64,000 nucleotides of DNA from Nitrospinota bacterium (GCA_016208975.1 JACQXA010000004.1:1427015-1491014), one strand, 5' to 3'; positions 1-64,000 are shown, counted from the first letter of the stretch. Program-made: numbers and translations. The notes: generated from the letters alone by a model not told the origin.

Positions 1-1286
1 TCCTTTTCCCTTTGCAGGTCGCTAATCCGCTCGGCCAGCGCAAACGAAAGCAAAAGCATCTCCAGCGCCGAACCTATTTGCATGGCGTACAGGGTAAAGA
101 AATTGGTGGGAATCCAGCCCAGGTTCCGGGCGCCCAGCGCCGCCGTGCCCAACAAAAGCATGGTCCACGCCAGCAGGAAATAGCGGGCGCTGGTGAATCC
201 GCGGATAAGGCAGACCACGCCGCTTAACGTGGCCACAAAAGAGAAGACCACCCCGGTGACCGACGTGAGCATGGCGCTGTGTTGATACGAAATAAACGGT
301 ATAAGCGCGATAAGCAGGGAAAATACGCCGCCGCAGGCCATGATGATTTTGTCCAGCGTGGGGGCGGAGCGGCGGGTGTTCAGGAACGTCCTGCAAAAAA
401 TGGCGCCGAACATGCCGGTGGCGTTAAACCCGGCGATGCTTGCGATGTTGGCCCAGGCCGTGTTCTCCGTCCAGAAATATTCGTTCCCCAACCCGTTCCA
501 TGAAAGCTGGCCTAGCGCCATGGCCCCCACGAACAGAACGTAATACAGGTAGCCTTTGTCACGCAGAGACAGGAATAAAAGAAAGTTATAGGCGAACAGC
601 GCCACCAGAGTGCCAAAATACAGGCTTAAAGCCAGATATGCGTTGCGGCTGTGCAAATGGAACGCCTGGGGCGGCCACAAGGTGGAAGAGACGGTAAGAC
701 TACCCAGCGATTCCACCCGGATAATAAGGGAAACCAGTTTGGATGGAGGAAGCTTAAGCGGGAACACCATGTTCCGGTGCGGGTATGGCCGCTGGCTGAA
801 AGCCAGCATGTCACCCGAGGTTTGGCGTGACATGACTTCGCCTGATACCGGATCCACCAGATACACATCCACATGGTCCAGGGTAGGGAAGGGAATCTCC
901 AGAAACCAATCCGTAGGAGAGGCAAGCCGGTTGTTTATATCGGTCTTTATCCAAAACGCGGAGATGGAATATCCAAAATTAGGATTGTCCGATTCTGAGG
1001 GTTTGAACTTTGACGAGTTGGAACTGTCCAGAATATCCGCCAGGGAAAGCTTGTGTCCGGCGTCCTCTATGTAAAGGTAATGACTACCCAGGTTAATGAC
1101 CGCGGAGTCATTCTCAACCACTACTTCTGAACGCGCCGGAACGGGAAAAAACAGAGGAACAATAAAAGCGAAAATTAACAGAAAAGAGACTGGCGCAGTT
1201 CTTGATGCTATCTGTGGACATTCCGGCGCAACCGGGCCGCTATTCCCCAGAGCTTTTTTCAGGCTCCTCAGATAATCATCAAGCAT
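1..1286 (-). CDS. 7TMR-DISM type membrane receptor, N-terminal part (cut by window edge)
   Basis: On the minus strand an open frame runs from an ATG at 1286 to the left edge without a stop, about 428 codons. A hydrophobic segment (residues 33-49) is followed by an extracytoplasmic region with DISM-type patterns (NLGSHYLYIEDAGHKLS; later WFLEIPFPTLDHVDVYL), then roughly seven closely spaced membrane helices ending at LAERISDLQREK, which looks like the start of a coiled coil. In this family the membrane part senses an outside ligand and passes the signal to a histidine kinase, GGDEF or similar output domain; that part lies outside the window. The start is uncertain: an in-frame stop sits near 1315, no clear ribosome site is visible, and a GTG a few codons upstream is an alternative. 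Confidence 0.75.
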   Translation of the reverse strand, partial: MLDDYLRSLKKALGNSGPVAPECPQIASRTAPVSFLLIFAFIVPLFFPVPARSEVVVENDSAVINLGSHYLYIEDAGHKLSLADILDSSNSSKFKPSESDNPNFGYSISAFWIKTDINNRLASPTDWFLEIPFPTLDHVDVYLVDPVSGEVMSRQTSGDMLAFSQRPYPHRNMVFPLKLPPSKLVSLIIRVESLGSLTVSSTLWPPQAFHLHSRNAYLALSLYFGTLVALFAYNFLLFLSLRDKGYLYYVLFVGAMALGQLSWNGLGNEYFWTENTAWANIASIAGFNATGMFGAIFCRTFLNTRRSAPTLDKIIMACGGVFSLLIALIPFISYQHSAMLTSVTGVVFSFVATLSGVVCLIRGFTSARYFLLAWTMLLLGTAALGARNLGWIPTNFFTLYAMQIGSALEMLLLSFALAERISDLQREK

Positions 1287-1389
1287 TAATTCCCACCCCA
1301 AGGCCACCCCGGCTTATGGAATTCAAAAAAACCCCATATGGGCACATTTTAAACCCAACCGGATTTATTTTGAATGAATATAAAAATTC

Positions 1390-1540
1390 GGTGGTGTCTC
1401 AGTTTGAATCTCAAATAATAGACAGATCCTTCACTTCGCTTGCGCTTCGCTCAGGATGACAATGTTATCAACGGCTGTTATATTGTCATTCTGAGCGTAA
1501 GTGAAGAATCTCCCCTGTACTTTCAAACTGGGAGACCACC
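1390..1540 (+). mobile_element. MITE-like palindromic element, copy 1
   Basis: This 151-bp element starts GGTGGTGTCTCAGTTTGA and ends with an imperfect reverse complement of that start. The direct repeat AAAAATTC lies immediately outside both ends (1382-1389 and 1541-1548), which is the mark of a transposition event. The interior is one long imperfect palindrome (GATCCTTCACTTCGCTTGC against its partner near 1495-1512) with no coding capacity. It has the same orientation as the copy near 50.4 kb and the opposite orientation to the copies near 14.4, 16.2 and 44.9 kb. It fills much of the 380-base gap between the receptor and the next lipoprotein gene. Confidence 0.85.
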
Positions 1541-1666
1541 AAAAATTCAATGGCGGGTGTGTTCCTAAAATTTAAAATTGTGTAAAATAAAGAACCCGAT
1601 TGGTCTTTTCAATCACCTTGGCGCGCAATCCGGGCCAAGTATATAACGCATGTTTGGAGTTGTTCT

Positions 1667-2905
1667 TTGAGAAAAATTACCAGGTTCCTGTTTTTATCCT
1701 TGATGCCCGCCATGTTTGCGGCCTGTTCCGTTTCTGAAACAAAGGTGGACCTGGCTTCGGGCCCCAGCGGAGTCCAGGCGGCGGCGGGCAACGGCGCCGT
1801 AACCCTTACATGGAGCGGCATGACGGGGATGGACAGTTACAGGGTGTACTGGAACACATCAGGGGGAGTATCGGCGGGCAACGCCACGGCCATACAGACC
1901 GTTTCCGGAGCCCCATACACCCACGAAGGGCTCGCCAACGGGCAAACGTATTTTTACAGGGTAACCGGCGTAACCTCCGGCGGGGTGGAATCCCCCATGT
2001 CCGACGAGGTTTCGGCCACGCCAACCGTTCCAAGGGCGTCCGCTCCCTCTTCGGTTCAGGCGACGGGCGGGGATGGGGCCGTCACCCTTTCGTGGGACGC
2101 CGTGGCCGGAGCCGATTATTACATGATCTACTGGAACACCACGGGCGGCGTGAGCATGGCGGATAGGAACTTAACGGCCACATCAACAAGCTATACCCAC
2201 GATTTTCTTGATAACGGCGTCACATATTATTACCGGCTTACCAGCGTGAACGGCGGCGGTGAAAGCGACATGTCCACCGAGCTTCATGTCACCCCGTCCG
2301 CCAGCGGCGGCTCCACGGGTGGAACCTGCGTGGCCGTGCCGGATCATTCAGGCTCCGTTATCTGGACCACGGCGGATTGCGGACCCTACGCCTATGGCTC
2401 CGGCCAGGCTTACCAGTTCAGCCTCTCCGGCGCTCCCACAATGACCAACGGGAAACTTTCGTTCAAGGTGACAGGTCTGTCCGACAGCATTCTGCCCTCA
2501 GGGAGGGACTTCTTCCTGATGTTCGCCAAGATGACAACGCCATCTGGAGCGGAAGGCAATTTCCAGATAGACCTGTTCATTGATGGCGCCGTAAACTCCC
2601 GGTTCATCTCGCAAAGGTTCGACGGGACCTGCTCGTCTTTCTGCGAGCGCCAGAACATCCACACGGAGGTTAGCTGGAACGGATCGGCCACCTACAAGTT
2701 CGAGTTCGAGTGGAACAGCTCCACGGTTTACATGCTGGTGACCGACGCCTCATCGGGCGCCACGGTGATGTCTGGCTCCTTGCCCACCGATGGGGCGTAT
2801 GTTGGGGCGGATTACATAAGGGTAGGCAATGGCGCGCTGTCCGGCTATTCCGGGGTGGGTTCCACCATCACGGTAAGCGAGCTGAGGTTGTCGGTATTGC
2901 AATAG
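1667..2905 (+). CDS. lipoprotein with two fibronectin type III domains and a Cys-containing C-terminal domain
   Basis: The product is 412 aa. Residues 1-20 are a lipoprotein signal peptide with lipobox FAAC, so the mature protein should be lipid-anchored in the envelope. Two tandem fibronectin III domains follow (about 30-117 and 123-205); both carry typical strands such as ANGQTYFYRVTGV and DNGVTYYYRLTSV. The last ~195 residues form a separate domain with cysteines in DCGPY and GTCSSFC. That domain recurs in the lipoprotein encoded at 10368-11099. Translation starts at TTG 1667, supported by GGAG seven bases upstream; no ATG fits the signal peptide. A terminator follows directly. A role in carbohydrate or surface binding is plausible from the domain types, but the C-terminal domain is not one I can name. 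Confidence 0.75.
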   Translation: MRKITRFLFLSLMPAMFAACSVSETKVDLASGPSGVQAAAGNGAVTLTWSGMTGMDSYRVYWNTSGGVSAGNATAIQTVSGAPYTHEGLANGQTYFYRVTGVTSGGVESPMSDEVSATPTVPRASAPSSVQATGGDGAVTLSWDAVAGADYYMIYWNTTGGVSMADRNLTATSTSYTHDFLDNGVTYYYRLTSVNGGGESDMSTELHVTPSASGGSTGGTCVAVPDHSGSVIWTTADCGPYAYGSGQAYQFSLSGAPTMTNGKLSFKVTGLSDSILPSGRDFFLMFAKMTTPSGAEGNFQIDLFIDGAVNSRFISQRFDGTCSSFCERQNIHTEVSWNGSATYKFEFEWNSSTVYMLVTDASSGATVMSGSLPTDGAYVGADYIRVGNGALSGYSGVGSTITVSELRLSVLQ

Positions 2906-2919
2906 GTTGGGATTTATCC

Positions 2920-2951
2920 GGGGCGCGGCGCAAAACCGCGCCCCTTTTTAT
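2920..2951 (+). terminator. Rho-independent terminator after the FN3 lipoprotein gene
   Basis: The arms GGGGCGCGG and CCGCGCCCC enclose a short A-rich loop and are followed by TTTTTATTTTT. The hairpin lies about 15 bases after the stop codon. Confidence 0.85.
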
Positions 2952-2974
2952 TTTTAGCGCCAGGGGATGTGAAC

Positions 2975-3289
2975 TCAGGCTCCCCCGGTACCCATCTTGC
3001 CCAGGGCTTCGTTAAGCTCGTCAACTTTCCTCTTTAGCTCCTCCACCTCGGACTTGGTGGCAAGACCTGCCTGGTCCATGGCTTTTTTCACCGAAGAATC
3101 CACCATTTCAGCCAGTTTTTTCCTGTGCTCTTCCCCGGCGGATTGCAATTCGTTCAACAGCCGGTCCCCCTCTTCTTTACTCACCTTGCCGATTTCAGCC
3201 AGGTTATCGGTGACCTTCTTTAAATTCTCCTTGGACAGCCAAATGGCCCCCAACCCTATCTTGGCCGCGTCAAGTATGGTGTTCAACAT
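2975..3289 (-). CDS. phasin-family-like small coiled-coil protein
   Basis: The 104-residue protein is almost entirely helical. Its start (MLNTILDAAKIGLGAIWLSK) has a short amphipathic or hydrophobic stretch. Long charged helices follow, and a second coiled coil (SEVEELKRKVDELNEALGK) sits near the end. This is the layout of the small phasin-like proteins often annotated as polyhydroxyalkanoate synthesis regulators. Whether the cell makes such granules cannot be seen from this window. The start has a strong AAGGAGGAG site. It lies just downstream of ubiB in the same direction with a gap of about 30 bases, so the two may be cotranscribed. Confidence 0.6.
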   Translation of the reverse strand: MLNTILDAAKIGLGAIWLSKENLKKVTDNLAEIGKVSKEEGDRLLNELQSAGEEHRKKLAEMVDSSVKKAMDQAGLATKSEVEELKRKVDELNEALGKMGTGGA

Positions 3290-3320
3290 ACGCTCCTCCT
3301 TTCGCCTCTATTGGCGCCCC

Positions 3321-4979
3321 CTAATCGAGCCGCCCCGATACCATTATGGCCCATAATATCCTCAACCCCATAAAAAGGGATATGGCGTAACCCAGCAGAC
3401 CCATCGCCGACAGCCCGAAAATCTTCGGTGGCAGTCCGGCGGACAGAACCATGGACGAACCCATGAATATGGCCGCCGTGAGTATGCCGAAAACCAGCCG
3501 GTTGGCGGAATGCTCCAGCCCCCGGTGCTCCATGTGTATCTCCATGGTCTCCTTGCGGAACCGCTCCAGTATGTCCACCAAGGCGCTGGGCGCCACCTCG
3601 AAAAAGTCATACATGGACTCGCCCAGCCGCCGGGCGGTTTTCAGTTTTCTGGCCGGGGCCAGCAGGCCCGACACGCCTATCTTCGCCTGGTATGGCGTTA
3701 TGAGCGAGATAAGGTTGAAATCCGGGTTTAGCGCCCGGTTTGCGCCCTCCAGAGTCACCAGGGTTTTCATCAGCAGAACCACTTCCGACGGAAGGATTAT
3801 ATGGTGCCGGTGGATGATGGAGACCGCCTCGTTGAGCGCCTCGGACAGGTTCATGCGGGATAACGGGATTGAGGTGTAATAGGAAATGAACTCCGTCAGG
3901 TCCGAACCCAGCGCCGCCTGGTCCAGGTCTGGCGGGAGCTGGCCGGCCTTTATGATTATCCTCGCCAGCCGGTCGCTATCCTCAGAGATTATCACCGGGA
4001 TCAGGTCTTCCAGATATCCCCGCATTTTTTCGGAGAGCCTGCCGGTCATGCCGAAATCCAGGAGGCCCAGGCCGCCGTCTTCCATGATCATGATGTTGCC
4101 CGGGTGCGGGTCGGCATGGTAAAAGCCGGTGACGAAAATCATCTTCAAATAAACCGACGCCACTTTTTCGGCGATTGCCGTGGTGTCGTAAGATTTTTTC
4201 AGCTCGTCGTCCATCATGTTCAGCGGCATGCCGTCCAGCCATTCCATCACCAGCGTCTTGGAGGTGGTGAGGTTTTCATGAACCTTGGGGATGTGGATTA
4301 AAGGGTCGCCCGCCAGGTCCTGATTGAGGTGGATTATGTTGCGCGCCTCCCGCATGAAGTCCATCTCCCGGGTTATCACCCGGGCGAACTGGGCCACGGT
4401 TTCTTTGGGGCGATAATAGCGCGCCTCTTCCATGTAGGTTTCAAGGATACCGGCCAGGTCCGCCAGTATTTCCATGTCGGTGGCGATAACCCGCTCTATG
4501 CCTTTTCTGCGCACCTTCACGGCAACCTTCTCGCCGGTCTTCAGTTTTGCCCGGTGAACCTGGCCGATGGAGGCGGACGCCACGGGGGTGGTGTCGAACT
4601 CCTCAAACACGTCGGATATGCGGCATTTCAATTCCGACTCCACCGTGTTTGTCACAACCTCCGGCGGATCGGCCCTTACGCAGGACTGGAGTTTCTTCAG
4701 CTCGTCGGACATGGGCACGCCCACAAGGTCCGGCCGTACGGAAAGAAGCTGACCCACCTTTATGAACGTGGGGCCCAGGTCCATCAGGGCCATGCGCACC
4801 CGTTCCTCGGTGGAAAGCTCCAAAAGCTCTTTGGACGCCTGGCGCTCCAGAATCTCCCGGGCGAAATCAAACTCCATGCGGTGGGCCCAGTCCGCCAGGC
4901 CATAACGGACAAGCACCGTGAATATCTCCCGGTACCGGGAGATGTAGCTTGTGGCGCGCCGGAGTCTGCCTAGGGACAT
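3321..4979 (-). CDS. ubiB: UbiB/ABC1-family atypical protein kinase-like protein
   Basis: The 552-residue protein carries the marks of the UbiB/ADCK family: the KxGQ motif (KVGQ, residues 74-77), the A-rich loop ASIGQVH (136-142) in place of a glycine-rich loop, the invariant lysine in AVKV (about 155), the catalytic-loop motif HADPHPGN and the metal-binding DFG. Two hydrophobic helices at the C-terminus (about 495-550) anchor it in the membrane. The family is an ATPase linked to isoprenoid quinone metabolism. Here the visible quinone genes are for menaquinone (mqnA, mqnE), so the exact role is open. It follows udk in the same direction after a gap of about 30 bases. Confidence 0.85.
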   Translation of the reverse strand: MSLGRLRRATSYISRYREIFTVLVRYGLADWAHRMEFDFAREILERQASKELLELSTEERVRMALMDLGPTFIKVGQLLSVRPDLVGVPMSDELKKLQSCVRADPPEVVTNTVESELKCRISDVFEEFDTTPVASASIGQVHRAKLKTGEKVAVKVRRKGIERVIATDMEILADLAGILETYMEEARYYRPKETVAQFARVITREMDFMREARNIIHLNQDLAGDPLIHIPKVHENLTTSKTLVMEWLDGMPLNMMDDELKKSYDTTAIAEKVASVYLKMIFVTGFYHADPHPGNIMIMEDGGLGLLDFGMTGRLSEKMRGYLEDLIPVIISEDSDRLARIIIKAGQLPPDLDQAALGSDLTEFISYYTSIPLSRMNLSEALNEAVSIIHRHHIILPSEVVLLMKTLVTLEGANRALNPDFNLISLITPYQAKIGVSGLLAPARKLKTARRLGESMYDFFEVAPSALVDILERFRKETMEIHMEHRGLEHSANRLVFGILTAAIFMGSSMVLSAGLPPKIFGLSAMGLLGYAISLFMGLRILWAIMVSGRLD

Positions 4980-5011
4980 TGATTTACTGGATGTTGATTT
5001 TCTTACTGGAA

Positions 5012-5686
5012 TTATATCACCCTCGACCTGATTGCGTCCGCCAGCCGGTTTATGGCGCCCCTGTCCTTCACGTCCCAGTCCAGTGTAACGTCGGCCTGGG
5101 ACCGGGTTGGCAGGGTATATTTCTCAAAGGCCGGTTCCACGGTCTCGATGAACTGGCGGATGACAGACTCTTCTGACCGGCCCCGCTCCACCGTGTCCCT
5201 GGCGATACGCCGGGCCAGCCTTATATCCCTTTCGGCGTTTACGAATATCCGGTAATCCAACAATGGCTGGATTGGTTGCGGGTAAAACAGGAGGATGCCC
5301 TCCACGATTATCACAGGCGCGGGCTCCACCCGCTCTGCGTCTGGTGTGGCCGCATGGTGGCAATAATCATAAACCGGCAAGGCTACGGGGCGTCCTGCTT
5401 TCAACGTGGAGATGTCCACGGCCAGCTGGGCGAAATTGAGCGCCTCGGGCACGTCATAATTCAGCCGGGCCCGCTCTTCCGGGGGCAGGGCGCTTCTGTC
5501 CAGAAAATAGCGGTCCACGCCTATGACCAGAGCCCCTTCTTCTGAAAGACGCTCCGCCAGCATATTGGCCACCATGGTCTTCCCGGCGGCCGACCCGCCG
5601 GAAACCCCCACTATAAACGGCCCACCGGTTGTTTCAGCCAAAATCGCCTTAAAGATAAGGTTGTTTAATGGATATGGGGCTATCAT
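5012..5686 (-). CDS. udk: uridine kinase
   Basis: The 224-residue P-loop kinase should phosphorylate uridine/cytidine to the monophosphate in pyrimidine salvage. The Walker A motif GVSGGSAAGKT begins near residue 27, DRYFLDRSALPPEERARLNY matches the nucleoside-binding segment, and VIIVEGILLF is the family strand with the acidic residue. An arginine-rich lid (RLARRIARD) follows. The start at 5686 has only a weak ribosome site and gives about 25 residues before the first strand. It faces the ferredoxin gene at 5703 with only 16 bases between the two start codons, so the promoters of both must overlap or lie inside the opposite gene. Confidence 0.85.
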   Translation of the reverse strand: MIAPYPLNNLIFKAILAETTGGPFIVGVSGGSAAGKTMVANMLAERLSEEGALVIGVDRYFLDRSALPPEERARLNYDVPEALNFAQLAVDISTLKAGRPVALPVYDYCHHAATPDAERVEPAPVIIVEGILLFYPQPIQPLLDYRIFVNAERDIRLARRIARDTVERGRSEESVIRQFIETVEPAFEKYTLPTRSQADVTLDWDVKDRGAINRLADAIRSRVI

Positions 5687-5702
5687 AAGGTAAAATTAGG
5701 TA

Positions 5703-6335
5703 ATGGACAAAAAAGACCAAATCCCCGTTTCCCGGAGGCAATGGTTCAGCCAGGGTATTAAAATGCTGGGCCGGGCCGCCGTGGATTTCAACGAAGCCAG
5801 AAAAGACGCGGAAGAGATTCTCGCGCCGCCGCCCCGCGAAAAGTTTTCGCTGGATCCGGCCAGGGGATTCCTTCGCCCGCCTGGGGCCGTGCCGGAGCGG
5901 CAGTTCCGGGAGGTTTGCGACAAGTGCGACGCCTGCATAAAAGCCTGCCCGGAAGATGTGCTGTTCCGTGCGCCCGAATCAGCTGGAGACGCGGCGGGAT
6001 ACCCCATGTTCAACCCAAGGGCGAAAGCGTGTTTCCTTTGCGATCCTCTTCATTGCGTGGACGCGTGCGACCGGGGGGCGCTTGTGAAAGTGGAAACCAT
6101 CCGCCAGCTTTCCATGGGCAAGGCCCGCATAAACCCTGCGCTTTGCCGGGCCCATGAGGATGAGGAATGCAGGTATTGCTACGATTTCTGCCCCCTCAAA
6201 GAGTCCGCCATAATTATGCTTGGCGGCGTGCCGGTGATTCAGGGCGCCGAATGCGTGGGTTGCGGCCTGTGTGAATATTACTGCGGCCGGAAAGCGGGCC
6301 GCGGAGCCATAACAACCCTTCCCCGCCTGGTGTGA
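5703..6335 (+). CDS. NapF/NapG-like polyferredoxin with four [4Fe-4S] motifs
   Basis: The 210-residue protein has four cysteine clusters: CDKCDACIKACPEDV, CFLCDPLHCVDACDRG, a looser CRAHEDEECRYCYDFCP and CVGCGLCEYYC. This arrangement matches the MauM/NapG and NapF ferredoxin families, which carry electrons for periplasmic oxidoreductases. The N-terminus contains SRRQWFSQG, which resembles a twin-arginine motif, but I see no clear hydrophobic core or cleavage site after it, so export is doubtful. No nap gene is present nearby. A short AGG lies ahead of the ATG. The sensor kinase gene begins 14 bases downstream. Confidence 0.7.
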   Translation: MDKKDQIPVSRRQWFSQGIKMLGRAAVDFNEARKDAEEILAPPPREKFSLDPARGFLRPPGAVPERQFREVCDKCDACIKACPEDVLFRAPESAGDAAGYPMFNPRAKACFLCDPLHCVDACDRGALVKVETIRQLSMGKARINPALCRAHEDEECRYCYDFCPLKESAIIMLGGVPVIQGAECVGCGLCEYYCGRKAGRGAITTLPRLV

Positions 6336-6349
6336 CCGGCCGGTAAACG

Positions 6350-7936
6350 ATGGAGAAAACCGTTAAACCACAGGATGGACAGGGGCAGGCCCAGACGGCG
6401 CCCAGGCAGATACGGCTTCTTGTGGTGGAGAACGACCAGGATCGCTCCCATGCCATCAAGCGGATATTTGACGTCGCCTCCGGAGCCAGGTTCGACATAG
6501 AGTTCCGGGCTTTCGCCCAAACCGCCGGGTTCTCCGCCATGTCTTTCACTTACAACGCCGCCGTGGTGGATTTCACCTCCGACCCGAAGGCGGCGGCGCT
6601 GGCCGCCTGGCGGTTGCGTTCCATAAGCCAGGAGATGGGCATCGCCGTTATAGCCCCTTCGGGTGAGTTTTTAGTTCCCGTGGAAGTTCTCGAGTTGGGC
6701 CTAGGGCCGTTTGTGGCGTGGGACGATGACGGCATAGCCTCAATGCCGCAGATGGTTCTGGCCATGGCCGAACCCGGTTCCGGAGCGTCATCGGGGATTG
6801 CTTCCCAAAACGTTTTGCGCCAGCGCCACCAGGAGTTGAGGGACATTACAGACAGCCTGGCGCGGCAAAGCGTCCACCTCATCCATCTCCGTAACGAACT
6901 GGCCGCCGAAAAGAGCAAGCTTGAAACCATTATTAACGGCATGACCGACGGCGTGGTGTTCTTCGATATCTCCGGCAAACTGGAAACCATAAACCCCGTG
7001 GCGTCGGCCCTGTTCCCATATCTTGCGCTGGGTGACGAGGCCAAAGAACAGTTTGTGTCCAGGCTTATGGAAGGCCGGCAGGGAGAGCTAAAGACGGGCG
7101 GATATTTCGACGCCACCATTACGGGAAGGATATACCGGGTGCGGGTGACGGAGGTGGCAGGGGCGGAAGGGGGCCCCGCGGGCTCTCTTGTGATGCTTAC
7201 GGACATCACCCAGGATAAAGAATACGAACGGCTGAAAAACGATTTCACCTCCATGATCTCCCACGAGCTTCGCACCCCGCTCACCTCCATCCGGGCCGCG
7301 GTGGACAATTTCATGAGCGGCAACCTGGGGGATGTCACCGAGCGGCAGATACGGTTCCTCGAGATGATCAAACGCAACGTGGAGCGCCAGCAAGCCCTTA
7401 TAGACGACCTTTTGGACCTGGCCAAGTTCGAGGCGGGCCAGATGGAGCTTGTGCTGGAGCATGTTAACCCCGTGACGGTAACGCAATTCTGCGTGGACCA
7501 GTTCTCGCTGGCGTTCCGGGACAAGGGCATCACCCTGGAACTTTCCCACGACGGCGCCGTAAGGGAAATGGCCATTGACCAGCGGCTGTTCTCCCAGGGG
7601 GTTAACAATCTGCTTTCAAACGCGCTAAAATTCACCGGCGAGGGGGGAGGCGTTTCGGTTTCCCTCAGCGTGGCTAAGGCGGGAGGGGAGGAGATGCTAC
7701 GCATAGCGGTGGCGGACACCGGCATAGGCATCCCCCGGGACCAGGCCCAGCGTATATTCGACAAGTACACCCAGCTGGACAGCTCCACCCGGCGCCGGTA
7801 TCCGGGCACGGGTTTGGGGCTGGCGGTGGTACGGGAGATAGTAAAAGCCCACGGCGGAAACGTAGCCGTGGAAAGCGAGCCCGGCAAAGGAAGCGTTTTC
7901 ACCATGCTCTTGCCCATAACAAGGAGAGGGAAATGA
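6350..7936 (+). CDS. sensor histidine kinase with degenerate receiver-like and PAS domains
   Basis: The 528-residue soluble protein starts with a receiver-like fold (about 20-140; LLVVENDQDRS, AAVVDFTSD) in which the usual C-terminal lysine is not recognisable (FVAWDDDG). A coiled coil (155-190) and a PAS domain (about 190-290) follow. The kinase core has its phosphorylated histidine at residue 305 in SHELRTPLTS. The ATPase domain has an N box (NLLSNALKF), G1 (ADTGIGIP) and G2 (GTGLGLAVV). No membrane segment is seen, so it senses a cytoplasmic signal. Its last codons overlap the start of the response regulator/diguanylate cyclase gene by 4 bases (ATGA), which makes that protein its likely partner. 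Confidence 0.85.
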   Translation: MEKTVKPQDGQGQAQTAPRQIRLLVVENDQDRSHAIKRIFDVASGARFDIEFRAFAQTAGFSAMSFTYNAAVVDFTSDPKAAALAAWRLRSISQEMGIAVIAPSGEFLVPVEVLELGLGPFVAWDDDGIASMPQMVLAMAEPGSGASSGIASQNVLRQRHQELRDITDSLARQSVHLIHLRNELAAEKSKLETIINGMTDGVVFFDISGKLETINPVASALFPYLALGDEAKEQFVSRLMEGRQGELKTGGYFDATITGRIYRVRVTEVAGAEGGPAGSLVMLTDITQDKEYERLKNDFTSMISHELRTPLTSIRAAVDNFMSGNLGDVTERQIRFLEMIKRNVERQQALIDDLLDLAKFEAGQMELVLEHVNPVTVTQFCVDQFSLAFRDKGITLELSHDGAVREMAIDQRLFSQGVNNLLSNALKFTGEGGGVSVSLSVAKAGGEEMLRIAVADTGIGIPRDQAQRIFDKYTQLDSSTRRRYPGTGLGLAVVREIVKAHGGNVAVESEPGKGSVFTMLLPITRRGK

Positions 7937-9312
7937 CCAGGCCCAACATCCTCATAGTGGATGACGAGGAAGACATCAGGCTCAACCTTATGGCGGCCCT
8001 GTCCGCCGAAGGGTACGACATAAGGCTGGCCGCCACCGGAGCCGAGGCTCTGGACATGGTGAAGGAACGCAGGCCGGACCTGGTGATGCTGGACGTGATG
8101 ATGCCGGACATGGACGGGTACGAGCTGTGCAAGCGGATGAAAGAGGACTACGGGTTGAAAAATGTGGGCGTGGTGTTCGCCTCGGCCCTTAGAAAAACCC
8201 GGGACCGGGTGGAAGGGCTGGATAGGGGCGCCGACGACTACATAACCAAACCCTTTAACATGCCCGAGTTAATGGCAAAGATCCGCGCCCACCTCCGGAT
8301 GTCGGAGTACAAGAAACAGCTGGAGAGGCTGGCGGAATTCGCCCGGTCGCTAAACTCCATAGAGCTGGACCGCATATCGGCGGCGGTCTCGGAAACACTG
8401 CCGGATCTGCTCCCGTCAGACCGTTTCTCGCTGTTCATGCTGGACGGGCAGGAGAATAACCTAAGGTTGCTGGCCCACAACTATGGCGGCGAGGGGATGG
8501 ATAACCTGCTCCTTCCATTGGAATCGTCACCTATCATGGCCGAGGCCCTGAAGAACGGAGTGGAGATATTGGTTGAGGATTTCCAGGCCAGCCCCTATTC
8601 CACAAGAAGCAAACGGGCCAGGTATAACGACGGGTACGCCTTTTGCGCCCCTGTCATGATGGGCGGGGAGGCCCTGGGGGTGTTGAACCTCAACGGCAAC
8701 GGACAGGGGTTTTTCTCCAGGATGGACATGAACGTGGCGCGGCTTGTGACCGAAACGCTGGCCGCCACCCTGCTGAACCACCGCAGGCACATGGAGATAA
8801 ACCGGCTGGCCATCACCGACGGGCTTACGAAACTTTTCAACCACAGGCATTTTTACGAGCGGCTCACCCAGGAGTTCGAACGGACCAGAAGGTTCCACCA
8901 GGACCTGACGTGCGTGATGATAGACGTGGATCATTTCAAAAAGATAAACGACACCTACGGCCACCTGGCCGGAGACGTGATATTGAAACACATAGCCGAT
9001 AAGCTGGCCGCGCACCTGCGCAAGATAGACCTGGTGGCCCGCTACGGCGGCGAGGAGTTTTCGATACTGCTCCCGCAGACCGACACCCACGCCGCCGAGG
9101 CGGTGGCGGAGAGGATAAGGCAGGACGTGGCGTCGTCCCCGGCGGAAACCGGAGCCGGGCCGGTAACCGTCACCATATCCATCGGCATTTGTAGCGCCAA
9201 CACCCCGGGCGTGACCAAGGTGGACGACCTGGTGCGTATGGCCGACGAGGCCCTCTACCAGGCCAAACGCGCCGGGCGGGACAAAACCTTGGTTTACGGC
9301 GCCGGAAACTAA
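7933..9312 (+). CDS. response regulator diguanylate cyclase (REC-GAF-GGDEF)
   Basis: The 459-residue protein has a receiver domain (residues 5-120) with acidic pair DDE at 10-12, phosphoacceptor D54 in MLDVMMPDMDG and K106 in ITKPF. A GAF-like domain (about 140-290) and a GGDEF domain follow. The active-site signature is intact: GGEEF at 372-376. The product-inhibition site RxxD is also present (R363-K-I-D366) at the expected five-residue spacing. It should therefore make cyclic di-GMP from GTP in a phosphorylation-dependent and product-inhibited way. It overlaps the kinase gene by 4 bases, and plsY starts 5 bases after its stop, so the three are probably cotranscribed. Confidence 0.9.
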   Translation: MTRPNILIVDDEEDIRLNLMAALSAEGYDIRLAATGAEALDMVKERRPDLVMLDVMMPDMDGYELCKRMKEDYGLKNVGVVFASALRKTRDRVEGLDRGADDYITKPFNMPELMAKIRAHLRMSEYKKQLERLAEFARSLNSIELDRISAAVSETLPDLLPSDRFSLFMLDGQENNLRLLAHNYGGEGMDNLLLPLESSPIMAEALKNGVEILVEDFQASPYSTRSKRARYNDGYAFCAPVMMGGEALGVLNLNGNGQGFFSRMDMNVARLVTETLAATLLNHRRHMEINRLAITDGLTKLFNHRHFYERLTQEFERTRRFHQDLTCVMIDVDHFKKINDTYGHLAGDVILKHIADKLAAHLRKIDLVARYGGEEFSILLPQTDTHAAEAVAERIRQDVASSPAETGAGPVTVTISIGICSANTPGVTKVDDLVRMADEALYQAKRAGRDKTLVYGAGN

Positions 9313-9317
9313 GCAAG

Positions 9318-9965
9318 ATGCAGTACTTTTTCCTTTCGCTGGCAGTAAGCTATCTTCTCGGCTCCGTTCCCACCGCCCTTGTCGCCGGGCGCATAATCGC
9401 CGGGGTGGACATAAGAAACCACGGCTCCGGCAACGCCGGGGCCACAAACATCTACCGCCTGTACGGGATGAAACCATACATCGCGGTGCTTTCGCTGGAC
9501 ATGCTGAAAGGTTTCGCGGCGGTCGCCTTTGTGGCGCCATTAGGCTACGGCTTCGTGTCGGACCAGCGGACGGCGCTTTACTGCGGCCTGATGGCCGTGG
9601 TGGGGCACATATGGACGGTGTTCGCGGGGTTCCGCGGCGGCAAAGGCGTGGCCACGGCGGGCGGTGTTTTTCTTGGGCTCAACTGGCCGGTTACGGTAAT
9701 CGCCCTGGGCGCCTATCTTGCTGTGACCCTTGCCACCAAATACGTTTCGCTGGGCTCCATGACGGCGGCGGTCCTTACCCCTGTCCTGCTTTTGATGGAC
9801 AAAATGATATTCGGCCACGACGTTCCCCTGGAGCTGGTGGGGGCGGGCGTGGCGCTGGCCTGTTTAATCGTTTACACCCACCGGGAGAACATTAAAAGGC
9901 TGATGAGGGGCGAGGAGAGGAAGACCGATTTCCTGGGGGGCTTGCGCCGCCCCGGGAAACCATGA
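9318..9965 (+). CDS. plsY: acyl-phosphate:glycerol-3-phosphate acyltransferase
   Basis: The 215-residue integral membrane protein matches PlsY. It has the N-terminal LGSVPTALV segment, the phosphate-binding GSGNAGATNIYR loop (about 36-47), the second loop GFRGGKGVATAGG and the third-loop region near VYTHRENIKRL. It transfers the acyl group from acyl phosphate to glycerol 3-phosphate, the first step of phospholipid synthesis. Its partner PlsX is encoded in this window at 45964-47136. It is the last gene of the kinase/cyclase run. Confidence 0.92.
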   Translation: MQYFFLSLAVSYLLGSVPTALVAGRIIAGVDIRNHGSGNAGATNIYRLYGMKPYIAVLSLDMLKGFAAVAFVAPLGYGFVSDQRTALYCGLMAVVGHIWTVFAGFRGGKGVATAGGVFLGLNWPVTVIALGAYLAVTLATKYVSLGSMTAAVLTPVLLLMDKMIFGHDVPLELVGAGVALACLIVYTHRENIKRLMRGEERKTDFLGGLRRPGKP

Positions 9966-9974
9966 CCATGCGGG

Positions 9975-10193
9975 TCAGCCTTTATGATGCTCCAGCTTGA
10001 AGGCCACTTCCACAATCACCTGCCATTCGACTATCTTGCCGGTTTCGTCTATCCTTCCCCTTTGCTCCAGCACCTGGAACCAGTTGAGGCCCCTTAAGGT
10101 CTCATGCGCCTCCATGATGGCGTTTTGGATGGCGTCTTCGTAGCTTGTGGTGGAAATGCTGGCCACCTTGATGACTTTAAAAGTTTTGTTCAT
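9975..10193 (-). CDS. dodecin-like flavin-binding protein
   Basis: The 72-residue protein (MNKTFKVIKVASISTTSYED...) has the dodecin pattern: a strand, one helix (AIQNAIMEAHETL) and then LNWFQVLEQRGRID, where the tryptophan stacks on the flavin in known dodecins. The family assembles into hollow 12-mers that store flavins. I chose the ATG at 10193 because GGGAGG sits about seven bases upstream. A longer frame begins at 10256 but adds 21 residues with no family match. The gene converges with plsY. Confidence 0.8.
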   Translation of the reverse strand: MNKTFKVIKVASISTTSYEDAIQNAIMEAHETLRGLNWFQVLEQRGRIDETGKIVEWQVIVEVAFKLEHHKG

Positions 10194-10311
10194 GATTTGC
10201 GCCTCCCGGATAATCTGATACCCATGTTTCAATTCCGTTTTTAGGTCGGATTCCACCGCTAGGCCTATTTTACCGTTATGCCGGTTGGCGTAGAAATGTT
10301 TTTACCGGGCC

Positions 10312-10353
10312 GCGCAAAAATAAAAATGCCCGGCGGCTGGTAGCCACCGGGCA
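10312..10353 (-). terminator. terminator of the minus-strand lipoprotein gene
   Basis: Read on the minus strand, TGCCCGGTGGCT and AGCCGCCGGGCA form a tight hairpin (10327-10353) followed by TTTTTATTTTT. It lies 15 bases after the stop codon at 10368. Confidence 0.85.
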
Positions 10354-10367
10354 GACGGAACAGGTTG

Positions 10368-11099
10368 TTACTGAATAGCGGAAAGCCTCAGGTCGGAAAC
10401 CGTAAGCGTTCCGGCCAGCGAGTGATGATACGAAGGGAACGCGCCGTTGCCCACGTTGATGTAACTGGCCCCGGAGTAGTCCCCGTTGGTGGTCAGGCCG
10501 CCATAGGTGTAAACGGGCGCGCCGGTATCGGCATCGGTGATAACCATGGAAACCACGCCGCCGCCCCAAGTCACTTCAAACTGGTAAGTGGTAGCCGCAT
10601 TCCATGATATGGCCGTCACCCTGTCCTGGTTCTCGCAGAAGTTGGAGCAGGTGCCGTCGAACCGCTGGGTGATAAGCCTCTCGTGGCTGGCGCCCTCGCT
10701 CCACATGACATACTGGAAGTTGCCCTCGCGCCCGTTTGGCGTAACCATCATGCCGAAAATTATCCACCATTCGGCCCCGGGAAGAAGGTTGTCGGCGATG
10801 CCTTTGGCCTTAAAGGAAATGCGCCCTTTGGCCCATGACACTGTGTTATTGAGCTGGAAACTGTAATACTGGCCGCCGGTGTAGTTGTAGGGGCCGCAGT
10901 CGTATGTGGTGTAAAGCACGGTTCCGGAAGCGGTATGCTCGGGTACGCACACAGACTCGGCTACGGGTTCAGTGGCGGTCTCGGTGGATGCCTGGGAGTC
11001 GGTAGATTCGGGAACACTGGAGCTGGAAGAAGAACATCCGGCTGTAACGCCGACGAACAGCAGGGCGGTAAAAAGCCCCAGGATTTTCCTTAACGTCAT
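10368..11099 (-). CDS. lipoprotein sharing its C-terminal domain with the FN3 lipoprotein
   Basis: The product is about 243 aa: a signal peptide with lipobox TAGC, a Ser/Thr/Glu-rich linker of about 30 residues, and a C-terminal domain of about 190 residues. That domain aligns along its length with the last part of the protein encoded at 1667-2905. Shared features include DCGPY, the segment EGNFQ, ITQRFDGTCSNFCE and a final GNGAF...LTVSDLRLS. The conserved cysteines suggest disulphides in an exported domain. I used the ATG at 11099; another at 11114 has no ribosome site. No function can be named. Confidence 0.7.
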   Translation of the reverse strand: MTLRKILGLFTALLFVGVTAGCSSSSSSVPESTDSQASTETATEPVAESVCVPEHTASGTVLYTTYDCGPYNYTGGQYYSFQLNNTVSWAKGRISFKAKGIADNLLPGAEWWIIFGMMVTPNGREGNFQYVMWSEGASHERLITQRFDGTCSNFCENQDRVTAISWNAATTYQFEVTWGGGVVSMVITDADTGAPVYTYGGLTTNGDYSGASYINVGNGAFPSYHHSLAGTLTVSDLRLSAIQ

Positions 11100-11335
11100 T
11101 TCTTGCCCATCCAAAAATTATGTGAAATTGAGAGTTCTGATCCTCGCGCCTATACCGGCAGGCCACAGGCGCGCTTATACCGCTTATAAAGGGTTCCAAT
11201 AAATTTAATGAATTTTTGGTTAAAGGCCAAGAAAAAAATTCACCATCAGCGGCCATTGATGGATAATTAACACTTTAGCGCGTCCGCCGGGCGCGCCGGG
11301 AAACGCATGTTTTCAGTAAATAAGGGGCTTTCTTC

Positions 11336-12424
11336 ATGGCCAGAAAACACCACAAGCGCAGGGCAAAGAAATCCGGCATGCCGCCGGGCACCCTCCTTGC
11401 GGCTGAAGAGTTTGTGGAGGAGACCCCTCAAGCCGAATTTGAAGCTTCCAGGATAACCATCCTCGAATACGACGAGAAATATTTCCATGCCGAGCAGACC
11501 TATTCCGTGGATGTCCTGCCCAGGTTCAGAGACAGCGCCACCATCACCTGGATCAATATGGACGCCATCAGCGACGCGAGGACACTGGAGCGCATCGGGG
11601 CGGTGTTCAACCTGCATCCTCTGACACTGGAGGACATCCAGAGCCTGGACCAGCGCCCGAAAATGGACGATTACGACGATTACCTGTACCTGGACCTGAA
11701 GATCCTGGGTTACGACACCGAGAGGAACGAGATAACATCCGAAGCCTTCAGCCTTGCCCTGGGCCCCACCTGGGTGCTGACTTTCCACGAGCGGGAGAGT
11801 GGCGCGCTCAACGCCATACGCGACAGGATACGCGCCAGCGGCGGCAGGATAAGGAAAATGGGGGCGGACTACCTGGCCTACTGCCTGATGGACGCCATTG
11901 TGGACCAATACTTCCTGGTGCTCGAAAAGCTGGACGAACGTATAGAGATACTGCAGGACGAGGTGATGAGCAACCCCACTTCAGCGTACCTGAGGGAGTT
12001 AAACTCGCTGAAACAGGAGATAATCCTTCTAAGAAAATCCGTGTGGCCCTTGCGGGACGTGATAGTAAAGATGGAGCGGAGCGATTCGGGCCTGATAAAA
12101 GAGGCCACAACCCTCTATCTGCGCGACATATACGACCACACAGTGCACATAATAGACACCATAGAAACCCTTCGGGACCTTATTTCGGGCATGCTGGACG
12201 TCTATCTTTCCAGCTCCAACAACCGCCTCAACGAAGTGATCAAATTCCTGACCATCATATCCACCATATTCATACCCCTAACGTTCCTTGCGGGCGTGTA
12301 CGGGATGAATTTCCACCATTTCCCGGAATTAAACTGGGAGCACGGCTATCTCTATTTCTGGATCATCAACCTGGGCATAGCCGGGGGGATGCTGTATTAC
12401 TTCAAGCGGAAAGGCTGGTTGTGA
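11336..12424 (+). CDS. corA: CorA-type magnesium/cobalt transporter
   Basis: The 362-residue protein has a large cytoplasmic N-terminal domain (for example NLHPLTLEDIQSLDQRPKMD), a long helix region and two C-terminal membrane helices. The signature GMNF ends the first helix, in FLAGVYGMNFHHFPELNW. This layout is that of the CorA pentamer, which admits Mg2+ (and Co2+ or Ni2+) across the inner membrane. The start region is basic (MARKHHKRRAKKSG). The 220 bases upstream hold no recognisable Mg-sensing leader. Confidence 0.92.
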   Translation: MARKHHKRRAKKSGMPPGTLLAAEEFVEETPQAEFEASRITILEYDEKYFHAEQTYSVDVLPRFRDSATITWINMDAISDARTLERIGAVFNLHPLTLEDIQSLDQRPKMDDYDDYLYLDLKILGYDTERNEITSEAFSLALGPTWVLTFHERESGALNAIRDRIRASGGRIRKMGADYLAYCLMDAIVDQYFLVLEKLDERIEILQDEVMSNPTSAYLRELNSLKQEIILLRKSVWPLRDVIVKMERSDSGLIKEATTLYLRDIYDHTVHIIDTIETLRDLISGMLDVYLSSSNNRLNEVIKFLTIISTIFIPLTFLAGVYGMNFHHFPELNWEHGYLYFWIINLGIAGGMLYYFKRKGWL

Positions 12425-12489
12425 TCCCGCGCCCGTCCGGAACGCCAGTTGTGGCATAATACCGCTTCTTTGTATTTTAAAGGATTGCG

Positions 12490-13422
12490 ATGACCGGCGG
12501 AATATGGCCCTGGATAGCTTTTAACGTATTCGTGCTGGCCATGCTGGCGCTGGACCTGGGGCTGTTGAACAAAAAGGCCCACGAAATAACCATAAGGGAA
12601 TCCCTTATGTCCAGCGCGGGGTGGATAAGCCTGGCCCTTCTGTTCGGCGCGGGGCTTTACTTCTTCCGGGGTCAGGAAGACGCGGTGAACTTCATCACCG
12701 GATACCTCATCGAAAAATCGCTGAGCGTGGACAACCTGTTCGTGCTCCTGCTCATATTCTCCTATTTCCAGGTTCCGGGTATTTACCAGCACCGGGTCCT
12801 TTTCTGGGGGATACTCGGGGCCATCGTGCTTCGCCTTACCTTTATCATTGTGGGCGTGGCGCTCATCAAGATGTTCCACTGGATAATATATATTTTCGGC
12901 GCGTTCCTCATATATTCCGGCGTAAAAATGGCGTTGCACCAGGAGTCGGAAATAGAACCGGAGAAGAACCCCATCCTCAGGCTGTTCCGTAAGGTCATGC
13001 CCATAGCCCCCGGTTTTGAAACCGGCCGGTTCTTCCTGACAAAAGACGGCGTCCGCCACGCCACGCCGCTTTTCGTGGCTCTGTTGCTCATCGAAACGTC
13101 GGACGTAATATTCGCGCTGGACTCCATCCCGGCCATCTTCGCCGTAACGCTGGATCCGTTCATTGTTTACACCTCCAACATTTTTGCCATCCTGGGCCTG
13201 CGGTCGCTTTATTTTGCGCTGGCGGGGCTTATGAAGCTGTTCCATTACCTGCATTACGGCCTGTCAGCGATCCTGGTGTTCCTGGGGCTTAAAATGATCG
13301 GGGAAAGTTTCCTGCATATTCCGGTGCTGGCGGCTTTAGGGGTTATCGCTTTGGTGCTTACCGCGTCCATCACGGCTTCGCTTATGTTTCCCGCGAAAAA
13401 CGGCGGGGAAGAGGGGAAATAA
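12490..13422 (+). CDS. TerC/Alx-family integral membrane protein
   Basis: The 310-residue protein has about nine hydrophobic segments and the TerC family motifs, notably EKSLSVDNLFVLLLIFSYF near residue 75 and LLIETSDVIFALDSIPAIF near 200, each with conserved acidic residues inside the membrane. Relatives (Alx, TerC, YkoY) are linked to manganese export and tellurite resistance. It follows corA by 65 bases on the same strand, so the two may form a divalent-metal pair. The upstream gap is too short for the manganese riboswitch that precedes some family members, and I see none. Confidence 0.85.
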   Translation: MTGGIWPWIAFNVFVLAMLALDLGLLNKKAHEITIRESLMSSAGWISLALLFGAGLYFFRGQEDAVNFITGYLIEKSLSVDNLFVLLLIFSYFQVPGIYQHRVLFWGILGAIVLRLTFIIVGVALIKMFHWIIYIFGAFLIYSGVKMALHQESEIEPEKNPILRLFRKVMPIAPGFETGRFFLTKDGVRHATPLFVALLLIETSDVIFALDSIPAIFAVTLDPFIVYTSNIFAILGLRSLYFALAGLMKLFHYLHYGLSAILVFLGLKMIGESFLHIPVLAALGVIALVLTASITASLMFPAKNGGEEGK

Positions 13423-13519
13423 CACCGATCCCGCATTCCCTGTATAATCTTGCCTCAAGATAGGCGAGATGCGGCCCCTCGCATTGGGCCGCGGGATAGT
13501 CATTTTCAAGCGAGGCTGT

Positions 13520-14347
13520 ATGAAAGAAGACCCAATTGTTAAACCCCTCCTGCAAAACCGTCACTTAAAGCGTCTTAAAGAGACCGTCAAACCCCTGCGC
13601 GACGGCATTACGAACCATCCTGTGTATTCGGCGGTGAAAACCATCGAAGACCTGAAAACGTTCATGGCCTGCCATGTGTTCGCCGTGTACGATTTCATGT
13701 GCCTGTTAAAGGCCCTGCAAAGCTCCCTTACCTGCGTGAGCGTCCCCTGGGTTCCCAAGAGCGAAAAACTGATCCGGCGGTTCATCAACCATATGGTGCT
13801 CGAAGAGGAGACCGATGAGGACGCCCGGGGCGGTTACGCGAGCCACCTGGAGCTTTATATCTCCGCCATGGAGCAGTGCGGAGCCGATACTGACCCCATA
13901 AACAGTTTTCTGGACATGGTTGGGCGGGGCGTTCCGCTGATGGATGCGCTGGACAAATGCGGCGCTCCGGAGCCATCCCGCCAGTTCGTTTCCACAACAT
14001 GGAAAATAATAGAGACCGGCGAGACCCACAGGATAGCCGCCGCGTTCACTTTCGGCAGGGAAGACCCTATCCCGGACATGTTCCGTTCGCTCATCAAGGA
14101 GCTTCGCGCCAAGTTCCCTGGCAGGCTGGACATATTCGAGTTCTATCTGGAACGGCACATCCACCTGGACGAGGATTTCCACAATCCAATGGCAAGCCTT
14201 CTGGTGACACGGCTTTGCATCGAGGATCCGGTGAAATGGAACGAGGCGGCCCAAACCGCCGAGACCGCCATCATGGCCCGGAAAGCCTTGTGGGACGGAG
14301 CAAGGGGGCTTATAGAAGAGAACGCCGCCGCTACCGCAGGGAAATAG
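13520..14347 (+). CDS. DUF3050-type haem-oxygenase-like protein
   Basis: The 275-residue, mostly helical protein matches the DUF3050 family, which has a haem-oxygenase-like fold. Histidine and acidic residues are spaced through the helices (CHVFAVYDFM, HMVLEEETDEDA, SHLELYISAM, ERHIHLDEDFHNPM), as expected for a non-haem di-iron site. This reading as a di-iron oxidase is inference from the fold and residues. The ATG at 13520 is favoured because CGAGG lies just upstream; a longer frame opens at 13469 without family-like sequence. A TATAAT hexamer near 13442 could be its promoter. Confidence 0.7.
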   Translation: MKEDPIVKPLLQNRHLKRLKETVKPLRDGITNHPVYSAVKTIEDLKTFMACHVFAVYDFMCLLKALQSSLTCVSVPWVPKSEKLIRRFINHMVLEEETDEDARGGYASHLELYISAMEQCGADTDPINSFLDMVGRGVPLMDALDKCGAPEPSRQFVSTTWKIIETGETHRIAAAFTFGREDPIPDMFRSLIKELRAKFPGRLDIFEFYLERHIHLDEDFHNPMASLLVTRLCIEDPVKWNEAAQTAETAIMARKALWDGARGLIEENAAATAGK

Positions 14348-14364
14348 CCCGTGCTTAAGCCATA

Positions 14365-14515
14365 GGTAGTGTCTCAGTTTGAAAGTACAGGGGAGATTCT
14401 TCACTTACGCTCAGAATGACAATATAAAAGCCGTTGATAACATTGTCATCCTGAACGAAGCGCCTGCGAAGTGAAGGATCTGTCTGTTATTTGAGATTCA
14501 AACTGAGACACTACC
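14365..14515 (-). mobile_element. MITE-like palindromic element, copy 2
   Basis: This is the best-preserved copy: 151 bp with perfect 18-bp terminal inverted repeats, GGTAGTGTCTCAGTTTGA and its exact complement. It is flanked by the perfect 8-bp direct repeat AAGCCATA (14357-14364 and 14516-14523). The interior pairs AGATTCTTCACTTACGC with the GCGAAGTGAAGGATCT side. Orientation is opposite to copies 1 and 5. It lies between the DUF3050 gene and rnc. Confidence 0.9.
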
Positions 14516-14626
14516 AAGCCATACGGGCACTTGCTAGGGCTTGGCATTAGGCTTAAAATTCAGTTTGCCGCCGGAGTAGATCCATAACTCTGGCGGGAAT
14601 TTTTATTTTTCCATAAGAACAATTCA

Positions 14627-15385
14627 TTGGAAGACGAAAGAACCGTAAAGCTTAAAGAGCTGGCGACCAGCCTGGGGCTGGCCTTCAAGGATATTTCCCT
14701 GCTTAACAAAGCCCTTACCCACCGCTCTTACGCAAACGAACGGCAATTAAAATCCGTTAAGGACAACGAGCGGCTGGAATTTCTGGGGGACTCGGTTCTG
14801 GACCTGGTGGTGTCCCGCTATCTTTTCTTCCAGGGGCTCCACATGCGGGAAGGGGAGCTTTCGAGGATACGCTCCCAGATAGTGAATGAACAGTCGCTGG
14901 CGCGGTTCGCCCGGAGTATCCACCTGGGGGAATATCTTCTCCTGGGCAGGGGGGAAGAGGGCACCGGCGGGCGCGAGAAGAACTCCCTTTTGGCCAACGC
15001 CATGGAGGCGTTGATAGCCGCCATCTATCTGGACAGCTCCTTCGGCACGGCCTACCAGGCGGTTTTAAACCTTATCAAGGAAGAGCTGGACAAGGCGGCG
15101 GTGAGCCGGATGGAGACCGATTACAAGGGACTGCTTCAAAAACAGGCGAAGAACATGGGCGCCGCCGGGCTTCAATACAAGCTGGTGGAAGAGCAGGGCC
15201 CGGACCACGACAAACTGTTCAAGGTGCAGGTGTGGATGATGAACGAGCCTTTCGGGACAGGGGAGGGGCGCACAAAGAAAGAGGCGGAACAGGCCGCCGC
15301 CCAAGCCACCTGTGAAATGCTCGGCGCCAACAACCCCGGCCAGCCGCCGGTGGAAAATCCTGAGCCCGCCGATGAGCGTCATTAG
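14627..15385 (+). CDS. rnc: ribonuclease III
   Basis: The 252-residue enzyme has the RNase III signature NERLEFLGDSVLDL at 47-60, containing catalytic acidic residues, a second acidic site in ANAMEALIAAIYLD, and a C-terminal double-stranded RNA-binding domain (about 163-235; DYKGLLQKQAK to TKKEAEQAAAQATCEML). It cuts double-stranded RNA in rRNA processing and RNA turnover. The start is TTG at 14627; no good ribosome site is visible. Its end overlaps the queE start by 14 bases. Long palindromic transcripts such as the MITE copies would be natural substrates, but that is only a thought. Confidence 0.92.
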   Translation: MEDERTVKLKELATSLGLAFKDISLLNKALTHRSYANERQLKSVKDNERLEFLGDSVLDLVVSRYLFFQGLHMREGELSRIRSQIVNEQSLARFARSIHLGEYLLLGRGEEGTGGREKNSLLANAMEALIAAIYLDSSFGTAYQAVLNLIKEELDKAAVSRMETDYKGLLQKQAKNMGAAGLQYKLVEEQGPDHDKLFKVQVWMMNEPFGTGEGRTKKEAEQAAAQATCEMLGANNPGQPPVENPEPADERH

Positions 15386-16019
15386 AGTTTCCGAGATCTT
15401 TCTCTCCATCCAGGGGGAATCCACCCATGCGGGCAGGCCCTGCGTTTTCATACGGCTGGCCGGTTGCAACCTGGATTGCGCCTATTGCGACACCGGTTAC
15501 GCCGCCAAAAGCGCCGGGGAGCCCATGGAAGTTTCCGCGGCGCTCGATAAGGCCCTGGCGCTCCGGGCGCCTCTGGTGGAGGTCACCGGGGGCGAGCCGC
15601 TTATACAGCCCGGCGCGGCGGAGCTAATTAAAGCCCTGCTGGACGCGGGGCTGGAAACGCTGGTGGAAACCAACGGGACGGTGGATTTAAGCCGGTTCGA
15701 CCGCCGCGCGAAATACATAGTGGACATTAAAACCCCCGGCTCCGGGTCCGCTGGCTCCTTTCATGAGGCAAACTATGGCATGCTCCGGCCCGGTGACGAG
15801 GTGAAATTTGTGGTGTCGTCGCGGGAGGATTTCCAATGGGCCGCGGCGCTTTGCCGGGAACGGGGAATACCGGATAAAGCCATAGTGCTATTCTCGCCGG
15901 TATGGGGCAAAACAGACTTTGCGGAGCTGGCCGATTGGTTGCTGGCTTCCGGGCTGAACGCGAGGATGAATCTTCAGTTGCACAAGATAATCTGGGGCGG
16001 GGAAGCTAAAGGCGTTTAG
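15372..16019 (+). CDS. queE: 7-carboxy-7-deazaguanine synthase
   Basis: The 215-residue radical-SAM enzyme carries the cluster motif C32-x3-C36-x2-C39 (GCNLDCAYCDT) after the QueE-type start SEIFLSIQGEST. VTGGEPLIQP and KFVVSSRED also fit. It contracts the ring of 6-carboxytetrahydropterin to make 7-carboxy-7-deazaguanine for queuosine. The ATG at 15372 lies inside the last codons of rnc, so translation is probably coupled. The other queuosine genes are not in the window. Confidence 0.9.
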   Translation: MSVIRVSEIFLSIQGESTHAGRPCVFIRLAGCNLDCAYCDTGYAAKSAGEPMEVSAALDKALALRAPLVEVTGGEPLIQPGAAELIKALLDAGLETLVETNGTVDLSRFDRRAKYIVDIKTPGSGSAGSFHEANYGMLRPGDEVKFVVSSREDFQWAAALCRERGIPDKAIVLFSPVWGKTDFAELADWLLASGLNARMNLQLHKIIWGGEAKGV

Positions 16020-16023
16020 GACT

Positions 16024-16110
16024 TGGTGCCGAAGGGGGGATTCGAACCCCCACACCCTTGCGGACGCATGACCCTGAATCATGTGCGTCTACCAGTTCCG
16101 CCACTTCGGC
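16024..16110 (-). tRNA. tRNA-Leu (anticodon CAG)
   Basis: On the minus strand the acceptor arms are GCCGAAG and CTTCGGC followed by ACCA, so the 3' CCA is encoded. The D arm reads TGGCGGAACTGGTAGAC. The anticodon stem CATGA/TCATG encloses loop TTCAGGG, giving anticodon CAG, which reads CUG. The long variable arm (about GCGTCCGCAAGGGTGT) and the T arm GGGGGTTCGAATCCCCC fit a class II leucine tRNA. Confidence 0.95.
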
Positions 16111-16240
16111 AACAAACCTCAATTATATCCCGCCTGAACATAAAATCAACGTTTTTGCTAATTGGATTGTCATGCTACCGATTGCCGGGCGGGAAGCGTT
16201 TTCCTCAAGCATGCATCATATTGAAACAACATCCCGGGCG

Positions 16241-16391
16241 GGTAGTGTCCCAGTTTGAAAGTACAGGGGAGATTCTTCGCTTACGCTCAGAATGACAATA
16301 TAAAAGCCGTTGATAACATTGTCATCCTGAGTGAAGCGCAAGCGAAGTGAAGGATCTGTCTATTATTTGACATTCAAACTGGGACACCAGC
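16241..16391 (-). mobile_element. MITE-like palindromic element, copy 3
   Basis: The left end is GGTAGTGTCCCAGTTTGA and the interior is nearly identical to copy 2. The right end is decayed (GGGACACCAGC). A near-perfect direct repeat, CCCGGGCG at 16233-16240 against CCCGGGCC at 16392-16399, borders the element. It occupies part of the 510-base region between tRNA-Leu and the multihaem cytochrome gene. Confidence 0.85.
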
Positions 16392-16506
16392 CCCGGGCCA
16401 GTGGAAGTTGCGGCGGCGCCAAGGATAATGATAATTTAACCATTGGAAGTTTTTTGTTGTAACTGTTTTTAAAGGTGGCTTGTCCGCCGAACGCGAATAA
16501 GCTTTA

Positions 16507-16605
16507 ACGGCCGGCCGCGCCGGGGGAAGGCGTTTGGGCCGGGGCCGTTTTTTATGCGTTATCGGATCCGAACGGTTTTAAAGGCCGCTCCGGAAGCTGT
16601 TCCGG
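16507..16605 (+). promoter_or_regulatory. leader with terminator-like and ribosome-site-proximal hairpins before the cytochrome operon
   Basis: A GC-rich inverted repeat (arms ACGGCC and GGCCGT) is followed by TTTTTT at about 16547-16553. Then a perfect hairpin, CCGGAA-GCTG-TTCCGG (16590-16605), ends just before the ribosome site GGGGGAG of the cytochrome gene. Nothing on the plus strand is closer upstream than queE, 500 bases away. The first hairpin could end a distant transcript or act as an attenuator in a leader. I could not match it to a named riboswitch class. Confidence 0.4.
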
Positions 16606-16621
16606 CGGCGGTTGGGGGAGA

Positions 16622-17908
16622 ATGAGGACTTCTACCGCGGTTATCCTGGCGGTTACCATTGTGTCCGCCGTGGGGATGTTCACCGCCTTCGCGGGGGCTG
16701 GCCGCACACAGTTTCTCCCGGCTCCGCTGGCCTCGGCCCATGCCCGGTTCGGTTATGGATGCCCGCTATGCCACGAACCCTGGCGGGGGCCGACCCAGAC
16801 TATGTGCCTGAAATGCCATGCCCGGGGGCTTTATCAGGATTCGCACCCTTCCGGGAAACTGGCCAGTTCCGCTAAAGCCCAAACCCCCCCGGAACTTCGC
16901 GGATTAACCTGCATGGACTGTCACGGTGAGCATCGCCCCACAGCCCCCAAAGCCTATACCGGCCCCGACGGGCTTTGTGAAAAATGCCACGAGCCCGGCC
17001 AGATAAACCAGGATCACTCCCGGTTTTCCGGAGACTCCTGCGTAAATCCCGGTTGCCACACCTATCACTCCAGCATGAAGCCGGACAAGTTGGCGGAAAG
17101 CGGCAACGTTACCCTTAAGGCCATAACGGAAATTTGCCCCAAGCCCGCGCCCGCCAAACAATACGCCATCACGGCCGAAGAGGTGGTGAAGATGCGCTCC
17201 AGCCGGTTTTTCAAGGATAACCTTGTGGTGGCGGCGCAATACGAGATAAGCGCCCATTATGGCACCTCGGCCACTTGCGCCAAGTGCCATGCGGCCTACT
17301 TGGGAGTGGTGGACGAAAAACCGGAGATAACCGTATGCGCCCCCTGCCATGAAACCCAGGTGGACACTTATGTCACCGGCAGACATGGCGCGCCGGACAT
17401 GGCTGTTTCCCCGGTATTCAGTGATAGCGCACGGATGGGATGCGGCGCCTGTCACGACGCGCACAACCTGCGGCTGGAGAAGGCGGGTGGCGAGGCATGC
17501 CAAACCTGCCATAAGGAAACCCATGCGGCCAATTTCGAGAAGTCCGGCCACAACAGGTATTTAACCGACCCCGTGTTCGCTGAAAAAGCGCTAAAGGGTG
17601 TAAATTGCGCCGGTTGCCACATGCCAAGGCTCATGGAGCTTAACGGCCACACCGACCATAACGAGACCGTCTCCGCCTCGTCGAAAGAGCGGATGGCGCT
17701 GGATGTGTGCTCCCGGTGTCATGGCCTGGGGTTCTCGTTGCAAAGCCTGTACGACGCCGAGGTGGTAAAGTCCGCATTCACCTACAGGCCCCTGCTATCG
17801 GTGGAAGGGTTGACATACCTTTTCGAACTGGCGGAAAAGAGGCAAAATATAAATAGTATGGCTGGTGGCCCGCAAACGGCCCCGGTTGAAGTATCCGCTG
17901 GAAATTAA
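16622..17908 (+). CDS. membrane-anchored or periplasmic undecahaem cytochrome c
   Basis: The 428-residue protein begins with a signal or anchor helix (residues 5-26) and contains ten CxxCH haem motifs, from CPLCH at C47 to CSRCH at C363. There is also one expanded CX4CH motif (CVNPGCH, C140), so up to eleven c-type haems. Additional histidines, for example in YHSSMKPD and GHNRY, can serve as distal ligands. It has no recognisable catalytic motif of nitrite or hydroxylamine enzymes, so an electron-wire role is the safer reading. The start ATG has a clear GGGGGAG site. Two more redox genes follow at 4 bases and then with an 8-base overlap, which implies one operon and one electron-transfer complex. 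Confidence 0.88.
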   Translation: MRTSTAVILAVTIVSAVGMFTAFAGAGRTQFLPAPLASAHARFGYGCPLCHEPWRGPTQTMCLKCHARGLYQDSHPSGKLASSAKAQTPPELRGLTCMDCHGEHRPTAPKAYTGPDGLCEKCHEPGQINQDHSRFSGDSCVNPGCHTYHSSMKPDKLAESGNVTLKAITEICPKPAPAKQYAITAEEVVKMRSSRFFKDNLVVAAQYEISAHYGTSATCAKCHAAYLGVVDEKPEITVCAPCHETQVDTYVTGRHGAPDMAVSPVFSDSARMGCGACHDAHNLRLEKAGGEACQTCHKETHAANFEKSGHNRYLTDPVFAEKALKGVNCAGCHMPRLMELNGHTDHNETVSASSKERMALDVCSRCHGLGFSLQSLYDAEVVKSAFTYRPLLSVEGLTYLFELAEKRQNINSMAGGPQTAPVEVSAGN

Positions 17909-17912
17909 AACA

Positions 17913-19409
17913 ATGGACGAGTTCAGCAACCTGGAAGAAATGGCGGCCTTCCTTGAGAAAGCCCCGTTCTTTCATGGCGCGCCCCGCAAAGCGCTGGAAG
18001 ACCTGGTAATAGACGGCGACATAATCCACATCCCCGCCGATGAAGTGATCATCCACGAAGGTGATTACGAGATGACCTGCTATGTCACCTTGAGCGGCCG
18101 GTTCAAGATTGAGGTGACAGATAAGGAGACCGGCAAAAAACGGCAGGTGCGAATCATAGGCGCCGGGGAGATAGTGGGGGAGATGTCGGTGCTTACGGGC
18201 AACCCCCGGTTCGCGGAAGTGTCATGCCTCGACGAGGCGGTGGCCCTCAGGATCCACCGGGAGGAGTTTCTGCGGTTTCTGGACGCCTCTCCGGAAATAA
18301 AGGAACGGATAGACGGGGATTACAGGAAACGCACCCTCGCATCGGCCTTGAGGAAGCTAAACGTTTTCTCACAGGTGGATGACGATTCCATGAACGCCCT
18401 GGCCGAGAAAGTGAAGCTTGTGACCCGGCAGAAGAACGATGTTATCTTCGCCAGTGGAGACGAGGCGGACGCGTTTTACCTCATCCGCGACGGATTCGTT
18501 AAAATGTCCCGTCCCATAAACGTGGACGAGCAATCCTTTTTCGACTCCCGGTTCAACAAGGCTTCATCCACCCTTTTGGAAAAGGCAGGCCCCAAGGAGT
18601 TCATAATGGCCTACCTGGGAGGGGGGTCCTATTTTGGCGAGAGGGCGCTATTCCACAAGCGCAAACGGGTGGCCACGGCCACTGCCATCACACGGCTGGA
18701 GCTTGTGATGATAGAAAAGGCGGAGTTCGAGGAGCTGATGCGCCGCCACCCGCTAGTGGCCGACAAGCTGAAAGCCCTGGCCGCCACCCGGTACTCCGAT
18801 GAGAGCGTTGTGCGCAACGCCGCCAGCCAGGATGTGCTTACCTGGATAGAAAGCCACGACATCCTCGGGGCCGACACCATGTTAATCCTGGATTTGAACC
18901 AGTGCGTCCGGTGTCTCCATTGCATCGAGACTTGCGCCGACCTGCACGAGGGTGTGACGCGGATAACCCACAACGGCATCCGCTATAAGAATATTTTGAT
19001 TCCCACCTCGTGCAGGCATTGCCGGGAACCCACCTGCATGATCGGTTGCCCCACCGGCGCCATCCAGCGGGATGTGAATGGCGAGGTGTTCCATACGGAC
19101 GCTTGCATAGGTTGCGGCAACTGCGCGAAGCGTTGCCCCTTTGGCAACATAAGCATCGTAAAGGCGTTGGAAGGCTCCGGCGAGATGGGGCCCAGGGGCC
19201 AGTTGGGCCGGTGGATGAAAAGAGTGTTCGGAGTGGTGGATATGGAGCCTTCCGATGGCGCCGAGCGGCGCCGTGCGGTGAAGTGCGACATGTGCAAGGG
19301 GTTCGAGTATATGGGGTGCCAGCACAATTGCCCCACGGGCGCCATCAAAACCATTGTTCCATCGGAATTCTTCGCCAAAATGGCGGTGAAAATGGGCGCC
19401 CATGACTGA
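17913..19409 (+). CDS. fusion of two cNMP-binding domains with a four-cluster ferredoxin module
   Basis: The 498-residue protein has two cyclic-nucleotide-binding domains (about 10-125 and 130-285). The second keeps the phosphate-binding cassette FGERALFHKRKRVATATA; the first has VGEMSVLTGNPRFAEV. Then come 16 cysteines in four [4Fe-4S] motifs starting at C331 (CVRCLHCIETC), C367 (CRHCREPTCMIGCP), C398 (CIGCGNCAKRCP) and C458 (CDMCKGFEYMGCQHNCP). This is the pattern of DmsB/NrfC-type electron-transfer subunits. No DNA-binding domain is present, so the nucleotide domains probably gate electron flow rather than transcription; that is inference. I saw no signal peptide, so the protein should be cytoplasmic. 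It overlaps the cytochrome b gene by 8 bases. Confidence 0.88.
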   Translation: MDEFSNLEEMAAFLEKAPFFHGAPRKALEDLVIDGDIIHIPADEVIIHEGDYEMTCYVTLSGRFKIEVTDKETGKKRQVRIIGAGEIVGEMSVLTGNPRFAEVSCLDEAVALRIHREEFLRFLDASPEIKERIDGDYRKRTLASALRKLNVFSQVDDDSMNALAEKVKLVTRQKNDVIFASGDEADAFYLIRDGFVKMSRPINVDEQSFFDSRFNKASSTLLEKAGPKEFIMAYLGGGSYFGERALFHKRKRVATATAITRLELVMIEKAEFEELMRRHPLVADKLKALAATRYSDESVVRNAASQDVLTWIESHDILGADTMLILDLNQCVRCLHCIETCADLHEGVTRITHNGIRYKNILIPTSCRHCREPTCMIGCPTGAIQRDVNGEVFHTDACIGCGNCAKRCPFGNISIVKALEGSGEMGPRGQLGRWMKRVFGVVDMEPSDGAERRRAVKCDMCKGFEYMGCQHNCPTGAIKTIVPSEFFAKMAVKMGAHD

Positions 19410-20217
19410 AGAGGCTAAATATCTACTGGCGCCGTTCATCGGCGTGTTGGCGGTGGTGGCCCTTGCTACCTGGCTGGAGCCTTTCGAGCCTCCGTTCGGA
19501 TTCTTCGTCCATACTCCCGGCGCGCCGCTGGGCTGGAGCGCGTTGGCCCTGGGCGTTATGTCGGTGGCATATTCCGCCCGGAAACGGGTGTTTTTGCAAG
19601 GGCTCGGCCCCCTTATCTACTGGAAAGGCGCCCATGTGGCCGCCGGATACATATTCGTTGTGCTGTTTGTCCTGCACGCCAACGGCAAGGTGGGGCTTGG
19701 CGCCCAGTTCTTGCTTACAACGGTTTCGGCGGGAATAGTTATCACCGGGCTGTGGGGGATTATAAGGCAAGGACATGTTCCCCAGCTTATGACCAAAACG
19801 CTGGTGAACCCCGTTTATAAAAGCGAACTGGCCGACGCGGTGAATGTCGCGCTAAAAGAGATATCCGAAATGCTGGAAGGGCGGAGCAAAAGGTTTGACG
19901 AGGTTTATCAACGTCACATCCTGCCGTTCATCTCCATAAAATACCCCACGTTGAGCCATCACAAGGCCATGCTTCAAAGGTGTTTCGGCCCCGCCACGCT
20001 GGACCCCAACGCCGCCGTGATAGACGTGGCGGACCTGGATGTCCATGAAAAAGACATCTTTTACTCCATCGCCGAAAAAGCCGTGGACGCCCTTGAGATA
20101 CGGGTTAGCCAGACCCACCAGCGCCAGATGAACCGCTGGCTGTTATGGCATATCGGCCTGTCGCTCATCATCGCCGTGGCGCTTTTCTTCCATGTATTGG
20201 CGGCGTTTTATTATTGA
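19402..20217 (+). CDS. di-haem cytochrome b-like membrane protein
   Basis: The 271-residue protein has membrane helices near residues 7-25, 45-58, 74-93, 103-122 and 247-270, with a soluble loop of about 120 residues between the last two. Histidines H78 and H92 in one helix, and H250 and H264 in the last, are each 14 apart. That is the spacing expected if two helices ligate two b haems on opposite sides of the membrane. It resembles cytochrome b561 or ferric-reductase-type proteins, without an exact family match. In context it could carry electrons between the cytoplasmic Fe-S protein and the outer cytochrome c. Confidence 0.75.
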   Translation: MTEEAKYLLAPFIGVLAVVALATWLEPFEPPFGFFVHTPGAPLGWSALALGVMSVAYSARKRVFLQGLGPLIYWKGAHVAAGYIFVVLFVLHANGKVGLGAQFLLTTVSAGIVITGLWGIIRQGHVPQLMTKTLVNPVYKSELADAVNVALKEISEMLEGRSKRFDEVYQRHILPFISIKYPTLSHHKAMLQRCFGPATLDPNAAVIDVADLDVHEKDIFYSIAEKAVDALEIRVSQTHQRQMNRWLLWHIGLSLIIAVALFFHVLAAFYY

Positions 20218-20271
20218 GGGGGGGGCGGTAGCCGCGCTAGACTGGATTAACCGTTGGAGAGTAATTGGAAG

Positions 20272-20496
20272 ATGCCCAGGAAGAAAAACCCACGAACATT
20301 TACCGTGCTTATCGAACAGGATGAAGACGGATATTTTGTGGCTACCGTCCCGTCTTTAAAGAGCTGTTACACACAAGCCAAAACCCTTGAAGAGCTTTAT
20401 CCACGCATAAGGGAAGTGATCGCCTTATGTATGGAGGAGGAAAAACCGGTTCAAATGAAGTTTATAGCGGTGCAACAGATGGAAGTTGTAGCGTAG
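20272..20496 (+). CDS. hicB: HicB-like antitoxin
   Basis: The 74-residue protein has the HicB partial RNase H-like fold: FTVLIEQDEDGYFVATVPSLKSC, then a helix (TLEELYPRIREVIALCMEEE). No C-terminal DNA-binding domain is present, so this is the short form. A hicA-like gene follows 9 bases later. This is the less common order, antitoxin first. I used the ATG at 20272, with GGAGAG upstream; a TTG at 20254 is possible. Confidence 0.8.
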   Translation: MPRKKNPRTFTVLIEQDEDGYFVATVPSLKSCYTQAKTLEELYPRIREVIALCMEEEKPVQMKFIAVQQMEVVA

Positions 20497-20505
20497 GTAT
20501 CGTCT

Positions 20506-20742
20506 ATGCCTATGATGCCAGTCATTACCTCGAAGGTGATGACTTCTTTCCTCCTAAGTAAGGGCTTTGCCCTTATGCGCCAGAAGGGAAGTCATAAATT
20601 TTTCCGTCATCCTGATGGACGCACAGCTACAGTTCCCGAACATAAGGGGGAAGACTTGGGCCGGGGAATCACCAAAAAGATTCTCAACGACGCTGAATTG
20701 AACCAGGAGGATTTCCTGAAATGGCAAAACAAAAAGAAATGA
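20506..20742 (+). CDS. hicA: HicA-like mRNA interferase toxin
   Basis: The 78-residue protein matches HicA/YcfA: SKGFALMRQKGSHKFFRHPD, with the catalytic histidine in GSHKFF, then VPEHKGEDLGRGITKKIL. HicA toxins bind and cut mRNA as a double-stranded-RNA-binding-like domain, and HicB neutralises them. Its last 22 bases overlap the start of the next, interrupted reading frame, whose ribosome site CAGGAGG lies inside hicA. Base use is more AT-rich from here to about 21.4 kb than in the neighbouring genes, which suggests an acquired segment. Confidence 0.85.
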   Translation: MPMMPVITSKVMTSFLLSKGFALMRQKGSHKFFRHPDGRTATVPEHKGEDLGRGITKKILNDAELNQEDFLKWQNKKK

Positions 20743-20801
20743 CGCGAAGATCAAAAACCACCAATGATCTAAAAGAAGCATGTGAGCATGTGAGCATGTG
20801 A
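20721..20801 (+). CDS. 26-codon frame that is the likely true start of the following ORF
   Basis: ATG at 20721 is preceded by CAGGAGG at good spacing, a stronger site than any in front of the downstream ORF. The frame reads MAKQKEMTRRSKTTNDLKEA, then CEHVSM and a stop inside a tandem octamer tract. Removing one 8-base unit fuses it in frame to the 172-codon ORF at 20798, giving EACEHVTYEYVMLC across the junction and a product of about 195 residues. As sequenced it encodes only a short peptide. Confidence 0.5.
   Translation: MAKQKEMTRRSKTTNDLKEACEHVSM
20777..20801 (+). repeat. three tandem copies of the octamer AGCATGTG at a frameshift point
   Basis: The units run 20777-20784, 20785-20792 and 20793-20800, plus one extra base. 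The tract lies inside the coding region that follows hicA. Because 8 is not a multiple of 3, any gain or loss of a unit changes the reading frame. The present copy number puts the two halves of the gene out of frame. Confidence 0.9.
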
Positions 20802-21316
20802 CATATGAGTATGTCATGTTGTGCTTAACTGCTGGATCATTAGAATCTGGAATGGCCAAGGAAGATTGGCTCAATAATGTGCTTTTTGAATCGTTCCTTG
20901 TTCACTTCAGGAATATGTATGATTTTTTCTATCCTCCGGGAAGTGCAAGGGAAGATGACATTCTGGAAGGCGATTGGTTTGATAATCCGGAACAACCATG
21001 GTCACCTGCGCCAATTGATTTGCTGGAAAAATGTAAAGAGAAAGTTCATAAAAAACTCGCGCATTTAACTTATGCTCGCCTTGAAGATGCTACCAATTGG
21101 GAATTCGCTAGGGTTGCCGGGGAAATTAAAAAACTCATGGCCTATTTTTTGGAAAAAGCGCCAGAGGGAAATATGGATGAGGGAATGCTGGCGTTGAAAA
21201 AACAATTTCGTGATTCTTCATCACAACCGGGGGTTGAAACTAACGTTTCAGGCGGGGTGGCTTTCTCAAGCAGGTTTTCCGATGAAGAGATAAAGAAGTA
21301 TATTCGGCCTCTGTAG
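20798..21316 (+). CDS. hypothetical protein, third gene of the hicBA locus (5' end separated by a frameshift)
   Basis: The 172-codon frame could start at GTG 20798 or a later ATG, but neither has a convincing ribosome site. The protein is helical, with LNNVLFESFLVHFRNMYDFF, a central AREDDILEGDWFDN, and KVHKKLAHLTYARLEDATNW. I do not recognise the family. Its real N-terminus is probably the small frame at 20721, reached if one octamer unit is lost. Lower GC than the neighbours points to the same acquired segment as hicBA. About 250 bases without a gene follow, up to gyrA. Confidence 0.6.
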   Translation: MTYEYVMLCLTAGSLESGMAKEDWLNNVLFESFLVHFRNMYDFFYPPGSAREDDILEGDWFDNPEQPWSPAPIDLLEKCKEKVHKKLAHLTYARLEDATNWEFARVAGEIKKLMAYFLEKAPEGNMDEGMLALKKQFRDSSSQPGVETNVSGGVAFSSRFSDEEIKKYIRPL

Positions 21317-21569
21317 CATGTGCCCCATATTCAATGTTGCCAATCGCGTATTTTGGCTCTTTCGCTAAATTAAGTCACATAAAAACAGCAGGTTCCATTG
21401 ACCTGTCCAAGTTCTGGCATCCCGCTCCCCGCCTCCCTCTGTTGATCGCGCAACTCGTTGTATATTCAGGCTATATAAACCGATATTTCCATTCCCAAAC
21501 GCCAGTCCGGGTGCTATAATTTATCCCTTATTGTCTTCAATTTATTCTTATAGGCGTGACTACGCAAAA

Positions 21570-24092
21570 ATGAACGAAATCAACCACGGAATTATACCTG
21601 TCGCCATCGAAGACGAGATGAGGAGTTCTTTCCTCGAATACTCGATGAGCGTTATCGTTTCCCGCGCCCTGCCGGATGTGAGGGACGGCCTAAAACCGGT
21701 CCACCGGCGCATCCTTTACGCCATGTACGGTATGGGGAACCTGCACAGCAGGGCGTACAAGAAATCGGCCCGAACCGTGGGTGAAGTGATAGCCAAATAC
21801 CATCCCCACGGCGACGTGGCGGTGTACGAGGCGCTGGTGCGCATGGCCCAGACTTTTTCATTGCGCTACCCATTGGTGGACGGGCAGGGCAACTTTGGCT
21901 CCGTGGATGGGGACTCCCCGGCGGCCATGCGTTATACCGAGGCCCGGCTGGCGAAGATATCCGACGAGATTTTGGCCGACCTGGACAAGGAAACGGTAAA
22001 TTTCGCCCCCAACTACGACGAATCCGAAAGTGAGCCTCTTGTGCTCCCCTCGCGCATTCCCAACCTGTTGGTGAACGGCGCCGGGGGCATTGCCGTGGGC
22101 ATGGCCACGAACATCCCTCCCCACAACTTGCGGGAAGTTATCAACGGTCTAATACACATTATAGACAATCCCGGCTGTTCGGTGGACGACCTGATGGGGC
22201 ATATCCCCGGGCCGGATTTCCCCACGGCGGGCGAGATTCACGGCTCGTCGGGCATCCGCTCGGCGTACCACACCGGCCGGGGGCTTATCATAATGCGCGC
22301 CAAGGCGCATATAGAGCCGATGGACAAGGGGGACAGGGAGCAGATAATAATCTCCGAAATCCCTTACCAGGTGAACAAGGCCCGGCTCATAGAAAAAATG
22401 GCCGAACTGGTGCGCGACAAGAAAATCCTGGGCATTTCGGATTTGCGGGACGAGTCGGACCGGGAGGGCATGCGCATAGTCGTAGAGCTAAAGCGGGACG
22501 CCGTGGGGCAGGTGGTGTTAAACCAGCTCTACAAACACACCCAGATGCAGGAAACTTTCGGCGTAATCCTCATAGCCCTGGTGGACGGCCAGCCTAAACA
22601 ACTGAACCTTAAAGACATGCTCCACCATTTCGTGGAGCACCGGGTGGAGATCGTAACCCGCAGGACCCTTTTCGAACTTAAAAAGGCCCGGGAGCGGGAA
22701 CATATCCTGGAAGGTTACGCTACGGCGCTGGATCATCTGGACGAGGTTATCGAGCTCATCCGGAAAGCCGCCTCGCCCGATGAGGCCCGGCGCCAGTTGA
22801 TCGAGCGGTACGGGCTGTCTGAAATCCAGTCCAAGGCCATCCTGGAATTAAGGCTCCAACGCCTTACCGGGCTTGAGCGGCAGAAAATAGTGGACGAGCT
22901 GGGGGAAATCCGGGCCGATATCGAGCGGCTTGTGTTCATCCGGGACCATGAGGATGAAAAGCTCCGCATCATAAAGGCGGAGCTTGTGGAGATAGCGCAG
23001 AAATACGGCGACAGCAGGCGCACCCAAATCCTCCCCATGGAAAACGAAGTGGACATGGAAGACCTTATAGCCCGCGAGGACATGGTGGTAACCATATCCT
23101 CCATGGGTTATATAAAGCGCCTCCCGGTGGCCACATACCGGGCGCAGAAACGGGGCGGGAAAGGGGTTCGCGGCATCAGCATGAAAGAAGAAGATGACGT
23201 GAACGACCTGTTCATCGCCTCCACCCACGACAACATCCTGTTCTTCACCAATACCGGCCGGGTGTTCAGGAAGAAGGTTTACGAGGTGCCCGAATCCTCC
23301 CGCACGGGCAAAGGGAAGGCGGTGGTGAACCTTATCCAGCTCCAGCCGGAAGAGAAAGTGGCCACAATATTCCCCGTGGCTGATTTCATCCCGGGCACAT
23401 ATCTGGTAACAGCCACCAGGCAAGGCTACATCAAGAAAACGGATATGGAGGCTTTCTCCCGTATCCATTCCGGCGGCATCATCGCCACGGACCTGGAGGA
23501 GGGGGACGACGTGATAGCCGTCACCGTCACCAGCGGGGACAAGAACATACTTCTGGCCACAAGCCAGGGAATGTCCATAAAGTTCCACGAAAGCGATTTG
23601 CGCCCCTTGGGCCGGGTAACCCGGGGTGTCCGCGCCATACGGCTGGACGAGGGGGACACGGTGATGGGCATGGTGGCCGTGGCCCCGGAGGGGGAGCCCG
23701 GCTCGGTGTTCACCATAAAAGAGGACGGGTACGGCAAACGGTCGGAACTGGAGCGTTACCCCATCCAGGGCCGGGGCGGCAAAGGGGTTATAGACATCAA
23801 GTGCGACGCCGAATCGGGCCGGGTTGTGGGCATAAAGCTCCTGAAAGACACCGATGACCTGATAATCATCACCAAAGACGGCGTGGTAATCCGCATAAAC
23901 TCCACCGATGTTTCGCTGATAGGCAGGAACACCAAGGGGGTGAGGGTGATAAACATAGCTGAAGGGGACAGGGTTGTCTCGCTGGCCAGCCTGGCATCCG
24001 AGGTGGAGGAGGCGGAGAAATCCGATACGGACGCCGAGGAGCCTGCCGCCATGGATGAGAACGGGCCTGTGGCGCAGGAGGAGGCGGAATGA
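21570..24092 (+). CDS. gyrA: DNA gyrase subunit A
   Basis: The 840-residue protein has the catalytic tyrosine at Y122 in AMRYTEAR, the same number as in E. coli. Its C-terminal beta-pinwheel contains the GyrA box QKRGGKG, which separates gyrase from topoisomerase IV. It cuts and rejoins DNA to add negative supercoils together with GyrB, which is not in the window. The quinolone-binding segment reads [13 protein letters not shown], with valine at position 83 where serine is usual and glutamate at 87. The start at ATG 21570 matches the family start; a TATAAT box lies near 21514. The next gene overlaps it by 4 bases. Confidence 0.95.
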
Positions 24093-24892
24093 GTTTCCTG
24101 ACCCGGCATCTCTTGCGCCCGGTGGCGTTAGTCCTGACGCTTTTCGCCCTGGCCGGCTGTTCAGACAGGGTGCAGGAGCTATTCGACGATTCCGAAAAAC
24201 TCTGGCTTGAAGGGCGGCATTCCGAGGCGGTTAGCAAGCTGAGGGTAATTGTTGAGGAATACCCCGATTCCTCCTTCACCAGCCACTCCCTTTACAAGCT
24301 GGGAGAAATTCATTATCTGGACCTCAACGAGCCGGAGAAAGCCATCCAGTTCTTCGCCAGGGCGGCGGAGCGGGAAAAATCCGGCGATTTGGCCTTGAAG
24401 GCCCACAACTACATGGGCGAGATATACGAGCAGGCGTTGAGGAACTACGACCTGGCCGTGATGCAGTACAAACGGATACTTACCGAGTTCAAGGGCCAGG
24501 TGAACGAGGAGGAATATTTAAGCCATATCGCCACCGCGTATTTCAAGAAGGGCGATTACAACCAGGCCATAGCCGAGTATCAGGCGGTAATAGCTAAAGC
24601 CCCCAGAAGCGAGTTTGCGCTGGACGCCAGCTACCAGATAGCCAACAGCAAATTCATCATGGGGGAAGCCAAGACCGCCCTGGACCTCTTCAGGAAGATC
24701 CTGCTGGAAAACCCTAAAAGCCGTTATGAGTATGATGTCCGCCTGGGCATAGCCATCTGTTACGAGGAGATGGACCAACTGCAAAAAGCCCTGGACGAAT
24801 ATAACGACCTGAAGAAACGTTACCCCGACAAACTGCTGATAGACCGGAAATTGGAATCCATACAAAAACGCCTGGCCAAGAAAGTGAAGTAA
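24089..24892 (+). CDS. TPR-containing lipoprotein, BamD/YfiO-like
   Basis: The 267-residue protein has a lipoprotein signal peptide with lipobox LAGC (C24). Five or so helical tetratricopeptide-type repeats follow (for example [40 protein letters not shown] and [20 protein letters not shown]). This resembles BamD and other outer-membrane-assembly or tol-pal scaffolds. I do not assign it to BamD itself, because the repeats are generic. It overlaps gyrA by ATGA and ends 6 bases before serS, so the three are one transcript by position. Confidence 0.7.
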
Positions 24893-24898
24893 CAGGCG

Positions 24899-26185
24899 AT
24901 GCTTGACATCAGGCTTATCAGGGATGAAACGGCGGTTGTAGAGGCTGGCCTTGCCCGGCGCGGGGGGGCGGATTATGGCATTGGCGCCATCCTGGCCCTT
25001 GACGGGGAGCGGCGCGCAATCCTGAAAAGCAACGAGGAGCTTCTGCGCCAGCGCAACGAGATGAGCAAGCAGATCGGCGCGTTGAAAAAATCGGGCCAGG
25101 ACACCACCCTCCAGCAGGCTGAAGTCCGCCGGATGGGCGATGAAATAAAAGAGAACGAGGCGAAGCTGGGGATAATCGAGAGCGATATCCGCCAGAAGCT
25201 TCTGGTTATCCCCAACATCCCGCACGTAAAAACCCCCGAGGGCAGGTCCGAGGAGGACAATCCTGAAATCCGGCGGTGGGGCTCCATGCCGGAATTTCCA
25301 TTCACCCCCAAAAGCCATGTGGAACTGGGCGAATCGCTGAACATCCTGGATTTTCCCCGCGCGGCCAAACTTTCCGGCGCCAGGTTCGCCCTTTACCGGG
25401 GTATGGGCGCCAGGCTGGAGCGGGCGCTGATAAATTTCATGCTGGACCTGCACACCGGTGAGCATGGTTATAGCGAGATCCTCCCGCCGTTCATGGTGAC
25501 GGGGGAGACCATGACGGGCACCGGGCAATTGCCCAAGTTCGTGGACGACCTTTTCAAGCTTGAAGGGCGCGACCTGTGGCTTATCCCCACGGCGGAAGTG
25601 CCGGTAACGAACATATACGCCGGGGAGATTCTGGAAAACGAATCGCTACCGGTCAAGATGGTGGCTTACACCCCCTGTTTCCGTTCCGAAGCCGGGTCTT
25701 ACGGAAAAGACACCACAGGGCTTATCCGCCAGCATCAGTTCAATAAAGTGGAGCTGGTTAAAATAGTCCGCCCGGAAGAAAGCGACGATGAACTGGAAAA
25801 ACTCACCGCCAACGCCGAGGAGGTTTTAAAACGGTTAAACCTGCCTTACCGGGTGGTGGCGCTGTGCTCGGGGGATTTGGGGTTCGCTTCCGCCCGCACT
25901 TACGACATAGAGGTGTGGATACCCAGCCAGGGCAAATACAGGGAAATATCCTCCTGCTCCACGTTTACAGATTTCCAGGCCCGGCGAATGAACTTGAAGT
26001 TCCGGCGCGACAAAAAAGAAAAAGCGGAGTTTTGCCACACCTTAAACGGCTCCGGCCTGGCGGTGGGACGCACGGTGGTGGCGATTATGGAGAATTACCA
26101 GCGGGCGGACGGCTCCATAGAAATACCACCCGCCTTGCGCCCATACATGGGTGGGCTGGATTCCATTACCGCTTCCAGACCGTGA
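24899..26185 (+). CDS. serS: serine-tRNA ligase
   Basis: The 428-residue class II synthetase has the N-terminal tRNA-binding coiled coil (about 30-105, [20 protein letters not shown]) and the catalytic motifs: motif 2 in [20 protein letters not shown] and motif 3 in [28 protein letters not shown] is the family's substrate-binding segment. It charges tRNA-Ser. The length is normal for the bacterial enzyme. A convergent lipoprotein gene lies downstream and shares the gap with a hairpin. Confidence 0.95.
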
Positions 26186-26202
26186 CCGTGCACGAATAAA
26201 AT

Positions 26203-26233
26203 CCGCCCTCATGCCAATAAAGCAAGAGGGCGG
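26203..26233 (-). terminator. terminator between serS and the convergent lipoprotein gene
   Basis: CCGCCCTC and GAGGGCGG form an 8-bp stem with a 15-base loop. On the minus strand the stem is followed by ATTTTATT, so it best serves the lipoprotein gene ending at 26251. Confidence 0.7.
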
Positions 26234-26250
26234 GATTGTATGGTCGATGG

Positions 26251-26964
26251 TTAATAATGGGGATTTCCTCCTCCGGCGTTATCAGAATTGCCCTGGCCAT
26301 CGCCGGAATTTCCATGGCCAACGTTTTCAGGCCTGCTTCCGGTATGGAACTCCGTATCGAAAGCATGGGTGTTGCCGATTCCCAAATTGCCAGGGTGGAC
26401 GCCCAGCTCAATGGCAATCGTTCCCCAGCCCATTCCGGATTGCCGCATGGCGATAACCTCGGCCAGCGTTAGCCCGGAAGCGTCGGCTATGTTCTGGGCT
26501 ATCTGAGTTTGCGTTTCGTTTTGAAGGGAGACGGCGGGATTTACTTCATAGGTAACGGACCATGTCGCGTCGCTTGAGGTTATTACCCCGTCAATATCCA
26601 CATTATCGCCATCTATCACCGTAACCTGCGCCTGGGTCACTTCCAGGCCGGTTTCCCTGTCGATGACAATTATGGTGTAATCACCAGCCCTCACACCGGA
26701 GAAGCTGAAGGTTCCAGTTGAATCGGTGGTGGTCTCGTCCACAACAGCGCCGGTGGAATCGACAAGCTGGATGGTCACACTTTCATAGTCCTCAAGGGCT
26801 GTGGCCGGCGCCGTCAATCCCTTCGCGGTGGATAGGTCGCCGCCAAGGCTTATAGTTCCCGAAATTGTGTTGCCTTGGTTAGCGGACGACCCGCCTCCAC
26901 TACAGCCAGCTACTATCATCCCCAAAATGACCACAGTACCGAGGATCTTCAAACATGCATTCAT
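26251..26964 (-). CDS. lipoprotein with a carboxypeptidase-regulatory-like beta domain
   Basis: The 237-residue product has a lipoprotein signal peptide (lipobox VAGC) and a Gly/Ser linker. A beta-sandwich with the pattern VTIQLVDSTGAVVDETTTDS...GTFSFSGVRAGDYTI follows, as in carboxypeptidase regulatory-like or SdrD-B type repeats. A helical segment (LTLEVIAMRQSGMGWGTIAI-like, residues 165-195) comes next, and the tail is rich in Gly, Asn and His (GHGNSGDGQGNSDNAGGGN). It should sit on the envelope. The strong site AGGAGGC lies ahead of the ATG. The helical part is also seen in small secreted proteins of unknown role; no enzyme motif is present. Confidence 0.65.
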   Translation of the reverse strand: MNACLKILGTVVILGMIVAGCSGGGSSANQGNTISGTISLGGDLSTAKGLTAPATALEDYESVTIQLVDSTGAVVDETTTDSTGTFSFSGVRAGDYTIIVIDRETGLEVTQAQVTVIDGDNVDIDGVITSSDATWSVTYEVNPAVSLQNETQTQIAQNIADASGLTLAEVIAMRQSGMGWGTIAIELGVHPGNLGIGNTHAFDTEFHTGSRPENVGHGNSGDGQGNSDNAGGGNPHY

Positions 26965-27031
26965 TGCCTGCCTCCTGGATTGGTTCTATGGCTTACTTTC
27001 AGGATAAACGGCGTGGAGTTGGAAAACGAAT

Positions 27032-27059
27032 AAAAAAAGGACGGTCTTATGGACCGTCC
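27032..27059 (-). terminator. terminator after the tusA-dsrE pair
   Basis: On the minus strand GGACGGTC and GACCGTCC form a perfect stem with a 5-base loop, followed by TTTTTTTA. It lies about 20 bases past the stop at 27081. Confidence 0.9.
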
Positions 27060-27080
27060 CCAAGAAAAGCGTACTGCGGT

Positions 27081-27554
27081 TTAGATAAACAGGGAAATAT
27101 TGGCGTCGGCGGCGAAATCCAGGAAAGTGGCCGCGCCACCCACCTCAACGCCGTCTATCAAGTCTTCCTTTTTAACGCCCATCACGTCCATGGTCATCTG
27201 GCAGGCTATCATGCGCACACCGAATGTCTTGCAGTCCTCCAGCATTTTGGGAATGCTGGCCACATTGGCCTTGCCCATCCAGCTGTTCATCATGGCGGTG
27301 GCCATCATGGTCATCCCGGGAAGGACCCCGATGATGTTAGGGACCGGTAGTGGCGCCGCCGGGTTGGCCAACGGGGCAACTTTCAGGTTTGCGTATTTGT
27401 GGCGGTTGACAATATCCAGACCATAGAAGGTAAAGAAGATCGCCGCCTCCATATCCAACGCCACGGCGGTGTTGGCCAAAATGAGCGGCGGATAGGCCAT
27501 ATCCAAAGTGCCTTTGGAGGCGATCAAAGCTATTCTCTTGGGCTTCTCACTCAT
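27081..27554 (-). CDS. DsrE/DsrF-like (DsrE2) sulfur-transfer family protein
   Basis: The 157-residue protein begins KRIALIASKGTLDMAYPPLILANTA, the nucleotide-binding-like fold of the DsrE family. It has cysteines in MLEDCKTFGVRMIACQMTMD, where the second Cys is at the family's active position. A hydrophobic central stretch (NIIGVLPGMTMMATAMMNSW) is typical of the DsrE2 branch. It follows the TusA-like gene by 27 bases on the same strand. In sulfur-oxidising organisms this pair passes persulfide sulfur between carriers; that role here is inference. Confidence 0.8.
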   Translation of the reverse strand: MSEKPKRIALIASKGTLDMAYPPLILANTAVALDMEAAIFFTFYGLDIVNRHKYANLKVAPLANPAAPLPVPNIIGVLPGMTMMATAMMNSWMGKANVASIPKMLEDCKTFGVRMIACQMTMDVMGVKKEDLIDGVEVGGAATFLDFAADANISLFI

Positions 27555-27581
27555 GAATCATTCCCTTTCTTGAATCGGGCT

Positions 27582-27809
27582 TCAGGCTTTTTTAATAAAG
27601 AACTCGTACACCCCGCCGGACTCCTGAGAGCCGACAATTGGATTGCCAGTCCTCTTGGACCAAGCGGACATGTCGTTCACCGAACCAGGGTCGGTAGCGA
27701 TCATTTTAAGCACTTGACCCGATGACAGCTCGTTAATGGCCATCTTAGTTTTCAGGATTGGTTCCGGGCAGGAGAGGCCCTTGCAGTCTATGGTTTTGTC
27801 CGCTGTCAT
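27582..27809 (-). CDS. tusA: TusA/SirA-family sulfur carrier protein
   Basis: The 75-residue protein has the two-layer TusA fold with the signature LSCPEPILKTKMAI, in which the cysteine of CPxP carries the persulfide. GQVLKMIATDPGSVNDMSAW and SGGVYEFFIKKA complete the fold. GAGGG lies upstream of the ATG. It is cotranscribed with the DsrE-like gene. It may serve tRNA thiolation or sulfur energy metabolism; the DsrE2 partner favours the latter. Confidence 0.85.
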   Translation of the reverse strand: MTADKTIDCKGLSCPEPILKTKMAINELSSGQVLKMIATDPGSVNDMSAWSKRTGNPIVGSQESGGVYEFFIKKA

Positions 27810-27965
27810 GCTTGTACCCTCTAAGTTATTGTAAGTAGGTCTATTTAAGCTGTTGTTGCCATGCGGCGCCCTGTATTGCCCCGTTCACTTTTATTATACC
27901 CCCACGACGCGTACACAAGAACAGGCATGGATTATGGTTTGATTCCCGGATTTTAAAATGGATTC

Positions 27966-27991
27966 GGCCAGGGTAAGATTTTTGCCTGGCC
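27966..27991 (-). terminator. possible terminator of the flagellar run
   Basis: GGCCAGG and CCTGGCC form a 7-bp stem with a 12-base loop about 25 bases after the fliW stop. The run of T on the minus strand is weak and set apart, so termination strength is doubtful. Confidence 0.45.
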
Positions 27992-28013
27992 GGAAATTTC
28001 GTGAAATACCGCT

Positions 28014-28466
28014 TTAGCCCGCTACGGGCGCAGGCTCCGGATGGGAGGAAATAATCCTGTGCTTGGTGGAATAATTCTTGTCGTTATTCACTATCTGCCG
28101 CGCAAGCCTTGATTTAGCGTTGATTATCAGCGGCCCCTGGAGGTTTGCGGTCATGTCGTAAGGATCCTCGGGGATGGTGACGATGGTTTTGATAACCAGT
28201 TCGTCCGGCCCCTGGGCGTTCATACCGGCCAAGTCCTCATCGGATATGGTCAGCGTATAATCTGCCAGGAAAAGGTACGGGTCTATCAAAAAGAACCCCA
28301 GTTCCGCGGCGTCCACCGCCTGAAGGATGGTAAGAGGAGAGCTTTCCAGAAACGGCAGTTCCACATATCTCTTGAAATCCGGGAACCCGATGATACCATC
28401 GGGAAAAGTGATTATTTCCGCGGGATTTATGGTTACGTCCCCCAGCCTGGCAGATGCGATTTTCAT
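28014..28466 (-). CDS. fliW: flagellar assembly factor FliW
   Basis: The 150-residue beta-barrel protein matches FliW: a start with VTINPAEIITFPDGIIGFPD, then LDPYLF-like FFLIDPYLFLADYTL, and LQGPLIINAKSRLARQIV near the end. FliW binds free flagellin or CsrA; when flagellin leaves the cell, FliW captures CsrA and frees flagellin mRNA. Its gene overlaps csrA by 4 bases, which fits the partner-switch pair. Flagellin itself is not encoded in this window. Confidence 0.92.
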   Translation of the reverse strand: MKIASARLGDVTINPAEIITFPDGIIGFPDFKRYVELPFLESSPLTILQAVDAAELGFFLIDPYLFLADYTLTISDEDLAGMNAQGPDELVIKTIVTIPEDPYDMTANLQGPLIINAKSRLARQIVNNDKNYSTKHRIISSHPEPAPVAG

Positions 28467-28726
28467 TTTTCAGCCTTTCCGCCGGGGGCGCCGGGTTTGT
28501 TTCCGGGAAATATGGCGGCCAGCTTCTCCATGTTCACCGCCTTTATGAATGCGGCCCGCTGGTTCTCCTCCTGGATTTTCGCGTAGATCTCTTCCCGGTG
28601 TATGGTCATATTCGGCGGGGCTTCTATCCCAAGGCGAACCTGCCTGCCCTTTATGTCTATGACCGATATCTTGATATTGTCCCCGATGGTGACAGATTCG
28701 CCCAGTTTGCGTGTAAGGACCAGCAT
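28463..28726 (-). CDS. csrA: carbon storage regulator CsrA
   Basis: The 87-residue RNA-binding protein starts MLVLTRKLGESVTIGDNIKI and contains GRQVRLGIEAPPNMTIHREEIY, the core that binds GGA sites in mRNA leaders. The tail of about 25 residues after the core helix (GNKPGAPGGKAEK) is longer than in E. coli. The start at 28726 has GGAGGG six bases upstream; a TTG two codons earlier is less likely. It lies between flgL and fliW, the usual place in flagellated bacteria that use the FliW-CsrA switch. Confidence 0.93.
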   Translation of the reverse strand: MLVLTRKLGESVTIGDNIKISVIDIKGRQVRLGIEAPPNMTIHREEIYAKIQEENQRAAFIKAVNMEKLAAIFPGNKPGAPGGKAEK

Positions 28727-28776
28727 TTTCAACCCTCCATGGTTCCGGCGCCGCCCTCCGCGCGCTCATGGGCCCG

Positions 28777-30306
28777 TTACCTTAAGAAGTCCAGCAACGA
28801 CGGCTGGACGATAGACGATGAAGACTTCAGCGTGGCCTGGTAGGCAGTCTGCAACATGGCGAGGTCGGAAGCGGCCTTAAGGAAATCCGCATCCTCCACG
28901 AAGGATTTAAGCTTCGTGTTCTCGTACTTGCCCTGGTCCACCGAGTCTCGCGTGGAAACCACCTGGTTGGCGCGGGCCCCCACGGAGCCTCTAACCGCGT
29001 TGACGTTGGCCATCGTTGTGTCCAGCAACGCCATGGATGTCATTATACCGTTCGTATCGTTGGCTTTCAAGGCGGCTGACAGCCGCTGAAGCACAGGTAT
29101 CACGTTCTGGCCGCCGCCTATGCCCAGAAACTCCGCCGTGGAGCCGGTGGCGGTGTCGAAAGCGTTGGCGACGGTGGCGGGGTTTGTGGAGGTGATATTC
29201 AGCTTCTGGCCCATGGCGTCGATGGCCGCGTTAACGTTTATCCCGGCTCCAACGGCGTTGATGGCGTCCAGCACGTTCTGGACCGTGGTTTCGGCCCCGG
29301 TGAAGGTGACGGTGGCCGAGGAGGCGCTGTTGGTAAGAGTTATATTGGTCAGCGTAAGGCCGGTTCCACCGTACAGGTCGGACAGTAATGTATTACCGGA
29401 AATCGTGGGGTTCAAGTCGTCCCCGGTGAACACGCTGGTGTTGCGTGACCCGGATATGCCCAGCGCCTGCGCCGTTCCGGAGCCGCCGTCTATTATTGAA
29501 AGCGCCTGTGTGGGATTGGCGTTGCTGTCTGTAAGTACAAGAGCGGTTCCATCCGCCGATATGGTGGCCGTGACGTTTAACCCCGTTCCGTTTATGGCGG
29601 CTATCACATCCTGAAGGTCAGTCATTGCCGCAGTGGTGATGGTGGCGGTAGCCCCCAGCCTGTTTGTAATGGAAAAATTGCCCGCCGGCACGCCGGAGCC
29701 GCCGTTAAGGCTGGCGAGCAGGGTGCCGTTGTTTGCGGAAGATAGGGCCGGGTTCATGTCGGTGGTCAAAAACTCGGAGGCGCGCACCGAGACCGGGATT
29801 ATGGTGTTGGTGTTGATCTCCGCCCTCAGGTCTTTCCCGGAGCCAAGGTAGTTTCCGTTGGAGTCCACGGCCATGTTGTTGGATTTCTGGCCGGAGAAAA
29901 TATACCGGTCGCCAACCCTGGTGTTGCCGTATTGGATCATCTGCTGGATTATATTGTCCACCTGGGTGGCGGCGGTTATCCGGTTTTCTGCGGTACCCAT
30001 GGGAGCCCCGGCGTGCTGGACGGCCAATTCCTTCACCACCTTAAGCTGGTCATGCACGGAACCCAGGGTGGAGTCGGCCGTGCCGAGGTAAGCGTCCGCA
30101 TTGTCCATGACCCTCAGGTACTGGTCGGCCTTGCCTATGTCTGTGCGGAACTGGAGAACCTCCATCATTCCAACCGGGTCGTCGCTTGGGCGGTTTATTC
30201 TTTTGCCCGTGGAGAGCTGTTCCTGGGCGGCCAGCATGCCCTGGTTGTTCCTGAAGGTGTGGAACAGGGTGCTGTCGTACATCATGCGGTTTGTTATTCT
30301 GAACAT
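28777..30306 (-). CDS. flgL: flagellar hook-filament junction protein FlgL (extended)
   Basis: The product is 509 aa, well above the roughly 300 of standard FlgL. The N-terminal D0/D1 coiled coil (MFRITNRMMYDSTLFHTFR; STGKRINRPSDDPVGMMEVL) and the C-terminal helix ending IVQPSLLDFLR fit FlgL. Between them lie two tandem beta-rich units (about 185-275 and 285-385), with patterns such as DVIAAINGTGLNVTATISAD and NVLDAINAVGAGINVNAAID. These match the flagellin hook IN motif. They probably form the outer, exposed domain. It is 23 bases from flgK in the same run. Confidence 0.9.
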   Translation of the reverse strand: MFRITNRMMYDSTLFHTFRNNQGMLAAQEQLSTGKRINRPSDDPVGMMEVLQFRTDIGKADQYLRVMDNADAYLGTADSTLGSVHDQLKVVKELAVQHAGAPMGTAENRITAATQVDNIIQQMIQYGNTRVGDRYIFSGQKSNNMAVDSNGNYLGSGKDLRAEINTNTIIPVSVRASEFLTTDMNPALSSANNGTLLASLNGGSGVPAGNFSITNRLGATATITTAAMTDLQDVIAAINGTGLNVTATISADGTALVLTDSNANPTQALSIIDGGSGTAQALGISGSRNTSVFTGDDLNPTISGNTLLSDLYGGTGLTLTNITLTNSASSATVTFTGAETTVQNVLDAINAVGAGINVNAAIDAMGQKLNITSTNPATVANAFDTATGSTAEFLGIGGGQNVIPVLQRLSAALKANDTNGIMTSMALLDTTMANVNAVRGSVGARANQVVSTRDSVDQGKYENTKLKSFVEDADFLKAASDLAMLQTAYQATLKSSSSIVQPSLLDFLR

Positions 30307-30329
30307 AAGATCACCTCACGGCTTGCCCG

Positions 30330-32027
30330 TTATGCCCCCATCCCTAACAGGGTCTGGAGAAGCTCGTCCACCACGTTCACCATCCTTGCGGCGGCCTGGT
30401 ACGCATGCTGGAACTTTATCAGGTTCATGGACTCTTCATCCAGCGAAACGCCCCCAACCTGTTCCCGGCGCCGCTCTATTTCCACGTTTATCCCTTCCTG
30501 CTGGGTGAAGGCCGACATCGCCTGCTTGGACGCCACGCCAGCCTCGCCTACTATTGAATTATAGAATTGCGCGAAAGTGGCCGTGCCGGAGGCCCCCGGA
30601 GTGGCCTGGTTCATGGTCATGCTGTTCTGCAACTGGGCCAGGAGCAATGCGTTGTCGCCATCACCCTGGTTGGTGGTAAGCCCGGCGGCTATCTTGTTGG
30701 AGTCGGTAACCACCGCGGAATGCACCGCCATGTTCAGCGACGCGTCGGCGGCAGGGTTTACGATGAACTTGTCGTTGGCGGCCGGAGCGCCGTTTATAGT
30801 AACCTGCATCCCCTGCCCCAGCAGATAGGAGCTTACCTGGGGTCCACCGCCGTAAGCCTCGGTGGCCACTACGGAGCCGGTGGTAACGTCGCGGATATCA
30901 TAGGAGCCGGGCGCCGTGAACTCTATCTGGAACTTGTGCACGTTCAGCGTGTCGGGCGCCACGATGGAGCCCGTTATGGTTCCCGTGCCGGTATTGTTGC
31001 GGTTGGCGGTCGTCACCATGTTGAAACCGGTGAAAAAGTCTTGCCCGGTGGAGCCGTCCAGCCCGTAGCCTGATGAGTGGATATTGTTTATGTCCCGGAT
31101 GAGCGTGGCCGAAAGCTGGTCCAGCTTGTCCAGGTAGCTGGTCATGTCGGTATCCCGCATGTCTATCCAGGAGCCCATGCTACCGTTGGAGAATTCCGAA
31201 GTTATGTTGAACTCCTGGCCGGAGGTGTCTCTCCAAAATATGTCCGAGGCCAGCCCGTCGTCGGACCGCTGGCGGGCCGACAGGGTAAAAGCGGTCTGCC
31301 CTATCACAAGAGCCCGGCCATTGTTAAGGGAGAGGGTAATTTCCTTGTTGGTTGGGTCTTCAACGGTGTTCACCTGCACATAGGACGACAGCTCCCGAAC
31401 CAGCGATTCGCGCTTATCCCGGAAGTCGTTGGCGTGGACGTTCTGGGCTTCGGCCTCGTGGATCACCGCGTTAAGGTTGGCTATCTCCCCCGTTATCCTG
31501 TTTATCTCGGTGATGGAGGAAGTGATCTTGGTGTTCAGGTCCACCCTTAAATTCTTAACGTCCTGGTTCACCTTGTTGAACATGTTGGACAGGTTCCGCC
31601 CCTGCGCTACCACATCGGTGCGTTCGGTGAGCCCCTTGGCGTTGGAGGCCAGGTCTTGCCAGCTTTTGAAGAAATTGTCGAAAAGCCCGTTTAACCCGTT
31701 GGTTCCGGACTCGTTGAAAACAACCTCCAGCCGCGCCATGAAATCCTGCCGGGCGTCCCAATATCCGGTGTTGGACTTGTTGAGCGTCCGCTGGCCCTCC
31801 AGAAACTGGTCGAAACGGCGGACAATTGCGGTGGCCCGGACGCCGGTGCCTACAAGCCCCGGGGAGCCGCCCGCTCTTATTGGGAAAGCCGCTTCAAGCT
31901 GGACTTCCTGTTTGGTGTAATCGGCGTTATTGACGTTGGCTATGTTCTGGCCGGTCACTTCCAGGGACAGCTGGTGCGCCATCAAGGCCACCTTGGCCGT
32001 GTTCATCGCCCCATATATGTTTGGCAT
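30330..32027 (-). CDS. flgK: flagellar hook-associated protein 1 FlgK
   Basis: The 565-residue protein begins with the rod/hook-type N-terminal helix (LEVTGQNIANVNNADYTKQE) and ends with a C-terminal helix containing SLDEESMNLIKFQHAYQAAA RMVNVVDELLQTL-like sequence, both shared by FlgK proteins. The middle holds the outer domains. It joins the hook to the filament together with FlgL. Its chaperone FlgN is encoded just upstream at 32064-32570. Confidence 0.94.
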   Translation of the reverse strand: MPNIYGAMNTAKVALMAHQLSLEVTGQNIANVNNADYTKQEVQLEAAFPIRAGGSPGLVGTGVRATAIVRRFDQFLEGQRTLNKSNTGYWDARQDFMARLEVVFNESGTNGLNGLFDNFFKSWQDLASNAKGLTERTDVVAQGRNLSNMFNKVNQDVKNLRVDLNTKITSSITEINRITGEIANLNAVIHEAEAQNVHANDFRDKRESLVRELSSYVQVNTVEDPTNKEITLSLNNGRALVIGQTAFTLSARQRSDDGLASDIFWRDTSGQEFNITSEFSNGSMGSWIDMRDTDMTSYLDKLDQLSATLIRDINNIHSSGYGLDGSTGQDFFTGFNMVTTANRNNTGTGTITGSIVAPDTLNVHKFQIEFTAPGSYDIRDVTTGSVVATEAYGGGPQVSSYLLGQGMQVTINGAPAANDKFIVNPAADASLNMAVHSAVVTDSNKIAAGLTTNQGDGDNALLLAQLQNSMTMNQATPGASGTATFAQFYNSIVGEAGVASKQAMSAFTQQEGINVEIERRREQVGGVSLDEESMNLIKFQHAYQAAARMVNVVDELLQTLLGMGA

Positions 32028-32063
32028 GGCTTTATAGACCCTCTATCCTGGTTTTTCCGGTCT

Positions 32064-32570
32064 TTAAAATGTTCTGCTCACAACCTGGCCGGGCTTGAAC
32101 GAAATCGCCGCCGGGCCGGTCCGCTCGTAGGTGGATTCCGGAGCGATAAGCTCTTTTAAGTTCGAAGCCGCCGAAGCGTTGAGCGTTACGAGCTTTTCTA
32201 TGAAGCCCCGGTTTAAATCATTTTTCTCGGTGACCCGCGCCGTGGCGGTGTTCAAGTCCTCCCGGATGGCCATAAGCCGCGCTTTGGCTTCCCCGCCTGT
32301 CCGCTCGGCCAGATCCCTGATTCTTATATGCTTTACGGGCACGCCCAGCGCTTTGGATATTTTTTCAATGACTTTCAAACGGGCGTCCTCCACGGCCCTA
32401 AGGTTGGCCGCCAGGCTGAGTTTTCTCTTAATGGCCCCGTCCAACTGCCCTATGGAGTGGGTTTTCAACGCTGAAAATTCTTCTTCCAGCGCCGTCTCCA
32501 TCTGGTTATAAAGCTTTATGTTAAGGGAAAGGATGCTTTCCAGTTCCTCTATAAGCCCTGATATTTCCAT
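32064..32570 (-). CDS. flgN: flagellar export chaperone FlgN
   Basis: The 168-residue helical protein (MEISGLIEELESILSLNIKL; later LNRGFIEKLVTLNASAASNL) has the long coiled coil typical of FlgN. FlgN binds the C-terminal helices of FlgK and FlgL and delivers them to the export gate. Sequence conservation in the family is low, so position directly before flgK is an important part of the call. Confidence 0.8.
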   Translation of the reverse strand: MEISGLIEELESILSLNIKLYNQMETALEEEFSALKTHSIGQLDGAIKRKLSLAANLRAVEDARLKVIEKISKALGVPVKHIRIRDLAERTGGEAKARLMAIREDLNTATARVTEKNDLNRGFIEKLVTLNASAASNLKELIAPESTYERTGPAAISFKPGQVVSRTF

Positions 32571-32590
32571 GTGTTTCCTTTTCGGGGTTT

Positions 32591-33031
32591 TTATTCGACC
32601 CCGCCTCCATTACTATCCATCGGTTTTTTGCCGCCATCCCTTGAAATATTTTGCGCTCCAGTCTCTTGCGCCGGGTTGCTCCCCTGGGATACCGATAACA
32701 ACTGCTGAACCAGCGCTTCAGACAGGCCGCTGGTGCGGGAGTAGGCCATGTTTCTGGCCAATTCGTCGTCGAGAAGGCTACTGTAAACCTCTTCGCCGCG
32801 CCCGCCGTCTATAAAGCCGCTTTTCTGCACCGTTGATCTCATGGCCTTTAGCATCTGTCCCATAAAAACCGACTCAAACTCTTTGGCCAGCGTAGTCAGC
32901 TTTTCCTTCTCGGAAAGCTTCTTGTCACCGGAGAGGGAAAGAACCTGCCTGCCGCCGAAGCCAGCCGCCGGCTCTTGGATATTCTGGAGATCCTGGGCCC
33001 TGAGGGGCGTTAGGCTCACCTTCGAATCCAT
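32591..33031 (-). CDS. flgJ: rod-binding protein, FlgJ N-terminal domain only
   Basis: The 146-residue protein has the rod-binding core KEFESVFMGQMLKAMRSTV and the following GRGEEVYSSLLDDELARNMA, which match the N-terminal half of FlgJ. The muramidase half found in enterobacterial FlgJ is absent, as in many deltaproteobacteria and relatives; another enzyme must open the cell wall for the rod. Disordered Gly/Asn-rich ends flank the core. It lies between flgI and flgN. Confidence 0.85.
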   Translation of the reverse strand: MDSKVSLTPLRAQDLQNIQEPAAGFGGRQVLSLSGDKKLSEKEKLTTLAKEFESVFMGQMLKAMRSTVQKSGFIDGGRGEEVYSSLLDDELARNMAYSRTSGLSEALVQQLLSVSQGSNPAQETGAQNISRDGGKKPMDSNGGGVE

Positions 33032-33095
33032 CTTTTCCTCTCTCTGTTTATCAAATGTTGCAGTTTGGGCGCCAATTCTTTGGCCCGCCCGCCAG

Positions 33096-34256
33096 TTAGA
33101 TTATCTCCAGCTCCGCTTTCAAGGCGCCGGATACTTTAAGTGTCTGGAAAATCGCCACTAAATCCCGTGGGGCCACCCCTAGGGAGTTTAGGGCCTTCAC
33201 AATGTCGGCTATGCTTACCCCCGGTTCCATTACCGCCACCCGGTCAGATTTGCCGCCCAACTCTTCCACCGTGAGAAGGGTTCTAGGTACCGATACCATC
33301 TGGCCGCCGGTCTTGGCGCCATCCTCCACCCGGATGGTCAGGTTCCCGTGGGATATGGCTACCCGGGATATACGGACGTTCTCGCCGATTATCACCGTGC
33401 CGGTACGTTCATCCAGCACCACTTTGGCCTGGTTGTCCGTCTCCACGTCTATATTTTCGATACGGGCCAGCAGGTCCACTTTCCTGTCTGCGTAATCGGC
33501 GGGGATGGTTATTTCAATGGCCGCGGAGTCCAGCGCCTTGGCCGTGTCCGGCCCCAGCGCGGCGTTTATGGCCGCCGTGGTCCGCTGGGTAGTGGTGAAA
33601 TCCGGGTTGTGCAGGGATATGGTGAATTTAGCCAGTTTGGAGAATTCAAACTCCACCTCTTTTTCCACCACGGCTCCGCTGGCTATCCTGGCCACAGTGG
33701 GGTGGTTTTTCGTTTCACTCACCCGGCGGACCCTCTCACTGTACCCGCCCACCGATATGGGCCCCTGCGCCACGGCGAACACTTCGCCATTGGCGGCTTT
33801 TAACGGAGTAAGCAGAAGCGTGCCGCCATGAAGACTGCGGGCGTCCCCCAAAGAGGATACCACCACGTCTATTTTCGAGCCCTGTCTTGAAAACGGGGGA
33901 AGCTCGGCGGTAACCATCACCGCCGCCACGTTCTCCACCCGCACGTCACGGAGCATCCTCACGTCGGACACTCCCACGCGGGAATCGGTAAGTTGCCTCA
34001 CGTCCACGGTGGTGCCCAGCCGCTCCAGCATGGAGAGCAGGGTTTGAATGGTGAACGGGCTTTTGTATGACTTGTCACCAGTGTTTTTAAGGCCCACCAC
34101 CAGCCCGTAACCTATCAGCTGGTTGCTCCGCACACCCTCCACAGAGGAGATGTCTTTGAGCCTGGAGCCTTCCACCACCGCCGGGCTGGCTAATGTTATA
34201 ACCGCCACGGCCAGAAGGGTAATGGCCTTTGTCAGTCTGTTACGTCCTGGTTTCAT
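33096..34256 (-). CDS. flgI: flagellar P-ring protein FlgI
   Basis: The 386-residue protein has a Sec signal peptide (about 1-30, AITLLAVAVITLASPAVVEG) and the FlgI hallmarks RLKDISSVEGVRSNQLIGYG and LVVGLKNTGDKSYKSPFTIQ. PGVSIADIVKALNSLGVAPR near the C-terminus also fits. It forms the periplasmic ring around the rod in the peptidoglycan layer. The ATG at 34256 has AGGAGG just upstream, so a ten-residue longer frame was rejected. Confidence 0.95.
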   Translation of the reverse strand: MKPGRNRLTKAITLLAVAVITLASPAVVEGSRLKDISSVEGVRSNQLIGYGLVVGLKNTGDKSYKSPFTIQTLLSMLERLGTTVDVRQLTDSRVGVSDVRMLRDVRVENVAAVMVTAELPPFSRQGSKIDVVVSSLGDARSLHGGTLLLTPLKAANGEVFAVAQGPISVGGYSERVRRVSETKNHPTVARIASGAVVEKEVEFEFSKLAKFTISLHNPDFTTTQRTTAAINAALGPDTAKALDSAAIEITIPADYADRKVDLLARIENIDVETDNQAKVVLDERTGTVIIGENVRISRVAISHGNLTIRVEDGAKTGGQMVSVPRTLLTVEELGGKSDRVAVMEPGVSIADIVKALNSLGVAPRDLVAIFQTLKVSGALKAELEII

Positions 34257-34273
34257 GAAATCCTCCTGAGCCT

Positions 34274-34924
34274 TTAGAAAGGCCATACTTTGTTTAGAGC
34301 CTTCCCTAGCCAGCCCGGGGCCTTGCCGCTGTCCATGCCGCCACCGCCGGTGTATTGGATGTCCACATCGGCCATCTGCGAGGAAAGGACCGTGTTGTTG
34401 TACTTAATGTCGTCTGGCCGCACCATGCCGCGCACCAGGATGTACTGTTCCTCGTTGTTTACGGCCATCCGGCGCTGGCCCTCCACCAGCATGTTGCCGT
34501 TGCCAAGCACCTCTGTAACCACGCAGGAAACCGTGGCGGAGAACTGGTCGGACCGCCCGGTGCTACCCCTGCCGGTGTATTTCTTGCCGCCGCCCAGCTT
34601 TATCTCCGTGGGGGTCACAGAGCCGGTGTCCAATGAAATGCTGTTGTCCAGCGATGAGCTGTCGGACGTGTCGGACTTGTTGAGCGCCGTGGTCTTTTCG
34701 ATTATATGGACGGTCACTATGTCCCCGATCCTGCTGGCCTTGTTGTCGGAGAACAAAATGTTCTTCTTCGTGGCGCCGGGCCACAGAGACCCGTTGTTGT
34801 AGGTGTGTTTCTCCGGCTCCGCTTCCACCGAGGGCCGTGGCGGCGGGGTGGTGGAGCAGGCGGCGGTGAAGGCCGTAAGGGCCAGTAACAGCGCCGCCGC
34901 GGACCGGATCAAAATGTTTGTCAT
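34274..34924 (-). CDS. flgH: flagellar L-ring lipoprotein FlgH
   Basis: The 216-residue protein has a lipoprotein signal peptide (lipobox TAAC) and the FlgH core: GSLWPGATKKNILFSDNKAS, RIGDIVTVHIIEKTTALNKS, and GNGNMLVEGQRRMAVNNEEQ with LVRGMVRPDDI. It forms the outer-membrane ring of the basal body, so the cell has an outer membrane. The start at 34924 is set by GGAGA upstream; that same site would overlap the alternative GTG at 34939. Confidence 0.95.
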   Translation of the reverse strand: MTNILIRSAAALLLALTAFTAACSTTPPPRPSVEAEPEKHTYNNGSLWPGATKKNILFSDNKASRIGDIVTVHIIEKTTALNKSDTSDSSSLDNSISLDTGSVTPTEIKLGGGKKYTGRGSTGRSDQFSATVSCVVTEVLGNGNMLVEGQRRMAVNNEEQYILVRGMVRPDDIKYNNTVLSSQMADVDIQYTGGGGMDSGKAPGWLGKALNKVWPF

Positions 34925-34952
34925 GGTAAATGTCTCCACGTTTTTTCTGTAT

Positions 34953-35681
34953 TTAAAATTCCACGGTCACTTCCGCCGGGCCGGTTATCTTGGCGGAAAG
35001 CTGTCTGCCCGACTCCGCATTCACAACCCTTATCCTGTCGCCCATGTCGCCGGCCTGTTTGGCCTGGCCGGTGACGCTGATCTGAAGGGCGCCTTTGCCG
35101 GCGATTATGGAGACGGTGTCTCCGGTATTAACGAGCCTGGGTGTTGATAGCCATTCAGGCCTCACGGGGGCGTTGGTCTTTATCGCCCTTTCGGCCAGCT
35201 TGCCAGCCACATCGGCCACGTCGTTGGCGAACCGGTCGAACTCGCCGCCCACGGTCAGTTTCTCCACCCGCACGTCATCGGGGGCGATTATGGCGTTTCG
35301 TTTTATTTCCCTGGCCGCTACCACGGCGCTTAAAGTGACCCGGGCGGTGGCGGTGGCGCTGATACGGCCAATTGCCGTTTCACCTTTTTTTAATGTGATG
35401 GTGGCGTATATCCTGTCGCCGGTCCGGTTAAGGGAAGGCATCGTAACCTCCAGGCTGTCCGCCCCGGCCGGAATTTTAACGGCGCCGGGCAGAAAAACCT
35501 CCACCGACTCCACCACCCGGCCCGGCGCGTTCAATTCGGCGGCCACCTTGTCTTTCACGGCCTGTTTAACGCCCACGGCAGAATTTGCCGGGTAGATAAT
35601 TCCTGGCCCGGCCTCGCCCCCCCATGCGGCAAAGGCCGCCGAGAGGACGATGGTCACCGCCGTAAATAATCTGCCTTTCAT
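34953..35681 (-). CDS. flgA: flagellar P-ring assembly chaperone FlgA
   Basis: The 242-residue protein has a signal peptide (residues 1-22) and the C-terminal SAF-type domain of FlgA: VVAAREIKRNAIIAPDDVRV, AIKTNAPVRPEWLSTPRLVN, GDTVSIIAGKGALQISVTGQ and DRIRVVNAESGRQLSAKITG. It assists FlgI ring formation in the periplasm and lies between flgG and flgH, a common order. Confidence 0.93.
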   Translation of the reverse strand: MKGRLFTAVTIVLSAAFAAWGGEAGPGIIYPANSAVGVKQAVKDKVAAELNAPGRVVESVEVFLPGAVKIPAGADSLEVTMPSLNRTGDRIYATITLKKGETAIGRISATATARVTLSAVVAAREIKRNAIIAPDDVRVEKLTVGGEFDRFANDVADVAGKLAERAIKTNAPVRPEWLSTPRLVNTGDTVSIIAGKGALQISVTGQAKQAGDMGDRIRVVNAESGRQLSAKITGPAEVTVEF

Positions 35682-35704
35682 GGCTTTATTCCCGGATTAT
35701 CCAT

Positions 35705-36493
35705 TTACCGTTTTATGTTCGTGGCCGTCTGGAGCATTTCGTCCGACGCGGTGACCGATTTGGAGTTCACCTCGTAACCGCGCTGGGCCATGATCATCTG
35801 CGTAAGCTCTTCCACCACCGAGACGTTGGAAACTTCCACATATCCTTGCAGGATGGTGCCAAGCTCGTTGGTTCCGGCGGAGCCCACCATGGGAGGGCCG
35901 GAAGCGTCTGACTCCATGTATAAACTCTTGCCGTCGGACAGAAGCCCGGCGGGGTTTACGAAATTGGCCAGCTCTATCTGCCCCACCTCGTTGGGCGTGG
36001 TGGAGCCGGGCTGGGTGACGCTGATCTTCCCCTGCTTGTCCATGCTTATCAGCGTGGCGTCTGAAGGGATGGTGACGGGTGGATACAACGGGTACCCGTC
36101 TATGTTGACGATGGTTCCCGTGTTGTCCAGCTGGAAGTTGCCAGCCCGGGTGTAGGCCACTGTGCCGTCGGGTTTTTGTATCTGGAAAAACCCTTTGCCC
36201 TCGATGGCCATGTCCAGCTCGTTCGATGTGGATTTTAAGTCGCCCTGTAGAAATGTTTTGGTTACGCCCGCCGGTTTTACGCCCAAACCCACCTGGATTC
36301 CCGTGGGAACCTGGGAGCCGGTGGCGTTCACCGTGCCAGGCGCTCGGAGGGTTTGGTAGAGCAGGTCCTGGAAATCCGCCCGGCTCCGTTTGAACCCGTA
36401 GGTGTTCACGTTGGCCAGGTTGTTGGCGATTACGTCCACGTTCATCTGCTGGGCCACCATGCCTGTGGCGCCGGTGTATAACGACCTTATCAT
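35705..36493 (-). CDS. flgG: flagellar distal rod protein FlgG
   Basis: The 262-residue protein starts MIRSLYTGATGMVAQQMNVD and carries the rod/hook N-terminal motif VIANNLANVNTYGFKRSRADF, typical of FlgG. EVSNVSVVEELTQMIMAQRG and SDEMLQTATNIKR form its C-terminal helix. It builds the outer part of the rod. Length is standard. It follows flgF after about 30 bases. Confidence 0.95.
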   Translation of the reverse strand: MIRSLYTGATGMVAQQMNVDVIANNLANVNTYGFKRSRADFQDLLYQTLRAPGTVNATGSQVPTGIQVGLGVKPAGVTKTFLQGDLKSTSNELDMAIEGKGFFQIQKPDGTVAYTRAGNFQLDNTGTIVNIDGYPLYPPVTIPSDATLISMDKQGKISVTQPGSTTPNEVGQIELANFVNPAGLLSDGKSLYMESDASGPPMVGSAGTNELGTILQGYVEVSNVSVVEELTQMIMAQRGYEVNSKSVTASDEMLQTATNIKR

Positions 36494-36524
36494 GGCTTTT
36501 TATCTCCCGCCTTTTTTCATGTTT

Positions 36525-37325
36525 TTATCTGCCCACCTGGCTTATCATCTGCCCGGTCATTGCGTCGTTCTCGGTTATCAATTTCTGGTATGTCTCCGCC
36601 AGCCTCTGGTTCTGGATAAGCTGGGTCATCTCCATGATCATGTTCACGTTGGACTGCTCCAATGTCCCCTGGGAAACCCTGGCGTTTTCCGCTTTCAGGG
36701 CCGCTCCGGGGTCTTCGGCCCTGTAAAGGCCGTTCCCTTCTTTCGTAAGCTCCAATGGTTTGGAAAACTCCACTATCTTCAGCTTTCCGGCGCTCCTGCC
36801 CGAGGCGGACATCTCCATGGGGACGTCGGAGTTTTGCCCGGTGGCGGACTCTTTCTCCACCCATATCTGGCCCGACTGGTCAACAGTCACCACGCCGTCA
36901 TTCACTATGATGGGGCGGTCCATGTCGTCCAGCGCCACGTCGCCGTTGGCGGTTACAAGCTCTCCGTTGGGCCCCACCTGGAAATTGCCGGCCCTGGTGT
37001 AACGCTCGCCATTGGCGGTCATCACCGCGAAAAACCCTTCGCCTTCGATAGCCAGGTCCAACGGATTGCCGGTGCTTTTCATGGGGCCCTGGGCCTGGTC
37101 GGTGTACTGCTCGGAGGGAACGACAAAATCGCTTGGACGTGTTCCCTCGGAGCGGGTTGCGGCTGTTGGCTCCGAAGCCCCGGCCTTGGAAAGATAACTT
37201 TCAAACACAAGCCTGTCGGCCTTGTAACCGGGCGTGTTAATGTTCGCCAGGTTGTTGGTGATGGTCTCCAGCCGCCGCTCCGAGGCTAAAAACCCGGTGG
37301 CGGCCACGTACATCCCGCTGTGCAT
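36525..37325 (-). CDS. flgF: flagellar proximal rod protein FlgF
   Basis: The 266-residue protein begins MHSGMYVAATGFLASERRLE and contains the ITNNLANINTPGYKADRLVF motif. EQSNVNMIMEMTQLIQNQRL sits near the end. Together these fit FlgF. It is the first gene of the minus-strand flagellar run. A ribosome site (GGAAAGG) precedes it, and a sigma-54-like promoter lies about 45 bases upstream of the ATG. Confidence 0.92.
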   Translation of the reverse strand: MHSGMYVAATGFLASERRLETITNNLANINTPGYKADRLVFESYLSKAGASEPTAATRSEGTRPSDFVVPSEQYTDQAQGPMKSTGNPLDLAIEGEGFFAVMTANGERYTRAGNFQVGPNGELVTANGDVALDDMDRPIIVNDGVVTVDQSGQIWVEKESATGQNSDVPMEMSASGRSAGKLKIVEFSKPLELTKEGNGLYRAEDPGAALKAENARVSQGTLEQSNVNMIMEMTQLIQNQRLAETYQKLITENDAMTGQMISQVGR

Positions 37326-37367
37326 GCGTCAAGCCTTTCCATGTCAAAAATAGTCAACACCCACCAA

Positions 37368-37383
37368 AGCAAAGACGATGCCA
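37368..37383 (-). promoter_or_regulatory. candidate sigma-54 promoter of the flgF operon
   Basis: On the minus strand the sequence TGGCATCGTCTTTGCT has the GG and GC pairs 10 bases apart and matches the consensus TGGCAYRNNNNTTGCW at all but one position. A start point about 12 bases further on gives a leader of about 30 bases to the flgF ATG at 37325. Sigma-54 control of rod and ring operons is known in several flagellated proteobacteria. No enhancer-binding protein is encoded in the window. Confidence 0.6.
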
Positions 37384-37451
37384 ACGGGTGAAAATCCAAA
37401 ATATTGACGCTCAACTGGCGAAGTATGGCGGGTTTGGGCTATAGTTTTCCT

Positions 37452-38135
37452 ATGGAAAGGGGCATTTTCCGAGCCATGAGCGTCAAAACCCGCAATCCTC
37501 TTGTCGGCGACCGGCTGTATGTCTCCCAAAAGGAGTTTTACCGGAAGACATATATAGAAGAGACCGCGCCGCCCTGGGAAAAGTCTTTCGACCAGGGATG
37601 GCTGGGAGCGACTTTAGAAAAGCTCGGCCCCGGCCAGGGGAAACTGGCGCTGGACATAGGCGCGGGCTCCGGACGCGCCTCCATAATCATGGCCCGGCGC
37701 GGTTATAAGGTTGTTGGGGTGGATTATGTTTTCCATCCACTCCCCTCGGCTTTAGCCAGGGCGCGAAACCGCCCATGGCCCAAGTTCATAAACACGGACC
37801 TTTTCGAGGCGCCGTTCAGGCAAGGCTCGTTCGACATGGCGCTGGACTGGGGGGTGTTCCACCATATAAGGCGCAGGGACACGGCGGGATACATTTCCGC
37901 TGTGACGGCCTTGTTAAAACCTGGCGGCGTTTTTCTGCTGGGTTGTTTCTCACGGAACTTCCGGCACGAAGGGGAAGGGAATAGAAAACGGAACTGGACC
38001 GTTCACCGGGGCCATTACGACCGGTTCTCCAGCGCCGGGGAACTGCGCGCCATATTCGCTCCATATTTTATAATGGGCCGGGTGTGGGAAAGCCCTTCGG
38101 GATTTTATTACCTGTCCATGCGCAAGGCGGGCTGA
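37452..38135 (+). CDS. class I SAM-dependent methyltransferase
   Basis: The 227-residue protein has the Rossmann methyltransferase motifs: ALDIGAGSGRASIIMARRGY (motif I) and VVGVDYV, then DMALDWGVFHHI (motif IV region) and LKPGGVFLLGCF (motif VI). The substrate is unknown. It is divergent from flgF and starts a run of genes that includes a sugar-type oxidoreductase and a Maf-like protein. Flagellin or surface-sugar modification is therefore possible, though unproven. Starts at 37452 or 37476 are both open; neither has a strong ribosome site. Confidence 0.75.
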   Translation: MERGIFRAMSVKTRNPLVGDRLYVSQKEFYRKTYIEETAPPWEKSFDQGWLGATLEKLGPGQGKLALDIGAGSGRASIIMARRGYKVVGVDYVFHPLPSALARARNRPWPKFINTDLFEAPFRQGSFDMALDWGVFHHIRRRDTAGYISAVTALLKPGGVFLLGCFSRNFRHEGEGNRKRNWTVHRGHYDRFSSAGELRAIFAPYFIMGRVWESPSGFYYLSMRKAG

Positions 38136-38137
38136 CC

Positions 38138-38431
38138 ATGGAAATATGCGACCGGTGCGGCGTGATGATCCAGCCGGGAGACGTGCGTTACATGGTGAAG
38201 GTCACCGTTAAAGTGGATGACGGCGGCGTCATCAACCAGCCCATCTCCGAAGAGGAGATGAAAAACATCATAGACCAGCTTTCCACCATAAGCTCCGACG
38301 AGCTGGAGAAACAGGTGTACGAGGAACGTTCCTTCATCCTTTGCCCAACCTGCAAACGGGCGTTCATGGATAGGCCTTTCGGCGACAGCCTGGACCGGCC
38401 ACCGGGCGACTGGCCCACGGGCCCCTATTGA
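38138..38431 (+). CDS. small zinc-ribbon-like hypothetical protein
   Basis: The 97-residue protein has two CxxC pairs, CDRC at the N-terminus and CPTC near residue 70, which could bind one zinc. A helical acidic stretch lies between them (ISEEEMKNIIDQLSTISSDE). The C-terminus is rich in Pro, Asp and Arg. It begins 2 bases after the methyltransferase stop. I do not recognise a function; similar small proteins occur in deltaproteobacterial genomes. Confidence 0.65.
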   Translation: MEICDRCGVMIQPGDVRYMVKVTVKVDDGGVINQPISEEEMKNIIDQLSTISSDELEKQVYEERSFILCPTCKRAFMDRPFGDSLDRPPGDWPTGPY

Positions 38432-38447
38432 ATACCGGCGGGGGGCG

Positions 38448-39506
38448 TTGATATTGGCGAAGGTTAAACAACACCGCGTGGCCATAATCGGCTGTGGCAG
38501 GATAGCCAGCATTTTGGAGGGAGACCCGTTGCGGGCCAAGCCCTGCACCCATGCCGGGGCGTTCGCCGCCCATCCGAAAACCAAGATAGTGGCCGGGGCG
38601 GACATCAATCCGGAACGGCTGAAACTTTTCGGCCGGAAATGGCGCGTGAAGGGATTGTACGACGATTACCGGAAGATGCTGGCCGCCGAGAAACCGGACA
38701 TTGTAAGCGTGGCCGCGTGGACCGAGTATCACGCCGAGATGGTGATAGCCTGCGCCGAGGCGGGCGTGAAAGGGATATATTGCGAAAAACCCCTGGCTGT
38801 GAGCCTGCCCCAGGCGCGCAAAATGATAAAGGCTTGCCAGAAACATGACGTGGCCATGGTGGTGGGCCACGAGCGCCGGTGGGACAGGCGTTACCAGGTT
38901 ATCCGTGAAAAACTGGCCGCGGGCGAACTGGGCCAATTGCGCTCCGTCACCGGGTATTGTCTCTCGGGCGCGTGGCCAAAACTGTCCCGCAAAAAATACG
39001 GCGGCGGCCCGGTGTTTCACGACGGCACCCACCTGGTGGACCTGTTCCGGTTCATCGCTGGCGACGCGGTGGCCGCCATGGCGGTGGAGGACAGGCGTCA
39101 CGGGAACGCCAACGTGGAGTCCACCGTGATGGGAGTGATAGAGTTTGAAAACGGCGCCCGGGGGATGATAATAGGCGGCGGCGAACGGCAATATTTCCAT
39201 TTCGAGCTGGACATCCAGACCGACCGCGCCCGCGCCGTGATAACGAACCATTCCGCCCATCTATATATGAAAGCCGAAAGCATGCATTTCACCGGGTTCA
39301 CGGAACTTGAGCCCGCTGAGTTCCCGCCGGTCCCGGATTACATCAACCCGTTCGTTGGCGGGGTGGAGGATCTTGTAAACCAGGTGGAGACCGGAGCCCC
39401 CTCACTATCCTCCGGCGTGGATGGATACAAGGCGCTGGAAATAATCATGGCCCTCTACCGTTCGGCGGGCGGTGGCGGCCAGCGTGTGAAAATACCGCTC
39501 CGGTGA
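38448..39506 (+). CDS. Gfo/Idh/MocA-family NAD(P)-dependent oxidoreductase
   Basis: The 352-residue protein has the N-terminal Rossmann motif HRVAIIGCGRIASILEG and the family motif YCEKPLAVSLPQARKMI, in which EKP carries the catalytic-region lysine. FHDGTHLVDLFRFIAGD holds the active-site histidine region. Family members oxidise or reduce sugars and inositols, often in nucleotide-sugar pathways. Its place before the Maf-like gene suggests a step in making a glycan for flagellin. The start is TTG at 38448 with GGGGGG upstream; the next in-frame TTG is two codons later. Confidence 0.85.
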   Translation: MILAKVKQHRVAIIGCGRIASILEGDPLRAKPCTHAGAFAAHPKTKIVAGADINPERLKLFGRKWRVKGLYDDYRKMLAAEKPDIVSVAAWTEYHAEMVIACAEAGVKGIYCEKPLAVSLPQARKMIKACQKHDVAMVVGHERRWDRRYQVIREKLAAGELGQLRSVTGYCLSGAWPKLSRKKYGGGPVFHDGTHLVDLFRFIAGDAVAAMAVEDRRHGNANVESTVMGVIEFENGARGMIIGGGERQYFHFELDIQTDRARAVITNHSAHLYMKAESMHFTGFTELEPAEFPPVPDYINPFVGGVEDLVNQVETGAPSLSSGVDGYKALEIIMALYRSAGGGGQRVKIPLR

Positions 39507-39511
39507 ATTCC

Positions 39512-40954
39512 ATGACGGACCGTTACACTAAAAACCTGATGGCGCTGGAGGCCAGGTTCCCCACAGCCGCTACCGCCGTGAGGGGCGCCGGGGACGATGT
39601 GGAAATCCTCCCGTCGCGCAAAGGCGTCCCCACTGGAAAACTGAGCGGCTCGTATCTGCACAGCGCCTACGATCCTATGGATGAGGCGATAAAATTCACA
39701 CGCGGCCACGGCCTTGGCCCCGGCGACCATGTGGCGCTGTACGGCATGGGGCTGGGGCATCATCTAAAACCACTGCTGGACATCATCGGGCCCCAAGGCT
39801 TGCTGGTGGTGGCCGAGGCCAACGCCGCCATACTCAAGGCCGCATTGGCCGTGGTGGACGATCCGGCTGTTTTGAACGACCCGCGTTTAACGGTTGTGGC
39901 CGGTTCCGGCGAGGCGGAGTTCCTTTCCCAATGGGCCAAGGCGCTGGCCGCGCTGGACACGGAGCGGACGAGGGTGGTGATATTCAGCCCCTCTTTGAGG
40001 AATATGCCCGCCGGATTTAACATGGCCCGCCGGGCTGTGGAGATGGTGAGGATGGAGCGGCGCTTCCCCGTAATCATGGGTGAAGTGGAAAATGAAAATT
40101 TCCGGCGGAACCTGCCTCGGATAAAAAAATCCGCGGGGGTTAGCGCTTTGCGTGGAACGCTTACGGGGCGCGGGGCATTCGTGGTTGGCGCCGGGCCTAC
40201 GCTGGACAGGGATATAGTGGAGCTTTGCCGTAACAGCCCCATGGCCATATTTTCCAGTGACACCGCCTGTCCCGTCCTGCTCTCGGCTGGCATCACCCCC
40301 CACATGGTTTTCACCGCCGATCCTCAGCCCGTCAGCCGGTGGCATTTCGACCTGGCCGGGAGATATGACATCCCGCTGGTCCTACCGCCCACGGCCTGCG
40401 CGAACCTTGTGGGAAGCTGGAGCGGCCCGCTTTATTTCGGTTTTCCCGCGCCGGAGCGGCACAAAGATCCCGCCCGGTCGTGGATGCGCTCCATGGGGGT
40501 TTTTGAAGGGGGCGGCTCGGTTTCCGCCTATGCGTTGGAGACGGCTTTCATGGCGGGCGCCAGTCACGTGGTTCTTGCGGGTCAGGATTTCGGATACCCA
40601 TGGGGGCGCGTTTACGCCACCGGGTGCCTGCCGGATTGGTCGCAGGTTTCCATGTCCCAGGAAGGGCTGGCGCGGGAACGAAATTATTTTAATAACGGGA
40701 CAACCCTTACGGCCCTGGCATTATACTCATATAGAAGAGCGTTTGAGGATTTGATCCGCGCCCATGATGGAACCAGGGTTTACACCCTTTCCGCCCATGG
40801 GGTGGCGCTGGAGGGAGTGGAGGCCATCCCGTCGCCCGCTGTTTTGGGTATTAAACCCGGCGAAGGTTTTGAATTCAACGCCCCGGCGTTTTCCGGCAAC
40901 GGATATACCGCCGAGGTGGAGCGGGCCTTTATGGACTGGCTGGAAGGACAATGA
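39512..40954 (+). CDS. MptE-like/Maf-type motility-associated glycosylation protein
   Basis: The 480-residue protein has an N-terminal domain (about 30-190) and the conserved MptE-like core: GRGAFVVGAGPTLDRDIVEL, FSSDTACPVLLSAGITPHMV, FTADPQ, and later AGASHVVLAGQDFGYPWGRVYA with TTLTALALYSYRRAFEDLI. This is the PF01973 (DUF115) family that includes Maf proteins, which attach nonulosonic acids to flagellin in Campylobacter and others. Its closeness to the flagellar run supports that role. A GTG at 39503 overlapping the previous stop is an alternative start. Confidence 0.82.
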   Translation: MTDRYTKNLMALEARFPTAATAVRGAGDDVEILPSRKGVPTGKLSGSYLHSAYDPMDEAIKFTRGHGLGPGDHVALYGMGLGHHLKPLLDIIGPQGLLVVAEANAAILKAALAVVDDPAVLNDPRLTVVAGSGEAEFLSQWAKALAALDTERTRVVIFSPSLRNMPAGFNMARRAVEMVRMERRFPVIMGEVENENFRRNLPRIKKSAGVSALRGTLTGRGAFVVGAGPTLDRDIVELCRNSPMAIFSSDTACPVLLSAGITPHMVFTADPQPVSRWHFDLAGRYDIPLVLPPTACANLVGSWSGPLYFGFPAPERHKDPARSWMRSMGVFEGGGSVSAYALETAFMAGASHVVLAGQDFGYPWGRVYATGCLPDWSQVSMSQEGLARERNYFNNGTTLTALALYSYRRAFEDLIRAHDGTRVYTLSAHGVALEGVEAIPSPAVLGIKPGEGFEFNAPAFSGNGYTAEVERAFMDWLEGQ

Positions 40955-41934
40955 AAGGCAAGATAGTCCACGCCGTAATCACCGTCTCTGACAGGGAGGG
41001 GGTGGAGAGCGAGGAAATACCCTTCCGCACCACCCGGAGCTCGCCGGGATACGAGGCGTACTGGCCCACATACAGGATAGTGGCGCAAGGTGAGATTGCC
41101 CCGGTCTTAGGCCCAACCCCCCTGGGGTACCGGGTGAAAGCGTTCAAGGGCAACTTCACCATAGTGGAAATGGAATGCGGGTTTGAAAACGACGCGGCAG
41201 TCAACGTCCTGGCCCTGAAGAACGCTTTGAGCCGTAAAGCCCTGGAGATTGCCAAAGCGTGGGATGCCGCCGCTGGATACGAGGAATACACTTTCTACTG
41301 CGTATCCGATTATGAGGGGTACGATGGTTTCCTGTCGCAAAACGGGCTGATGATATCCCAGCTGATAAAAGATGAAACGGCGGACCTGGCCCCTGAGGAA
41401 ATCAAGGAAACCCTCGCAAGCTCCCTGCGTTACGACAACGAGGACCTGACGGTCATCGAGTGGGACGGCGCCCTGCTTCTGGACAAAGACGGCAATTTCG
41501 ACGACAACATTACCTTGCTGGAGCTGGCGAACATCCAGCTTCTGGCCCTGCGCACCCTGGACAATAACCTGTCCCAGGAGATAGCCCGGTTCAAAAGGTT
41601 CGGGGACATCAAGACATCGAACATTTTCCGGCTTTCATCGTTCTTGAAATCCGTGGTCAACGTCCGCACGAAAAGCCTGTTCGAGCTGGACTCCATAGAC
41701 GACGCCATAAAACTGTACGGCGACTGGTATTCGGCGAAAGTCTATTCCATCGCCGCCCGCAAGCTTTACCACGTCAAATGGCGCGACGCGGTGGAGAAAA
41801 AGCTGAACCTGCTGGAGAACATGTTCGAGATGGTGAGCCACCGCCAGGTGGAGCTGTACAACCTGATACTGGAGTTCTCCATAGTGGCCCTTATCGTTTT
41901 CGAGATCGCGCTTCTTTTGGCGGGGGTGGCGTAA
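40951..41934 (+). CDS. hypothetical protein with a C-terminal membrane anchor, RMD1-like layout
   Basis: The 327-residue protein overlaps the Maf-like gene by 4 bases. It has a mixed N-terminal domain, a helical middle (about 190-300; ANIQLLALRTLDNNLSQEI, VEKKLNLLENMFEMVSHRQV) and one membrane helix at the end (ILEFSIVALIVFEIALLLAG). The order of soluble domain, coiled coil and one or two terminal helices resembles the RMD1/DUF155 family, but the match is by layout only. No catalytic motif is seen. Confidence 0.6.
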   Translation: MKGKIVHAVITVSDREGVESEEIPFRTTRSSPGYEAYWPTYRIVAQGEIAPVLGPTPLGYRVKAFKGNFTIVEMECGFENDAAVNVLALKNALSRKALEIAKAWDAAAGYEEYTFYCVSDYEGYDGFLSQNGLMISQLIKDETADLAPEEIKETLASSLRYDNEDLTVIEWDGALLLDKDGNFDDNITLLELANIQLLALRTLDNNLSQEIARFKRFGDIKTSNIFRLSSFLKSVVNVRTKSLFELDSIDDAIKLYGDWYSAKVYSIAARKLYHVKWRDAVEKKLNLLENMFEMVSHRQVELYNLILEFSIVALIVFEIALLLAGVA

Positions 41935-41992
41935 CTTGCCTTTCCCGCGCAAAGAAGGCGCGTTATACTTTACCGGGGTAAATTTTTAACTT

Positions 41993-43093
41993 ATGAACAC
42001 AACTATGGACATGCGCCCGGCGATGAAGGCTTTGGCGGTCTTTGTCGGGCTGGCGCTGTTTACGTGGATGCTTTACGCCGCACGGGACGCGCTGTTCCCC
42101 TTCGCCGTGGCGTTCGTGTTCGCCTATCTTTTAGACCCGGTGGTGGACCGGCTGGTAAAAGCCGGGGTGAGCCGGTCCACGGCCATACTCATCCTGCTGG
42201 CCGCGCTGTTCTCCATGCTGGCGCTGGCGGTGGCGCTGTTGGCTCCGCTCATTTCCGCCCAGGTGGAGGCGTTGGCCCGCAACGCTCCCGGATATGTGGA
42301 ATCCGTCAAATCCCGCGTTGCGCCATTTATCGAAAGCCTCCCGGAAATGGACAGGGCCAAGGTGGAGGAATCCATCCGGGATTCCATGGGGGCTTTGGGT
42401 GACGCGCCGCTGAAAATAGTAAAAGCCGTATCCCAATCCTTGTGGGCCGGGTTCTCCTCGGCGGTGGGGTTCATATTCGCGCTCTTCAACCTGATAATAA
42501 TCCCCGTGGCCACGTTCTACCTACTCAAGGATTTCGACGTGATAACCTCGAAACTCGCCAGCCGCGTGCCGCCCCGGAACAGGGAGCGGGCGCTGGGCTT
42601 TTTCACCAGGCTGGACGAGGTGCTCAACAGTTTCTTTCGCGGCCAGCTTACGGTGGCCTCCATTCTTGCGGTCTATTACGCCACCGGTCTGTTCTTCATC
42701 GGCGCGCCCATGGGGATACTCATTGGCCTGCTGGCCGGCTTTTCCAACATTGTGCCTTACATGCCCATATTCGTGGGGTTGCTACCCGCGCTGTTCCTTA
42801 CCTGGTTGCAATATCCCGGCTGGGAATATCCGCTGATGACGCTGGCGCTTTTCGGCGTGGGGCAGGCGTTCGAGGGCTTGTTCCTTACGCCCCGGGTTAT
42901 GGAATCGGCGGTGGGGCTTCATCCTGTGGCGGTGATGGCGGCGATATTCATCGGGGGCAGTTTCTTCGGTTTCACCGGGATTTTGCTGGCGGCTCCCGCG
43001 GCGGCGGCGCTGAAAGTGGCGCTGGAGGAACTGGACAGGGTTTATACCGAGTCGGATTTTTTCAAACAGGGCGCCGGGCCGGAGCAGGAATAA
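41993..43093 (+). CDS. AI-2E family (PerM/TqsA-like) transporter
   Basis: The 366-residue membrane protein shows the AI-2E exporter pattern: N-terminal helices (FPFAVAFVFAYLLDPVVDRL), a large loop around 90-150, then FFRGQLTVASILAVYYATGL, the GLLAGFSNIVPYMPIF segment and a final VGLHPVAVMAAIFIGGSFFG helix pair. Family members have been linked to release of autoinducer-2 or to Na+/H+ exchange; the substrate here is unknown. Confidence 0.85.
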   Translation: MNTTMDMRPAMKALAVFVGLALFTWMLYAARDALFPFAVAFVFAYLLDPVVDRLVKAGVSRSTAILILLAALFSMLALAVALLAPLISAQVEALARNAPGYVESVKSRVAPFIESLPEMDRAKVEESIRDSMGALGDAPLKIVKAVSQSLWAGFSSAVGFIFALFNLIIIPVATFYLLKDFDVITSKLASRVPPRNRERALGFFTRLDEVLNSFFRGQLTVASILAVYYATGLFFIGAPMGILIGLLAGFSNIVPYMPIFVGLLPALFLTWLQYPGWEYPLMTLALFGVGQAFEGLFLTPRVMESAVGLHPVAVMAAIFIGGSFFGFTGILLAAPAAAALKVALEELDRVYTESDFFKQGAGPEQE

Positions 43094-43096
43094 GCC

Positions 43097-43714
43097 TCAC
43101 CGCTCCAAGGGCAGGCTTATGGTGATCAGCCCTTCCTTGCCGTTTATCTCCACGGCGAACCGGGACAAAAAACTCATCCCCACGATGGCGCTCACGGGGC
43201 CGCGCCCCTCAAAATTTAAAATCGCCGCGGGCACATCGTGGGCCGTGGCGCCGCCCACGCTCATTTTAGCCAAAATTATCACCGGGGCCGTCACCGCGCC
43301 ACTGGGGGTGTGGAACACCCTTTTCTCCGCTTTCCGGCCGCTGTAACCCAGGGAATGGGCCAGTTTCTCGGTGATAACCACATATTCAGAGCCGGTGTCT
43401 ATCCATGCGTCCCGCGCCGTGGACTTGTGGAATACCGCCGGGACAGTAATGGGGGAAACCTCCGGGTTGAACCCCAAGGTTGTGGCGCCGCCAGCCACAT
43501 CCACCGCGCCGGAAGGCGCTTGATGGCTCCCGCCGGCCACCACTTCCACGGTGATGGGTTTTGATTTGCCCCTGTATCGCTCCGGGATGTTTTTTATGCC
43601 CCGGGTGATGCGCACCGAACCTTCATCATCACTCCAGATGTAGGCGGCATCGTTACCGGCATGGGCGTTGATGGCGGCGAAGAGGAGAGCCGCAACGATA
43701 AGCGGGACTTTCAT
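43097..43714 (-). CDS. secreted retropepsin-like aspartic protease with DUF4124-like start
   Basis: The 205-residue protein has a signal peptide (1-19) and a short DUF4124-like segment (AYIWSDDEGSVRITRGIKNI). A retropepsin-type fold follows, with the catalytic DTG at D106 (WIDTGSEYVVI) and the later VSAIVGMSFLSRFAVEI, the usual hydrophobic-hydrophobic-Gly before the flap end. A dimer is expected to form the active site. It overlaps the rlpA stop by ATGA, so the two are cotranscribed. Confidence 0.75.
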   Translation of the reverse strand: MKVPLIVAALLFAAINAHAGNDAAYIWSDDEGSVRITRGIKNIPERYRGKSKPITVEVVAGGSHQAPSGAVDVAGGATTLGFNPEVSPITVPAVFHKSTARDAWIDTGSEYVVITEKLAHSLGYSGRKAEKRVFHTPSGAVTAPVIILAKMSVGGATAHDVPAAILNFEGRGPVSAIVGMSFLSRFAVEINGKEGLITISLPLER

Positions 43715-44517
43715 CAGTCCGCCACCACGAAAGATTGGGCGAAGCCTTTACCTTTAAGCGTCTCCATCGCCTCGCGGGCCACATTAATATCGCCATAGGG
43801 CCCCGCCTGCACCCTGGTAAGGGCCTGACCGGCCGGGTTGGTGTATGGCTGTAACCGGGCCGTGAGGCTCATGTCGCCCAGGGAATCCCTCACCCGCCCG
43901 GCGTTGGCCGTTACGCCGAAGGCCCCCACCTGCACATAAAACTCCCCATGGGTAAAATCCGGCAGGGGGGTTGTGGGAGCGGGAGCCCCGTCCGCGCCCG
44001 GTTTGCCCTGGGCCAGCGCCACCACCCGCACCCTTGCTGTGCCGGGGCCTACTATCCCCAGTATTTTGGCCGCGCCGTAAGAGAGGTCTATAACCCTGTC
44101 GGGCACGAAAGGCCCCCGGTCGTTCACCCTCACCGCCAGCTTATTGCCGTTGTCCAGCCTGGTTACCTCCACCATTGTTCCCAGAGGAAGGGTTTTGTGG
44201 GCCGCGGATACGCCGTACATGTCGTAAGTTTCCCCGTTTGCGGTGGGTTTGCCGTCGAAATCCTTGCCGTACCAGGAGGCGATGCCCTCCTCCGAAAAAC
44301 CGTAAGCCTCCGCCAGGGGGTAATATGTAACCCCCATCACCGTGTAGGGTTTAACGTTTTTCAACGCGCCCGGCGCCGGGGCTTGAGAGGGTGGCATTAC
44401 CCCCACCTGTTTTTTTATTTGAGCCTTGGGCGCGCATGACGGAACAAGGAAGATGAATACGGTCAGGGCCAAAAGCCCGGCGCGGCGGTTCCGGAGATGA
44501 TTTATAATGTTTTGCAT
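43714..44517 (-). CDS. rlpA: septal ring lytic transglycosylase RlpA-type lipoprotein
   Basis: The 267-residue lipoprotein has a signal peptide with lipobox VPSC. A double-psi beta-barrel (about 70-160) carries GIASWYGKDFDGKPTANGE and VRVNDRGPFVPDRVIDLSYG, where the aspartate of the RGPF segment is catalytic in RlpA. A SPOR domain (about 190-267; FYVQVGAFG, VQAGPYGDINVA) follows and binds denuded peptidoglycan at the division site. The start was set at 44517, directly before the signal peptide; the frame opens upstream with non-family sequence. Confidence 0.88.
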   Translation of the reverse strand: MQNIINHLRNRRAGLLALTVFIFLVPSCAPKAQIKKQVGVMPPSQAPAPGALKNVKPYTVMGVTYYPLAEAYGFSEEGIASWYGKDFDGKPTANGETYDMYGVSAAHKTLPLGTMVEVTRLDNGNKLAVRVNDRGPFVPDRVIDLSYGAAKILGIVGPGTARVRVVALAQGKPGADGAPAPTTPLPDFTHGEFYVQVGAFGVTANAGRVRDSLGDMSLTARLQPYTNPAGQALTRVQAGPYGDINVAREAMETLKGKGFAQSFVVAD

Positions 44518-44541
44518 GGCGCAAGGAATTTTCGCAGAACC

Positions 44542-44808
44542 ATGGGCGTAGAGCAAACCAAAGTTTCCTTTCCCCTGCAAAGGGAGAGGGGGGACAGCCA
44601 CCGGATATTGATCCAGGTGAATCCGGCGGACATCGCCTGGGTGGTGATGGTGGTGGAAAGCCACGAATTCCTGGGCGTCCCCCGCACCATCGACCAGAGC
44701 GACGGGATAGTGGAGATTCTCACCACCGGCGACTTTGTGGAAGACGCCCTGGCCCTGCTGGAATCATTGAAAGGCGAGATACCCTTAAACATATTGAACT
44801 ACCGGTGA
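44542..44808 (+). CDS. DUF4911-like small protein
   Basis: The 88-residue protein reads like a small alpha/beta fold: a strand (RILIQVNPADIAWVVMVVES), then EFLGVPRTID and an end (VEDALALLESLKGEIPLNIL). I believe this is the DUF4911 family, common in Desulfobacterota and relatives and without known function. It starts divergently from rlpA with only 24 bases between starts. An upstream ATG at 44497 is possible but would overlap rlpA. Confidence 0.55.
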   Translation: MGVEQTKVSFPLQRERGDSHRILIQVNPADIAWVVMVVESHEFLGVPRTIDQSDGIVEILTTGDFVEDALALLESLKGEIPLNILNYR

Positions 44809-44927
44809 AGGAACTTTTCGATTCGCGCGTCACGGGCGCTGGAGCATAACCCCCAGCGGCTCTTAACCGGTTGTATTTACAAAGATTGTCCTTGGGCGCG
44901 CCCAAGGGTTGCCCCTATCTTGCGTCC

Positions 44928-45074
44928 GGTGGTGTCTCAGTTTGAAAGTACAGGGGAGATTCTTCACTTACGCTCAGAATGACAATATAAAAGCCGTTGA
45001 TAACATTGTCATCCTGAGCGAAGCGCAAGCGAAGTGAAGGATCTGTCTATTGTTTGGGATTCAAACTGAGACAA
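44928..45074 (-). mobile_element. MITE-like palindromic element, copy 4 (right end decayed)
   Basis: The left end reads GGTGGTGTCTCAGTTTGA and the core matches copies 2 and 3. The right end stops at TCAAACTGAGACA and the last bases do not match the inverted repeat. No direct repeat is visible, so the right border has been lost or changed. It lies in the 320-base gap between the DUF4911-like gene and yceD. Confidence 0.8.
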
Positions 45075-45132
45075 CGCTTCAAAAGCGCAATTTCCGCGCG
45101 GGCCTGTGGTGGTTTAGCCATAATATATTTGT

Positions 45133-45690
45133 ATGGAAGAAGGCAGGATTTCCCCGCTCATCCTCAAAGTGGCCGATGTGCCCGAGGAGGGGTTGGATGA
45201 ACAGTGGACGCTGACCACGGAAGACTTTTCCGTGGATACGCACCCCCTGCCGGTGAAAGGCGCTGTGTCTCTGGCCGGGCGGGTTTACCGCGACGGTAAA
45301 ACGGTGTATTTCTCCGGCGAGGTTGAAGGCGATCTGGGGCTGGAATGCTCCAGGTGTCTCAAAGAGTTCCCGCTCCATTTAAAGGAAGCGGTGACGGCCG
45401 TGTTCATGCCAAAGGCGGACCTGGCGGCGGAAGCCGGGCTGGAAGAGGTGGAGCTTAGCGGCGAAGACCTGGACGTCCAGCTGTACGCCGGGGACGATAT
45501 AGACCTTTATCCGCCGGTGCGGGACCAGCTGGCGCTTTCGGCGCCGATGAAACCGCTTTGCGCGGAGGATTGCAAGGGGCTGTGCCCCACATGCGGGGCG
45601 GACTTGAACGAGGCCCCGTGCGGTTGCGAGGCCCGGGAGGCGGACAACAGGTTCGCCGCCCTGAAGAAACTGTTTAATAAAAACGACTGA
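45133..45690 (+). CDS. yceD: YceD/DUF177 family protein
   Basis: The 185-residue protein has the YceD pattern: a cysteine pair in LECSRCLKEFPLHL, then DLYPPVRDQLALSAPMKPLC and a C-terminal cysteine group (CKGLCPTCGADLNEAPCGC). It is encoded directly before rpmF, as in many bacteria. The family is linked to 23S rRNA accumulation and ribosome assembly. The start ATG at 45133 has no strong ribosome site. Confidence 0.88.
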   Translation: MEEGRISPLILKVADVPEEGLDEQWTLTTEDFSVDTHPLPVKGAVSLAGRVYRDGKTVYFSGEVEGDLGLECSRCLKEFPLHLKEAVTAVFMPKADLAAEAGLEEVELSGEDLDVQLYAGDDIDLYPPVRDQLALSAPMKPLCAEDCKGLCPTCGADLNEAPCGCEAREADNRFAALKKLFNKND

Positions 45691-45725
45691 CGCGTTTATT
45701 TTTGTTTTAGGAGGATTTTAAAGCC

Positions 45726-45908
45726 ATGCCGGTTCCGAAGAAAAAAACCACCCGCGGTAAGCGGGGTCAGCGCAGGTCCCACGACAGGATCAACGCTCCT
45801 TCTTTTTCCGCCTGCCCCAATTGCGGCGCCGCCAGACAGCCCCACAGGGTATGCCAGGTTTGCGGCCACTACGCCGAAGCGCAGGTGCTGGAAGCTGAAG
45901 AGGCATAG
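45726..45908 (+). CDS. rpmF: 50S ribosomal protein L32
   Basis: The 60-residue protein starts MPVPKKKTTRGKRGQRRSHD and has four zinc-ligand cysteines, CPNC and CQVC (residues 30-33 and 43-46), so it is the zinc-binding form of L32. AGGAGG lies 8 bases upstream. It sits between yceD and plsX in the classic order. Confidence 0.95.
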   Translation: MPVPKKKTTRGKRGQRRSHDRINAPSFSACPNCGAARQPHRVCQVCGHYAEAQVLEAEEA

Positions 45909-45963
45909 GGCTTTGGGCTTTATGGCCCTTACGGTCTTGTCATGAGGGCTTCCGGGAATTAAG

Positions 45964-47136
45964 GTGGCAGAGCAGGATAGTTTTCGCAAAGGCGGTTCCG
46001 CCGATGGACATGGCTCCGTTCGCATAGCCATAGACGCAATGGGGGGGGACTACGCCCCCGGCGTAAACATAGACGGCGTAATCCAGGCCGTTGAATCCAT
46101 AGACGACGTAAAGATAATCCTGGTGGGGGATGAGAATGTGATCCGCGCCGAGATGTACAAGCGCTCGTTCTCCCATCCGGCGGTGTCCATCCGCCACGCC
46201 GATGAAGTCATTCTTATGGACGACGCCCCGGCCGTGGCCCTGCGGAAAAAAAGAAACTCGTCTATCCATGTGGGCATACGCATGGTGCGCGAGGGCCAGG
46301 CCGACGCTTTCGTGTCCGCCGGGAACACAGGCGGGGTGATGGCGGTGGCGGCGGTTTTGCTGGGAACCGTGGAGGGTATAGACCGGGCGGCCATAGCCAT
46401 ACAGCTCCCCACCCAAACCGGGCACACGGTGCTTCTGGACGCCGGGGCCAACGTGGCTTGCAAAGCCATGCATCTATACCAGTTCGGCATCATGGGCTCC
46501 ATATACGCCCAGTACGCGCTGGGGGACAGCCGCCCGAAAGTGGGCCTGCTATCCATCGGCGAAGAAGACGTGAAGGGGAACGATACCACCCGCGAGGCGT
46601 TCGACATGCTCCAGCGCTCCACCCTCAATTTCGTGGGGAACACCGAGGCGAAGCTCCTTTACCGGGGCGTGGCCGACGTGGTGGTGTGCGACGGGTTCAC
46701 CGGGAACATCGCGCTGAAGATATCCGAATCGGTTGCGGAGATGATAACTGTCTTCCTAAAGCAGACTTTCGCTTTGAACTGGCGCTCCAAGCTTTCGTAC
46801 CTTCTGCTGAAACCCTATCTTGAAAAAATGAAAAAGCGGATAGACCACGCCGAGATTGGGGGCGCTCCCCTGTTGGGCATAAACGGGGCGGTGTTCATAT
46901 CCCACGGCTCTTCATGCCCCAGGGCCATAAGAAGCGCCATAATGGCGGCCAAACGGTTTGTGTCTGGCGACGTGAACGGACACATCCGCGAGAGCCTCAT
47001 GCAGAACACCCACATCCTGGATCCGCGCAAGCTTAAGGCCGGCGAGCCGGAAGAAAAACCGGGCATATGGGAGCAGGTCAGGCGGAAGATGGGCATATCC
47101 AAAACCGGCGGGCACGAATCCCAGGAGAACCCGTGA
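45964..47136 (+). CDS. plsX: phosphate acyltransferase PlsX
   Basis: The 390-residue enzyme has the PlsX start VRIAIDAMGGDYAPGVNIDG (near residue 19), SAGNTGGVMAVA, LLDAGANVACKAMHLYQFG, NFVGNTEAKLLYRGVADVVV and HGSSCPRAIRSAI. It converts acyl-ACP to acyl phosphate, the substrate of PlsY (9318-9965). The GTG start at 45964 leaves an 18-residue extension before the usual start, so a later start is possible. FabH follows with a 4-base overlap. Confidence 0.93.
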   Translation: MAEQDSFRKGGSADGHGSVRIAIDAMGGDYAPGVNIDGVIQAVESIDDVKIILVGDENVIRAEMYKRSFSHPAVSIRHADEVILMDDAPAVALRKKRNSSIHVGIRMVREGQADAFVSAGNTGGVMAVAAVLLGTVEGIDRAAIAIQLPTQTGHTVLLDAGANVACKAMHLYQFGIMGSIYAQYALGDSRPKVGLLSIGEEDVKGNDTTREAFDMLQRSTLNFVGNTEAKLLYRGVADVVVCDGFTGNIALKISESVAEMITVFLKQTFALNWRSKLSYLLLKPYLEKMKKRIDHAEIGGAPLLGINGAVFISHGSSCPRAIRSAIMAAKRFVSGDVNGHIRESLMQNTHILDPRKLKAGEPEEKPGIWEQVRRKMGISKTGGHESQENP

Positions 47137-48122
47137 GCGGACAGGGGATTATGGCCAGGGTGGCCGGCCTGGGAATGAACGTGCCGGAGCGAATACTTTC
47201 CAACGCCGACCTTGAGAAGATGGTGGACACCACCGATGAGTGGATAATCACCCGCACCGGGATAAAAGAGCGCCGCATAGCCGACAATGGCGTTTCCGCC
47301 TCCCAGCTTGCGATCCCCGCCGCCCTGGAGGCGCTGGAGCGAGCCGGGGTGGCCCCGGCCCAGCTGGACATGATAATCTGCGCCACCTCCACTCCGGACA
47401 TGATGTTCCCCTCCACCGCCTGTTTCATACAGAACGGCATAGGCGCCAGGGGTTGCGCCGCGTTCGACCTTCTGGCGGCCTGCTCGGGGTTTGTTTACGG
47501 GCTTACAGTCGCCGACAAGTTCATAAAAAGCGGCGCCGCGAAAAACATACTCCTCGTCTCCAGCGAGATTTTCTCCCATATAGTGGACTGGAAAGACAGA
47601 AGCACCTGCGTGCTGTTCGGCGATGGCGCCGCCGCGGCGGTGATAACCGCTGGCAACGGCCCCTCGGGCGTGATGGATTCCCGCATATTCGCCGACGGCT
47701 CCTATGGCGACCTTCTTTACGCCGGAGTGGGCTCGGCCAATCCGGCCCATGCGTTGTACAAGGACGGCGCCACCCAGTTTGTGAAAATGAAAGGGAACAA
47801 CCTTTTCAAGATAGCCGTAACCCTCATGGCCGACGTTTGCAGGAGCATTTTGGCGGACAACGGGCTTACCGCCGAAGACGTTTCCATAGTGATACCCCAC
47901 CAGGCCAATGTGCGCATCATAAACGCCGTCGCCAAGGCGCTGGGGATGCCGGAAGAGAAATTGTTCGTGAACGTCCAGAAGTACGGGAACACCTCGGCGG
48001 TCACGGTGCCCCTGGCCATGTACGAGGCGCAAAAGGAAGGCAGGCTCCGCGAGGGGGACCTGGTTCTGCTGGTTGCTTTCGGCGGCGGCCTTACCTGGGG
48101 CGCCTCGCTTCTCCGCTGGTAA
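47133..48122 (+). CDS. fabH: beta-ketoacyl-ACP synthase III
   Basis: The 329-residue enzyme starts fatty-acid synthesis by joining acetyl-CoA with malonyl-ACP. The catalytic triad is C117 (DLLAACSGFVYGL), H256 (VIPHQANVRI) and N286 (YGNTSA). GGGLTWGASLL is the family end. I used the GTG at 47133, which overlaps the plsX stop and has AGGAG at five bases; ATG 47151 gives a more usual N-terminus and is also possible. Confidence 0.94.
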   Translation: MSGQGIMARVAGLGMNVPERILSNADLEKMVDTTDEWIITRTGIKERRIADNGVSASQLAIPAALEALERAGVAPAQLDMIICATSTPDMMFPSTACFIQNGIGARGCAAFDLLAACSGFVYGLTVADKFIKSGAAKNILLVSSEIFSHIVDWKDRSTCVLFGDGAAAAVITAGNGPSGVMDSRIFADGSYGDLLYAGVGSANPAHALYKDGATQFVKMKGNNLFKIAVTLMADVCRSILADNGLTAEDVSIVIPHQANVRIINAVAKALGMPEEKLFVNVQKYGNTSAVTVPLAMYEAQKEGRLREGDLVLLVAFGGGLTWGASLLRW

Positions 48123-48270
48123 GAGGGTTTAACTTGATCCGGCCCGGCAAAACCGTTTGATTTTGGCGGGATCGGCCTTACAATATCAGAGCGTTGGGCT
48201 TAAGGGTTTTGCGCCCCGCTTTGCGCCGCTTGCGTGACTTGAAAAGCTTATAGTTCATAGGGGTTTTTAT

Positions 48271-48999
48271 ATGCGCGATCCTCACGAGAAAGAAGCCATA
48301 CTGGAGCTTAGTTTCTACCGCGATTGGGTGGCCAAACGCGAAAAGGCCATTGAAAGGGATAAAAAGAAAGCCACCTTCTTTATAACGATCTCGCGGGAGT
48401 TCGGTTGTGAGGGGTTCGAGCTGGCCGAAAAACTGGTGGAAAAGATCAACGCCAAAGGCGGCGCCCAATGGACGCTTTTCACCCGCAGAATGATCGAAGA
48501 AGCCTGCGCCACCGAGACCATGGAAGCTAAAGACGTCCACGAGATCTCCGAGAAACGCTGGTCGTTCAAGGACTGGTTTGTGGACGCGCTGGTGCCGAAA
48601 TATCTGCAATCCCACTCTTCCGTGGTGTTCCAGCGGATGAGGAACATGATTTTAAACCTTGTGGACAAAGGCAACTGCATTATTCTCGGGGCCGGGTCGC
48701 AAATACTCACCCAGAACCTGGATCCCAAAAAGTTCCACGGTATCCACATAAGGATAGTGGCCTCGTTCAACTGGCGGCTCCAACGCACGGAGGAGCTTTT
48801 CAAGGTGAGCCGGGGCGAGGCGGAAAACCTCCTGCGCTCCAGACAAGACGCGCGCGACAAGTTCATCGCCGATTTCACGGGCCTGGGCGCCGGGGACCAG
48901 TCGCTATACCATGTCATATTCAACAACGCCAGAAACAATCCGGACACCATGGCGGACCTGATCTTCGAGTACATGCGCCTCAACGGGATGCTCGAGTAA
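48271..48999 (+). CDS. cytidylate kinase-like family protein
   Basis: The 242-residue protein has the start of the cytidylate-kinase-like family, TFFITISREFGCEGFELAEK (about 31-50), in place of a classic P-loop, and an arginine-rich lid (LRSRQDARDKFIADFTG). DKGNCIILGAGSQILTQNLD fits the nucleotide-kinase core. The expected GKS/GKT is absent, so activity is uncertain. About 150 bases of non-coding DNA separate it from fabH. Confidence 0.75.
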   Translation: MRDPHEKEAILELSFYRDWVAKREKAIERDKKKATFFITISREFGCEGFELAEKLVEKINAKGGAQWTLFTRRMIEEACATETMEAKDVHEISEKRWSFKDWFVDALVPKYLQSHSSVVFQRMRNMILNLVDKGNCIILGAGSQILTQNLDPKKFHGIHIRIVASFNWRLQRTEELFKVSRGEAENLLRSRQDARDKFIADFTGLGAGDQSLYHVIFNNARNNPDTMADLIFEYMRLNGMLE

Positions 49000-49183
49000 G
49001 GCGTATCGGGTTTTATAATGGCGGGCGGCTCGCTGGGCCTCCCGCTTTTTTATTTCCATTCTTGTTATTTTTTACCGCCCGGGTGGCTGAAAATAAGCTA
49101 AGTCGTGGTAAATTAATCCCATGGAAAAAACCACGCGGTTTATTATCCACCTTTCGCCGGCCAGTATGGAGAGGTGATCGTCC

Positions 49184-50341
49184 ATGGCCGGTGAGATTAC
49201 TTCCATAAAAATCCTTCTGGTGGACAACCCCACCGAGATCCGCAACATGCGCGAGGCCTTGAGGGAAGCGGGGTTCGGCAACGTGTCGGAGATGACCACC
49301 GGCCTCCAGGTGCTCACGGAAATCAAGAAAAACCCGCCGGAGCTTGTAATAGTAAGTTTCATACTCCCCCAGTATTCCGGGATGCAAGTGTTCAAATCCA
49401 TGCGGGCGGACAAAGCCTTGTCGCAAATAAAATTCATCATGGTCACCCCCAAGGTAAACCGCCGGGAGCTGGACGAAATAAAAACCCAGGGGGTGGAGCA
49501 TATCCTGTCGCGCCCGTTCGAATCGGTCCAGCTTAGGGACATGATTTACACAGCCTTCGGCATGGAGGCGGCCGATGTGAAAGCCGAGGGGGCAAAGGCG
49601 CACGGTGAAGGGTTGTCGCTCTTCGCCTCGGGCAGTTTCGAGGAGGCGCTCAAGATGTTCCGCGCCGCGTCGGACGCCTATCCGGACGCGGAGCATTTTT
49701 TCATGCAGGGGCGTTGCTACCTGGAAATGAATATGTACGACCTGGCCATCGCCGCCTTTCAGAACGTGATAGAGCGGGACCGTCACCACCGTGATGTGGA
49801 TCACATGTTGGGCGTGGCCCTGCAAAAGAAAAAGGATTACAACGCCTCCATCCAGGCGCTGGAGCGGGCGGCGCGAAAGGAGAGCGCCAAAGCCCAAACC
49901 CACCTGGAACTGGGCAAGAGCTACCTGGGCGCGGACATGGTGGAGAAAGCGGACACCTCGTTCGCCACCGCCGTGACAATGGAGCCCCAGAATGTCGAGC
50001 ACCGTACGGAGATAGGCAACGCCTACCTGGATAAAGGGCTTTATGAGAAGGCGGAGTCGGCTTTCGGCGCGGCGCTGGCGATAAATCCGGAGAACATCCC
50101 CCTCTACAACCGCATGGCCATTGCCCTTCGCAAGCAGGGGAAATTCATGGAAGCCATTAACATCTACGTTAAAGCCTTAAACGTTGCGCCGGACGACGAG
50201 GGGCTTTATTACAACCTGGCCCGCGCCCTGTTCGAGTCGGGCCAGAAAGACAAGGCCATAAAGGCGCTAGACAAGGCGCTGGCGCTGGACGGGGAGTTCA
50301 AGGAGGCGAAACAGCTAAGGGAGGAATATTCGAAGCTGTAA
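49184..50341 (+). CDS. pseudo-receiver domain fused to a TPR array
   Basis: The 385-residue protein begins with a receiver fold (residues 7-125) in which the phosphoacceptor position is serine (VIVSFILPQYSGMQVF, S58) and the conserved lysine is arginine (ILSRPFESV). It should not be phosphorylated in the usual way. About seven tetratricopeptide repeats follow (130-385), ending NLARALFESGQKDKAIKALD. The last repeats resemble those of the protein at 57088-57843, including LARA-ESG-KAL-F-EAK. It probably works as a scaffold. A GAGGTGAT ribosome site precedes the ATG. Confidence 0.82.
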   Translation: MAGEITSIKILLVDNPTEIRNMREALREAGFGNVSEMTTGLQVLTEIKKNPPELVIVSFILPQYSGMQVFKSMRADKALSQIKFIMVTPKVNRRELDEIKTQGVEHILSRPFESVQLRDMIYTAFGMEAADVKAEGAKAHGEGLSLFASGSFEEALKMFRAASDAYPDAEHFFMQGRCYLEMNMYDLAIAAFQNVIERDRHHRDVDHMLGVALQKKKDYNASIQALERAARKESAKAQTHLELGKSYLGADMVEKADTSFATAVTMEPQNVEHRTEIGNAYLDKGLYEKAESAFGAALAINPENIPLYNRMAIALRKQGKFMEAINIYVKALNVAPDDEGLYYNLARALFESGQKDKAIKALDKALALDGEFKEAKQLREEYSKL

Positions 50342-50417
50342 ACATCGCCCCTTTCTTCCAGCCCCTCTTGTTTACGCTACTTCTTAATAAACGATGCATC
50401 AAGGCCACAAACCCAAA

Positions 50418-50568
50418 GGTGGTGTCTCAGTTTGGATCTCAAATAATGGACGGATCCTTCACTTCGCTTGCGCTTCGCTCAGGATGACAATGTTATCAAG
50501 GGCTTTTATATTGCCATTCTGAGCGTAAGTGAAGAATCTCCCCTGTACTTTCAAACTGAGACACTACC
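50418..50568 (+). mobile_element. MITE-like palindromic element, copy 5
   Basis: This 151-bp element starts GGTGGTGTCTCAGTTTGG and ends TCAAACTGAGACACTACC. It is bordered by the perfect 8-bp direct repeat AACCCAAA (50410-50417 and 50569-50576). Orientation is the same as copy 1. It fills most of the gap between the pseudo-receiver gene and the operator region of the Fic gene. Confidence 0.9.
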
Positions 50569-50604
50569 AACCCAAACCTTTCTCAAGTTTAATTATAGAT
50601 TTCA

Positions 50605-50636
50605 ATAGTTAAAGAAAGGCCATTTTCTTTAACTAT
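50605..50636. promoter_or_regulatory. operator-like perfect inverted repeat 1 upstream of the Fic gene
   Basis: ATAGTTAAAGAAA is followed after GGCCAT by its exact reverse complement, giving 13-bp arms around a 6-base centre. The half-site contains TTAAAGA, which recurs in the next two sites. The centre is 40 bases from the centre of repeat 2, about four helical turns. Confidence 0.75.
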
Positions 50637-50639
50637 GGC

Positions 50640-50669
50640 TTGACATAATTAAAGATATGCCATTATCTT
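50640..50669 (+). promoter_or_regulatory. sigma-70-type promoter of the Fic gene, overlapped by inverted repeat 2
   Basis: A perfect -35 box TTGACA (50640-50645) is followed after 18 bases by TATCTT (50664-50669). The promoter lies inside inverted repeat 2, so a protein bound there would block polymerase. The predicted start is about 25 bases before the ATG at 50703. Confidence 0.6.
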
Positions 50670-50678
50670 TAATTATGT
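50643..50678. promoter_or_regulatory. operator-like perfect inverted repeat 2
   Basis: ACATAATTAAAGATA and its exact reverse complement flank TGCCAT, giving 15-bp arms. The same TTAAAGA core and the same 6-base centre length as in repeat 1 point to one dimeric binding protein. Confidence 0.75.
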
Positions 50679-50681
50679 TTT

Positions 50682-50695
50682 TCTTTAATTAAAGA
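50682..50695. promoter_or_regulatory. third, shorter palindrome TCTTTAATTAAAGA
   Basis: This 14-bp perfect palindrome repeats the TTAAAGA half-site with no central spacer and ends 7 bases before the Fic start codon, over the expected leader and ribosome site. Confidence 0.6.
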
Positions 50696-50702
50696 GACTA
50701 GC

Positions 50703-51827
50703 ATGGAAAAATTTAAAGCTGGCGTATTCAGACAGCAGTATGAATATAAAAGCTTTTCACCAAACTTCATAAATAAACCATTTGCCTGGTTCGATCCGGA
50801 GATAAATGTACTACTAGAAGAGGCGATGAGGCTAATTGGTGAACTGAACGCCTACTCGCAACTTGTGCCGGACGTGGATTTCTTCATTCGTATGCATGTG
50901 ATGAAGGAAGCTACCGCTTCCAGCAGGATTGAAGGAACGAGGACAGGAATAGAAGAGGCCTTTCTGCCGGAAATGGATGTAAATCCGGAAAGAAAAGATG
51001 ACTGGCGTGAGGTTCATAACTATACCAAGGCGATGAATTATGCCATAGGGCAACTCCAGGATTTACCGCTCTCAATGAGGGTGCTAAAGAGCGCTCACAA
51101 CATTCTCTTGGATAACGTCAGGGGTGGGCATAAACTTCCTGGGGAAATCAGGGCCAGTCAGAACTGGATTGGCGGAGCCACCCTTAAGGATGCGTTTTTT
51201 ATCCCGCCCCAACATTCCGAAGTGCCCGGCCTTTTGGGTGACTTGGAAAAATTCTGGCATAACGGCAATCTTGGCATCCCGCACCTTATCAAGAACGCCA
51301 TCAGCCACTACCAATTTGAAACCATACATCCGTTTCTGGACGGCAATGGCCGCATCGGCAGATTATTAATAACCATGTATTTGATGGACAAAAAGATCCT
51401 TTCCAAGCCTACGCTGTACATATCAGACTTTTTCGACCGCAACCGGGGCGCCTATTATGATTCGCTCACTGTTGTCAGGGCTTCCAACGACATTGAGCAG
51501 TGGGTCAGATTCTTTCTTGCAGGAGTGGCCGAGACAGCGAAAAAGGGAAAATCCTCGTTAGAAAAAATCATCGATCTCAGGCGGCGGGTGGAGTCGGAAA
51601 TTCTGACCCTCGGAAAGAGGGCCAAGCTTGCCGCCAGTTTGCTTGAATTATTATATTATCAGCCAGTCATCAACGCCGCGGATGTTGGGAGAAAGCTTGG
51701 CGTTTCCGCGCCAACCGCTCATCAGATTATCCGTGTTTTTTGCGAAAGAGGCGTCTTGGTGGAAATAACCGGGTTCAAAAAAAACCGGCTCTTTGCTTTC
51801 AGGGAATATATAAGCATATTTATATAA
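50703..51827 (+). CDS. Fic-domain protein with N-terminal inhibitory motif and C-terminal winged helix
   Basis: The 374-residue protein has the N-terminal Fic-like cap with the self-inhibitory motif SxxxEG (S73-SRI-E77-G78) and the core [12 protein letters not shown] starting at H209, complete for AMP transfer. The C-terminal part (about 305-374) reads like a winged-helix DNA-binding domain ([32 protein letters not shown]). Enzymes of this layout AMPylate target proteins and are held in check by the inhibitory glutamate. The winged helix and the inverted repeats at its own promoter suggest autoregulation. The gene is more AT-rich at its 5' side than the neighbours. No separate antitoxin gene is seen. 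Confidence 0.9.
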
Positions 51828-51874
51828 TTCAAGCGGGGCCCGCCTGCAAATAATGGGGCCCTGTGCCTTGCCTG

Positions 51875-52735
51875 TCACGGCCTTACTGTCTCGTTCATGC
51901 TTCCGGTCCTGTACCCCTTGATATCCACCGCCACGTATTTAAACCCTATCTTCCGGAACTCGGCGTAGATGGTTTCAGCGGTCTGCGGCTGTAACGCCAG
52001 GCTCGCCTCCTGGGGGGCAAGCTCCAGCCTGGCCACGTCACCGTGGGCGCGCACACGCAATTGGGTGAATCCCAGGCCCCGCAAAAAATCCTCGGCCCGC
52101 TCAACCATCCCCAGTTTTTCAAAAGTTATGGTGGTCCCGTAAGGGAACCGGGAGGCCAGGCAGGCGAATGATGGTTTGTTCCACGTGGGCAGGCCCATGT
52201 TTCTGGAGAGTATGCGGATATCCTGTTTCGTAAACCCGGTTTCCTGGAGCAGGCTGAGCACGCCGCTCTCCCGGGCCGCCTGGGCGCCTGGGCGGTGGTC
52301 TTTTAAGTCGTCTGCGTTGGCTCCATCCAAAACCATAGCCAAACCCTGATCCCGCGCCATGGCCGAAAGCTTTCCAAAAAGCTCCCCCTTGCAGAAGTAA
52401 CAGCGGTTGACGGGATTCTGGGCGAATCCCTCTATCTCCAGCTCCTCAGACTCTATCACCACATGCCGCGCACCGATAAGCTTGGCGATGCTCACCGCCT
52501 CGTCCAGCTCCCGTTTCGGATAGGTGGATGACCGCGCGGTGACCGCCATGGTTTTTTCAATGCCAAGGGTATCGAAAGCCACCTTTAAAAGAAAAGAGCT
52601 GTCCACACCGCCGGAAAACGCTATCAGCGCCGAGCCTAGCGAAGCCAGCCGCTTTTTCAGCTCCACAAGTTTTTGCCGGGCCGGTTCGGCTATGGCCGTA
52701 TCTTCAGACATGGAACCAGAAATATTTTCGCTCAT
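51875..52735 (-). CDS. larE: ATP-dependent sacrificial sulfur transferase LarE
   Basis: The 286-residue protein has the PP-loop SGGVDSSFLLK (from residue 41). It also has the LarE cysteine segments NRCYFCKGELFGKL and KPSFACLASRFPYGT, the latter with the cysteine that gives up sulfur in Lactiplantibacillus LarE. It builds the nickel-pincer cofactor by converting carboxylates to thiocarboxylates. The partners LarB and LarC and the racemase are not in this window. A TATAAT box ends only six bases before the ATG, so the transcript may lack a leader. Confidence 0.85.
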   Translation of the reverse strand: MSENISGSMSEDTAIAEPARQKLVELKKRLASLGSALIAFSGGVDSSFLLKVAFDTLGIEKTMAVTARSSTYPKRELDEAVSIAKLIGARHVVIESEELEIEGFAQNPVNRCYFCKGELFGKLSAMARDQGLAMVLDGANADDLKDHRPGAQAARESGVLSLLQETGFTKQDIRILSRNMGLPTWNKPSFACLASRFPYGTTITFEKLGMVERAEDFLRGLGFTQLRVRAHGDVARLELAPQEASLALQPQTAETIYAEFRKIGFKYVAVDIKGYRTGSMNETVRP

Positions 52736-52769
52736 GTTTAAATTATATCCGAAGGGAGGGATTGGCGCC

Positions 52770-54683
52770 CTAATCGCCGCCCAGCATGTCCTTTAACAGG
52801 GGTGTCACGTCGTCCAGTTTCCGGCGGGGGTTGAACGCCGGAAGGCTGTTCATGAAAACCTTGCCGTAACTTTTGGTGGAAAGCCGTTTATCCAGCACCG
52901 CCAGCAGGCCTTTGTCGCTTTTGGCCCTTATCAAGCGGCCCAGCCCCTGTTTCAGCAGTAACGCCGCAGACGGAACCTGGTACTCCATGAAAGGCGAACC
53001 GCCCCGTTTGGAGATAAGCTCTATTCGTGCCTCCACCACCGGGTCGTCCGGCGCGGCGAAAGGGAGTTTGTCTATTATCACCGCCGAGAGCGCCTCGCCC
53101 GGCACGTCCACCCCCTGCCAGAACGAAGTGGTGGCGAACAGCACCGAATGGGTGTCTTCTTTGAACATCGCAAGTATGGCCGACCGGGGCGCTTCCCCCT
53201 GTTTAAACAGGGTAAACGGCAGTTTGCCTTGGAGCGCCTCCCACGCCTTGTCCATGTTCCTGTAACTTGTAAACAGCACGAAAGCCCGGCCCCGGGTAAG
53301 TTTTAACAACGTTTCTATACGTTCGGCCGCCTTATCGGGAAAAGTGTCCGATGCGGGATCCGGCATGTCCTCCGCCAGGTAGAACACCGTTTGCGAGGCG
53401 TAATCGAAAGGGGAGGGGGCCGTAAGCTCCTCGGCCACGCCCAGCCCCAGACGGGCCTTGATGAAAGAAAAATCCCCGTTGGTGGAGAGGGTGGCGGAGG
53501 TGAACACCGTTGATTCAAACCTGGGCGCCATTTTGGTTTTCAGGCAGGTGGATACGTCTATTGGAGACGACTGGAGGAAAACGCCCCTGCCCCGGGTTTC
53601 CACCCAGTAAACGTAATCTTCCTTTTCCATTTTCACAAGCTCGGCCAAAGTGTCGGCGATGTCCGAAAACCTGGTGGCGCAGGCCCTAATGGGGTCTGTG
53701 GCCTTTGACAGGGTGGACAGGTAATCCCGGATGAGCCGCAGAGTGTTTAGAAATTCCTCCGCCTGTTTTGCGGCATGGGCCGCGTCCCGCTGTTTTAAAC
53801 GCCGCCGGGAGCTGTCCGGATTTTTTATGGAGTCGAAAAAAGTTTGCGACCGGCGTGTCAGGTTATGCAGGGCCGATTGGACGTCGGCGTCTAGCAGTTT
53901 TTCCGCCCTCAACTCCCGTTCGGTGTCCCGGGCGGCCTCGGTAACCCGGTAATTGGACACGCCCGCGCCGAAATAGTTGGAGGCCACCTCTTCCACCATG
54001 TGAGCTTCGTCGAATATAACCGCGTCACACCTGGGCACCACCTCGCCGAAAGAGTTTTCGCGCACGGCCATGTCCGCGAAGAACAGGTGGTGGTTTACTA
54101 TTACGATGTCGGCGATGGCGGCCTCCTGCCGCATCCTGGTGACGAAGCAGGAATCGTAGGTGGGGCAGGCGGAACCAAGGCATAGTTCCGATTTGCTGTT
54201 CATCTCCTGCCATGCGGAGTAATCGTCCGGCATACCTTGTATCTCGGCCCGGTCGCCATACTCCGTCCGCTCGGCCCAATCCTGTATGAGCCCGAAGGTT
54301 TTTCCTTCGGCGGTGTCCCTGAACAACGGTTGCTGGGAAAAGTTTTTGAAACGGCGTTTGCACAGGTAGTTGCCCCGCCCCTTCATGCAGGCGGTTTTCA
54401 CCTTGCCGGGGAAGAGTTTTTCCAAAACAGGCGCGTCCTTGCCTATTAACTGCTCCTGCAGGTTTAGCGTGCCGGTGGAAATGGCCACCTTGCGGCCTGA
54501 TAGGGCGGCGGGAATGAGGTAGGCCAGGGTTTTGCCGGTGCCTGTGCCAGCCTCCACCAGCAGGGAACCCCCGCCGGACAGGGCGCGGCTTACCGCTTCG
54601 GCCATCTGGCCCTGGCCGGGCCTGTGCTCGTAACCGGGGAGGATGGAGCATAACGCCCCGCCCGGCCCAAAATATTTGTCCAT
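52770..54683 (-). CDS. dinG: DinG/XPD-family ATP-dependent DNA helicase
   Basis: The 637-residue protein has Walker A EAGTGTGKT (44-52) and the iron-sulfur cluster cysteines in CMKGRGNYLC and CLGSACPTYDSC. The DEAH box is VIFDEAHMVEEVA; VLFATTSFWQGVDVPGEAL and QGLGRLIRAKSDKG are helicase motifs V and VI. It unwinds DNA 5' to 3' in repair. The last ~20 bases run close to the larE start in the same direction. Confidence 0.9.
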   Translation of the reverse strand: MDKYFGPGGALCSILPGYEHRPGQGQMAEAVSRALSGGGSLLVEAGTGTGKTLAYLIPAALSGRKVAISTGTLNLQEQLIGKDAPVLEKLFPGKVKTACMKGRGNYLCKRRFKNFSQQPLFRDTAEGKTFGLIQDWAERTEYGDRAEIQGMPDDYSAWQEMNSKSELCLGSACPTYDSCFVTRMRQEAAIADIVIVNHHLFFADMAVRENSFGEVVPRCDAVIFDEAHMVEEVASNYFGAGVSNYRVTEAARDTERELRAEKLLDADVQSALHNLTRRSQTFFDSIKNPDSSRRRLKQRDAAHAAKQAEEFLNTLRLIRDYLSTLSKATDPIRACATRFSDIADTLAELVKMEKEDYVYWVETRGRGVFLQSSPIDVSTCLKTKMAPRFESTVFTSATLSTNGDFSFIKARLGLGVAEELTAPSPFDYASQTVFYLAEDMPDPASDTFPDKAAERIETLLKLTRGRAFVLFTSYRNMDKAWEALQGKLPFTLFKQGEAPRSAILAMFKEDTHSVLFATTSFWQGVDVPGEALSAVIIDKLPFAAPDDPVVEARIELISKRGGSPFMEYQVPSAALLLKQGLGRLIRAKSDKGLLAVLDKRLSTKSYGKVFMNSLPAFNPRRKLDDVTPLLKDMLGGD

Positions 54684-54728
54684 TTAGCCAAACGGCCCCG
54701 TGACGGGATGGGCTATCGCCAGCGCCTC

Positions 54729-55745
54729 TTAGAAAGACTTGCCAACGGCGGCCGCAACCTTTTTCAGCTCTTCCATCAACGTGGCGAACTTGTGGGGCTT
54801 TAGGGACTGGGGCCCGTCGGAGAACGCCTCTTCCGGTTTCCAGTGCACCTCTATCATCAGGCCGTCGGCACCCGCGGCGATGGCCGCCTTGGACATGGAG
54901 GCCACGTATTGCCAATGCCCCACGCCGTGGCTCGGGTCCACAATGATGGGCAGGTGGGTTTTTTCCTTGGCCACCGGCACCGCCGAAAGGTCCAGCGTGT
55001 TCCGGGTGGCGGTTTCGAACGTGCGTATGCCACGCTCGCAAAGGATAACCTGGGTGTTGCCTTCCGACAGGATGTACTCCGCCGACATGAGCCATTCTTC
55101 TATGGTGTTGGCCAAACCCCGTTTCAGCAACATCGGCTTGTCCATCTTGCCCAGCTCTTTTAGCAGTGAGAAGTTTTGCATGTTGCGGGCGCCTATCTGG
55201 ATGATGTCGGAATACTTGTAAACAAGCTCCGCCTCCCGGGTGTTCATAACTTCCGTGACGATCGGCATACCCGTGGCTTCCGAAACTTCTTGCAGTATTT
55301 TAAGCCCCTCTTCGGCCATCCCCTGGAAGCTGTACGGGGATGTGCGGGGTTTGAAGGCCCCGCCGCGCAATATGGCGGCTCCGGCCGCTTTCACCGCCAT
55401 GCCGGTTTCGGTGAGCTGTTCCTTGCTTTCCACGGAACACGGCCCGGCCATAACCACAAGCTTGTCGCCGCCTATTTTTATACCTTTAACGTCCACCACG
55501 GTGTTCTCGCGCTTGGCCTCCCGCGAGCAAAGCTTGTACGGCTTTAGTATCGGAAGAACGCTCTCCACATGGTGGAGCGACTCCAGCGCCTGCAACTGCG
55601 CCTTGTCCCGCCCGTCGCCCAGCGCGGCGATAACTTTGCGCAAAGAGCCTTCAATGGCTTTGGGGGTGTACCCGAATCTTTTTACCCGTTCGAAAACATC
55701 CGCCACATCCTGTTCCGTGGCGTTTTCCTGCATCACGATAATCAT
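54729..55745 (-). CDS. aroF: 3-deoxy-7-phosphoheptulonate (DAHP) synthase, type I-beta with ferredoxin-like domain
   Basis: The 338-residue enzyme joins phosphoenolpyruvate and erythrose 4-phosphate, the first step of the shikimate route. The N-terminal ~70 residues form the ferredoxin-like regulatory domain (MIIVMQENATEQDVADVFER). The barrel has VVMAGPCSVESKEQL, GGAFKPRTSPYSFQG, QIGARNMQNF and IVDPSHGVGHW, with the metal-site residues. Type I-beta enzymes with this domain are often inhibited by aromatic amino acids. ATG 55745 is preferred over 55757, which has a ribosome site directly abutting it. Confidence 0.93.
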   Translation of the reverse strand: MIIVMQENATEQDVADVFERVKRFGYTPKAIEGSLRKVIAALGDGRDKAQLQALESLHHVESVLPILKPYKLCSREAKRENTVVDVKGIKIGGDKLVVMAGPCSVESKEQLTETGMAVKAAGAAILRGGAFKPRTSPYSFQGMAEEGLKILQEVSEATGMPIVTEVMNTREAELVYKYSDIIQIGARNMQNFSLLKELGKMDKPMLLKRGLANTIEEWLMSAEYILSEGNTQVILCERGIRTFETATRNTLDLSAVPVAKEKTHLPIIVDPSHGVGHWQYVASMSKAAIAAGADGLMIEVHWKPEEAFSDGPQSLKPHKFATLMEELKKVAAAVGKSF

Positions 55746-55946
55746 CGCTTCGACCATCTCCAGTTATCAAAAACCCTCAAAACGCCCACGGCATGACGCC
55801 GGTTTGGGAAATGACGAGGGCTGTTATCACCGTAAAGACCCATGCCCTGGCCGGCTGTTAACACCAACCTGGGGCGTAAATTCAAGTTTATTCCTTTTTT
55901 TCAGCGCGGGCAATCCGAAAGGGTTTATAATCAATGTTCGTCTCTA

Positions 55947-56035
55947 GCCGGAGTGGTGAAACTGGTAGACGCGCGGGACTCAAAATCCCGTATGGGTAAC
56001 CCCATGTGTCGGTTCGATTCCGACCTCCGGCACCA
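55947..56035 (+). tRNA. tRNA-Leu (anticodon CAA)
   Basis: The acceptor arms are GCCGGAG and CTCCGGC with encoded ACCA. The anticodon stem CGGGA/TCCCG holds loop CTCAAAA, giving anticodon CAA, which reads UUG. The long variable arm (TATGGGTAACCCCATG) marks a class II leucine tRNA, and GTCGGTTCGATTCCGAC is the T arm. A TTG-decoding tRNA is of interest because several genes here start with TTG, although starts use the initiator tRNA. Confidence 0.95.
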
Positions 56036-56061
56036 TCCTGCTCAACAAACCAAATAAAAAA

Positions 56062-56087
56062 GCGCCTGTCCTTTTGCCGGACGGCGC
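56062..56087 (-). terminator. terminator of the cytochrome c gene
   Basis: On the minus strand GCGCCGTCC and GGACAGGCGC form a stem with a short A-rich loop, followed by TTTTTT. It lies about 18 bases after the stop at 56105. Confidence 0.85.
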
Positions 56088-56104
56088 CTTCCGGAAGCTT
56101 TGGC

Positions 56105-56470
56105 TTACAGCGTTTTCAAATAATCCACCAGGTCTTTTATTTCCTGGTCGGACAGGGCTTTGGATTGGTGGGCCGGTTTCGGCTTGCCCTCTTTTTTCAT
56201 CTCGGACTTCAGCTTGGCCGTGTAGGCGTCATTGGCGTCCCAGGTTCCTTGGGTGTCCTTGAGCCATTTGGACATCCACTCGTCGGTGGTTCGTTTGGAA
56301 ACACCCGCCAGTCCGGGGCCAACTTTTTTCTTGTCGGTGATATTGTGGCATGGCCCGCATTTACCAGCCCCTTCGAATATGGCTTTCCCGGCGCCGGCGT
56401 CGGCCCAGGCGGACCCTGTGGTGGCCAAAGAAAAGGCCGCGATAGTAATAAAAGAGCCCAAAAACCTCAT
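56105..56470 (-). CDS. mono-haem class I cytochrome c
   Basis: The 121-residue protein has a Sec signal peptide (1-23, cleavage near SAWA), a single haem motif CGPCH near residue 38, the GPGLAGVSKR segment and an EIKDLVDYLKTL C-terminal helix. The axial methionine is probably in the DEWMSKWLKD or KLKSEMKKE region. It should be a periplasmic electron carrier. AGGAGG lies ahead of the start. Confidence 0.9.
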   Translation of the reverse strand: MRFLGSFITIAAFSLATTGSAWADAGAGKAIFEGAGKCGPCHNITDKKKVGPGLAGVSKRTTDEWMSKWLKDTQGTWDANDAYTAKLKSEMKKEGKPKPAHQSKALSDQEIKDLVDYLKTL

Positions 56471-56607
56471 TGGTTCCTCCTCGAAATTAACTGGTTAAAC
56501 CGTTCCCGTCCGCAAAAAATCCAGGCCAGGACGCCCGCCATTGTACCATTGGGAAGATAGGCTTAAACAACTGTAAAACATTGACGCAAAGTAAGGGTTT
56601 TATTTAC

Positions 56608-56635
56608 TTGACTGTTCCAAGAATGAATCTATTAT
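56608..56635 (+). promoter_or_regulatory. sigma-70-type promoter of the cheY-like gene
   Basis: TTGACT (56608-56613) and TATTAT (56630-56635) are 16 bases apart, and the -10 region overlaps the small palindrome ATCTATTATAGAT. The gene's ATG lies about 40 bases downstream. Confidence 0.6.
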
Positions 56636-56674
56636 AGATGCAATCTAGATAGATAATCCCTCTGTAAGGTGACC

Positions 56675-57061
56675 ATGAGTGATATAGACCCTAATATAAA
56701 AGTGCTGGTGGTTGACGATTTCGCCACCATGCGGAAGATAGAAAAAAACATTCTTGGCCAGCTGAACGTTAAGAATGTGGACGAGGCCGACGACGGCTCC
56801 ACAGCCCTCCCCAAGGTCCAGCAGAACCATTACGATGTGATATTGCTGGACTGGAACATGCCGATAATGAGCGGGCTGGAATTCCTCAAAGCGCTAAGGG
56901 CTGACCCGAACACCAAGAACGTGCCCGTGATAATGGTTACCGCCGAAGCTTTGAAAGACAACATCATCGCCGCCGCCTAGGCTGGCGTGAACGATTACGT
57001 GGTGAAACCTTTCACCGCCGCGGTCCTGGAAGAAAAACTCAAGAAGGTGCTGAAGAAATAA
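56675..57061 (+). pseudogene. cheY: CheY-like response regulator interrupted by an in-frame amber codon
   Basis: The frame from ATG 56675 to TAA 57061 encodes 128 residues with the complete single-domain receiver: acidic pair D14-D15, phosphoacceptor D59 (VILLDWNMPIMSG), T89, and lysine K111 in VVKPFTAAVLEEKL. Codon 102 (56978-56980) is TAG instead of the glutamine usual in IIAAAQAG of CheY proteins. A normal stop there would remove the lysine and the last helix, which are needed for function. The remaining codons show no other defect, so the change is recent, is a sequencing error, or is read through. TAG ends other genes here (rnc, queE, rpmF), so it is a normal stop codon in this genome. 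Confidence 0.8.
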
Positions 57062-57087
57062 CCGCCCGCCGCTTTTAAGACGGCGGC

Positions 57088-57843
57088 TTATTTCAGCCCG
57101 TTCTTCGTCAAGGCCGCATGGAGCATCTTGGCTTCATTGAAAGACGGATGCAGTTCCAACGCCTTTTCCAGAAACTTCACGGCCTCGTTGGTTTTCCCGC
57201 TTTCCTGGAACGCCCGGGCCATGTTGAAATACAGCGCCTCGTCTTCCGGGTCTATATCCAGCGCTTTCCTGTAATTGTCCAGGGCCAGGTCGTACATCTT
57301 TCCCCGGCGAAGCTCTATGCCGTATTCGTTGAAGAGATGTTTGTTTTCCTTGTCGTACAGGGTGTCTATCTTGGATAGGTTCTCAAACGCCTCTTTGGCC
57401 TTGTCCACCTCGCCCAGTTCCAGGTGGGCTTTGCCCTTGCCCAGGTGGGCGTGAAGGTTGTTCTGGTCAACTTTTATTGCCTGGCCATATTCGAAGGCGG
57501 CGGCGTGGAATTCTTTTTTCTCCATGTGCCGCTGGGCCTCGTTCACCTTCTTGTCGGCGGCCTCTTTTTTCTTGTCCTCCGCGGACTTGGGCTTGAAATC
57601 GCATTCATGGGTGGAGCAGTCTTTAAACCGGGCGTCGAAATCCACCCGTTCGACAGTGTCCACCACTATGGAAGTCGGGGCGCCGTCGGGTTTCAGGTAG
57701 AAAAGTTCCACCTGCCCCTTCTGGTTGCTCTTGGCGAAATAGTGCAGGTCGTGAGGCGTATCGTGCACCCGGCGGGTGGCCATGGTGCCTGCCTCCATTT
57801 TTTTTCTTTCGTAGAATATCCCTTTAATAGCTTCCTGGGACAT
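57088..57843 (-). CDS. TPR protein of unknown role, related to the pseudo-receiver TPR protein
   Basis: The 251-residue protein has an N-terminal part (1-90) with a small beta segment (QVELFYLKPDGAPTSIVVDT) and two cysteines, a Lys-rich helix, and about four TPRs (100-245). The final repeats (YFNMARAFQESGKTNEAVKF, LEKALELHPSFNEAKML) closely resemble the end of the protein at 49184-50341. It converges with the cheY-like gene. TTGGAG precedes the start. No enzyme motif is present. Confidence 0.65.
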   Translation of the reverse strand: MSQEAIKGIFYERKKMEAGTMATRRVHDTPHDLHYFAKSNQKGQVELFYLKPDGAPTSIVVDTVERVDFDARFKDCSTHECDFKPKSAEDKKKEAADKKVNEAQRHMEKKEFHAAAFEYGQAIKVDQNNLHAHLGKGKAHLELGEVDKAKEAFENLSKIDTLYDKENKHLFNEYGIELRRGKMYDLALDNYRKALDIDPEDEALYFNMARAFQESGKTNEAVKFLEKALELHPSFNEAKMLHAALTKNGLK

Positions 57844-57893
57844 GGTTACTCCAACCGGTTAAAGGCCATAGGATAGCACAAATCAGCATGGCT

Positions 57894-59096
57894 TTATCCC
57901 CGGGCGACCATGGAGGCGAAAGATACCAAGGTTTCGCGATCTCCCTCCATGTTCTGCCGGTACTCCAGCGTTTCCCCCCTGGTATTTTCCAGGGCGGCTA
58001 AAAGGGTGTAAAGGGCCGGGAAACCGCACACCCTGTTATTGCCGTTGACCCCCCTCAGCTTTTCCAGGAACCCGGCGCGGTCACCATCGTTAAAAAGCGC
58101 CATTATCTCCCTGTCGTCCACCCCTATGCGGGCCAGTTGGGCGTCGTCCAGTTTCCCCATGTCGCCAAACCTGCGCCCAACATGCGAGAAGTCCACGCTG
58201 GCCACATATAAAGCCTGACGGCCGCTTTCCTCCACGGTTTTTTTCAGGGCATTAATGAACCGGTCCACCCGGTCGCCGTTGAATTTTTCATGCCCGTAAT
58301 CCCAAACGTTTTCCGGGAATGAAAGCAGAATGGGCGCGGCGGCCGCTTCCGGGTTATCCCCAAAAAGCCGGGCGAAGAAGAGGGACTGGAACTCTATAGA
58401 ATGTTCGTTCATGTGGGCTTCGGGTTGCGAATAAATGTCCTCCCCGAAGTTTCGCCGAAGGTTTTCCAGAAAGCCTTTGTCCACCCGCATGGGCCCTGCC
58501 GGGGTCTCAAAATCCTTTGCCAGGCAGGATACGAAATCTTCCGTCAGCGAATGGCCAATGCCAAGGATGATAAATAGATCCGCCCCGCTGTTCCGGGCAT
58601 GGCTCCAGCCGGCGGCCATCATGTCCCCACCGACGCGGAAATCAATGTGAGGCACGATTATGGCCTTCACTCCGCCGGCTCCAGGGCTGGCTTTGGCTAG
58701 CAGGCCGTCTATCAGCTTCAAGAGCCCCTCGCGGTCCGCCGGGTAGCTTTTCCCCGCCAGCGCCGGTTTGCGCGTGGGGCTTTCCGCAAACTTGCGGATA
58801 ACCGCCGCCCGGTGGGCCCGGAACCTGCCATTGTCCAGGTAAAACGCCTCGTCCAGGGCGGTTATGATTTCCTGTATCTCGTCTTTGGCCGCCAACTGGC
58901 CGGTGGCTTTATGAAACGCTTCGCGTATCTCCGTCAGGCCGTTATTACCGTCCATCAGCGTCATAAGGAAGAACGCCCCCGGCGAAACGGCCAGGGGGTT
59001 GGAAAATCCGAATGGGTCGTGGATGTGGATGAGCTGTTGCCCCTCATGCTCTATGGGCGCCGCCTCCACCTTGCGGAACACCGGGTATTTGTTCAT
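57894..59096 (-). CDS. MEMO1-family (AmmeMemoRadiSam system protein B-like) protein with N-terminal extension
   Basis: The 400-residue protein has a C-terminal MEMO domain (about 115-400). The start LAGKSYPADREGLLKLIDGL leads into VPHIDFRVGGDMMAAGWSHA and ILGIGHSLTEDF, then NEHSIEFQSLFF and SVDFSHVGRRFGD, where histidines and acidic residues line a metal-binding pocket like that of LigB dioxygenases. The first ~110 residues (LAVSPGAFFLMTLMDGNNGL) look like a small winged-helix or PqqD-type domain, which is not part of standard MEMO proteins. No AMMECR1 or radical-SAM partner is encoded next to it. mqnA precedes it by 14 bases. Confidence 0.78.
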   Translation of the reverse strand: MNKYPVFRKVEAAPIEHEGQQLIHIHDPFGFSNPLAVSPGAFFLMTLMDGNNGLTEIREAFHKATGQLAAKDEIQEIITALDEAFYLDNGRFRAHRAAVIRKFAESPTRKPALAGKSYPADREGLLKLIDGLLAKASPGAGGVKAIIVPHIDFRVGGDMMAAGWSHARNSGADLFIILGIGHSLTEDFVSCLAKDFETPAGPMRVDKGFLENLRRNFGEDIYSQPEAHMNEHSIEFQSLFFARLFGDNPEAAAAPILLSFPENVWDYGHEKFNGDRVDRFINALKKTVEESGRQALYVASVDFSHVGRRFGDMGKLDDAQLARIGVDDREIMALFNDGDRAGFLEKLRGVNGNNRVCGFPALYTLLAALENTRGETLEYRQNMEGDRETLVSFASMVARG

Positions 59097-59109
59097 CGGC
59101 AAAGGTGTC

Positions 59110-59913
59110 CTACTCGTTATAGAACTCCAGCGTGTCCCTTTTTACAAGACCTTGGGCCTTCGCGGCGGACAGGAAAAACTCCAGCCCGCTTTTTTCCTCC
59201 TTGCCCAGGTCGTAATATATCCGCTCGGTAAGGTAATGCAGGTATGTCTCGGCGCTCACCAGCCCCTTGGCCTCTTGCCGGGCGATAAGCTCCCGGTGGT
59301 TTTTGCCCTCTTCCTTCGCCGTTTCGATAGCCTTTATGGCGGAGGGCCATTTGGCGCCGCGGCGGGCGCAAAGGGCCGCATGGACGAAAGGCCGCCCGCT
59401 ATACTGATACCAAAGCTCCCCCATGTCGTGAACCACATATTTTTCGCGATCCACGCCGAAAGCCGCGTCCCCGATCACAAGCCCCGCGTCCGCCGCCCGG
59501 AGCATGTGCGCCGGGTTCTCGCCGCCTTTCACTATTGTGATGTCCCGCCCGAATTTTTCCTTGAACAGTATTTTCAGCATGGCCACCGACGAGCGGGACT
59601 TGGGATCCACGCTTACCGACTCAATATCCTCGATCCCCATCTCGGAGAACAGCAACACGGTCTCCACCCGCCCCAGCGATGCGATGCACACCACCGGGAC
59701 GATCACCGCGTCCGGCGAGAGGCCGTATTCCACCGAGGGAATCAGCGCCATGTCCAGCTCGCCGCCGTGGAACCGCTCCGCCAGGTTGGCCGGGGTGTCT
59801 ATCACCAGCTCGAAAGGCATATCCACAAGGCCGTGCCGGAACGGGTGCAGTATTGGGCGTGAATTCAGAAAATCGTGGAACCCAACCTTGGGCCGCGCGG
59901 GAGTACTGGTCAT
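59110..59913 (-). CDS. mqnA: chorismate dehydratase (menaquinone, futalosine pathway)
   Basis: The 267-residue protein has the periplasmic-binding-like MqnA fold: KVGFHDFLNSRPILHPF at the start, the substrate region DMALIPSVEYGLSP, and VGDAAFGVDR-like VIGDAAFGVDREKYVVHDMG with the ELWYQYSGRPFVHA segment. It makes 3-enolpyruvyl-benzoate from chorismate. It overlaps mqnE by 4 bases, so both are translated from one message. Confidence 0.92.
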   Translation of the reverse strand: MTSTPARPKVGFHDFLNSRPILHPFRHGLVDMPFELVIDTPANLAERFHGGELDMALIPSVEYGLSPDAVIVPVVCIASLGRVETVLLFSEMGIEDIESVSVDPKSRSSVAMLKILFKEKFGRDITIVKGGENPAHMLRAADAGLVIGDAAFGVDREKYVVHDMGELWYQYSGRPFVHAALCARRGAKWPSAIKAIETAKEEGKNHRELIARQEAKGLVSAETYLHYLTERIYYDLGKEEKSGLEFFLSAAKAQGLVKRDTLEFYNE

Positions 59914-60998
59914 ACGGCCACCAGGTTATAAACTGTGTCCCGCTCCATGGGAACCCGGCCCGCCTCGCGGATGAGTGATTCCAGCTTTTCCTTGGCCAGC
60001 TGTTGAGCCGTCTCCGCCCCGGCGGAGTGGGTGATTTTTTCCTCCACCACCGTGCCGTCCATGTCGTCGGCGCCGAAAGAGAGGGAAACCTGGGCAATCT
60101 TTTCGCCTATCATTATCCAGAAGGCTTTTATGTGCGGGAAATTGTCCAGCATAAGCCGTCCCAACGCTATCATTTTTAAATCCATGGCTCCGGATGTTTT
60201 GGGCATGTCGTCATACTTTGTGTTTTTCGGGTGGAAAGCCAGGGGGATAAAAGTTAAAAACCCTCCCGTTTCGTCCTGCGCCTCCCGCAGGCGGACAAGG
60301 TGGTCCACCCGGTCTTCCGGTTTTTCTATGTGGCCGTAAAGCATGGTGGCGTTGGAGCGGAGCCCGGCGCGATGGGCGGTTTTGTGGACAGCAAGCCATT
60401 CGTCCGCCGGTATTTTCTCGGGGCATATTTTTTTGCGCACCCTGTCGTTGAATATCTCCGCCCCGCCGCCGGGCAAGGAGCCCAGCCCCGCCTCTTTTAG
60501 CTCCAGCAGGACGGTTTCAACGGATTTGCCGGAGATTTTGGCGAAATAGGCTATCTCCACGGCGGTGAAAGCCTGCAAATGGGTCTCCGGGAAATCCTCA
60601 TGCAGGCGGCTGATCATATCCAGATAATACTCGTAAGGGAACGTGGGATGCAGGCCGCCGACAATGTGGAACTCCGAGAATTTCTGCCCATCATACATGT
60701 GGGCCGAGCGCAGAACTTCATCCAGCGCCATGGCGTAGGCTCCCTCCTGCCCCTCTTTGCGCTGGAAAGCGCAGAACCGGCAGGAGTTCACGCAGATGTT
60801 TGTGTGGTTTATGTGGCGGTTGTTTATGTAATAGGCGCTGTTCCCGTTTAGCCTTTCGCGGGCGATGTTGGCCATGTAGCCCACGCCTAAAAGGTCCGCC
60901 GAGAGGTCTATGGCCAGCCCGTCCTCATACGACAGCCTTTCCCCAGCCATTACTTTGTCTAAAACCGGCGAAAGGGCCGGGTCGGATATTTTATTCAT
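59910..60998 (-). CDS. mqnE: aminodeoxyfutalosine synthase
   Basis: The 362-residue radical-SAM enzyme has its cluster motif at C69-x3-C73-x2-C76 (CVNSCRFCAF). The MqnE-type sequence IVGGLHPTFPYEYYLDMIS and LPGGGAEIFNDRVRKKICPE also fit. GFLTFIPLAFHPKNTKYDD separates it from MqnC. It adds the product of MqnA to the SAM-derived adenosyl radical to form aminofutalosine. MqnB/MTAN, MqnC and MqnD are not in the window. Confidence 0.92.
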   Translation of the reverse strand: MNKISDPALSPVLDKVMAGERLSYEDGLAIDLSADLLGVGYMANIARERLNGNSAYYINNRHINHTNICVNSCRFCAFQRKEGQEGAYAMALDEVLRSAHMYDGQKFSEFHIVGGLHPTFPYEYYLDMISRLHEDFPETHLQAFTAVEIAYFAKISGKSVETVLLELKEAGLGSLPGGGAEIFNDRVRKKICPEKIPADEWLAVHKTAHRAGLRSNATMLYGHIEKPEDRVDHLVRLREAQDETGGFLTFIPLAFHPKNTKYDDMPKTSGAMDLKMIALGRLMLDNFPHIKAFWIMIGEKIAQVSLSFGADDMDGTVVEEKITHSAGAETAQQLAKEKLESLIREAGRVPMERDTVYNLVAV

Positions 60999-61259
60999 TC
61001 CACGCGCTACAACTTTGAAGGTAGAGGATTAATTCTATCTTTATTTGCCATGGTTGCCAAGGAGGGTGATCCGCGATGGGCATTACACGGGTGGAGCTAG
61101 CCAGGCAGTTGAAATGGCCTCTTGCCTCTCCGGGGTCGCCCGACCCCGGTTTCCCGCGCGTTGATAAAAATCCGTGGTCAGCGACCACGGGGAAGCGCTC
61201 ATATGGCGGTCACGGGGAAGCGGCGTGTCACCACGGGCTTGCCGAGGGGCGCATTATCC

Positions 61260-61307
61260 GTCATGGTTCGTGGCTCTACAGGCTCGCCATGACGGGCTCA
61301 CCATGAC
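61260..61307. repeat. GTCATGG...CCATGAC palindromic unit
   Basis: GTCATGGTTCGTGGCTCTAC and the following AGGCTCGCCATGAC form a hairpin. A second half-unit, GGGCTCACCATGAC, comes directly after it. Units of this type are scattered in many bacterial genomes; only this one is seen in the window. Confidence 0.55.
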
Positions 61308-61354
61308 AAGGGCAGGGAAGGATTCCGAGGAATAACACGTCGGATGGCGGGAAG

Positions 61355-61447
61355 TTGTCATGCCGGGCTTGACCCGGCATCGGGGCTTCGTCCATTCCCC
61401 TCGAGGCCCTGATCCCGGCTCGCGCTATCGCTTGGCCGGGATGACAA
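61355..61447. repeat. 93-bp palindromic element with TTGTCATG/C-CCGG ends
   Basis: The left part TTGTCATGCCGGGCTTGAC is mirrored by GGCCGGGATGACAA on the right; each half also folds on itself (CCGGGCTTGACCCGG, CCCGGC...GCCGGG). It is unlike the 151-bp MITE family and occurs once in this window. Similar motifs are common in alphaproteobacteria. Confidence 0.55.
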
Positions 61448-61630
61448 ATGGCGCTCCGCTAGATGTTTTCCTCCTAGGACAGCAGGAATGTCATGGCTCG
61501 GCATGACAATTAAGTGTGCCACTCTCCCCAAACCCCTCCCATTCGAAGGGGCAGGGCGAAGATCGGCCACTTCCCCGGCCCTCCCGCCCGAACACGTTGC
61601 CAAACTCCCCCGTTGGTTTATAATTACCGG

Positions 61631-63844
61631 ATGATTGACACGCAACAAATTACCCTTCACGGGCTGACTTACGACGAATTCGACCTTGCGCTGGAAATCC
61701 TGGGCCGCCAGCCAAACATGGTGGAACTGGGCATATTTTCAGTGATGTGGAGCGAACATTGCTCCTATAAAAGCTCCAGGGCCCATCTTGGCAAATTCCC
61801 TACCAAGGGGCCGCAGGTTATCCAGGGGCCGGGGGAGAACGCCGGTGTTGTGGACATTGGCGACGGGCTAGCTGTGGTGTTCAAAATGGAATCGCACAAC
61901 CACCCATCGTATATCGAGCCATACCAGGGCGCGGCCACGGGGGTCGGTGGCATTTTGCGGGACGTGTTCACCATGGGCGCCCGGCCCGTGGCGTTGCTGG
62001 ATTCGCTCCGGTTCGGGGACATCAACCATCCAAAAACAAAATATCTTGTGGACGGCGTGGTGGCTGGCATTGCCGGATATGGCAACTGCATGGGCGTTCC
62101 CACCATCGGCGGGGAGCTTTATTTTCACGAAAGTTACAACGGCAACTGCCTTGTGAACGCTTTCAACCTGGGCATAGTAAGGAAAGACAAAATTTTCCTT
62201 GGCGCCGCCGCCGGGGCGGGGAACCCTGTCATGTACGTGGGCTCCAAAACCGGGCGGGACGGCATCCATGGCGCCACCATGGCCTCCGCAGAGTTTGGCG
62301 AGGGGAACGAGGAGCGCAGACCAACCGTTCAAGTTGGCGACCCTTTCACGGAAAAACTTCTGCTGGAAGCCTGCTTGGAGCTGTTCAAGACCGATTATGT
62401 GGTTGGCATTCAGGACATGGGCGCCGCCGGGCTTACATCGTCATCTTTCGAGATGGCGGGCCGCGCCGGAACCGGCGTGGAGATGAACCTGGACAAGGTG
62501 CCCCGCCGCGAAGAGGGGATGACACCTTACGAGATAATGCTTTCCGAATCGCAGGAGCGGATGCTCCTCGTATGCCGGAAAGGCACAGAAGATAAAGTAA
62601 AAGCCATTTTCGAAAAATGGGGCCTTGCCGCCGAGGTGGTGGGAGTGGTCACCGCCGACGGGATGGTGAGAATACGGGAAAACGGCGTGGTGGTGGCCGA
62701 AATGCCCGCCGCGCCCCTGGCGCAGAAAGCGCCGGTTTACAGCAGGCTGGCCATGCCGCCGGAGGAATTGGCAAAACGGAACACGCTGGACATAACCCTC
62801 CTTCCCGCGCCGAAAGATTACACCTTCGCCCTGGGGGAGATGATGGCCTCGCCAAACATCTGCTCGCGGGAATGGATATTCAAACAGTACGACCACATGG
62901 TACGCACAGACACCATAGAGCTTCCCGGGTCCGACGCCTCGGTGATACGGGTGAAGGGGACCTCCAAGGCCGTGGCCATGAGCGTGGACTGCAACTCCCG
63001 CTACTGTTATTTCGACCCCTTCGAGGGGGGCAAACAGGCGGTGGCCGAAGCGGCGCGCAACGTGGCCTGTTCCGGCGCGAAACCACTGGCCATTACGGAC
63101 TGTCTCAATTTCGGCAGTCCCGAGCGCGAAGAGGTGATGTGGCAGTTCACCCAGGCCATCAGCGGAATGTCCGAGGCGTGCCTCGCCCTGAACACCCCTG
63201 TGGTTTCCGGCAACGTATCGTTCTACAACCAAACCGGCGACCAGGCGGTGAATCCCACCCCGTCCGTTGGCGCCGTGGGTTTGCTGGAGGACGCCTCCAA
63301 GCTCGTGGGCCAGTATTTCAAAAACGAGGGGGACACGATTATCGTTCTCGGCGACACCTTCGCAGAGATAGGCGCCAGCGAATACCTGGCCGTGTCGCAC
63401 GGAATGGAAAAAGGCGCCCCGCCGGTGGTGGACCTGAAAAAAGAGGCGGCCCTTCAAAAACTCATGTTCCAGCTGGCGGATAAACGGTTAGTCAGCTCCA
63501 TGCACGACGTGTCCGACGGCGGGCTGGCGGTGGCCCTGGCGGAAGCCTGTTTCAAGAAAGAGCAACCCTTCCGGCCCGGCATGGCGGTTTCGTTCAACAC
63601 CACTTTGCGGCCGGACTTTTTCCTGTTCTCCGAAACCCAGTCCCGTGTAGTGTTATCCTGCAACCCCTCCAAGGCGGCGGAAGTGATGAAGCTTGCAGGG
63701 TCGCTGGGCGTACACGCGTTCAAGGCGGGGAAAGTTACCCGTGACGATGTGGAGATTATGGTGAACGGCCAGCTGTTGGTGAAAACCAGCGCCACGGCGT
63801 TGATGAAAAGGTGGAGCGAAGCCCTGCCGAAAATGATGGCCTGA
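61631..63844 (+). CDS. purL: phosphoribosylformylglycinamidine synthase subunit PurL (small form)
   Basis: The 737-residue enzyme matches the small PurL of bacteria that use separate PurQ and PurS. It has [38 protein letters not shown] with its catalytic histidine region, [20 protein letters not shown] and [20 protein letters not shown]. It converts FGAR to FGAM using ammonia from PurQ. purQ and purS are not adjacent. ATG 61631 is the family-like start, although the frame is open to 61514. Confidence 0.94.
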
Positions 63845-63849
63845 CCATT

Positions 63850-63875
63850 GGGCGTGCCGTCGCCATCGCCCTTTT
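63850..63875 (+). terminator. possible terminator after purL
   Basis: GGGCG and CGCCC form a short stem around 12 bases, followed by TTTTG. It lies a few bases after the purL stop. Confidence 0.5.
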
Positions 63876-63938
63876 GTATAGCGGGTTATGGCCGGTTGGT
63901 TTAAAATCCAGTAAGAAGACTAAAAGCGGGGTACATCC

Positions 63939-64000
63939 ATGTTCGGAATAGGCATGCCGGAGCTTCTTGTAATTCTGCTCATCTGCCTTGTGGTGTTCGG
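63939..64000 (+). CDS. tatA: twin-arginine translocase subunit TatA/TatE family, 5' end only
   Basis: The first 20 codons (MFGIGMPELLVILLICLVVF) match the short N-terminal membrane helix of TatA-family proteins, with the family's GxxELL pattern followed by G at the edge. The rest lies beyond the window. CGGGGT upstream is a usable ribosome site. TatA forms the translocation pore for folded proteins; whether this is TatA or TatB cannot be decided from this part. Confidence 0.8.
   Translation, partial: MFGIGMPELLVILLICLVVF

Follow-up and report, generated by a model that had tools for sequence, protein, structure and literature searches.

Three closely packed genes of a Nitrospinota bacterium (host genome of 2.97 Mb) raise the question of whether a multihaem cytochrome c, a ferredoxin-like protein with tandem CNB domains and a di-haem cytochrome b make up one electron-transfer complex, and whether the current through it could be switched by a nucleotide. 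The genes, here A, B and C, lie in a window of 64,000 nucleotides, the whole stretch of DNA that was analysed, and follow one another head to tail on the + strand, with a gap of 4 bases between A and B and an overlap of 8 bases between B and C, a tight packing already pointed out in the sequence-only reading and borne out here. Their features are (window coordinates, strand, description):

16622..17908, +, gene A, c-type cytochrome with 11 haems and a membrane segment at the N-terminus (428 aa; ten CXXCH and one CX4CH)
17913..19409, +, gene B, tandem CNB domains and four-[4Fe-4S] ferredoxin (498 aa; PF00027, Fer4 families)
18168..18224, +, predicted nucleotide site A of B, residues 86-104, EIVGEMSVLTGNPRFAEVS, with E90, S92 and R99
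18627..18689, +, predicted nucleotide site B of B, residues 239-259, SYFGERALFHKRKRVATATAI, with E243, A245 and R252
18903..19331, +, the four [4Fe-4S] motifs of B, C331 to C473 (16 Cys)
19402..20217, +, gene C, di-haem cytochrome b of five helices, with helices 4 and 5 separated by a helical insert on the cytoplasmic side (271 aa)

Composition, linkage and fusion of the three genes

The count of 11 haems claimed for A holds, as ten CXXCH sites are accompanied by one CX4CH (C140-x4-C145-H146), the latter retained among order-level relatives. A matches the Cytochrom_c3_2 and C7 domains in the family scan and was the sole member of its kind found in a genome search for its homologues.

B carries two PF00027 domains (E 1.3e-37; 128 bits versus a family cut-off of 27.5) and matches Fer4 families as well. 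Its cysteines fall into four motifs (331/334/337/341, 367/370/375/379, 398/401/404/408 and 458/461/469/473), and all 16 are invariant across 42 relatives, while neither a signal peptide nor a DNA-binding part was found in the sequence or by family scan, in agreement with the two cNMP domains, 16 cysteines and missing DNA-binding part described before. Sixteen cysteines in four [4Fe-4S] motifs are the mark of DmsB/NrfC/HycB-type subunits; as to the arrangement of the clusters, the earlier label of a 'DmsB-like' module stands, although among solved proteins the module is most closely related to HycB3 of a hydrogen-dependent CO2 reductase.

In C, the candidate haem-ligand histidines proposed from the sequence, H78/H92 and H250/H264, were recovered and are all invariant among relatives (68/68, 68/68, 68/68 and 67/67), and W74, G116 and W246 are close to invariant. 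The family scan matched C to no curated family; it gave no match to NrfD, as would mark an NrfD/Qrc/Cbc-type membrane subunit, and a Ferric_reduct (PF01794) score of 12.6 versus a cut-off of 28 bits places C outside that family too, a weak match to which was seen in only 2 of 27 relatives. A profile search with C returned no convincing solved relative, Foldseek with the model of a natural B-C fusion returned, among the matches listed, only CNB domains and did not place the fold of C, and a search of a viral library gave no useful match.

B is not confined to this genome: within the phylum, whole-genome searches found it in 15 of 24 genomes, frequently as multiple copies, and at least 80 further B loci, from about ten phyla, came from scanning species genomes. 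We used six-frame translation as a guard against gene-calling errors and counted C where it lay within 2 kb on the same strand. Adjacency, on which the idea of a complex had been staked beforehand, is far from rare: among the B loci listed, which were found via B (the Nitrospinota set partly via C) and whose make-up reflects the choice of genomes sequenced, C adjoins in 94 of 103, a multihaem cytochrome in 92 and both in 89. For Nitrospinota-type loci the numbers are 25/25 for C and 24/25 for the multihaem cytochrome, a few of these being one locus counted twice (e.g., L049/L059 and L060/L171), with L047 standing apart and L055 a distant member. Among the matches listed, the unit occurs in Nitrospinota, Nitrospirota, Acidobacteriota, Planctomycetota, Verrucomicrobiota, Lentisphaerota, Myxococcota, SAR324, and Alpha- and Gammaproteobacteria, a recurrence across phyla that argues against a chance arrangement; in Rubripirellula obstinata and Rhodopirellula sp. 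SM50, for instance, B is found with a C-type protein and a 10-haem cytochrome. C is absent from nine listed B loci, five of them at a contig edge and four true orphans with intact flanks (L069, L071, L074 and L096), and the exception within the phylum is the nearest family relative G001, where A is on a separate contig from B-C. One contig holds two identical, inverted copies of the locus (L040, G005:C15), from either a recent duplication or an assembly artefact.

B and C have also changed together, their pairwise distances over 62 loci giving a mirror-tree correlation of r = 0.90 versus a permutation maximum of 0.23, and in six loci (L061, L065, L067, L077, L083 and L088) they are a single polypeptide, which is strong evidence for their physical association. 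Adjacency, fusions, mirror tree and invariant haem ligands strongly support the route from cytoplasm to periplasm that had been proposed for the operon, and A, B and C very probably constitute one electron-transfer unit.

Around the operon, a HicB-like antitoxin (PF15919) and a HicA-like gene lie directly 3' of C (20254-20742, +) and are probably an ordinary toxin-antitoxin pair, and a few kb upstream (13469-14347, +) is the gene of a DUF3050 protein with weak similarity to iron-containing redox enzymes of the haem-oxygenase-like kind. A short interspersed sequence around GATTCTTCGCT...CTCAGAATGACA (window 16262-16390), present in inverted copies, recurs in the genome of a relative (L178:590-670). 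Promoter and terminator scans gave little above chance.

Predicted nucleotide sites and ligand supply

The AF2 model of B has a mean pLDDT of 87.4 and is confident across both CNB domains. The top solved folds found with Foldseek are the tandem CNB domains of PKA and PKG; the individual domains match, but the inter-domain arrangement of PKA does not (rmsd 9-17 Å). The sequence-only reading had singled out the second site as complete, which it is (E243...R252), but the first cassette, GEMSVLTGNPRFAEV (E90...R99), is equally complete. Nine residues separate Glu from Arg in both (E90-R99 and E243-R252), as in the cassettes of PKA RI-alpha. At site A, Glu is kept in 90 and Arg in 91 of 98 aligned relative stretches, with G89 and E90 invariant and R99 nearly so across 42 relatives. 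G242, E243 and R252 of site B are invariant across 11 Nitrospinota-type proteins, in which both sites are intact, and site B is degenerate in most phyla other than that of the window.

In PKA RI-alpha, R209/R333 together with A202/A326 discriminate cyclic-nucleotide from nucleoside binding, and in trypanosome PKA an Arg combined with a small residue at the 202/326 position leads to a preference for the cyclic nucleotide over the nucleoside (PMC10959531). The equivalents in B are R99/R252 and S92/A245, such that the combination of Glu, Arg and small residue occurs twice. As for the ligand, six class III cyclases are encoded in the genome, with partner domains that include CHASE2, dCache/HAMP, and FHA or DUF5939, and such cyclases, several of them with sensory domains, can provide it. 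Judged by sequence and model, B is likely to bind a cyclic nucleotide: the cassettes keep their Glu and Arg in a confidently modelled fold, and the idea of a gated complex thereby comes through the check for a binding pocket.

CNB domains are, nevertheless, able to serve as inert scaffolds, and many domains of this fold bind nothing. The electron-transfer complex would then be the same, with the tandem pair acting in dimerisation or docking, without ligand or switching, as could be read from the degeneracy of site B in most phyla and from an interdomain geometry unlike that of PKA; yet the near-invariance of Glu and Arg in site A over about ten phyla, the integrity of both sites in the clade of the window and the presence of cyclases in the genome make this unlikely. 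Poorer still are the chances that the domains bind some other ligand (c-di-GMP, a nucleoside, haem/CO or NO) or act as a redox sensor, signalling to a partner how reduced the clusters are, with no gating: CRP-fold proteins with other ligands are known and a GAF/HD-GYP protein with tandem CNB domains adjoins one relative, but the nine-residue E...R spacing and the small residue at 92/245 match cyclic-mononucleotide sites.

Other combinations of these modules were seen along the way. The protein just mentioned (L170:4509-6962), which combines GAF and HD-GYP with a tandem CNB pair of its own, lies directly before a B-C-A set of the nearest family relative and is a second-messenger enzyme with the same sensor module as B. 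In L085:7230-9233, an FHA domain at the N-terminus of B would give the ferredoxin one more signalling input.

Proposed electron input, route and direction

The natural B-C fusion L061 is modelled with a mean pLDDT of 88.5 and a pTM of 0.85, with five long helices and a helical insert between the fourth and the fifth. Since B is cytoplasmic and its C-terminus leads into C, the N-terminus of C would be cytoplasmic as well, and the two helices with the histidine pairs, 3 and 5, would both run outward. This would put H78/H250 on the cytoplasmic and H92/H264 on the periplasmic side, with the conserved R60-K61 loop and the insert in the cytoplasm, and A, predicted to be sited at the inner membrane with B and C, would be the periplasmic end of the wire. 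With cofactors, topology and direction taken from homology, a ladder would result in which a cytoplasmic donor supplies the four [4Fe-4S] clusters of B with electrons, which move to the inner haem b (H78/H250) and on to the outer haem b (H92/H264) of C, and leave through the haems c of A for periplasmic or outer-membrane partners.

The nature of the donor is suggested by the relatives. Among the loci listed, 58 of 78 B loci that are not of the Nitrospinota type have a flavoprotein, either encoded alongside or as a fusion with B or A (61 flavoprotein loci minus L056, L057 and L176, which have no B), so that in most relatives NAD(P)H would feed the clusters. The statement that no catalytic subunit is encoded is accordingly true of the window locus, but does not extend to these relatives with their NAD(P)H flavoprotein module; a Mo/W catalytic subunit, as in molybdopterin oxidoreductase complexes of the DMSO reductase type, was not found beside A-B-C in the ORF list for 10-27 kb of the window, inspected by eye and with a family scan of selected neighbours. 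In eight loci, B itself has an N-terminal NAD(P)H/FAD oxidoreductase domain, recognised by a Pfam match in L064 and L071 and by paired dinucleotide motifs in L063, L069, L070, L072, L076 and L096. In four others (L062:10248-13259, L066:10276-14097, L067:10196-13918 and L077:10528-13857), the partner cytochrome is one polypeptide that combines FHA domains (identified by eye in L066) and a membrane segment with six to eight haems, [4Fe-4S] motifs for two clusters and an oxidoreductase of the NAD(P)H/FAD type; hydropathy indicates a second membrane segment after the haems in L066 and L067, where the chain would thus span the membrane twice. An NAD(P)H reductase of the FNR type, equipped with a [2Fe-2S] domain, is found nearby in 42 loci. 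It is often accompanied by cytochromes with four and five haems and by a protein of 480 residues, which has no family match and, from its sequence, looks like an outer-membrane barrel. At Nitrospinota-type loci no flavoprotein adjoins B, and the donor of the window complex must therefore act in trans; the genome does encode a separate flavoprotein from this superfamily (L180), but without a tie to B.

Two loci, L056 and L057, combine a C-family cytochrome b with a [4Fe-4S]-flavoprotein and are devoid of nucleotide domains, which fits a nucleotide module that was added as a regulator. In both (L056:7904-14836 and L057:7786-14839), the cytochrome b is near cytochromes with 20, 16 and 38 haems. 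Seven-gene operons of Planctomycetes, Verrucomicrobia, SAR324 and Proteobacteria (L133:3-10579, L089 and L097) encode a 5-haem cytochrome, a barrel-like protein, an FNR reductase, a 4-haem cytochrome, B, C and a 10-haem cytochrome, and are candidates for a full envelope-crossing route.

A mainly inward flow, from periplasmic haems to cytoplasmic ferredoxin or NAD(P)+ as a nucleotide-controlled intake for lithotrophy, would suit the lithotrophs among Nitrospinota (PMC10839748) and wires of this make-up are reversible in principle, but it is improbable, as the membrane potential opposes it, nitrite-level donors cannot reduce low-potential clusters without energy input, and the reductase modules attached in relatives resemble input dehydrogenases. 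We favour, with a probability of roughly 0.5, the reading of A-B-C as an outward electron conduit, fed by NAD(P)H or ferredoxin and controlled by a nucleotide. The tandem CNB domains would sense a cyclic nucleotide made by the class III cyclases and allosterically switch or tune the flow; for gating as such, the odds appear evenly balanced. Outward electron flow dissipates membrane potential and reductant, as in the tightly regulated NADPH oxidases, and because of this drain an outward wire ought, plausibly, to be regulated.

Relation to known systems and significance

Inner-membrane complexes of the Cbc and Qrc/Nrf type have a layout like that of A-B-C, with co-encoded genes for a multihaem cytochrome of the periplasm, a ferredoxin subunit with four clusters and a membrane subunit; in contrast to these, B has nucleotide domains and C is a di-haem cytochrome b, not NrfD. 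NADPH oxidases and ferric reductases would share with A-B-C a regulated outward transfer from NAD(P)H over two stacked haems, with histidine pairs about 14 residues apart, but C scores far below the Ferric_reduct cut-off, its flavin module is separate, [4Fe-4S] clusters intervene and the acceptor is a multihaem cytochrome. The regulatory subunits of PKA/PKG and the CRP family resemble B in their tandem CNB domains with complete phosphate-binding cassettes, whereas the output of B is an iron-sulfur electron-transfer module, and not a kinase or a DNA-binding domain. Taken as a member of Cbc/Qrc/Nrf, of the NADPH oxidases or of PKA, A-B-C in each case lacks a defining feature.

Two further systems are less close. 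With the Mtr/Pio porin-cytochrome conduits, A shares stretches of the DmsE-type decahaem family that score well below the cut-off, but the predicted place of A is the inner membrane, alongside B and C, and no MtrB/PioB barrel was matched in the genome. The Geobacter ExtHIJKLMNOPQS cluster likewise unites multihaem cytochromes, a porin and a membrane cytochrome b, yet an identity with it was rejected, as a Rieske Fe-S subunit and a bc-type cytochrome b are described there and a nucleotide domain is not mentioned (PMC5877670).

A search of the open full-text literature found no description of an A-B-C complex, of CNB-ferredoxin or CNB-flavoprotein fusions, or of these Nitrospinota cytochromes, and to that extent upholds the earlier claim that no complex of this make-up has been characterised. 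There is a real chance that gating could make A-B-C a new class. Tentatively, and at somewhat less than even odds, we propose a widespread class of respiratory complexes in which a cyclic nucleotide would directly open or close a transmembrane conduit, i.e., a ligand-gated electron channel under protein-level and not transcriptional control. In Shewanella, CRP, the cAMP receptor, has been tied to extracellular electron transfer via transcription (e.g., PMC4417206). If our proposal is true, A-B-C would represent a direct, protein-level switch on an outward electron wire, and such a gated wire would be a control point for electroactive bacteria.
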